DNA of 35,247 nt, from positions 1 through 35,247 of the forward strand of contig JAMBEQ010000097.1 in the NCBI GenBank assembly GCA_024506175.1, in the 5' to 3' direction. The notes beneath the pieces are model-generated. The model worked only from the letters and a program-made list of their open reading frames with translations. It was not told the origin of the DNA and made no database searches. Position numbers and translations under genes: made by a program. Each line of letters opens with the position of its first letter. The stretch's first letter is position 1. This DNA is from Methylocystis sp. (GTDB taxonomy: Bacteria > Pseudomonadota > Alphaproteobacteria > Rhizobiales > Beijerinckiaceae). Positions 1 to 35,247 of this stretch are shown in pieces.

Positions 1-2328
1 TTTCAGCTTGTCGAAGGAGGAAACGTTCGCGCGCAGGTCTTCGAGATAGACGAGCGCGATATTCTCTTCCAGCGCGGCGGCAAGCTTGTCGAGCTTGCCT
101 TTCTCGATGAAGGCGCGCGAGGTGAGAATGGTTTTCACCCCGGCCGCTTCGCAGCCAGAAAGAATATTCGTGGCGCCGGCGGTGAAGTTGATCATCGCCG
201 GAACGCGACCCGCCGACGTCACCGCGAGAAAGGCGACGCCAGCCGCATTGGCGTTGGGCAGCATGATTCCGACGCAATCGCCCGCCTTGCCAATTTTCGC
301 GATTTTCTCCCCGAGCGCGCGCGCGCCGATCAGGATCTTGCGATAGGTGAGGGCGCCGGCGAGCGGGTCTTCCAGCGCAATGCGCGAAAATCCGTTCTTG
401 TCGCCAGCGCGCACGACCGCCTCGAAGATCCTCTCGTCCTGCTTGGTCGTGCGGAAGATCAGGTCCGACATGATCTGGTAGAGCGCCGCGCCCGCCGCCA
501 TGCGCCGCGCCTTGCCCTTCAATTCCTCGTCGACGGCAAGGCGCACCGGCTCCTGCATGGTGAGGGTGAATTTAGGGAAAAAGCGCCGGCGCGCCTGTTC
601 GCGGGTGAGGCGCGAGAAGATGGTCGCCTCCGGCCCGTCGATCTTGACGGGCACGATCAAGGCGCCGGATTTTTCCGCGATGAGCCCCGCGCCGTCGTAG
701 ACCTTCATCAGCGAGCCGGTGACGGTCAGGCGTCCTTCTGGAAAGATCACGAGCGTTTCCCCCGCCTTCACGGCGTTGACCAGCGTTCGCGTGCCGAGCG
801 GTTTCGACGGATCGAGCGGAATGGCGCGGGTGAATTTCAAGAAGGGCTTCACCCACCAGCGCTGGGAAATCCCGTGGTCTATGGCGAAGACCGGGTCTTT
901 CGGCAGCACGGAGAGGATCGCCGCCGCGTCGAGAAAGCTCACATGGTTGAGCGCGATGATCGGATTGGGACCCGCTCTCTCGAGATTATCGAGCCCCTTC
1001 ACGTCGAGTCGGTAGAAGGACCGAAAAATAATCGACAATAGGTCCAGGATGGGGTTCTCGACGACGGCGAAGAGAATCCAGATCGCCGAGAGCAGGGCCA
1101 CCGCGCCCATGCCGAGGAAGAGCTGGGCCAGGGTCACGCCTTGAGCCTGCAGAAAGGCGACGCCGGCGCCGCCCGCCGCCATGAAGGCGGCGTTATGGAC
1201 ATTCACCGCCGCCACGGTCCGCGCGCGCTGTTCCGCCGGGCTTTGCGCCTGAATGGCCGCGAAAGACGGGACGATCATCAAGCCGCCCGCGAGCGCGAGC
1301 AGGCCGAGGTCGATCGAGGCGCGCAGCGCGCCGGCTTGCGCGAAGTAATCGGCGATGCCGAGCGGGGCCAGAGCTTCGGTGCGGTTGCGCAGGAGCTCCG
1401 CGACGCCGAGATCGATGGAGGCGGCGGCGACAAGTGCCGCGCCGATCGCCGCCGGCAGCAGCACGATGCGACCCTTCAGCAGGAAGGCGGCGAGGCCCGA
1501 GCCCGCGCCGATGGCGACGGCGAAGATCGTCAAATGGAGCGTCACGACGCTGTCGGCGCCATGCAGCGAGTGGGTGACAAGCGGCGGCATCAGCGACATG
1601 GCGATGGAGCCGTAGAGCCAGAAAAGGCTCGTCACGGTCGTGAGCTTGCGCATCGAGCGCTCAGCCCGCAACGCCTTCAAGAGCTTGAAGGTGGAGCGGA
1701 CGATATTGGGGTCGATCTTCAGCTCCGGCGCGCCCCTTTGCGTCGAGGGGATGAACCAGGCGGCCGCGTAGCTCGCGAGCGCCACCGCCATGATTCCCCC
1801 GACGAAGCCGAGGGCGCCGCGGGCCTCATTGTGCGCCTGCTGGGCGAGGCCGCCAGCGATGGTGCCGGTGAGAATGGCCAGGAAAGTCGCGCTTTCGACC
1901 AGGGCGTTGCCGCCCGGCAGCTCCTCGCGGGTGAGATGGTCCGGCAGAATGCCGTATTTCACGGGACCGAACAATGCGCCGGTGACGCCGAAGAGCCCGA
2001 GCGCCACGAAGAGCGTCGTGACATCCGAGAAATAGAAGCCCGCCGCCGAGAGGCCTGCCACGCCGATCTCCGCGAGGCTGAGGCGGCGCGCGATGATCGC
2101 CTTGTCGAATTTGTCGGCTATCTCGCCCGCGAGGCCCGAGAGCAGGAAGAAGGGCGCGATGAAGATGGCGCCCGCGAGCGTGACGAGAGACGCGCTCTTC
2201 TCGCCGCCGATCTGCGCGAGGATCAGCAGAACGAGCGCGTTCTTGAGGAAGTTATCGTTGAAGGCCGCGAAGAATTGGCGCCAGAAGAGGGGCGCGAAGC
2301 GGCGGGTGGCCAGGAGCGACTGCGACAT
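1..2328 (-). CDS. aas: Acyl-[ACP]-phospholipid O-acyltransferase fusion (LplT-PlsC-Aas type), 3' end outside window
   Basis: The frame is open from an ATG at 2326-2328 to the window edge (776 codons, C-terminus missing). Three parts can be read. Residues about 1-410 are a hydrophobic MFS-type transporter like LplT, starting MSQSLLATRRFAPLFW. Residues about 430-640 form a PlsC acyltransferase with the NHxxxxD motif at N461, H462 and D467 and FPEGR with E531. From about residue 650 an AMP-binding acyl-ACP synthetase domain begins and is cut off by the edge. By family knowledge, such proteins flip lysophospholipids across the inner membrane and reacylate them with acyl-ACP. The family is usually about 1100 residues, so about a third is missing. 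It is transcribed away from the TetR gene at 2745. Domain identity is firm; substrate range is inferred. Confidence 0.88.
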   Translation of the reverse strand, partial: MSQSLLATRRFAPLFWRQFFAAFNDNFLKNALVLLILAQIGGEKSASLVTLAGAIFIAPFFLLSGLAGEIADKFDKAIIARRLSLAEIGVAGLSAAGFYFSDVTTLFVALGLFGVTGALFGPVKYGILPDHLTREELPGGNALVESATFLAILTGTIAGGLAQQAHNEARGALGFVGGIMAVALASYAAAWFIPSTQRGAPELKIDPNIVRSTFKLLKALRAERSMRKLTTVTSLFWLYGSIAMSLMPPLVTHSLHGADSVVTLHLTIFAVAIGAGSGLAAFLLKGRIVLLPAAIGAALVAAASIDLGVAELLRNRTEALAPLGIADYFAQAGALRASIDLGLLALAGGLMIVPSFAAIQAQSPAEQRARTVAAVNVHNAAFMAAGGAGVAFLQAQGVTLAQLFLGMGAVALLSAIWILFAVVENPILDLLSIIFRSFYRLDVKGLDNLERAGPNPIIALNHVSFLDAAAILSVLPKDPVFAIDHGISQRWWVKPFLKFTRAIPLDPSKPLGTRTLVNAVKAGETLVIFPEGRLTVTGSLMKVYDGAGLIAEKSGALIVPVKIDGPEATIFSRLTREQARRRFFPKFTLTMQEPVRLAVDEELKGKARRMAAGAALYQIMSDLIFRTTKQDERIFEAVVRAGDKNGFSRIALEDPLAGALTYRKILIGARALGEKIAKIGKAGDCVGIMLPNANAAGVAFLAVTSAGRVPAMINFTAGATNILSGCEAAGVKTILTSRAFIEKGKLDKLAAALEENIALVYLEDLRANVSSFDKLK

Positions 2329-2744
2329 GGCGGTTGATCCGAAAGGGCGAGGCCGGCGACAATTGATCCGTCCGTGTTAACGATCGGTCAAGACGCCGGC
2401 CCGCGCGGCGATGAACGACTGTTGTTCAACTCATGCAACCTTGGAAACGTCCAAGGAGCCGCTCGGTTTTCGTGTCTTCGATGCGATTGAGCGGCTATTG
2501 CGCTCGAGTTTATCGTGAAGCGCCAACGTGAACGGAGTTCATAATTTAAACTACTGCCGACGGGAGATGAGTTCAAGAGACAATTTGAACGTTGTTCGTT
2601 TTTGTGGTTTAGCGGGACGGATTCTGGAACCGCTTAACCGGTTGGGCGGTTGAGGCTTGCAGCGAAGGATCGCCTTTCGAGGCGCCTTCTCGACCTATTC
2701 TCTTGCCGCGGCCGCCGCCCTGACGGGGACGAAAGGATGATCCG
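2329..2744. other. Divergent intergenic region (416 bp) between aas and tetR
   Basis: I see no convincing gene here. It must hold the promoters of the leftward aas gene and the rightward TetR gene. Visible structure: a 24-bp imperfect palindrome at 2628-2651 (separate entry), a smaller inverted repeat GAAC-gtt-GTTC at 2587-2597, and an AT-richer patch around 2530-2620 that contrasts with the flanking coding DNA. Confidence 0.6.
2628..2651. promoter_or_regulatory. 24-bp palindrome, candidate operator for the adjacent TetR regulator
   Basis: The arms AACCGC and GCGGTT flank a central AACCGGTT. Only two base pairs of the 24-bp dyad are mismatched (TT against GG). It lies about 94 bp before the GTG start of the TetR gene and about 300 bp from the divergent aas start. 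TetR-family proteins commonly bind such dyads in their own promoter region. Assignment to this regulator is inferred from position only. Confidence 0.4.
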
Positions 2745-3371
2745 GTGAGCGAGACGAGAACTGAAGCGGGCGCCCAGCGGCGCTTGAAGCTCAGGGAGCG
2801 CCTTCTTGAGGTGGCGCGGCAGTCCGTGGCGGAACGCGGGCTCGCCGGTCTGAAGGCGCGCGACCTCGCGTCGGAGGCGGGATGCGCTCTGGGCGCGATT
2901 TACACCGCTTTCGACGATCTCGACGAGCTGACCCTGCGGGTCAACCTGTCGACGCTCGAGCGGCTCGGCTATTCCCTCGACATGGCTTTGAGCCAGGCAC
3001 ACCCTTCGGATGCGCTGTTGGCGCTCACGCGCGCCTACCTCGACTTTGCCCGACGGGAGGAGCCGAGCTGGCGGGCGCTCTTCGAGCACCGGCTCTCCGG
3101 GGGCGCGCGCGTGCCGGACTGGTACGCCGACGCGCGCAACCAGCTTTTCGGGCGTCTGGAAGCGCCGCTGGCGCAGCTTTTGCCGCATCGCGACCCGTCG
3201 TCTCGCGCGAGGCTGGCCCGCACTCTCTTCTCGGCGGTCCATGGCGTGGTGGCGCTTGGCCTCGAAGAAAAGCTCGAAGCGACGCCCCCCGAGGCGCTCG
3301 ACGCGCAGTTGGAGACGCTCGTGCGCTTAATTGCCGAGGGCCTTGCGCAGGAGGCGGCGCACGAGCCCTAG
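2745..3371 (+). CDS. TetR/AcrR family transcriptional regulator
   Basis: The protein has 208 residues. An N-terminal helix-turn-helix is visible at about residues 30-60 (GLKARDLASEAG followed by GAIYTAFDDLDEL), the usual TetR DNA-binding pattern. The helical C-terminal half (DYARNQLFGRLEAPLAQ-like region through VHGVVALGLEEKL) resembles the WHG-type ligand and dimerisation domain. The start is the GTG at 2745, preceded by AAAGGA with about 7 nt spacing; the ATG at 2737 is out of frame and stops after three codons. It ends with TAG. The TauE-type exporter begins 38 bp downstream and may be co-transcribed. The ligand is unknown. Possible targets are its own operon and the divergent aas gene, through the dyad at 2628-2651. 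Confidence 0.85.
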   Translation: MSETRTEAGAQRRLKLRERLLEVARQSVAERGLAGLKARDLASEAGCALGAIYTAFDDLDELTLRVNLSTLERLGYSLDMALSQAHPSDALLALTRAYLDFARREEPSWRALFEHRLSGGARVPDWYADARNQLFGRLEAPLAQLLPHRDPSSRARLARTLFSAVHGVVALGLEEKLEATPPEALDAQLETLVRLIAEGLAQEAAHEP

Positions 3372-3409
3372 CCGCTTGCCTTGCCGCTCGCGACCTGACA
3401 TAGGCGCGT

Positions 3410-4150
3410 ATGGCCTACCTTCTGCTTTTCGCCGTCGCGATGTGGGCGGGCGCGCAAAATGCGCTCGCGGGCGGCGGCTCCTTCCTTATCCTGCCGACGC
3501 TGATGTTCACCGGCATGGATGCGCTCGCAGCAAATATCACCTCCTGCGTCGCGCTTTTTCCGGCTCAGCTCGCCACGGGGTGGACGGGGCGGCGCCATGC
3601 GCAAGGGGTAGGCCGGCTCAGTTTGGGCTGGCTTTTCGCCGTCAGCATCGTCGGCGGCGCTATCGGCGCGGTGATCCTTCTGGAGACCCCGCGGGGCGTT
3701 TTCGCCCAGCTCGTGCCCTGGCTCGTTCTCTTTGCGACGGGGCTTTTCGCCTGGGGCAGCTTTTTTCGTCGTCCCGGCGCGGCCCATGGCCATCTTTCCC
3801 CCGGCGGCGCGGGTTTCGTGCAATTTCTCATCGCGACCTATGGCGGCTATTTCGGCGGGGGCGCCGGGTTTCTCATGGTGGCGGCGCTGACCATGGCGGG
3901 CCAGGCCGTGCGAATCGCCAGCGCGACCAAGAATGTGCTCGCCGGCGTGATGAACGCCTCAGCCGTCGCGATCTTTTTGTTTTCTCCTGATCTGCATTGG
4001 GAGCAGGCGATCGTCACGGCGGCCGGCGCGACCATTGGCGGCGTCGCGGGAGCGCGCTTGATCCATCACATCGACGAGAGAATGCTGCGAATCTTCATCG
4101 TCGTGGTGGGTTCGCTGCTCACCGTCGGTCTTTTCGTGCGGGCGTCCTGA
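3410..4150 (+). CDS. Sulfite exporter TauE/SafE family membrane protein
   Basis: The protein has 246 residues and is almost entirely hydrophobic, with about seven or eight predicted membrane segments. It opens with the family signature AGAQNALAGGGSFLILP. An internal repeat of the same theme follows after residue 130 (YGGYFGGGAGFLMVAAL), matching the two-fold repeat of TauE/SafE proteins. Family members move small anions such as sulfite, sulfoacetate or other organosulfur compounds across the inner membrane; the substrate cannot be told from sequence. The ATG at 3410 has AGG about 6 nt before it. It follows the TetR gene closely on the same strand and converges on ccmG with only 54 bp between stops. 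I see no clear terminator in that gap. Confidence 0.85.
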   Translation: MAYLLLFAVAMWAGAQNALAGGGSFLILPTLMFTGMDALAANITSCVALFPAQLATGWTGRRHAQGVGRLSLGWLFAVSIVGGAIGAVILLETPRGVFAQLVPWLVLFATGLFAWGSFFRRPGAAHGHLSPGGAGFVQFLIATYGGYFGGGAGFLMVAALTMAGQAVRIASATKNVLAGVMNASAVAIFLFSPDLHWEQAIVTAAGATIGGVAGARLIHHIDERMLRIFIVVVGSLLTVGLFVRAS

Positions 4151-4204
4151 AGAGCCGGCGTCCTGAAAAAAAGACTCTGTTCCAAGCTTTCGGCAGGGCG
4201 ATGG

Positions 4205-4786
4205 CTATTTGCCGATCGCCTTTTCGATTTCCGGCAAGAGGACGGTCGCGGCGGCTGACGGCGTCAGCGGCCCGATAAATTTATAGGCGATGGTTCCATC
4301 GCCTTTGATGACGAAAGTCTCTGGCACGCCGTAGACGCCGAAGTCGATCGCCGTGCGCCCGGCCGGATCGGCGCCGACGCGCTTGAACGGATTGCCGCCC
4401 TCTTGCAGGAAGCCGAGCGCATTGGCGGCCTCGTCCTTATAGGAGAGGCCGTAGATTTCGACGCCTTTTTCCTTCAGCCTCTCGTCCCGGGCCATCGCGA
4501 TCAGCACGGGATGCTCTTGTCGGCAGGGCGCGCACCAGCTTGCGAAGATGTTGACGAGACTGACATGTCCCTTTCTGAGATCCTCGGTCGACAGGCCGGG
4601 CATATTCTCGAGCCCACCCAGCGCCGGCAAGGCGAAAGTCGGCGCGGGCTTGCCAATCAGCGCGGAAGGGATGCGCGAGGCGTCGCCGGCGAAGAGCCGG
4701 ATGAGAAACAAGGCTGCCAGCAGGGCGAAAAGCACAAGCGGCAGAAAGCGCAGCCGCGAGGGTTCTGCCGTGACGGGTTCGCTCAC
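4205..4786 (-). CDS. ccmG: Thiol:disulfide interchange protein CcmG/DsbE
   Basis: The protein has 193 residues with one N-terminal membrane anchor (about 13-31) and a periplasmic thioredoxin fold. The redox pair is in FASWCAPCRQEHP (C85, C88), and GVYGVPETFVI carries the cis-proline-like VPE motif typical of CcmG. By family knowledge it reduces the haem-binding cysteines of apocytochrome c during cytochrome c maturation (System I). The start is GTG at 4784-4786, overlapping the ccmD stop by 4 bp (GTGA), so the two are translationally coupled. It is the last gene of ccmC-ccmD-ccmG. Confidence 0.92.
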   Translation of the reverse strand: MSEPVTAEPSRLRFLPLVLFALLAALFLIRLFAGDASRIPSALIGKPAPTFALPALGGLENMPGLSTEDLRKGHVSLVNIFASWCAPCRQEHPVLIAMARDERLKEKGVEIYGLSYKDEAANALGFLQEGGNPFKRVGADPAGRTAIDFGVYGVPETFVIKGDGTIAYKFIGPLTPSAAATVLLPEIEKAIGK

Positions 4787-4941
4787 GCCTCGCCTCCGTC
4801 CTCACGCCGTCCTCTCGCGTCGAAGCGCGAAAGCTCCGCTTTCAGGCGGCGATAGTCGAGCGCAATTCGCGCGGCCATGCCGCCGATCGTCAGAAAGGCG
4901 ACCGCATAGGCGATCGCGACGAAAGTTGCGTGCTCGCTCAT
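4783..4941 (-). CDS. ccmD: Haem exporter protein CcmD
   Basis: This is a 52-residue protein. It begins MSEHATFVAIAYAVAFL, has one membrane helix (about residues 6-25), then the basic stretch LDYRRLKAELSRFDARGRR. Size, single helix and the YRRLKAEL pattern fit CcmD, which holds CcmE and the CcmABC release complex together in the inner membrane. Its ATG (4939-4941) overlaps the ccmC stop by 4 bp, and its stop overlaps the ccmG start by 4 bp. Position between ccmC and ccmG makes the assignment strong despite low sequence complexity. Confidence 0.9.
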   Translation of the reverse strand: MSEHATFVAIAYAVAFLTIGGMAARIALDYRRLKAELSRFDARGRREDGGEA

Positions 4942-5708
4942 TGCGCGGCCTCCAGCGTGGGCGCGTCGCCTTCGTCCTGCGCGGCCTCCTGCAGCGCCTG
5001 GAATGACAGGCGCGCGAGGCGCCGCCGCAGGATTTCGTTGCGGATCGCCATGAAATGCAGGGTGAAAAACAGCAGGGTCGCGGCGAGCGCCATAACGAGG
5101 AGCGGCCACAGCATGGAGCCGGATATCGTCGGCCCGCCGATGCGGAAAACGGAGGCCGGCTGATGCAGCGTGTTCCACCAGTCGACCGAGTATTTGATGA
5201 TCGGGATGTCGATCGCGCCGACCAGCGTCATGATCGAGGCGATGCGGGCCCCGCGCGGCGTGTCGTCCATGGTCTGCCGCACCGCGATGAGGCCGAGATA
5301 GAGCAGGAACAGCACCAGCATGGAGGTGAGCCGGGCGTCCCACACCCAATAGGTCCCCCACATGGGCTTGCCCCAAAGCGAGCCCGTGACAAGGCAAACA
5401 AAAGTAAAGGCGGCGCCGAGCGAGGCGGCTGTCTTCTGCGCCGCATCGGCGAGCGGGTGCTTCCATACCAGCACGCCGAGCGACGCGGAGGTCATGACCA
5501 CGTAAGCGAAGATCGCCAGCCAGGCTGAAGGCACGTGGATATACATGATCCGTACCGTCTCGCCCTGCTGGTAATCCGCCGGCGCAGTGAAGGCGCCATA
5601 GAGGCCAACGGCAAGAAGGACGAGGGTCAGGCTGGAGAGCCAGGGGAGCGCAGCGCGCGCGAAGTTGAGAAAGCGCGTCGGATTGGCGTAGTCGAGGATA
5701 TTCGGCAT
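4938..5708 (-). CDS. ccmC: Haem exporter / haem-handling protein CcmC
   Basis: The protein has 256 residues and about six membrane helices. The tryptophan-rich haem-handling motif appears as WGTYWVWDARLTS. Conserved periplasmic histidines are seen in YIHVPSAW (H58) and LHFMAIRNEI. By family knowledge CcmC loads haem onto the chaperone CcmE at the outer face of the inner membrane. I place the start at the ATG ending at 5708 (MPNILDYANP, with AAGGA about 13 nt upstream) rather than an in-frame codon at 5762, which sits next to the terminator hairpin of the gene before it. It heads the overlapping ccmC-ccmD-ccmG set. ccmA and ccmB, often just upstream, are absent; the upstream neighbour is ctpA. 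Confidence 0.93.
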   Translation of the reverse strand: MPNILDYANPTRFLNFARAALPWLSSLTLVLLAVGLYGAFTAPADYQQGETVRIMYIHVPSAWLAIFAYVVMTSASLGVLVWKHPLADAAQKTAASLGAAFTFVCLVTGSLWGKPMWGTYWVWDARLTSMLVLFLLYLGLIAVRQTMDDTPRGARIASIMTLVGAIDIPIIKYSVDWWNTLHQPASVFRIGGPTISGSMLWPLLVMALAATLLFFTLHFMAIRNEILRRRLARLSFQALQEAAQDEGDAPTLEAAQ

Positions 5709-5774
5709 CTGGAACGTCGGATCCTTCGAAGATCGGCCTTCTTGATTCCTGGCGGCGCCCAACCGCCAAAAACG

Positions 5775-5813
5775 AGAAAGCGGACGCCGCTTTCCCGCGG
5801 CGCCCGCTTTTCT
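5775..5813 (-). terminator. Intrinsic terminator after ctpA
   Basis: A near-perfect 16-bp stem with one mismatch and one bulge (AGAAAGCGG...CGCCGC paired with GCGGCG...CGCTTTTCT) has a 6-nt loop. On the minus strand it is followed by a T run (complement of CAAAAACG at 5766-5774). It lies 18 bp past the ctpA stop and before ccmC, separating the two transcripts. Confidence 0.75.
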
Positions 5814-5830
5814 AGCCCCGGCCGCCCCGC

Positions 5831-7189
5831 TTAATTGGCCTTGGTCGGAGCTTTTGTCGAGTCCTTGGCGACTTCCTTGGTCTGCTCAGCCAGGATTTGC
5901 GCCCTGGACTTGCCATGCAGCAGCTCGACGGCCGAGATCAGCTGCTTATCCTTCTTCTCGTCCGGCGGCACATAGGCCTGCGATCCGCTCTTCTCTTCCT
6001 CGCCATTCTTGAGATGGCCTTTGAGCGAAGCCTCGCCCTTGGTGTCGTCCTTACCCTTCAGCTCGTCGGGCACATCCTGCAGGATCACCATGTCCGGATC
6101 GATGCCCTTGGCCTGGATCGAGCGGCCTGCCGGCGTGTAGTAGCGCGCCGTGGTGAGGCGCAGCGCGCCCGCCGCGCCGCCGAGCGGAATGATCGTCTGC
6201 ACCGAGCCCTTGCCGAAAGAGCGCGTGCCGATGAGCGTCGCGCGCTTGTGGTCCTGCAGGGCGCCGGCGACGATCTCCGAGGCCGAGGCCGAGCCGCCGT
6301 TGATCAGCACGACGACCGGCTTGCCCTTGGAGAGATCGCCCGGACGGGCGTTGTAGCGTTGGGTTTCGTCGGCGTTGCGGCCGCGCGTCGAGACGATCTC
6401 GCCCTTGTCGACAAAGGCGTTGACCACCTGGATCGACTGATCGAGCAAGCCGCCCGGATTATTGCGCAGGTCGATGATATAGCCTTTGAACTTGTCGGCC
6501 GGGATTTCCTGCTGCGCCTTCGCCATGGCGTTGCGCAGGCCGTCCGCCGTCTCCTCGTTGAACTGGGAGATGCGGACATAGGCGATGTCGCCGTCCTGCG
6601 TGCGCGAACGCACCGACTTGATATGGATTTCGGCGCGGGTCAGCTTGACGTCGAGCTTTTCCTTGTCCTTGCCGCGGTAGATCGTGAGCTTGACTTGCGT
6701 GTTGATCTGGCCGCGCATTTTGTCGACGGCCTGGTTGAGCGTCATGCCCTGGACGTTCTCGTCGTCGATGGCGCCGATGAGATCGCCCGTCATGATTCCA
6801 GCGCGCGACGCCGGCGTATCGTCGATCGGCGTCACAACCTTCACAAGGCCGTCTTCCTGCGTGACTTCGATGCCCAGCCCGCCGAACTTGCCCTCGGTCT
6901 GGGTCCGCATGTCCTTGAAGCCTTTGGCGTCGAGGTAGCTCGAATGCGGATCGAGCGAGGTAAGCATCCCGTTGATGGCGTTTTCGACAAGCTTCTGCTC
7001 GTCGGGCTTCTCGACATAGTCCGCGCGAACCTTGTCGAACACGTCGCCGAACAGGCTAAGGAATTTGTATGTATCGGCGGTGGCGGCGACCGCCGGCGTG
7101 CCGATCAGCGCGCGGGCCTGTTGGCCCAGCGTCGCGCATCCGGCTCCGATGACGATTCCGGTTGCTAGTAGAGCAGTTTTGCGAATCAT
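5831..7189 (-). CDS. ctpA: C-terminal processing serine protease CtpA (S41 family)
   Basis: The protein has 452 residues. A hydrophobic N-terminal signal segment (MIRKTALLATGIVIGAGCA) sends it to the periplasm. A PDZ domain spans about 100-175 (GGLGIEVTQEDGLVKVV). The S41 protease domain has the Ser-Lys pair: S302 within GGSASASEI and K327 within SFGKGSVQ, with D313 in QDHK. By family knowledge it trims C-termini of periplasmic proteins and controls peptidoglycan hydrolases. The start at 7187-7189 is supported by a 4-bp ATGA overlap with the envC stop and by GGAAGG upstream. The lysine-rich low-complexity tail after about 400 is usual. Coupling to envC suggests a shared cell-wall role. Confidence 0.93.
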   Translation of the reverse strand: MIRKTALLATGIVIGAGCATLGQQARALIGTPAVAATADTYKFLSLFGDVFDKVRADYVEKPDEQKLVENAINGMLTSLDPHSSYLDAKGFKDMRTQTEGKFGGLGIEVTQEDGLVKVVTPIDDTPASRAGIMTGDLIGAIDDENVQGMTLNQAVDKMRGQINTQVKLTIYRGKDKEKLDVKLTRAEIHIKSVRSRTQDGDIAYVRISQFNEETADGLRNAMAKAQQEIPADKFKGYIIDLRNNPGGLLDQSIQVVNAFVDKGEIVSTRGRNADETQRYNARPGDLSKGKPVVVLINGGSASASEIVAGALQDHKRATLIGTRSFGKGSVQTIIPLGGAAGALRLTTARYYTPAGRSIQAKGIDPDMVILQDVPDELKGKDDTKGEASLKGHLKNGEEEKSGSQAYVPPDEKKDKQLISAVELLHGKSRAQILAEQTKEVAKDSTKAPTKAN

Positions 7190-8547
7190 CCGCCGACCTT
7201 CCGACTGTCTGACTTGGCCCACCATGGGCTGGAGTCGATCGAGTTTCCGTCCTTCCGGAACTCAACGTATAAAATGGGTTGTTTCGCGCCGATCGCGACG
7301 GTTGCGGCCGTCTGTACGGCTCCGTCTCCCATGCTGGCCACCGGCTCGCCCGCCAGGACAAATTGTCCGACGTTCACGTTAGAGCGATTCATGCCGGCCA
7401 GAACCACATAATAGCCGTCCCCGGCGTTGAGGATCAAGAGCTGTCCGTAGCTTCTGTAAGGCCCTGAGAATAAAACCCATCCATCGCAGGGTGCGACAAC
7501 CACGCCGTTTTCCCTGGAGCCGATGTAGTAGGCCTTTTCCTTGCCGCCGAAACCGTCCGGCGCGCCGAAGCGCTTGAGCACCGCCCCGGCCACGGGAAAG
7601 TTCAGCTTGCCCTTCAGATCGGCGAAGGAGACGGAAGGCGCGAGACGTGCGACGTCCTTGAAGGGCGCCGCGAGCGCCTTGCGCTTTTGCTCTTCTGAGA
7701 GCTTCGCCTGCGCCGCGGCGCGTTGCTCGTCGGCTTTGCGGGCAGCCTCCGCCGCCTTGCGGGCCGCTTCGCTTTCGGCCTCCGTGCGAGCAATAAGCTC
7801 TTTCAGGCTCTTCGCCTGCTGGGCGAGCGTCGCCGCGCGATCAACTTCCTTCTGCATCGTCGATTGCGCGGTTGCAATTGCCTCCTGTCGCCTGGCGATC
7901 AATTGGCCGAGCCGCTCGCGTTGCTCAACAAGCGCTGATCTTTCCTGAGCCAGGCGGTCCTGCTCGTGGCGCGTGATTTCGCGCAGATGGACGAGCTCGG
8001 AGAGATCGCTCTGCAACGCCTTCGCCTCCGCGCGCATTTGCGGCAGCATGTCTCCAAGCGCGAGAGAGGCGCGCAGGGCGTCGAGGATATCCTGCGGGCG
8101 GGCAAGAAGCGCGGGTGGCGGGCGCCGACCCATGCGCTGCAAAACCATCAGCACTTCGACGATCTGCGCGCGGCGGCTTTCGAGCGATTCGACGATTTTC
8201 TTCTCATCTCCCGCAAGCCTGGCCAAGCGCTCCTCGATTTGGGCCGCGTGTTCTTCCGTCTCTTGCAGCCTGCCTGTTGCTTCAAGCAGCACTTTATTGA
8301 GATTTTCTCGTACGGCCGTGTGCGAGGCTGCCTCTTCCTCGAGCTTTTTCGTGCGCTCCTTGGCCTCGTCGATCGTTGTCTCCAGGCCGCGCAGCTCCAG
8401 GCGTCTGAGGGAGAGATCGCCGGCGTCTCTTGAATCCTGTGGATTTTCTAGCGCCTGAGCGGAAAACGAGATGGCGCCAAGCGATAGGGCGACGACGAGC
8501 TTGCGCCCCCCCTGGCCTGCAAGAAAATTTCTACTCGCCGATTGCAT
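7186..8547 (-). CDS. envC: Murein hydrolase activator, EnvC-like (degenerate M23/LytM)
   Basis: The protein has about 453 residues. It has a signal peptide (KLVVALSLGAISFSAQA, cleavage near 32), a long coiled coil of about residues 45-290 rich in Glu, Arg and Ala, and a C-terminal LytM-like domain. The zinc ligands of active M23 peptidases are missing: the usual YxHL position reads VVLAGM. This matches EnvC-type activators, which bind and switch on amidases at the septum rather than cutting peptidoglycan. The start is uncertain. I chose the ATG at 8545-8547 because the signal peptide then has normal length, but no good ribosome site precedes it; an in-frame TTG at 8601, 7 bp from the glgX-malQ stop, is the alternative. 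It overlaps ctpA by 4 bp. Confidence 0.85.
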   Translation of the reverse strand: MQSASRNFLAGQGGRKLVVALSLGAISFSAQALENPQDSRDAGDLSLRRLELRGLETTIDEAKERTKKLEEEAASHTAVRENLNKVLLEATGRLQETEEHAAQIEERLARLAGDEKKIVESLESRRAQIVEVLMVLQRMGRRPPPALLARPQDILDALRASLALGDMLPQMRAEAKALQSDLSELVHLREITRHEQDRLAQERSALVEQRERLGQLIARRQEAIATAQSTMQKEVDRAATLAQQAKSLKELIARTEAESEAARKAAEAARKADEQRAAAQAKLSEEQKRKALAAPFKDVARLAPSVSFADLKGKLNFPVAGAVLKRFGAPDGFGGKEKAYYIGSRENGVVVAPCDGWVLFSGPYRSYGQLLILNAGDGYYVVLAGMNRSNVNVGQFVLAGEPVASMGDGAVQTAATVAIGAKQPILYVEFRKDGNSIDSSPWWAKSDSRKVGG

Positions 8548-8608
8548 GCGCGCTGGAGAAGTCACCCGTGAATAAATGTGTGTAGGACTATGCCGCCTCA
8601 ATCTAGAC

Positions 8609-11600
8609 CTAAATACGGCGCAACCCCTCGATGATCGCCGCCGCGCGCGGCATGGAAAAAAGCTTTTCGATCGGAAGCCCGCGTCTTCGTCGCCAGTTGG
8701 GCCGCTCCAAATTCGTGCCCGGAAGATTCACGGCGACGCGTTCGCCTGCAAGGTCGTCGAGCTGCGCCATGGCGAGCAGGGAAGGCGCGCGGGCGATAAA
8801 TATATGCAACGCCGAAGCAAGCGCATCACTGAAAGCGCGATCGACCGGGTCTTCAATGAGCCCTTCGTGTCTCAACGCTTCGAGGAGCGCGCGCTTGTCG
8901 TTTTGGCGGATTGCGCGTTCGGCTGCCGCGGTTTCCGGCGCGAGGAGCCCGAGCCGTTCCTTTTCATCGATGTCCGCATTTGACCACCAGCCTTCCAGGG
9001 TTGGAAGATCATGCGTGGAGACGCAAGCCATGGCCTTCGCCGGATAATCGCGCGGCGGGATGAAGCGCTCGCCAGCGCGCTCGAACAAAATCACGCGGTA
9101 GCTTAGCACATTCGCCGCCGCGAGCCGTTCACGGAACCCAAAAGGCAGGGTGCCGAGGTCTTCGCCCACGACAATGCATCTCCCGCGATGGCTTGCGATC
9201 GCAAGTTGCGCGACGAGCGCATCGAGCGGGTAGGAGACATAGGCGCCCGCCGCCGCTGTTTCGCCCTCAGGTATGAGGAACAGCCGCGCAAGCCCCATTG
9301 CGTGATCGATGCGCAGCGCCCCTGCGTGACGCATATTGGCTTGGACCAATTCCGCGAAATCCGCGCCGCCGTCGTCCTCCATCGCCAAGGGATTTGGCGC
9401 CGGTAGGCCCCAGCTCTGGCCTTCGCGGCTAAAGGGATCGGGCGGCGCGCCGATCGAAACGCCGTCGAGCAGGCGAGAGGCCTTGCTCCAGCTCTCGGCG
9501 CCATCAGGCGCGGCGCCGACGGCGAGATCACGGCAAAAGCCAAGCGAGAGGCCCGCGTTTCGCGCGTCTTGCGCCGATTGTGAAAATTGCCAATCTGCAA
9601 CCCACTGCACAAATCGGTGAAAACGCAGGCGGGTCATGTGCTCCTGCGCGAAAGCGGCGAGCGCTTGCGGGCTGCCGTCGCGCAAGTCCTGCGGCCATTG
9701 GCGCCAATTCTCGCCGCCGCGCGCTTCGCTGATCGCCTCGAACAGCGCGAAGCGCGTCAGCGCCTCGCCGCCATCGGCGACGAAGCGCATGAAATCCATG
9801 ACCGGCGCGGCGTCCGTCTGCCCATGCGCAACCGCATCGAAGCGCGCGAAAGCGGCTTCGAGCGCCTGCCGCTTCAAGGCGTGAACGGCCGGGTAATCGA
9901 CCGCGTCACGCGCTGAGAGCGCCTGGGCCGCTGCTCGGTCGAAATCTACTCCAAGGCCGTCAAGATCGATGTAGAGCGCATCGAGAAAGCGCCGGTCCGA
10001 AGGATAATAGGGACTCGCGCGCGTGCGATCCTGCGCGAAGAGCGCATGCAGCGGATTGATGGCGACAAGCGCAGCGCCGGCCCCGGCGCTTTTGCCCGCA
10101 AGCCGTGCAAGCGTCGTGAAATCGCCGATCCCCTGATCGCCCTCCCGCCGCAAGGAATAGAGCTGCGCTGAAAAGCCGAACTCCCGCCGCTCTTGCGGCA
10201 AATAGCAATGCGCCGGCGCGACGGCGAGATGGCAAGGAGCATCGTCGCCTTCCGTAAGCAATCTGTAGCGGCCCATGGGCAGCGGAGGCAGTTGCGCGCG
10301 ATAGCCGTGATGGAGACGGCCGTCCGCGCCGCGCCACACATAGGGCTGCAAGGCTGACAGCGCCAAAGCGCGCTGGTTTCTCCTGTCCTCGTCCATGACG
10401 AAGAGGGCGGGGGGAACGGTCCCGTTTGGCGCGGCGAGCCGCAGGGTTATCCGCTCATTCTCAAGCGCGACGGCGTGTTGTGGAAGCGTGCGCCAATCGC
10501 GAATTTTCGTGAGACGGGCGAGGCTATCTGTCGCATCCGCGCGCGTTTCCGCCGGCAGGCCGAGGCTCGTCAGAAGCTTCAGCAGAGTCTCGCGCGGAAC
10601 ATTGTGCACGGCGCCTTCGACGTCGTTCCAGTGTGTTGAGACACCCGCCGCTTTGGCGAGCCGCGCGAGCAAAGCATCGTCGACGGGAGCCGGCGGCCGG
10701 GACGCCTGAGTCTTTTCCTCGACGACTAGCAGAACGCTGCGCGGCGATGCTGTGAGCGTTGTTGAAATGCTCGTCTGCGCGATGGTCTCAGAAGCGTCGA
10801 AAGCAATACGCCATTCGTAACCGTCGCGCGCGGGAGGAGGGCTTACCTCCAAAGGCGCGGCGCCGCGATGGAGAATCACGAGCGCCCGGTCGGCGTCCGT
10901 ATAGAAACAAACAATGAGCGTTTCGGCGTCGCTGCGCCGCCAATCCTCCTCACGCATCGGCGCGCCATCGGCCCGGAGCCATACGGCATCGGGAATGAGC
11001 GCGCCGTCATGCGCGTCGCCGTCGAGGAAGCGGTCGTCGCGCAGGGCGATATGCGCCTTGCGCAGCGCGATCAGCCGCCCGGTCGCCTCGATCAGCGACT
11101 GATCGACGCTCGCCCAATCGAGCCAGCTTGTTTTATTGTCCTGCGCATAAGCGTTGTTATTGCCGTTTTGCGTATGGCCGAGTTCGCCGCCCATGGAAAG
11201 CATGGGCGTTCCGCGCGAAAAGAGCAGCGTTGCAAGCAAATTGCGCTGATCTCTCTCTCTCGCCGCTTTGATGACAGGATCGTCGGTCTCGCCTTCTGCG
11301 CCGTTGTTCCAGGAGAGATTGTCGTGCGCGCCGTCGCGATTATCCTCGCCATTCGCTTCATTGTGTTTGCGTTCGTAAGAGACGAGATCGCGCAGTGTGA
11401 AGCCGTCGTGGGCGGCAATGAAATTCACGCTTTGTGACGGGCTGCGGCGCGCGAAGAAATCTTGGGAGCCGGCGAAGCGGGTGGCGAGCTCCGCCACGCC
11501 CGCTGCGTCGCCGCGCCAGAAGCGCCGGGCGCAATCGCGATAGCGGTCGTTCCATTCCGCGAAGGGTGCGGGAAAACGCCCGAGCTGATAGCCTCCGGGT

Positions 11601-12712
11601 CCTATGTCCCAAGGCTCGACAATGAGTTTCAACTCGCGCAGCACGGGGTCTTGCAACAACGCAGCAAGGAAGGGCGCATTGCGGTCGAATCCCGAAGGAG
11701 CCCGCGCCAGCGTCGTTGCGAGATCGAAGCGAAAACCGTCGACGCCGCCATAGATCGCCCAGGCGCGCAACGCATCCATGGCGAGACGCACGACAGGCGC
11801 GCGGTCGAGGGCGAGAACATTGCCGCAGCCCGCGTCATTCACATAGCGCGCGCGGTCGTCGGCAAGGCGATAGTAGCTCGCATTATCGAGCCCGCGCAGG
11901 GAGAGCGTCGGCCCCAACTCGTCGCTCTCGCCCGTATGGTTGAAAACCACGTCGATGATGACTTCGAGCCCCGCTGCATGCAGCGCCGCGACCGCCTCAC
12001 GCACCTCGCGCCATCCGCCCGGCGCGAGACGCGGATCGGGGGCCATCACGGCGATTGGATTATAGCCCCAATAATTATCGAGCCCCAGCGCCGGCAGATG
12101 GCGTTCGTCGATCCACGCCGCGCAGGGCATCAGCTCTATCGTCGTGACGCCGAGCTTCGCGAGGTGCGCGATCGACGCTGCATGCGCGAGTCCCGCGAAT
12201 GTGCCGCGCAGCTGCAGCGGCACGTCGGGATGCGTCGCCGTGAAACCCTTGACGTGCGCTTCATAAATGATTGTGTCCCGCCACCAATGCCGCGGGCGCG
12301 ACGGCGGCGCCGCTTGCGGGCGCGTCACCACGCATTTTGAAACAAAGGGTGCGCTGTCTTCGCGTGCGGCCTCGCCATAAGCGAACATGCTTTCATGCAG
12401 CGTCAGCGCGCGATCGAGCGCGAGCGCGTAAGGGTCGACGAGAAGCTTGGCGCCATTGAAGCGCTGGCCTTCATGTGGGGCGTCAGAGCCGTAGGCGCGC
12501 AAGCCATAGCGCTGGCCTTCTTTCAGTCCTTCGATGTGGCCATGAAAGACGTCGCCGCTGCGCGCCGGCAGTCTTACGCGCGTTTCTACCCCGCTTTCAT
12601 CGAAAAGGCAGAGATGGATTTCTTCGGCATGGGCGGAGTAGACGGCGACATTGGCGCCGGTTTCATCCAGCGTGACGCCGAGGGGCTCGGAGGCGCCGTG
12701 GGGAATGCGCAT
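8609..12712 (-). CDS. glgX-malQ: Bifunctional glycogen debranching enzyme GlgX / 4-alpha-glucanotransferase MalQ fusion
   Basis: One uninterrupted 1367-residue reading frame contains two enzymes. Residues 1-670 are a complete GlgX: CBM48-like N-terminus, then a GH13 domain with H259 (VVFNHTGES), nucleophile D330 (GVDGFRFD), acid/base E366 (LIVEPWD) and D436 (AAHDGFTLRD). Residues about 675-1367 are a complete GH77 MalQ: FGFSAQLYSLRR, nucleophile D1136 (ALRIDHAMG), E1184 (VVGEDLGT) and D1235 (STHDLPTLE). By family knowledge GlgX cuts the alpha-1,6 stubs left by phosphorylase and MalQ rearranges the freed maltodextrins, so the fusion couples debranching to recycling. All six key acids are present, so both halves look active. 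It follows glgA after 172 bp of palindromic sequence and ends with TAG. Confidence 0.93.
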   Translation of the reverse strand: MRIPHGASEPLGVTLDETGANVAVYSAHAEEIHLCLFDESGVETRVRLPARSGDVFHGHIEGLKEGQRYGLRAYGSDAPHEGQRFNGAKLLVDPYALALDRALTLHESMFAYGEAAREDSAPFVSKCVVTRPQAAPPSRPRHWWRDTIIYEAHVKGFTATHPDVPLQLRGTFAGLAHAASIAHLAKLGVTTIELMPCAAWIDERHLPALGLDNYWGYNPIAVMAPDPRLAPGGWREVREAVAALHAAGLEVIIDVVFNHTGESDELGPTLSLRGLDNASYYRLADDRARYVNDAGCGNVLALDRAPVVRLAMDALRAWAIYGGVDGFRFDLATTLARAPSGFDRNAPFLAALLQDPVLRELKLIVEPWDIGPGGYQLGRFPAPFAEWNDRYRDCARRFWRGDAAGVAELATRFAGSQDFFARRSPSQSVNFIAAHDGFTLRDLVSYERKHNEANGEDNRDGAHDNLSWNNGAEGETDDPVIKAARERDQRNLLATLLFSRGTPMLSMGGELGHTQNGNNNAYAQDNKTSWLDWASVDQSLIEATGRLIALRKAHIALRDDRFLDGDAHDGALIPDAVWLRADGAPMREEDWRRSDAETLIVCFYTDADRALVILHRGAAPLEVSPPPARDGYEWRIAFDASETIAQTSISTTLTASPRSVLLVVEEKTQASRPPAPVDDALLARLAKAAGVSTHWNDVEGAVHNVPRETLLKLLTSLGLPAETRADATDSLARLTKIRDWRTLPQHAVALENERITLRLAAPNGTVPPALFVMDEDRRNQRALALSALQPYVWRGADGRLHHGYRAQLPPLPMGRYRLLTEGDDAPCHLAVAPAHCYLPQERREFGFSAQLYSLRREGDQGIGDFTTLARLAGKSAGAGAALVAINPLHALFAQDRTRASPYYPSDRRFLDALYIDLDGLGVDFDRAAAQALSARDAVDYPAVHALKRQALEAAFARFDAVAHGQTDAAPVMDFMRFVADGGEALTRFALFEAISEARGGENWRQWPQDLRDGSPQALAAFAQEHMTRLRFHRFVQWVADWQFSQSAQDARNAGLSLGFCRDLAVGAAPDGAESWSKASRLLDGVSIGAPPDPFSREGQSWGLPAPNPLAMEDDGGADFAELVQANMRHAGALRIDHAMGLARLFLIPEGETAAAGAYVSYPLDALVAQLAIASHRGRCIVVGEDLGTLPFGFRERLAAANVLSYRVILFERAGERFIPPRDYPAKAMACVSTHDLPTLEGWWSNADIDEKERLGLLAPETAAAERAIRQNDKRALLEALRHEGLIEDPVDRAFSDALASALHIFIARAPSLLAMAQLDDLAGERVAVNLPGTNLERPNWRRRRGLPIEKLFSMPRAAAIIEGLRRI

Positions 12713-12795
12713 CAGGCCCCCTCCCCGGCCCTCCCCCGCTTCGCGGGAGAGGGAGTCGGATCGTAGTCTTCGTCAACAATGCTGATCGCGAGCGT

Positions 12796-12862
12796 TCCCT
12801 CTCCCGCGCATAGCCCGTCGAAAGACGGGCGTCTTCTCAGACGCCCTATGGCGGGGGAGGGA
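12796..12862. repeat. GC-rich compound palindrome between glgA and glgX-malQ
   Basis: An outer stem (TCCCTCTCCCGC...ATAG against CTATGGCGGGGGAGGGA) encloses two overlapping inner hairpins, GCCCGTC-gaaa-GACGGGC (12813-12830) and GGGCGTCT...AGACGCCC (12827-12846). A second small dyad, CCCGC-ttc-GCGGG, lies near 12735-12752. It resembles REP/BIME-type intergenic elements and shares the C-rich/G-rich arm style with the elements at 17944 and 26485. It could shield the glgBCA message or lower downstream expression. Confidence 0.6.
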
Positions 12863-12884
12863 CAGGGCGGGGGCAAGGAGCGTC

Positions 12885-14336
12885 TCAGCTCCGCGCGGCA
12901 ATCGCCTCCCGATAAAGCGCCGCATATCGCCGGGCCGGATGTCGCCAGGAGACGTCCGCGCCCATGCCGTTCGACTGCATTTTGCGCCACGTTTTCTTGT
13001 CCTTGAAAACTCCCTGCGCCTTGCACAGCGCGACTGCGAGCGTTTCCGCCGTCGGCGGCGAAAACTGAAAGCCTGTCGCGACGCCAGCTTGAAGCGCCAT
13101 GTCGTTGGCGTCGATGATCGTATCCTTCAAGCCGCCGACGCGCGAGACGATCGGCACAGCGCCATAGCGCAGCGCGTAGAGCTGCGTCAGCCCGCAAGGT
13201 TCAAAGCGCGAGGGTACGAGAAAAGCATCAGCGCCCGCTTGTATGAGATGCGCCATATTCTCGCTGTAGCCGATCCAGACGGCGACGCGGCCGGGATAGG
13301 CTTCTTGCGCGGCGAGAAAGCTCTCTTCGAGATGTTTTTCGCCTGCGCCGATCAGGGCGAGCTGGGAATGGCGCGCCATCATCGACGGGAGATTCGCAAG
13401 CAGCATATCGTGGCCTTTTTGCCAAGACATGCGACTCACGACGCCCAAAAGAAAAGCGTCCGGGTCCGCGTCGAGATGCATGCGCTTTTGCAACGCCGTG
13501 CGATTTTCTGTGCGGACCGAGAGGGTGGAGGCGTCGTAACGCGCGACAATGCGGGTGTCGGTTGCGGGATTCCAGACATTCTCATCCGCGCCGTTGAGAA
13601 TCCCGTTCACGATCTCGGCGCGGGCGCGCAGGAGGCCGTCGAGGCCCATGCCGAATTCGGGCGTTTCGATTTCCTGCGCGTAGCTCGGCGAGACGGTCGT
13701 GATGCGATCGCAGAGCTGCAGGCCTGCCTTGAGAAAGCCGATCGAGCCGTAATACTCGACGCCTTCCATACGGAAGGACGCAGGCGGCAGGCGCAGCGGC
13801 GCGAGGAGCTCCTTGGGAAATTGACCCTGAAACGCAATGTTGTGAATGGTGACGACAGTCGCCGGCCGAGGTTTGCCGCTGTAATGCGAATAAGCGGGCG
13901 CGAGCGCCGCCTGCCAGTCATGCGCATGCAAGACATCCGGCGCGAAGTCGGCGAGGGCGCCTTGCGCGATCTGCGCGCCAACCCAAGCGAGCGCGGCGAA
14001 GCGGAAGGCGTTGTCGGGATAATCGATCCCCTGTGCGTCCGTGTAAGGCCCACCCGTGCGCGCATAAAGATGCGGCGCAATGAGCGTATACACGATCGCC
14101 TCGTGGAGACGTCCCGCATGCACCCATGCAGGCCCGCCGAAGAGATCGTCGAAAGAAAGAACCGTCTCGCCCGCGCCGAGCGCGTGAAGAACCTCCGGAA
14201 AACCCGGAACCAGCGTGCGCGTCTCGACGCCTTCGTTCGCAAGCGCGCCGGGCAGGGCGCCCACGACATCGGCGAGCCCGCCCGTTTTCACGAGCGGGCT
14301 CATCTCCGAGGCGACGGCAAGAACGCGAAGGGTCAT
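12885..14336 (-). CDS. glgA: Glycogen synthase GlgA (ADP-glucose-dependent)
   Basis: The protein has 483 residues, the normal length for bacterial GlgA. The N-terminal ADP-glucose binding signature is [15 protein letters not shown] (K17). The C-terminal GT5/GT-B half shows [11 protein letters not shown] and the acceptor/active-site loop [17 protein letters not shown], followed by VGGLKDTI. By family knowledge it adds glucose from ADP-glucose to the non-reducing ends of alpha-1,4-glucan in the cytoplasm. Its ATG (14334-14336) overlaps the glgC stop by 4 bp, so the enzyme pair that makes and uses ADP-glucose is translationally coupled. Confidence 0.96.
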
Positions 14337-15595
14337 GAAGCCAGCCTGTCGATCATCGGCTGCGTAATGAGGCAGATGCCCTGTTCCGTGCGGCGGAAGC
14401 GGCGCGCATCCTCTTCCGGGTCTTCGCCGACGACGAGACCCTGTGGAATACGCACGCCGCGATCGACCACCACATTCGCAAGCCGCGCAGAACGGCCGAT
14501 ATCGGCGTAGGGCAGGATGACCGCGTTCTCGACCGTGGCGTAGGAATTCACGCGCACGCCGGTAAAGAGAAGCGAACGGCGCAGCGTCGAACCCGAGACG
14601 ATGCAGCCGCCCGAGACGAGCGACGACAAGGCCTGTCCGCGCCGCCCGACCTGGTCGTGCACGAATTTCGCCGGCGGCGTGATCTCGGCATATGTCCAGA
14701 TCGGCCAGTTGCGATCATAAAGGTCGAGCTGCGGCGCGAAATCAGTGAGGTCGATATTCGCCGCCCAATAGGCGTCGACCGTCCCGACGTCGCGCCAATA
14801 GGCGTGCTGCTCACTCGCCGCGCGCACGCAGGAGCGCGAGAAATGATGCGCCACGGCTTTGCCGTGCTTCACAATATAGGGGATGATGTCCTTGCCGAAG
14901 TCGTGCGTGGAGCTTGCGTCCCCCGCGTCCCGGCGCAACTGCTCGTAAAGAAACCTCGCCTCGAAGACATAGATCCCCATGCTGACCAGGGCGCGGTCGG
15001 GATGGCCGGGCATGGCGGGCGGGTCGGCGGGTTTTTCGAAGAAGGAGATGATGCGGTCGTCGTGATCGACATGCATCACGCCGAAGCCGCTCGCTTCGCT
15101 GCGCGGCACCTCCAGACAGCCAACCGTGACGTCCGCGCCCTGCTCCACATGCTGCTGGAGCATGGGTTCATAATCCATCTTGTAGACGTGGTCGCCGGCA
15201 AGCAACACGATGTATTTCGGATCGTACCCTTCGATGATGTCGAGGTTCTGATAGACGGCGTCGGCTGTGCCGAGGTACCAGTGGTCTTCGGAAACCCGCT
15301 GGCTCGCGGGGAGAATGTCGAAGCTCTCGTTTCGCTCGACGCGAAAGAAGCTCCAGCCGCGCTGCAAGTGCCGGATCAGGCTGTGCGCCTTGTATTGCGT
15401 CGCCACGCAGATGCGCCGAATTCCGGAGTTGAGCGCGTTCGACAGCGCAAAGTCGATGATGCGCGACTTGCCGCCGAAATAGACCGCGGGCTTGGCCCGA
15501 CGGTCGGTCAATTCCATGAGCCGTGAGCCGCGTCCGCCCGCGAGCACATAGGCCATGGCGTGGCGCGCGAGCGGTGGATTTTCATAGGCTGCCAT
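14333..15595 (-). CDS. glgC: Glucose-1-phosphate adenylyltransferase GlgC
   Basis: The protein has 420 residues, full length for the family. The nucleotidyltransferase signature is [20 protein letters not shown] followed by KPAVYFGG and [27 protein letters not shown] carries the metal/substrate acid. The C-terminal left-handed beta-helix shows the hexapeptide rhythm ([28 protein letters not shown]). By family knowledge it makes ADP-glucose from ATP and glucose-1-phosphate, the committed and usually allosterically controlled step of glycogen synthesis. The start ATG at 15593-15595 lies 35 bp past the end of the full-length glgB frame. Confidence 0.96.
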
Positions 15596-15630
15596 GGGTC
15601 ACATCCAGTCGCGGAGATGCGATTCGAGCT

Positions 15631-15963
15631 TCATTGTAGAGGAGCGCTTTCGAATTCGAAGAACAAAGTCGAAAGCGGCGGCAGTCGAATTTCCGCGCTT
15701 GCCGGAAAGCCGGCGAAGGCTTCTCCCTTCGCTTGGACGCCGCCGAGATTGCCCTGCCCTGAGCCGCCGTAAAGGGACGAGTCCGAATTGAGGACTTCCC
15801 GCCAGCGCCCGGCGCAGGGGAGGCCCAGCCGATAATTGGGGCGCGGGACGGGCGTGAAGTTGGACACGACAAGAACCGGCCTTGAGCGGTCGGCGCCGTA
15901 GCGCAGAAAGGCGAAGACGGCGTTGTCCGCATCGTCCACTACGACCCATTCGAAGCCCTCGCG
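15631..15963 (-). pseudogene. glgB: Orphaned C-terminal beta domain of GlgB downstream of the amber codon
   Basis: The same frame as glgB runs from just after the TAG to a TGA at 15631-15633. It encodes REGFEWVVVDDADNAVFAFL, then VLVVSNFTPVPRPNYRLG, GRWREVLNSDSSLYGGSGQG and LPPLSTLFFEF. These are the standard C-terminal alpha-amylase-type beta-sheet motifs of GlgB (NFTPVPR, REVLNTD, YGGSGQGN). The domain is intact, with no further stop or frameshift, which argues for a very recent lesion, a sequence error or readthrough. Separate translation is unlikely because no good start site is seen. Confidence 0.8.
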
Positions 15964-17838
15964 CTAGCAGTCGCGCGCATGGAGCGCCTCGTGGCCTCGA
16001 TAAAGGCGGTTCAGGTCACGCACAAAGTCGTGCAGGCCTCTGTGCGGGGCGTGGTCGAGCAGCCCCCAGTCGAGCTCGCTCGCATAATCCCATTCGCGCG
16101 TCTGGCCGAATTCCTGCCCCATGAAAAGGAGCTTCTTGCCCGGGTGTCCCCACATGAAACCGTAATAGGCGCGCGCGCCGGCGAAGCGCCGCCATTCGTC
16201 TCCCGGCATCTTCGACACGATCGAGCCTTTCCCGTGCACGACCTCGTCGTGCGAGAGCGGCAACACGAAGTTTTCCGCGAAGGCGTAGAGCAGGCCGAAG
16301 GCCAGCTCATTGTGGCGCCATTTGCGATAGACCGGGTCAGACGACATGTAGCGCAGCGTGTCGTTCATCCAGCCCATGTTCCACTTGAAGCCGAAGCCTA
16401 GTCCGCTGGTGTAAACCGGGCGAGTGACGCCGGCCCAGGCGGTCGATTCCTCGGCGATGGTCATAGCGCCATGGCGCCGCTCATAGACGAGCGTATTGAA
16501 CCTTTGTAGAAAAGCGACGGCGTCGCGATTGTCGTTCGAGCCGTCGGGGTTCGGCGTCCATTCGCCCGGCGTTCTCGAGTAGTCGAGATAGAGCATGGAG
16601 GCGACGGCGTCGACGCGCAAAGCATCGATATGAAAGCGATCGAGCCAATAGAGCGCGTTGGCGATAAGGAAATTCGCCACTTCGCGCCTGCCGTAGTCGT
16701 AGATCGCCGTGTTCCAGTCTGGATGAAAGCCCCGTCGCGGGTCAGGATGCTCGTAAAGCGGGCCACCGTCGAATTGCGCGAGGCCATGTTCGTCGGTCGG
16801 GAAATGCGCGGGAACCCAATCGAGAACGACTCCGAGCCCCGCTTGATGCGCGCGATCGACGAAGCGTTTGAAGCCTTGCGCCTCGCCATGGCGTCGCGTC
16901 GGCGCGAAAAGGCCAATGGGCTGATATCCCCATGACGCGTCGAGCGGATGCTCGTTGATTGGCAGGAGCTCGATATGGGTGAAGCCCAAGCCAGCGACGT
17001 AGGGGATCAGCAGATCGGCGAGTTCATCATAGGTGAGAAAGCGCCCGCTTTCCCCCTTGCGCCAGGAGGGTAGATGCGCCTCGTAGATGGACATGGGCGC
17101 ACGGCGTGGGTCGCGCTCGGCGCGCGCGCGCATATGGCGCTCATCGCCCCACTCATAAGGAGCGTTTGAGGCAACGACCGAAGCGGTCGAAGGGCGCAGC
17201 TCCGCCTCAAAACCGAGCGGGTCGGCTTTCAGCGGCAGGAGGTTCCCGTGGCGGCCGACGATCTCATACTTATAGACCGCGCCGACGCCCACTCCGGGGA
17301 GGAAAATCTCCCAGATACCGCTATCGACGCGTTTGCGCATCTGAGCGCGCCGGCCGTCCCATTGGTTGAAGTCGCCGACGACGGAGACGCGCTTCGCATT
17401 CGGGGCCCAGACAGCGAAATTGGTTCCCTCGACCCCCGCGTGCGTGACGACCTGGGCGCCCAGGCGCTCGTATAGCTTCAGATGCGCGCCCTCGACGAGA
17501 AGATGGTCGTCCATCGCGCCGAGGAAAGGCGGGAAAGCGTAAGGATCGACGAAGCGCCACTGCGCTTCGCTGTTCGAGGCGGCGAGACGATAGGCGGCGC
17601 GGGCCTCGAGCGGGGTCAGCCCTTCGAAAAAACCGTCCGGATGGACGCGCTCGAGCGCCGCGACGCTTTCGCCTCGAGGCGTCTCGACGGCAACCCTCCC
17701 GGCGCCGGGAACGAAGGCGCGGATCGCGACGCCCTCCGCCGTCTGGTGCGGACCGAGCAGGGCGAAGGGATCGCCATGCCGGGCGGCGACGAGCGCCGCG
17801 ATCTCGCTGGGATCAGCCCGCCAGTTGGGTTTTTTCAT
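15964..17838 (-). CDS. glgB: 1,4-alpha-glucan branching enzyme GlgB, interrupted by an in-frame TAG at codon 625
   Basis: The first 624 codons encode the two N-terminal CBM48-like modules ([31 protein letters not shown]) and the GH13 catalytic domain with D410 ([10 protein letters not shown]), E463 ([10 protein letters not shown]) and D531 ([12 protein letters not shown]). The frame then meets TAG at 15964-15966 (ARDC-stop), yet continues in the same frame with REGFEW and a normal GlgB C-terminal beta domain to 15631. Read through, the protein would be about 735 residues, the usual length. Related enzymes typically read DCEPEGFEW here, so one G-to-T change (GAG to TAG) explains it. It could be a real nonsense mutation, a sequence error or a suppressed codon. 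The start at 17838 ([10 protein letters not shown]) is preferred over an in-frame ATG at 17922. It heads glgB-glgC-glgA-glgX/malQ. Confidence 0.88.
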
Positions 17839-17943
17839 AAGGCCCCGATGATCCGTTTTGCGGGTCTTCGGTATGATGGCCTCTCCGGCGGCGTTCGGAA
17901 AGGCGCGCGCGCGTAATTCCAACGCGAACGCTGGTTCGAATCC

Positions 17944-17981
17944 CTCCCCTTGAGGGGAGCGCGGCCCTGCTAAGCAGGGCC
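17944..17981 (-). terminator. Paired hairpins after the FKBP gene, likely terminator or palindromic element
   Basis: Two perfect hairpins stand side by side: CTCCCCT-tg-AGGGGAG (17944-17959) and GGCCCTGC-taa-GCAGGGCC (17963-17981). They lie within 45 bp past the FKBP stop and before glgB. No long T run follows, so termination would not be classically intrinsic. The CTCCCC arm recalls the repeats at 12796 and 26485. Confidence 0.5.
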
Positions 17982-17987
17982 GGGGGG

Positions 17988-18431
17988 TTACTTCACGCCC
18001 AGCAGCTCGACGTCGAAGATCAGCCAGGAGTTCGGGGGAATGGCGCCGCCCGCGCCGCGCGCGCCATAGCCGAGTTCCGGCGGGATGATCAGCGTGCGCT
18101 TGCCGCCGACCTTCATGGTCTCGACGCCCTCGTCCCAGCCCTTGATCACCTGGCCCATGCCGAGCGGAAATTCGAAGGGTTCGCCGCGGTCGCGCGAGCT
18201 GTCGAATTTCTTGCCCTTGGCGCCGTTCACATAAAGCCAGCCGGTGTAGTGAACGCTGACGGTCTGGCCGATCTTCGGCGAGGCGCCGGCGCCCGGCTTC
18301 ACGTCGATGTATTTCAGCCCGCTGGCCGTGAGCGTCGTTTCCGGCTCTGCGCGCACAGCGGCCGGCGCGAGCGCAACGCCCGCGGCGGCGGCGAAGATTG
18401 CGGCTGCGAAAGTTCTCGAGAAAATGCGCAT
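17988..18431 (-). CDS. Periplasmic FKBP-type peptidyl-prolyl cis-trans isomerase
   Basis: The protein has 147 residues. A signal peptide covers about 1-28 ([23 protein letters not shown]). A single FKBP domain fills the rest: [58 protein letters not shown] and [14 protein letters not shown]. The aromatic pocket residues of the family (Y, F, D, W, Y, F) are all visible, so it should be an active prolyl isomerase helping exported proteins fold. GGGAGGT sits 5 nt before the ATG. It begins 27 bp after the PfkB kinase stop on the same strand, so the two are probably co-transcribed, although I see no functional link. Confidence 0.93.
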
Positions 18432-18458
18432 TCTTACCTCCCGGTTATTCCTGCGGCT

Positions 18459-19457
18459 TTACGCCACGAGACCATTGTCGCGGGCGAGCTGCAGCAGGTC
18501 CTTCTGAGGACGCGCGCCAACGTGCGAGATGATTTCAGCCGCGGCAAGCGCGCCGAGCGCCGCGCTGCGCTCGTGCGGCATTCCCCTGGCGTAGCCCGCG
18601 AGGAAGCCCGCCGCAAAGAGGTCGCCGGCGCCGGTCGTGTCCACCACTTCCTCCACCGGGAAGGCGGGCGCCGTGCGGAGCTGTCCCTCGCTCGAGACGA
18701 CGCAGCCCTTTTCCGAGCGGGTGACGACGCCGATGAGATTCTTTTCCGCACGCAAGGCGGCGAGGGCGGCGTCGATGTCGCCCGTCTCGTAAAGGGCGTG
18801 CAGCTCGCTTTCGTTGGCGAAGAGAATATCGACGATGCGGTCGCGGATCAGTGAGAGAAATTCGGCGCGATAGCGGTCGACGCAGAAAGAATCCGAGAGG
18901 CTCAACGCCACCTTTCGGCCATTGGCGCGGGAAACTTTGGCGGCGCGCAGAAAGGCCTGCTTGGCCCCCGGCGGGTCCCAGAGATAGCCCTCCATATAGA
19001 GGATCTTGGCCGACGCCACCGTCCCTTCGTCGATGTCCTCCGGCTGCAGCGCCTGGCAGGCGCCCAGGAATGTGTTCATGGTGCGCTGGCCGTCCGGCGT
19101 CACGAAGATGAGGCAGCGGGCGGTCGCGGCGCCATCGGCGGCGTGCGGCGTGTCGAAAGCGACGCCGGCCTTGCGAATGTCGTGGGTGAATTCGCGCCCC
19201 GCCGCGTCGTCCTTCACTTTGCCGACGAAGCCGGCTTTCCCGCCAAGGCTCGCGAGCCCCGCCATGGTGTTGGCCGCCGATCCGCCGGAGATGACCGTCG
19301 TCGGTCCCATCAGTTCATAGAGCTCGTCCGCGCGCTTCTCGTCGACGAGCGCCATGGAGCCCTTGATCAGACCGGCCTTGACGAGGACGTCGTCGTCGGC
19401 GCGGGAAAGAGTGTCGACGATGGCGTTGCCAATGCCGAGAACATCGAGAGTGGTCAT
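18459..19457 (-). CDS. PfkB family carbohydrate/adenosine kinase
   Basis: The protein has 332 residues with both PfkB signatures: an N-terminal glycine-rich GGSAANTMAGLASLGGKAGFVG and the C-terminal DTTGAGDLFAAGFL with catalytic D279 and the anion hole. The N-terminus (LGIGNAIVDTLSRADDDVL) and overall form resemble the adenosine-kinase-like group common in alphaproteobacteria, so adenosine, another nucleoside or a sugar could be the substrate; sequence alone cannot decide. It would phosphorylate the substrate with ATP in the cytoplasm. The ATG ends at 19457 with GGA about 10 nt upstream. It precedes the FKBP gene by 27 bp. Confidence 0.88.
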   Translation of the reverse strand: MTTLDVLGIGNAIVDTLSRADDDVLVKAGLIKGSMALVDEKRADELYELMGPTTVISGGSAANTMAGLASLGGKAGFVGKVKDDAAGREFTHDIRKAGVAFDTPHAADGAATARCLIFVTPDGQRTMNTFLGACQALQPEDIDEGTVASAKILYMEGYLWDPPGAKQAFLRAAKVSRANGRKVALSLSDSFCVDRYRAEFLSLIRDRIVDILFANESELHALYETGDIDAALAALRAEKNLIGVVTRSEKGCVVSSEGQLRTAPAFPVEEVVDTTGAGDLFAAGFLAGYARGMPHERSAALGALAAAEIISHVGARPQKDLLQLARDNGLVA

Positions 19458-19547
19458 GAAGCGATCCAGGTGAATGCGGCGCGGCTTTGTTTGGCGCGGT
19501 TATAGAGACAAGCGGGGATGTCCTATCATCCCGCATCTGAAATAAAC

Positions 19548-19575
19548 AGAGGCGCCAACCCTTGTCGGCGCCTCT
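19548..19575 (-). terminator. Intrinsic terminator after the outer-membrane barrel gene
   Basis: A 9-bp perfect stem, AGAGGCGCC against GGCGCCTCT, has a 10-nt loop. On the minus strand it is followed by a T-rich tract (GTTTATTT). It lies 22 bp past the stop at 19598. Confidence 0.75.
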
Positions 19576-19597
19576 TGCCATCGAGCGTATAGTGAGA

Positions 19598-20512
19598 TCA
19601 GTTCGCGGTGATGCGAAAGCCTACGCGCAGCTCGTGCGAGGTGACATCCTTCGACGCGACGCCGCCGCCAGCGGGCCAGGCGGGCAGGCTCGTAAATTTG
19701 CCGGCGTTGAGATAGCGGTAACCGACGTCGACCTTCAAATTGTCCGCGATGTCGTAGCTGACGCCGGCCATGAGATTCCAGGCGAATTGCCAGCTTTTCC
19801 TCTGCAACCAAGTATTCCAGTTCGTTGGGCCGAAGGGCAGCTGGATGGGGAAGGTCGTGCCGTTGACATAGATCCACTGAGGGACTTCGCCGCTTGGAAG
19901 CGTCAGATCCGGCGCCCAGAGCCCGCCGTCCGAGTTGCGAAAGTAGTTCAGGCTGGTCGATGCCTGATTATATGTCAGACCGAGGCCCGCGCCGACATAG
20001 GGCGTGAAGCCGTAGAGATGAAACAGGTCGACATAGGCGTTGGCCATGAAGCGCGTGCTGGTCAGCGTGGCCTTGGCGTATTGGGTGCAGGTGTTCGAGG
20101 GGTCGCCGAGTATGCCGACGGGAAGCTTCGTTACCGGATCATATAGCGGGATCGCCGCATAGGGACACCAAAGCTGGCCCACAGCCCCATTCCGCCGGAA
20201 CACGCTGCGATCCACCGTAACGTCGGCGCGAATCCACTCGTTGAACTGATAGCCGCCGCCGAGGCCGCCGGAGACGATGTCGCTCCAATTGAAATGATTT
20301 GCGAAATTGCCCGTGATCGCGGGCACGTCGATGTGCTGCCAGCCGACGTCGCCCCGCAGATACCAGTTCGAGCCCCATTCCACCGGCCCTTCCTCGATCG
20401 GCGGCGGCGGTTCGACGGCCGGGAAGTCCGCAGCTTGCGCGGCGGGCGCGAGGAGCGCGCCGAGAAGCACGGAAGCGATCGTCGCGGGGGCGCGCAGAAA
20501 CGGGCCAAACAT
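19598..20512 (-). CDS. Outer-membrane beta-barrel protein (OmpA/Omp25-like porin family)
   Basis: The protein has 304 residues. A signal peptide is clear (TIASVLLGALLAPAAQAADF, cleavage near residue 28), followed by a proline-rich linker (EPPPPIEE) and then alternating strands: WYLRGDVGWQHI, GGGYQFNEWIRADVTVD, ANAYVDLFHLYGFTPYVGAGLGLTYN, LMAGVSYDIADNLKVDVGYRYL, HELRVGFRI. This is the eight-strand barrel pattern of small alphaproteobacterial surface proteins. Two cysteines about 30 residues apart (LWCPYA, SNTCTQ) may form a disulfide in an external loop. The last residues are ITAN, not the usual aromatic end of a BAM signal. Its job is probably structural or envelope-stabilising. AAGGAAG precedes the ATG, and it has its own terminator. 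Confidence 0.82.
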   Translation of the reverse strand: MFGPFLRAPATIASVLLGALLAPAAQAADFPAVEPPPPIEEGPVEWGSNWYLRGDVGWQHIDVPAITGNFANHFNWSDIVSGGLGGGYQFNEWIRADVTVDRSVFRRNGAVGQLWCPYAAIPLYDPVTKLPVGILGDPSNTCTQYAKATLTSTRFMANAYVDLFHLYGFTPYVGAGLGLTYNQASTSLNYFRNSDGGLWAPDLTLPSGEVPQWIYVNGTTFPIQLPFGPTNWNTWLQRKSWQFAWNLMAGVSYDIADNLKVDVGYRYLNAGKFTSLPAWPAGGGVASKDVTSHELRVGFRITAN

Positions 20513-20633
20513 TGCTATCTTCCTTGATCGGCACCGGCCGCGGCTCGAGCGGCGCGGGAATGAAGGAAGAATGAGCGATTATGCTTAATGTCGACTTAAT
20601 CGGCGCAGATGGTTTCTATCTTCTTACGCGACA

Positions 20634-20657
20634 AAAAACGCCCGCGAGACCGCGGGC
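20634..20657 (-). terminator. Intrinsic terminator after the four-helix membrane protein gene
   Basis: The perfect stem GCCCGCG-agac-CGCGGGC (20640-20657) is followed on the minus strand by a run of six T (complement of AAAAAA at 20633-20638). It lies 26 bp past the stop at 20684 and upstream of the outer-membrane gene. Confidence 0.85.
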
Positions 20658-20683
20658 GCCGGATGTCTTCTCGCGTGGGCTTT

Positions 20684-21214
20684 TCAGAAGCTCACGGATG
20701 AAAGCACGATTTCGATCACCAGCACATAAAGCGACGCCGTCACGAAAGCCGGAATGGGACGCAGGTCCACATGCCGAAACAGGAAGGCGTACATGAAGAC
20801 CAGCCAGATGATGATCGGGAAGAGCAGGAAACGCGCAAGGCGGTCGGTTGGCAAAGGCGGCGGCAGGGCGACGCCGACAATGAGATGCATGACGATATAG
20901 GCCCCGGCCCCGATCGCGCCCATGATCGCCAGGGCGCTCAGCGTCTTGACGAATTTCTCTTCCTGCCTGAGCTGGCGAAGCAGGACGAAGGTCGCGCCGT
21001 AGAGGAAAGCGGCGGTGGCGAGCCCGTAGAAGATGCTCGCCGGCAGCGAATGGGCGAAATATTGCGCGCCAATTTGCAGCACCACATAGGCTGCGAGCGC
21101 GCCCTTCATCAGCTGCTCGGATTGCGGGAGCGAGAGCTGCGAGGCCTCGAGATTGAGCATCTTGAGGACGGTCCTCGGCGTCGGATCATTGATGAACGGA
21201 ATATTGAACGCCAT
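20684..21214 (-). CDS. Uncharacterised integral membrane protein, four predicted helices
   Basis: I do not recognise the family. The protein has 176 residues. A cytoplasmic or amphipathic lead (MAFNIPFINDPTPRTVLKML, ending near residue 35) is followed by about four hydrophobic segments: GALAAYVVLQIGAQYFA, SIFYGLATAAFLYGATFVLL, ALAIMGAIGAGAYIVMHLIVGVAL and LLFPIIIWLVFMYAFLF, with a further hydrophobic C-terminus (VTASLYVLVIEIVLSSV). The layout resembles Yip1-like or small DUF inner-membrane proteins, but no diagnostic motif is visible. I chose the ATG ending at 21214 because AAAGG precedes it; an in-frame codon at 21256 would add 14 atypical residues. It sits between the rhamnose genes and the barrel gene, with its own strong terminator. 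Confidence 0.75.
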   Translation of the reverse strand: MAFNIPFINDPTPRTVLKMLNLEASQLSLPQSEQLMKGALAAYVVLQIGAQYFAHSLPASIFYGLATAAFLYGATFVLLRQLRQEEKFVKTLSALAIMGAIGAGAYIVMHLIVGVALPPPLPTDRLARFLLFPIIIWLVFMYAFLFRHVDLRPIPAFVTASLYVLVIEIVLSSVSF

Positions 21215-21358
21215 GACCTTTTTCCCCCTGATCGCAGCGCCGGGCGGCGCCCACAAAAGTAAGCCGCGCGGTTGGCCTGAGACCTGCGCGCGACCGATTG
21301 GCGCCTCTCTAACATGCTTTTGCGTCAGCCGAAACGCGCTCGGTTCTGCCTCCGGTCC

Positions 21359-22810
21359 TCAGGGAAGGCGCGTCAGCCAGTCTTCGCGCGCGATGACTTC
21401 GACAATCCGGCGCGCCGCGTCGGCCCAGGAGACAATGAGCGCTTTGGCCGGGTCAACGGCTCGATCCCCCTTAAGAAAGGCGAAGATCGCCTGCGCCAGC
21501 GCTTCGGGGTCGTTGACCCGGAAGTAGATCGCGCCGTCCCGTCCGACTTCGCGGAAGACCGGGATGTCGCTGCAGATGACGGACCGTCCGCGCAGGGCCG
21601 CCTCGACGATCGGCAAGCCGAAGCCTTCGGCGTACGAGGGCAAGACTAGCGCGCGCACCTGGGCATAGAGATAAGAAAGCTCGCCGTCGTCGATATCATC
21701 GAACCAGAAGAGGCGCCGGTCGAATTCGCTGTGATTTCGGATCTCCTCGACAATGGCCTCCTCGAACCAGCCGCGCCTTCCGACGACGACCAGCCTCGCA
21801 TCGACGCCGGAGCGCCAGAGCCCGTCGAAGGCCTGCAACGCGACCCGATGGCCTTTGCGCGGCTCGATCGTTCCAACCATGAGGAACACCGGCGCGCCGC
21901 CGGCCACGGCCGCCGCGATCTTTGCCCGCGGCGTCAGCGTCGCCGGCGCCGCGAGATCGGCGCCACACTGGAACCACCCGATTTTCAGCTCCGGCCGGTG
22001 GGGCAGGCCGTTTGCGGCGACATATTCTGCGAGTTCCGCCGCCACGATACGCGAGATGGCGAGGAAGGCGTCGCTCTCGATGAGCGCCTTGCGCAGCCAG
22101 GCGCGATAACGCGGCACCGTCACCTCGTGACAGGCGTGCGGATAAACTTCGGGAATGAGGTCGAAAATACAGGAGACGATTTCCCCGCCTTCCGCCCGGA
22201 TGCGCTCGAAGATGGAGCGCGCGCCTTCAGGCGCGTTCGTTGAGCCGGGAACGGTCCGGGTGAGCTCCCCGAAGGCGTTCCAGCTGTCGGAAAGCATCAG
22301 GAAGCGGTCGCCTGGCTCAATGGAAACTTCCGTGTCGACGCCGGTCTCAGCGCCGCCGAGCGCGGCTGTAAAGGCGTTGGCTGTAAAGAGCCGTCCGCCC
22401 TCGCAGCGCACGGCGAGAGCAGGAATGTCGAAGGTGGCCCCGGAGTGGCAGGCGCGCACGACCTCCTTGACCACACGTTGGATGCCCGTGCCCGCGTCTC
22501 GCTTGATCGTGCCGGTCACGTCGATGAGCAGCCGTCGGGCTGGCAAGGACTGAAAAGCCCTCGCGGGCGTTGGCGCTGCCGCGGATGGCTGCGCCTGCCC
22601 TGCATTTCGCAGGAAAGGCTTGGCGATCGCCGCGCCGGCGTCGGCGAGCCGCTGCTCGATCGGCCGCAAAAAGCGATAGATGTCGCCCGAGAGGGAATAG
22701 GTCAGCCGATACCGCTCACGGGTGAGATGCAGCAGCTCCGCACGCAGCTGGTCGAGTTGGAATTCGAGGATGCGGATTCGCTCCTCGTCCCTGGAGCCTT
22801 GGTCGCTCAC
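21359..22810 (-). CDS. Glycosyltransferase family 4 protein, candidate D-rhamnosyl- or mannosyltransferase
   Basis: The protein has 483 residues. The N-terminal 35 residues look coiled-coil (ERIRILEFQLDQLRAELLHL). A GT-B fold follows: RLLIDVTGTIKRDAGTGIQR early, then EPRKGHRVALQAFDGLW, ARLVVVGRRGW and the C-terminal E-x7-E motif in SYAEGFGLPIVEAALRG. Retaining GT4 enzymes with this layout transfer mannose or rhamnose from a GDP-sugar. The start is GTG at 22808-22810, overlapping the rmd stop by 4 bp (GTGA), with AAAGG just upstream. Tight coupling to gmd and rmd suggests the donor is GDP-D-rhamnose; that is inference. The acceptor is unknown, probably a surface polysaccharide. Confidence 0.87.
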   Translation of the reverse strand: MSDQGSRDEERIRILEFQLDQLRAELLHLTRERYRLTYSLSGDIYRFLRPIEQRLADAGAAIAKPFLRNAGQAQPSAAAPTPARAFQSLPARRLLIDVTGTIKRDAGTGIQRVVKEVVRACHSGATFDIPALAVRCEGGRLFTANAFTAALGGAETGVDTEVSIEPGDRFLMLSDSWNAFGELTRTVPGSTNAPEGARSIFERIRAEGGEIVSCIFDLIPEVYPHACHEVTVPRYRAWLRKALIESDAFLAISRIVAAELAEYVAANGLPHRPELKIGWFQCGADLAAPATLTPRAKIAAAVAGGAPVFLMVGTIEPRKGHRVALQAFDGLWRSGVDARLVVVGRRGWFEEAIVEEIRNHSEFDRRLFWFDDIDDGELSYLYAQVRALVLPSYAEGFGLPIVEAALRGRSVICSDIPVFREVGRDGAIYFRVNDPEALAQAIFAFLKGDRAVDPAKALIVSWADAARRIVEVIAREDWLTRLP

Positions 22811-23790
22811 CCGCCGACCTTTGCAAAATCCGCGCGCCATTCATCGAGGAGCGCAGCCAGCATATCCCGCAGTGAGTGGCGTGGCGCCCAGCCGGTCGCC
22901 TGTCGCAGCTTCGAGGCGTCGCAAGCCACACTGGCGATGTCGGTCGCGGCGGGGCGGAGCAACTGGGGATCGACCTCGACCTCAAAGGGCACACGCGCCA
23001 TGGCGCGTAACTCGTCGAGCAGCGAGGCGATCGTGCGGGCCTCCCCGGAAGCGATATTGAACACTGCGATGCGCTCAGGGAGGTCTCGCGCATGGGCGAT
23101 CAGCCGCATGTAACCGTCGACCACGTCCCGCACGTCCAAAAAGTCCCGCGCCTTGGAGAGATCGCCGACCTTTATGCGGGGCTCCGCTTTCCCGGCTTCG
23201 ATCGCTGCGATCTGCGCCGCGAAAGACGAAAGCACGAAGCTCCGGCTTTTCTGGCCCGGCCCAGAATGGTTGACAGGGCGCGCGATGATCAACCGCGTCT
23301 CCGGCCCCGCCAGATCGGCGAGCGCGCTCTCGGCTGCGACCTTTGAGCGGCTGTACAGGTCCATCGGGCGCAGCCGCGCATCTTCGCTCAGGACGCCGTC
23401 GCGGAAGCTCGCGCCATAGGCGGCCGCGGTCGACGAAAACAGAATGACTGACTTCGGCGCATGGCGGGCGATCGCCGCGCCGAGGCCAAAGGTCCCGTGG
23501 AAATTCACCCGCCAGGTTTCCTCCGCCGCCTTGGCCGCCTGGCCGATCGAGGCCTGTCCCGCGAGATGGATCACCAGGTCTGGATGGAGGTCGGCGACGA
23601 GCCGGTCGATCGCCGCCTCGTCGCACAGATCGGCGGCAGCGGCTGCGAAAGCCGGGTGGGCCCCGGTTTCGCCGGGGCGCAGCAGCATGACGCGGGCGGC
23701 TTCTGGATAAGTCTCGGCAAGAGCATTCGCGAGGTGACCCCCGACGAAACCGGCGCCGCCAGTGAGTAAAACCCGTTCATAGGCCGCCAT
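22807..23790 (-). CDS. rmd: GDP-4-dehydro-6-deoxy-D-mannose reductase (Rmd-type SDR)
   Basis: The protein has 327 residues and is an extended SDR. The NAD(P) loop is LLTGGAGFVGGHLANAL, the catalytic serine region is ILFSSTAAAYG, and the YxxxK pair is in DLYSRSKVAAE. The C-terminus shows DVRDVVDGYMRL. It lacks the GHxGMVGSA start of GDP-fucose synthase (Fcl), which favours the one-step reductase making GDP-D-rhamnose. GDP-6-deoxy-D-talose formation is an alternative I cannot exclude. It begins 6 bp after the gmd stop and overlaps the transferase start by 4 bp. Confidence 0.85.
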   Translation of the reverse strand: MAAYERVLLTGGAGFVGGHLANALAETYPEAARVMLLRPGETGAHPAFAAAAADLCDEAAIDRLVADLHPDLVIHLAGQASIGQAAKAAEETWRVNFHGTFGLGAAIARHAPKSVILFSSTAAAYGASFRDGVLSEDARLRPMDLYSRSKVAAESALADLAGPETRLIIARPVNHSGPGQKSRSFVLSSFAAQIAAIEAGKAEPRIKVGDLSKARDFLDVRDVVDGYMRLIAHARDLPERIAVFNIASGEARTIASLLDELRAMARVPFEVEVDPQLLRPAATDIASVACDASKLRQATGWAPRHSLRDMLAALLDEWRADFAKVGG

Positions 23791-23796
23791 GTCGGT

Positions 23797-24861
<1,065 letters not shown>

Positions 24862-24908
24862 TCACGTCGAATCCTGCGAGCCAGAAGAAATCTCGCAAGC
24901 TCGCCGCT

Positions 24909-24936
24909 AAAAAGCCGCCGACCCGGGGCCGGCGGC
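24909..24936 (-). terminator. Intrinsic terminator after the YidB-family gene
   Basis: A GC-rich stem (GCCGCCG...CGGCGGC with inner CCC/GGG pairs) is followed on the minus strand by TTTTTAGC. It starts 23 bp past the stop at 24959, and the gmd promoter region lies beyond it. Confidence 0.75.
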
Positions 24937-24958
24937 GAATTGTCGATGCGAAGACGCC

Positions 24959-25315
24959 TCAGTAGCCGGACCTCTTGGTTGCCGCCGTCTCGGGCAGCTT
25001 GCCCCCCGGCGTCGCTTTGTCGATCGCGATCGGGAGATATTCGGCGAGAAGGTCGCGCGCCTTGTTGACGTCGACGCCGGCGTTCGCCGCTAGTTTCTTG
25101 ACATTCTCTATGCCGATAGCCTGGCCGACCTCGATGGCGTTGATCGCCTCGTTCTTGCCCGTGGAAACCCAGGAGTCGACCTGGCGCTTGAATCCGCCGT
25201 CCTTGAACTGCTGGACCACGGCCTCCAGGCCGCCCTGCTTCTCGATATAATCCTTAACGAGGCTGAGCGCTTCCGCGCCAACGGCGCCGCCGATAATTGC
25301 CTTGAGCCAGCTCAT
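24959..25315 (-). CDS. YidB family protein (DUF937)
   Basis: The protein has 118 residues. The family core is visible: LEAVVQQFKDGGFKRQVDSW, then the VDSWVSTGKNEAI motif, AIGIENVKKLAANAGVD and LLAEYLPIAIDKATPGGKLP. It is helical with no signal peptide, although the N-terminal LKAIIGGAVGAEAL is mildly hydrophobic. The function of YidB proteins is not established. It stands alone, with its own terminator, between gmd and the divergent yebC. Confidence 0.85.
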   Translation of the reverse strand: MSWLKAIIGGAVGAEALSLVKDYIEKQGGLEAVVQQFKDGGFKRQVDSWVSTGKNEAINAIEVGQAIGIENVKKLAANAGVDVNKARDLLAEYLPIAIDKATPGGKLPETAATKRSGY

Positions 25316-25699
25316 ATGGACCTCCGTTGAAAGCTCGGGCGGCGCTCGGCCGCTCGCACGAGACAGATAGGAAGCGGTTTGCGGCGCGGCAATGATGACG
25401 GGGTTTAGGTTGGTCGCGTAGCAGCCTCATTGGCCGCCGTCCGCTCCTCAGGGAGCGGCTCATGGCGCGGCCCTGGGCGGCGCCTCGCCGCCGCTCGGGT
25501 CCATCGGGCCCATGCCATGCGCCTTCCTTTATTTCCGTTGCGCCGGGAGGTATAGACGGCCTCGACGCCGTTAGAACGTATTGCGAAAAGCCGCATGCGC
25601 TCTGACGAAGTGAATTGCGGCGCCTCTTCCCGTTCGCATGCTTTCATGCGAACGGAAAGCGCGCTAGAGGCGACAAAGAGGACACAAGGGCGAGGGACG
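25316..25699. other. Divergent intergenic region (384 bp) between the YidB gene and yebC, with three hairpins
   Basis: I see no credible gene. It holds the opposing promoters plus three inverted repeats: CCGCTCC-tcag-GGAGCGG (25441-25458), a GGCGGC...GCCGCC dyad near 25470-25487, and the perfect 11-bp stem at 25630-25655 (separate entry). A less GC-rich stretch at about 25510-25600 may carry promoters. An uncharacterised small RNA cannot be excluded. Confidence 0.5.
25630..25655. promoter_or_regulatory. Perfect 11-bp inverted repeat upstream of yebC
   Basis: CCGTTCGCATG, a 4-nt CTTT loop, then CATGCGAACGG. It ends 45 bp before the yebC start. No T run follows on either strand, so it is not an ordinary terminator. 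It could be a protein-binding dyad or a 5' UTR hairpin of the yebC message. Confidence 0.45.
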
Positions 25700-26446
25700 A
25701 TGGCCGGGCATAGTCAGTTCAAGAACATTATGCACAAGAAGGGCAAGCAGGACGCGATCCGCTCCAAGCTCTTCTCCAAGCTCGCCCGCGAAATCACCGT
25801 CGCCGCCAAGATGGGGCTCCCCGACCCCAACATGAACGCCCGCCTGCGCGCCGCCGTTCTCGCCGCCAGGGCCGAGAATATGCCCAAGGACAATATCGAC
25901 CGCGCGATCAAGAAGGCCTCCGGGGCAGACGCCGAGAACTACGACGAAGTGCGCTACGAGGGCTATGCGCCGGGCGGCGTCGCCGTCATCATCGAGGCCC
26001 TGACCGACAACCGCAACCGCACGGCGGGCGAGGTGCGCTCTTATTTTACCAAGGCGGGTGGCGCGCTTGCTGAAACCGGCGCCGTCTCCTTCATGTTCGA
26101 CCGCGTCGGGCTCATCGAATTCGACAAGAAAGTCGCGTCCGAAGACGCGATGATGGAGGCCGCGATCGAGGCGGGCGCCGATGACGTTTCCTCGACCGAG
26201 GAAACGCATGAGGTCGTCACCTCGGTCGAGAGCCTGCGTGACGTCGCCAGGGCGCTCGAAGAGAAATTCGGCGAGCCGAAAAAAGCGGCGCTGGTCTGGC
26301 GGCCGCAGAACACGATCAAGGTCGACGACGAGGCGGGCGAGAAGATTTTGAAGCTCGTCGGAACACTCGAAGACAATGACGACGTGCAGAATGTCTACGC
26401 CAATTTCGAGATTTCGGACGCGCTGATGACGAAGCTCGCGGGGTGA
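25700..26446 (+). CDS. yebC: YebC/PmpR family DNA-binding transcriptional regulator
   Basis: The protein has 248 residues, the standard length. It begins [19 protein letters not shown] and continues with [53 protein letters not shown] and [17 protein letters not shown], all hallmark YebC/TACO1 segments. The three-domain layout is intact to [19 protein letters not shown]. Members are described as DNA-binding regulators and, more recently, as helpers of translation through polyproline stretches. The start at 25700 (GAGGGACG before the ATG) gives the conserved N-terminus. The often linked ruvC-ruvA-ruvB genes are not next to it. Confidence 0.96.
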
Positions 26447-26484
26447 GCTTAGAGGAGTAGCCGCCTAGGGAATTGATCCCCATA

Positions 26485-26613
26485 CCTCCCCTTCACGGGG
26501 AGGTCGGCGGCTAAAAAGCCGCCGGGTGGGGTTCGCCGAGCGACGACAGTGGTGGGTTTAACCCCACCCGACCCCGCCTTACGGCGGGGCCACCCTCCCC
26601 GTAAAGGGGAGGG
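26485..26613. repeat. 129-bp mosaic palindromic element (REP/BIME-like) after yebC
   Basis: Nested and tandem hairpins fill the space: CCTCCCC-ttcac-GGGGAGG (26485-26503), CGGCGGCT-aaaa-AGCCGCCG (26505-26524), a long pair GGGTGGGGTT (26524-26533) with AACCCCACCC (26560-26569), CCCCGCC-ttac-GGCGGGG (26572-26589) and CCCTCCCC-gtaaa-GGGGAGGG (26593-26613). The two ends carry the same CCTCCCC/GGGGAGG hairpin, so the unit is roughly symmetrical. It could end yebC transcription, and its last arm also supplies the G-rich sequence in front of the next gene. Confidence 0.75.
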
Positions 26614-27276
26614 ATGAGTTCACGTCCGGCGCTCCAGATGAGCGCAGCGCCCCGAGCGAACCCGATGCATGTGAAACGCCGCTATCATCATGGTTCGCTC
26701 AAGCAGGCGCTTGTGGATGCGGCGATAGAGATATTGGCCGAGGGCGGGCCATCCGCCCTCACCCTCACCGAAGCGGCCCGCCGCGCGGGGGTCACGCCCG
26801 CCGCACCCTACCGGCATTTTTCCGGCCGCGACGCACTGCTCGCCGAGCTTGCCCGGCAGGGCTTCGAGACCTTTGGCGCGCGTATCGAAGCAGCCTGGGA
26901 TGAGGGGCGGCCCGACGCCAAATCGGCCATGCGCGCCATGTGCGGGGCTTTCCTAAAGTTCGCCCGGGAGGAGCCGGGGCTTTACGCCGCCATGTTCGGC
27001 CAGGCGGCGACGCTCGCGGATCCGGGGGCGGGGGGCGCGGCCGATCATGCGCTGGAGATTCTGTGGCGGGCCGCCGTGGCCTGGCTTCAGGCCGCCGGGG
27101 CGCCGGCGCAGGGCGCGCGCCACCTCGCGCTGCAGATCTGGGCCGTGGCGCATGGCGTCGCGATGCTGACGATCTCCGGCCATTTCGATTCCGCGAAAAC
27201 CGCGGACCCCGCGACTGTGCTGGCGGGTGCGGTCGAGGGCGTGATGGCGGCGGCGGTGGCAAGGGCTAAAGCGTGA
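26614..27276 (+). CDS. TetR/AcrR family transcriptional regulator (WHG-domain type)
   Basis: The protein has 220 residues as called. The DNA-binding part is KRRYHHGSLKQALVDAA then ALTLTEAARRAGVTPAAPYR and HFSGRDALLAELA (about residues 21-75). The C-terminal ligand domain (LYAAMFGQAATL, HLALQIWAVAHGVAMLTISG) is the WHG type. The start is uncertain: ATG at 26614 abuts the G-rich repeat arm, which may act as ribosome site, while in-frame ATGs at 26638 and 26665 would give an N-terminus closer to the family norm (a few residues before RYHHG). The target genes and ligand are unknown; no divergent partner is adjacent. Confidence 0.85.
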   Translation: MSSRPALQMSAAPRANPMHVKRRYHHGSLKQALVDAAIEILAEGGPSALTLTEAARRAGVTPAAPYRHFSGRDALLAELARQGFETFGARIEAAWDEGRPDAKSAMRAMCGAFLKFAREEPGLYAAMFGQAATLADPGAGGAADHALEILWRAAVAWLQAAGAPAQGARHLALQIWAVAHGVAMLTISGHFDSAKTADPATVLAGAVEGVMAAAVARAKA

Positions 27277-27447
27277 GACAGCCCTGCGGTCGCTCCCCCC
27301 GCAGCTCAGAAACCGATCCTGCGCGATCCATCCACTGAAACTGGGCCCATTGCGGCCGCGTGCATTGCCGCACAGAGGCGTGAGCCTCGTCTCCCTAACT
27401 TGGCGGCGTCGGTTCGAGGGGAACCGCGGCCAATGGGGGATAGGACA

Positions 27448-27891
27448 ATGAAGAAATTTCTACCCAGAGCGCTCATTGTTGGCGCGCTTTCCGTTTTCGC
27501 TCTCGGCTCAACCGCAAAGGCCGAAGTCGTCATCGACGTCGATTTAACCACCCAGACCATGCACATCCAGTCCGCCACGGGCTCTTATGATTGGCCGGTC
27601 TCGACGGCCCGGGCCGGCTTCACGACGCCCCGCGGTCACTTCGCGCCGATCGGCATGGAGCGGATGCATTACTCGAAGAAGTACCACAACTCGCCGATGC
27701 CCTACTCGATCTTCTTTCGTGGCGGCTATGCGATCCACGGCACTTACGCGCTGTCGGCGCTCGGCACGCCGGCCTCACATGGTTGCGTCCGTCTCTCGCC
27801 GGAACACGCCAAGATGCTCTATGAAATGGTCCAGAACGAGGGCGCGAGCATTTCGATCATCGCTTCTCCCGCCTATTACGCGAGCCGTTGA
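27448..27891 (+). CDS. Small L,D-transpeptidase (YkuD domain), periplasmic
   Basis: The protein has 147 residues. A signal peptide covers about 1-25 (FLPRALIVGALSVFALGSTAKA). The rest is nearly all YkuD domain: VVIDVDLTTQTMHIQSATG, PVSTARAGFTTPRGHF, YAIHGTYALSALGTPASHGC. The active site HGCVRLS has C113 and H111, with H97 upstream. By family knowledge it would form 3-3 crosslinks in peptidoglycan or attach proteins to it. The ATG at 27448 is chosen because a good signal peptide begins there; an in-frame ATG at 27400 would add 16 residues before it. It lacks any LysM or PG-binding module. Confidence 0.9.
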   Translation: MKKFLPRALIVGALSVFALGSTAKAEVVIDVDLTTQTMHIQSATGSYDWPVSTARAGFTTPRGHFAPIGMERMHYSKKYHNSPMPYSIFFRGGYAIHGTYALSALGTPASHGCVRLSPEHAKMLYEMVQNEGASISIIASPAYYASR

Positions 27892-28066
27892 AACGCCTTC
27901 GCGTTCCCTGCAGCGCCTGGGCCCAGTCGCGCGACCCGGCGGCTGGGGCGGGCGACGGCATGACCGACGCCTTGCGGGGGACGGGCGGCGAAGCCCGTCA
28001 TGGGCGGGGAAGGAATCCGAGGGGCGCACTATTTGAGACGGGCGTCCTCCTAAAGGAGCCCCGGCC

Positions 28067-28684
28067 ATGTTCACGCTTTATTATCACCCCGGCGCCTGCT
28101 CGCTCGCCGCCCATATCGTCCTCGAATGGATTGGCGATCCCTACGCGGCGAAGGAGGTCGAATTCGGGGATAAGGAGTATCTGAAGATCAACCCTGCGGG
28201 CGCCGTGCCCGCCCTCGACGACGGCGAAGGCTGGATTTTGACCCAGGACGCCGCGATCCTGCGCTATCTGGCGCTGCGCTACCCTCAGGCGGGCCTCGCC
28301 ATCCATGGCTCCGCTCGCGAGGAGGCGGAAGCCGACCGCTGGAGCTTTTTCATCACTGGCGATCTGCACCCGGCCTTCTTTCCGCTCTTCTCGCCCAATC
28401 GCTACACGCGGGCGCGGGAGAAGGAGGCCTTCGACGATATTCGCGAGGCGGCGAAAGCGTTGGCGCACAAGAAATTCGCGCTTGTCGAAGCGCATCTGAC
28501 CGGCCGGCGTTTCTTCCTGGCGGAGCGGCGCAGCTATCTCGACGCCTATGTCTTCCCCATGGAGCGCTGGGCGCAGACGCTGCTGGACGATGGGCTCTCG
28601 GAGTTTCCCGCGGTGCGCGCCCACCATGACATGATGGCCGCGGACCCGGCGGTGCGGAACGTGCTCTTGGCCGAGGGGGCGTGA
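28067..28684 (+). CDS. Glutathione S-transferase family protein
   Basis: The protein has 205 residues. The N-terminal thioredoxin-like half opens with FTLYYHPGACSLAAHIVLEW, whose C11 matches the catalytic cysteine of beta-class bacterial GSTs. INPAGAVPALDDG carries the cis-proline glutathione site and TQDAAILRYLA the next part. The C-terminal helical half (YTRAREKEAFDDIREAAKAL, FFLAERRSYLDAYVF) is complete. It probably conjugates or reduces electrophiles with glutathione in the cytoplasm; the substrate is unknown. AAAGGAG lies 8 nt before the ATG. It precedes the ilv region but is separated from it by the ilvB promoter. Confidence 0.92.
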   Translation: MFTLYYHPGACSLAAHIVLEWIGDPYAAKEVEFGDKEYLKINPAGAVPALDDGEGWILTQDAAILRYLALRYPQAGLAIHGSAREEAEADRWSFFITGDLHPAFFPLFSPNRYTRAREKEAFDDIREAAKALAHKKFALVEAHLTGRRFFLAERRSYLDAYVFPMERWAQTLLDDGLSEFPAVRAHHDMMAADPAVRNVLLAEGA

Positions 28685-28722
28685 TTCCTTCCCGCCCTTC
28701 GAACCGTGCGCCACATCCCCGC

Positions 28723-28751
28723 TTGATTCTCTCTCCCGCGTCCCGTAACGT
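28723..28751 (+). promoter_or_regulatory. Candidate sigma-70-type promoter for the ilvB leader
   Basis: TTGATT at 28723-28728 and TAACGT at 28746-28751 are 17 bp apart. Transcription would start near 28758, about 22 bp before the leader peptide. Matches are moderate, but placement relative to the leader and attenuator is ideal. Confidence 0.45.
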
Positions 28752-28779
28752 CCGGGGGCGGATAAATAAGCGGGGCGCG

Positions 28780-28830
28780 ATGCGCGGTCTTCTCGTAGTA
28801 GATGTGGCGCCGGAGACGGAGCGGGGATAA
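28780..28830 (+). CDS. ilvB leader peptide (Leu/Val attenuator peptide)
   Basis: This is a 16-residue reading frame, MRGLLVVDVAPETERG, ending in TAA. Codons 4-7 and 9 are Leu-Leu-Val-Val and Val: CTT CTC GTA GTA GAT GTG. Five regulatory codons in six directly before a terminator and an acetolactate synthase gene are the mark of a transcription attenuation leader, as known for ilv and leu operons. Ribosome stalling at the Leu/Val codons under starvation would favour antitermination; free translation would favour the terminator. No isoleucine codon is present, so the signal would be Leu and Val supply. The ribosome site is weak (GCGGGGCGCG). Too short for homology, the call rests on composition and position. 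Confidence 0.8.
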   Translation: MRGLLVVDVAPETERG

Positions 28831-28857
28831 GCCGCTTCCATCGACGGCGCTTGACCC

Positions 28858-28883
28858 AAGGCCCCGCAGAGGGCCTTTTTTAT
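28858..28883 (+). terminator. Attenuator terminator of ilvB with competing antiterminator pairing
   Basis: The perfect stem AAGGCCC-cgcaga-GGGCCTT (28858-28877) runs into TTTTATT, a strong intrinsic terminator placed 27 bp before the ilvB start. Its left arm can instead pair as CCCCGC (28862-28867) with GCGGGG (28821-28826) near the end of the leader-peptide frame, which would open the terminator. A further pair, GCGCCG near 28807-28812 with CGGCGC at 28845-28850, could compete upstream. The alternative structures are read by eye, not folded by computer. Confidence 0.82.
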
Positions 28884-28910
28884 TATTCGCCGCTGAGTTG
28901 AAACGGAAAA

Positions 28911-30689
28911 ATGACCATGTCGAAGGAAATGACCGGCGCAGAAATGGTGGTCGAGGCCCTGAAGGATCAGGGCGTCGAGATTATCTTCGGCTATCCCGGC
29001 GGCGCGGTCCTTCCGATCTACGACGTGCTTTTCCATCAAGAGCGGGTCAGGCACATTCTCGTGCGCCATGAGCAAGGCGCGGCCCATGCCGCCGAGGGCT
29101 ATGCGCGCTCATCCGGCAAGGTCGGCGTGCTGCTCGTCACCTCGGGCCCCGGCGCCACCAACACCATCACCGGCCTCACCGACGCGTTGATGGACTCGAT
29201 TCCGCTCGTTTGCATCACCGGCCAGGTGCCGACCCATCTCATCGGCTCCGACGCTTTCCAGGAATGCGACACGGTCGGCATCACCCGCCACTGCACCAAG
29301 CATAACTACCTCGTGAAGAATATTGCGGACCTGCCGCGTATCCTGCACGAGGCTTTCTATGTGGCGACCTCCGGCCGCCCCGGCCCGGTGGTGATCGACA
29401 TTCCCAAGGACGTGCAATTCGCGCGCGGGGAATACTCCGCCCCGCGCGTCGCGCAGCACAAGACCTATCAGCCCAAGCTCGACGCGGATATGGACGCGAT
29501 CCGTGAGGCGGTGAAGTTGATGGCGGCCGCGAAGCGGCCGATCTTCTATACCGGCGGCGGCGTCATCAATTCCGGCCCCTCGGCCTCGACCTTGCTGCGC
29601 GAATTGGTGAGCCTCACGGGCTTCCCCATCACCTCGACGCTGATGGGGCTCGGCGCCTATCCGGGCTCAGGCCAGAATTGGCTCGGCATGCTCGGCATGC
29701 ATGGCACTTACGAAGCCAACAACGCCATGCACGACTGCGATCTGATGATCGCGGTGGGGGCGCGGTTCGATGACCGCATCACGGGGCGCCTCGACGCCTT
29801 CTCGCCGGGCTCGAAGAAGATCCATATCGACATCGACCGTTCGTCGATCAACAAGAACGTCAAGATCGATCTCGCGATCGTGGGCGACTGCGCCCATGTG
29901 CTCGAAGCGCTGGTGCGCGTCTGGCGCGCCGAGGCGATGCACGCGGACAAGCAGCCGCTCGACCGATGGTGGGCCAAGATCGAAGAGTGGCGCGCCAGGA
30001 AGTCGCTGGCCTTCCGCAATTCCGACACGACGATCAAGCCGCAATACGCCGTGCAGCGCCTCTATGCGCTGACCAAGGACCGTGATGCTTACGTCACGAC
30101 CGAGGTCGGGCAGCACCAGATGTGGGCCGCGCAGCATTATCACTTCGAGGAGCCCAACCGCTGGATGACCTCCGGCGGGCTCGGCACCATGGGCTATGGC
30201 CTGCCGGCCGCGATCGGCGCGCAGCTCGCGCATCCCAGCTCGCTGGTTGTCGACATTGCCGGAGAGGCCTCGATCCTGATGAATATACAGGAGCTATCGA
30301 CGGCGATTCAGTTCCGCCTGCCGGTGAAGGTCTTCATCCTCAACAATGAATATATGGGCATGGTGCGCCAGTGGCAGGAGCTGCTGCACGGCGGACGCTA
30401 CTCCCACAGCTATTCCGAGGCGCTGCCTGATTTCGTGAAGCTCGCCGAAGCCTTTGGCGCCAAGGGCATCCGCTGCTCCGATCCCAAGGAGCTCGACGCC
30501 GCCATTCAGGAGATGGTCGACTACGACGGGCCGGTGGTCTTCGACTGCGTCGTCGACAAGGTCGAAAATTGCTTCCCGATGATCCCCTCGGGCAAGGCCC
30601 ATAACGACATGCTGCTCGCCGATCTGTCGGACGACGCGGGCGTCGACATCGGCGCGATCATCGACGAAAAGGGGAAGATGCTCGTTTAA
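28911..30689 (+). CDS. ilvB: Acetolactate synthase (AHAS) large catalytic subunit
   Basis: The protein has 592 residues. The N-terminal ThDP-activating site is [19 protein letters not shown] with E54; [13 protein letters not shown] follows; the central FAD-binding domain and the C-terminal ThDP/Mg region ([15 protein letters not shown] ... [14 protein letters not shown]) complete the enzyme. It condenses two pyruvates, or pyruvate with 2-oxobutyrate, in the first common step of Val, Leu and Ile synthesis. The Mg-ligand position that is Asp in the GDG-type motif reads Glu (E452), with N479 intact. The ATG at 28911 has GGA before it; an ATG two codons later is possible. Expression is probably controlled by the attenuator at 28780-28883. 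Confidence 0.96.
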
Positions 30690-30727
30690 ATTCGACGCGT
30701 TTCGCTGCCCCGTATTTTGCGCCGCCA

Positions 30728-30801
30728 TGCGAGCGCAGCGAGCAATCCAGGGGAGTCCCGCGGCTTTTCGGGATTGCCTCGCCTTTGGCTCTCAATGACG
30801 G
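30728..30801. repeat. REP-like inverted repeat between ilvB and ilvH
   Basis: The left arm GCGAGCGCAGCGAGCAATCC (30729-30748) and right arm GGATTGCCTCGCC...GGCTCTCAATGACG (30771-30800) form an imperfect dyad with an inner TCCCG/CGGGA pair. The arms have the CGAGCG...GCAATCC and CTCAATGACGG wording of dispersed palindromic repeats common in Hyphomicrobiales genomes (from memory, not searched). It fills most of the 136-bp gap between ilvB and ilvH. Confidence 0.65.
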
Positions 30802-30825
30802 CGGTTGCTGAACAGGCCGACACCA

Positions 30826-31377
30826 ATGAACGCTCCAACCTCCCCGCCGTCTCCCTATTCCGCGGCGACGCCCAATTCGAAGATCGAGTCGCACACGCTT
30901 TCCGTGCTCGTCGACAATGAGCCCGGCGTGCTCGCCCGCGTCGTGGGGCTCTTTTCGGGGCGTGGCTACAATATCGAGAGCCTCACCGTCGCCGAGGTGG
31001 CGCACGCCGAGCACCGCTCGCGAATCACGATCGTCACCTCGGGCGCGCCAGAGACGATCGAGCAGATTCACCATCAGCTCGAGCGCATCGTCCCAGTGCG
31101 TCAGGTGACGGACCTTACCCTCACCAGGCGCTCGCTCGAGCGCGAGCTCGCCATGGTGAAGGTGCGCGGCCGCGGCGACAACCGCACTGACGCGCTGCAG
31201 CTTGCCGAAGCTTTCCGCGCCCGGGTCGTGGACGCGACCACAGAAAGCTTCATCTTCGAGCTGACGGGAAGGCCCGATAAAATCGACGAGTTCGTCGATC
31301 TCATGCGCCCGATCGGCCTGGTGGAGGTCTCGCGCACCGGCGTCGCGGCGATTTCGCGCGGGCCGGAGCCGATCTAA
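30826..31377 (+). CDS. ilvH: Acetolactate synthase small regulatory subunit
   Basis: The protein has 183 residues, the long type of small subunit. After a flexible Pro/Ser-rich lead of about 20 residues, the ACT domain reads HTLSVLVDNEPGVLARVVGL, FSGRGYNIESLTVAEV and SRITIVTSG. The C-terminal domain is ELAMVKVRG through SFIFELTGRPDKIDEFVDLM. By family knowledge it binds valine for feedback control and raises activity of the IlvB dimer. I place the start at ATG 30826; a TTG at 30805 is in frame but would overlap the repeat element. The symbol ilvN is also used for this subunit. Confidence 0.95.
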   Translation: MNAPTSPPSPYSAATPNSKIESHTLSVLVDNEPGVLARVVGLFSGRGYNIESLTVAEVAHAEHRSRITIVTSGAPETIEQIHHQLERIVPVRQVTDLTLTRRSLERELAMVKVRGRGDNRTDALQLAEAFRARVVDATTESFIFELTGRPDKIDEFVDLMRPIGLVEVSRTGVAAISRGPEPI

Positions 31378-31385
31378 CGACATAG

Positions 31386-32537
<1,152 letters not shown>

Positions 32538-32548
32538 GGCAAGATGAC

Positions 32549-32585
32549 ACTGGCGCGGGAGTGGACGCCGCGCCAGTCCGTTTGG
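32549..32585 (+). terminator. Probable terminator after ilvC
   Basis: A perfect 10-bp stem, ACTGGCGCGG (32549-32558) with CCGCGCCAGT (32568-32577) and a 9-nt loop, lies 11 bp past the ilvC stop. The tail is only CCGTTTGG, so efficiency is uncertain. Confidence 0.65.
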
Positions 32586-32602
32586 CAAAGGGGGCGGGAG
32601 GC

Positions 32603-33487
32603 ATGCACGGTGGGGGCAACCGCACGGTCCGGCTGACCGCTGCGAACATGCGTCGCCTCATCTCGGAAATGCTCGACATCCGCATGCGCCGCGATTATGC
32701 GCGGTTCGCGTCCTATGTCGACCCGCGCGTCGTCGTCTATTGCAACGCTTGGAGAGAGGGAATCGTCGGGCCGGACGTCTGGAGCGGAGCCCCGGCGTTG
32801 AGCCAGCTTTTCCGCCGCACAGACGAGGATTATTTCCCGCTCGATCACGAGGTGCTCGACACCATTGTCGACGGCGACCGCGCCGCAGTGCGCTGGCGAG
32901 GCGACTGGCGCCGGCACGCCACCAGCAAGATATACACGATCGACGCGGCCCATTTCCTGCGCTGGGACGAAAACGGGCTCGTCGTAGAGATGCACGAATT
33001 CTTCGACTCCTATAGTCCGGCGCTCTCCACGGGAGCCGAACTGTCTAGCCTCGAAAGCCTGCTGACGCCTTTGCCGGCGGGATTGACGCGGGCGGAGATG
33101 GAGCATCGGGCGCGCCGGCTCGCTTGTTTCGATGAAGGGGGGCCCGACGCCGACCTTTTGCGCGAATGGTGCTCTCCCGACATCGTCTGCGAGTTCCTGG
33201 GGGATCGCGCGCGCATTCCCTATGCAGGCCGCCACACGGGGCTCGATAGGATGATCGGCATCATCCAGGCGATTCGGGTCGATTGCGAGCAGCACCCGAT
33301 CGGCGTGCCTGAGATGCTGGTTGAAAGCGGGAGGGTCGCGGGGCGCAGGCAGGTGGCGTGGCGGCATCGCGGGACGGGCCGCGTGGGCTGTTCAGAGCTT
33401 GCCGATTTTATCAGGTTTGAAGACGGGAAAGTCGTCGAGTTCATAGAATTCAGAGACACCGGCACGCTCTTGCGCATGCAGGATTGA
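32603..33487 (+). CDS. Double NTF2/SnoaL-like domain protein, paralogue A
   Basis: The protein has 294 residues, with no signal peptide or membrane segment. Two NTF2-like (SnoaL) alpha+beta cones are visible at about 20-140 and 165-292. Each ends in the same pattern: a WRxxxT strand, a D/E-rich turn, then FLRWDENGLVVEMHEFFDS in the first and FIRFEDGKVVEFIEFRD in the second. This fold serves ketosteroid isomerases, polyketide cyclases and many ligand-binding proteins, so function cannot be assigned. GGGAGG directly precedes the ATG at 32603; the frame is open further upstream into ilvC, but that part reads as shadow sequence. A paralogue follows 142 bp later. Confidence 0.75.
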   Translation: MHGGGNRTVRLTAANMRRLISEMLDIRMRRDYARFASYVDPRVVVYCNAWREGIVGPDVWSGAPALSQLFRRTDEDYFPLDHEVLDTIVDGDRAAVRWRGDWRRHATSKIYTIDAAHFLRWDENGLVVEMHEFFDSYSPALSTGAELSSLESLLTPLPAGLTRAEMEHRARRLACFDEGGPDADLLREWCSPDIVCEFLGDRARIPYAGRHTGLDRMIGIIQAIRVDCEQHPIGVPEMLVESGRVAGRRQVAWRHRGTGRVGCSELADFIRFEDGKVVEFIEFRDTGTLLRMQD

Positions 33488-33629
33488 GGTCCGTAATCCC
33501 CAAGCTTAGCGCAAAGCTTGTCGACAACCGGCTCCATCATGGATAATCGATCAGAAATAAGCCGCCGCGCCCGAGGCATCGATGCGCGCGCGGCGCAAGC
33601 ATTTTTAAACGCCTGGGGGCGGAGGCGGG

Positions 33630-34505
33630 ATGCACGGATCGGGCGGGCGTTCGGACCGAGATTGCGACGAGATTCGCAGAGGCGTTGATGATCTTCTGAA
33701 GTTACGGATGGCGGGCGACGCGCCTGCCGTTCTCTCTTATTTCGTCGAGGACGTCGAAATCAGCTACAACGGTTCGGCGGTCGGTTATTTTCCCCAGGGC
33801 TACTGGCGCGGCCGCGACGCCTTGCGCGAGAATTTGAGGCGGACGGAGATAGAATACGAGCCGCTCGACGCCGAGGTCCGAGCGCTGCTCGTCGAGGGCG
33901 ATCATGCGGCGCTGCATTTCACCGCCCGTTGGCGCCACCGCGCGACAGGCCGCGTCTATAACATGGACATGGCTTACTTCCTGCGATGGCGAAGCGGAAA
34001 GATTGTGCAGATGCACGAGTTCATCGACCATCATACGGCCTCGCGCGCGGCGGACCCGCCGGCAAGTTTTGAAGAGCTCATGCGAGCGCCGACGCCCGGC
34101 CTGACCCGGGATGAGATGGTTGAGCGCATGGAGGCTCTCGGCAGCTTTGCTTCCCGCGGACCGAACATCGAGCTTTTTCGCAAATATTGCGCGCCGCATG
34201 TCGTGAGCGAATTTGCGGGTGATCGTTCTAAGACCTTTTACGCCGGCCGCCATCATGGCATCGACGCCTTGGCCAGCATCATTCGCTCGATCGGAATGGA
34301 GTTCGAGCAGATCGGAGCCACGATGCCCGAAATGATCGTCGACGGCTGTTGGCTGGCGGCTCGGCGCACGGTCGAATGGCGCCACTGGGGAACCGGCCGG
34401 CGCGGCGTGGTCGATCTCGCCGATTTTGCGCGCTTCAAAGACGGGCTCATTGTCGAGCTGATCGAATTCCGCGACAATATCGCGCTTATGCATATGCAGG
34501 GCTGA
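33630..34505 (+). CDS. Double NTF2/SnoaL-like domain protein, paralogue B
   Basis: The protein has 291 residues and is homologous end to end with the gene before it. Shared features include the MHG-G start, HEFxDxxxA after domain one, TPLPAGLTRAEM/TPGLTRDEM in the linker, PYAGRHTGLD/FYAGRHHGID, and a C-terminus of EFxEFRD...MQ. Domain one spans about 17-136 (WRHRATGRVY, YFLRWRSGKIVQMHEFIDHH) and domain two about 165-290 (WRHWGTGRRG, DFARFKDGLIVELIEFRD). The GGAGGCGGG ribosome site before the ATG resembles that of paralogue A. Conserved His, Trp, Arg and acidic residues line up in all four domains, but no known catalytic set is recognised. A PhzF-family gene starts 11 bp downstream. Confidence 0.77.
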   Translation: MHGSGGRSDRDCDEIRRGVDDLLKLRMAGDAPAVLSYFVEDVEISYNGSAVGYFPQGYWRGRDALRENLRRTEIEYEPLDAEVRALLVEGDHAALHFTARWRHRATGRVYNMDMAYFLRWRSGKIVQMHEFIDHHTASRAADPPASFEELMRAPTPGLTRDEMVERMEALGSFASRGPNIELFRKYCAPHVVSEFAGDRSKTFYAGRHHGIDALASIIRSIGMEFEQIGATMPEMIVDGCWLAARRTVEWRHWGTGRRGVVDLADFARFKDGLIVELIEFRDNIALMHMQG

Positions 34506-34516
34506 GCCAGCGAGAC

Positions 34517-35247
34517 GTGCCGAGAAGCCTCACTTATCACCTTCTCGACGTGTTCACGCATCGTCGCTTCGCCGGCAATCCCCTGGCGGTGGTCGAGGCG
34601 GACCCGGCGCTGTCGGGGGCCGAGATGCAGGCGCTGGCCCGCGAACTCAATCTGAGCGAGACGATTTTTCTTTTCGAGCCACGGGATCCGGCGAACAGCG
34701 GCCGAGTGCGCATTTTCACGCCCGCTCGGGAGCTGCCCTTCGCCGGGCATCCGGTCATTGGCGCGGCTGCGCTCCTTGCTGAAATTCGGGCGAGCGACCT
34801 TCTCGCCCGGCATGGGGTCGCGCTCGCCTTGGAGTCGGAAATCGGTCTCCTTGGCTGCGAAGCGATAAAGGGCCGCGGCAAAGCGACCTACGCCGAGGTC
34901 ACGCCGCCCTCGACTCCGCGCCGGCTCGACGGCGCGCCGGCGGTCGAGGCGCTGGCCGCGGCCTTGACTCTTTCGCCGGCTGACATCGGCTTTGACGCGC
35001 ATGTCCCCGCCATCTACGAACAGGGGCCGGCGTTCGTCTTCGTTCCTCTGCGCTCAAGGGCCGCTCTCGACCGGGCGCGCCGCGCGCCGACTTTTTCCGC
35101 CGCCGTGGGCGCGGTCGCCGGCGCCTATCTCTATACGCGCGAGACGGTCGATGCGGCCTGCGCCATAAACGCTCGAATGTTCGCCAACGGCCTTGGGATC
35201 GACGAAGATCCGGCGACCGGCTCAGCCGCCGCCGCCTTCGCGGGCGT
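34517..35247 (+). CDS. PhzF family isomerase/epimerase, 3' end outside window
   Basis: The frame is open for 243 codons to the window edge. The start is GTG at 34517, since no ATG is available; it lies 11 bp after the paralogue B stop. Family motifs are clear: LLDVFTHRRFAGNPLAVVE, ELNLSETIFLF with the putative catalytic Glu, FTPARELPFAGHPVIGAA, and DEDPATGSAAAAFAG close to the edge. Members include PhzF (an isomerase of phenazine synthesis), YddE and related proteins of unknown substrate. About 40-60 residues should be missing. No phenazine genes are seen, so the phenazine role is not implied. It is likely co-transcribed with the double-NTF2 genes. Confidence 0.88.
   Translation, partial: MPRSLTYHLLDVFTHRRFAGNPLAVVEADPALSGAEMQALARELNLSETIFLFEPRDPANSGRVRIFTPARELPFAGHPVIGAAALLAEIRASDLLARHGVALALESEIGLLGCEAIKGRGKATYAEVTPPSTPRRLDGAPAVEALAAALTLSPADIGFDAHVPAIYEQGPAFVFVPLRSRAALDRARRAPTFSAAVGAVAGAYLYTRETVDAACAINARMFANGLGIDEDPATGSAAAAFAG

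Follow-up and report, generated by a model that had tools for sequence, protein, structure and literature searches.

An in-frame TAG codon in the sole glgB found in a draft Methylocystis genome, very probably an ordinary nonsense difference

A stop codon can arise by a single substitution in a gene that is otherwise conserved, both in recent pseudogenes and as a nonsense error of a draft genome. When one in-frame stop turns up alone in a fragmented draft, the frequency of lesions across that draft should be taken into account. For the glycogen branching enzyme GlgB of E. coli, excerpts of a published study (PMC10254366) describe glucan-binding sites VIII and XI as involving the C-terminal domain.

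Here we describe a glgB frame that carries an in-frame TAG just ahead of this domain. It lies in the window, that is, the whole stretch of 35,247 nucleotides that was analysed. This TAG very probably has no function in itself and is an ordinary nonsense difference. No published report of this glgB lesion was found in the literature searched.

The glgB frame and its setting

The glgB frame (15631..17838, minus strand) has 735 codons, from the ATG at 17838 to a stop ending at 15631, in agreement with the length of about 735 residues first proposed for the protein without the TAG. Codon 625, at 15966-15964 on the minus strand, is TAG, and the translation around it reads HARDC-stop-REGFEW. The 110 codons past the TAG are still in frame and open to the normal end.

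The upstream piece (15967..17838, minus strand; searched as 15967-17868) matches the Pfam domains GlgB_N, CBM_48 and catalytic Alpha-amylase. The downstream piece (15634..15963, minus strand) matches Alpha-amylase_C at 2.8e-27. This match begins at the sixth residue of the piece, so the stop sits at a domain boundary, where the C-terminal all-beta domain of GlgB adjoins the catalytic region. With the frame open to 15631 and both pieces matched, the preliminary description of an otherwise intact glgB split by a TAG holds. Membership of the GlgB family is indicated by GlgB_N, CBM_48 and the catalytic domains; Alpha-amylase_C is not in the same uninterrupted frame, since it sits behind the TAG.

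The next gene 3' of glgB is glgC (14333..15595), followed by glgA, for glycogen synthase (12885..14336). Both are on the minus strand and intact, as judged by domain search and comparison with relatives. On the same strand, a domain search finds an intact fusion of 1367 aa (8609..12712), with a debranching-type region (CBM_48, Alpha-amylase) and GH77. This debranching-type/GH77 4-alpha-glucanotransferase fusion is kept in four relatives, at 1367-1373 aa.

The draft genome has 266 contigs totalling 3.37 Mb, with a completeness of 97.12% and a contamination of 1.57%; the window is its contig 97. One AMO-family (PmoA-like) match in the genome makes the organism a probable methanotroph. A second complete glgB, which had been proposed as a check, was not found in the draft genome: the search gave one GlgB match, and the remaining Alpha-amylase match belongs to the 1367-residue GH77 fusion. 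A replacement was also sought in the genome, and no GH57 enzyme was found.

The TAG codon in relatives and constraint past the stop

A glgB match is present in 26 of 39 genomes of the genus, the window's own included, and absent from 13. Considering only the better genomes (>=90% complete, <=5% contaminated), 24 of 30 have a match and 6 do not. Strong glgC matches occur in the same 26 genomes, by our own count among the matches listed. Column counts in the genus use 24 other copies; a 25th relative, L024 (genome G021), was left out on account of a deletion. Near position 1500 of L024, on the minus strand, an out-of-frame deletion of ~50 bases lies in glgB just upstream of the TAG spot, with glgC intact.

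At the TAG codon (15964..15966, minus strand) all 24 aligned genus copies have Glu, encoded by GAG in 19 and GAA in 5. This comparison, one of the checks first suggested, fits the view that a single G-to-T change explains the TAG: where the catalytic and C-terminal regions meet, a codon for Glu would have been changed to TAG, and one substitution from GAG suffices. The motif Glu-Pro-Glu-Gly-Phe-Glu-Trp expected for relatives has to be corrected, as the 24 copies read C-E-(S/A/T)-(E/D)-G-F-(E/Q)-W and Pro is the next residue in 44 of 80 loci outside the genus, where it is the commonest. The codon right after the TAG is CGC (Arg) in the window, with AGC in 12 of the relatives, GCC in 11 and ACG in one.

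The 80 loci outside the genus were retained from 593 confirmed ones. In none of them is the aligned glgB frame interrupted by a stop, three of the alignments ending early, and no stop at the TAG column was found among the 24 genus and 80 outside relatives. Outside the genus, this column holds 13 residue types, with Glu in 30 of 80. The idea of a special conserved residue at the TAG site was dropped in view of this variability.

As for the sequence past the stop, the dN/dS of the tail is 0.15-0.19 between the window and four relatives, and 0.12-0.24 for the six pairs among those relatives. The window is within this control range, therefore no old decay is seen, and the tail is undamaged as first noted. 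The tail dS against the same four relatives is 0.64-0.85, and had the lesion arisen at the base of the branch, many more changes and further stops would be expected. Since the tail still looks constrained at the sequence level, the lesion would be either recent or an error.

Two weak hints of faster change in the tail stand against this. The ratio of protein differences in the tail to those upstream is 1.48-1.70 for the four pairs with the window, against 1.11-1.31 for the six relative pairs. On a fixed tree, the window branch has a length of 0.205 for the tail and 0.105 for the upstream part, so that the ratio is 1.95, compared to 1.27 for the whole tree. This weakly hints at some relaxed constraint, favouring a real mutation over an error, although ratios as high are seen in L004 (2.1; 0.068 to 0.032) and L009 (3.5; 0.021 to 0.006, a very short branch); those of L026 and L012 are lower than the window's.

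Private changes at otherwise invariant glgB columns were also counted. Upstream, the window has 6 in 340, the highest of 25 copies, with L027 next at 5. In the tail it has 1 in 42, and the others range from 0 to 2. This count did not separate error from evolution.

Sequence error or recent mutation

Within the ordinary nonsense difference that we favour, two origins come into consideration. A consensus error of the fragmented draft has about an even chance of being the source of the TAG. A real and recent nonsense mutation, in a gene on its way to loss, is a serious candidate with a probability somewhat short of even.

In a partial survey, the window and ~412 kb of other contigs of the draft were compared with 1.66 Mb of the relative G023, which left 153 stretches (150 pairs) in the draft direction and 144 in the reverse direction. 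Before sorting, the script's output was 6 stops and 3 frameshifts for the draft, as against 6 stops and 0 frameshifts for G023. A first, smaller survey, also unsorted, had given 13 stops and 3 frameshifts over 89 draft stretches, and in the reverse direction 6 stops and 0 frameshifts over 84. A third comparison set G023 against G006, G007 and G008 around the glg region; its 67 stretches showed 9 stops and 2 frameshifts. Such raw counts make the survey a weak one.

Flagged queries were scanned with Pfam: four from the G023 comparison other than glgB, four from the reverse one, and two of five from the third. No Pfam domain was found in the flagged L180:2251-2916, L195, L198, L232 and L152:1889-2542. 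For L180:6409-7329, L302, L306 and L153, the stop is close to an overlong start and comes before the domain. Manual sorting attributed most of the stops flagged by the script to overlong starts or shadow frames, and these were discarded. In a chemotaxis receptor (L226 against L193) a TGA also precedes the matched domains. This lesion was accepted because the codons ahead of the TGA look coding: 74 of the 87 are identical, and 39 of the 55 base differences are in third positions.

The accepted lesions of the draft are thus glgB, the chemotaxis receptor (TGA at L193 ~9784), ComEC (L169 ~1152), a response regulator (L192 ~4140) and a DUF3280 protein (L175 ~1948). The last three are single-base frameshifts with Pfam matches on either side, the one in ComEC being in a run of T. 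In the reverse direction, none of the 144 pairs shows an accepted lesion in G023. For the hand-sorted difference, 5 of 150 against 0 of 144, the one-sided p is 0.033 and the two-sided p 0.061; counting just the frameshifts, 3 against 0, p is 0.13. This excess is no more than suggestive of sequence error, and the lesions could also be real pseudogenes. The sequence-error option raised earlier thereby gains some support from the other lesions of the draft. A tRNA-Lys copy lacking one anticodon-loop base was counted as a further point for error.

On the side of real loss, we counted the glgB deletion in G021 and the absence of a match from 6 of the 30 better genomes. Against a poor contig, no other broken gene was seen by eye in the window, which beyond ~17.9 kb was compared almost only with G008 and in its last kilobase with none.

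If the TAG is real, ribosomes would stop after 624 residues, giving a GlgB without the C-terminal domain. This shortened enzyme would probably be unstable or poorly active, and the glycogen less branched. Reduced function is plausible by analogy, because the excerpted E. coli work describes some glucan-binding sites as involving that domain (PMC10254366). A real mutation would also offer a natural test of the role of the branching-enzyme C-terminal domain, the genus having no glgB match in 13 of 39 genomes (6 of 30 better ones).

Readthrough, split function and comparison with known systems

Readings that give the interrupted gene a function, through readthrough or a functional split, are jointly quite improbable. 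In the first, a suppressor or near-cognate tRNA would read the TAG and some full GlgB would be made. Its appeal is a tail that is in frame and conserved, but we consider it very unlikely. TAG is a common normal stop here: among 107 conserved full-length genes sampled from the genome, 29 end in TAG, 66 in TGA and 12 in TAA, so TAG is not depleted as a terminator. The genome has three RF-1-domain proteins. The suppressor tRNA proposed as a check was not seen, none of the 37 tRNA hits having a CUA anticodon; the set is incomplete, as tRNA-His and tRNA-Ile are missing from it. Around the stop, the RNA shows no more folding than shuffled sequences do (z +0.44), and the lack of a stop at this column in any of the genus and outside relatives also counts against readthrough. 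On TAG usage, tRNAs, RF-1 and folding, and within the limits of the draft, we rejected recoding, a suppressor tRNA and structured readthrough. The earlier view that genome-wide TAG recoding is unlikely stands on the sequence data, while its option of a tolerated or read-through codon found no positive evidence, with no RNA structure and a variable column in the 80 outside relatives.

One tRNA, at L136 1501-1575 (G000:C56), is left unnamed by ARAGORN and is tRNA-Lys-like. Its anticodon loop is one base shorter than in the matches in G023, G007, G006 and G008. The genome has a further tRNA-Lys(CTT), named as such by ARAGORN, on contig 257. As a suppressor the L136 tRNA was rejected, being tRNA-Lys-like and not CUA.

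The second reading, a functionally split glgB, is more doubtful still. Here the 624 residues and a reinitiated C-terminal domain would assemble, or the truncated enzyme would work alone. The break at a domain boundary suits it, as does an in-frame GTG at 15939, the ninth codon past the TAG, which would start a product of 102 aa. By eye, however, no well-spaced ribosome-binding site lies ahead of this GTG, none of the 24 genus relatives has a stop at the TAG codon, and the involvement of the C-terminal domain in E. coli sites VIII and XI, in the excerpts cited (PMC10254366), counts against this reading. Lastly, a real TAG in the only glgB, yielding truncated and some full-length GlgB by leaky readthrough, with both forms tuning glycogen branching, is just as doubtful.

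The ordinary nonsense difference therefore remains our reading of the locus. Like full-length bacterial GlgB (GH13), the window encodes all four Pfam domains in one frame, 5' of glgC and glgA; unlike it, an in-frame stop at codon 625 cuts off the C-terminal domain. In this the window resembles recent pseudogenes or draft nonsense errors, with a single substitution and a stop in an otherwise conserved gene.
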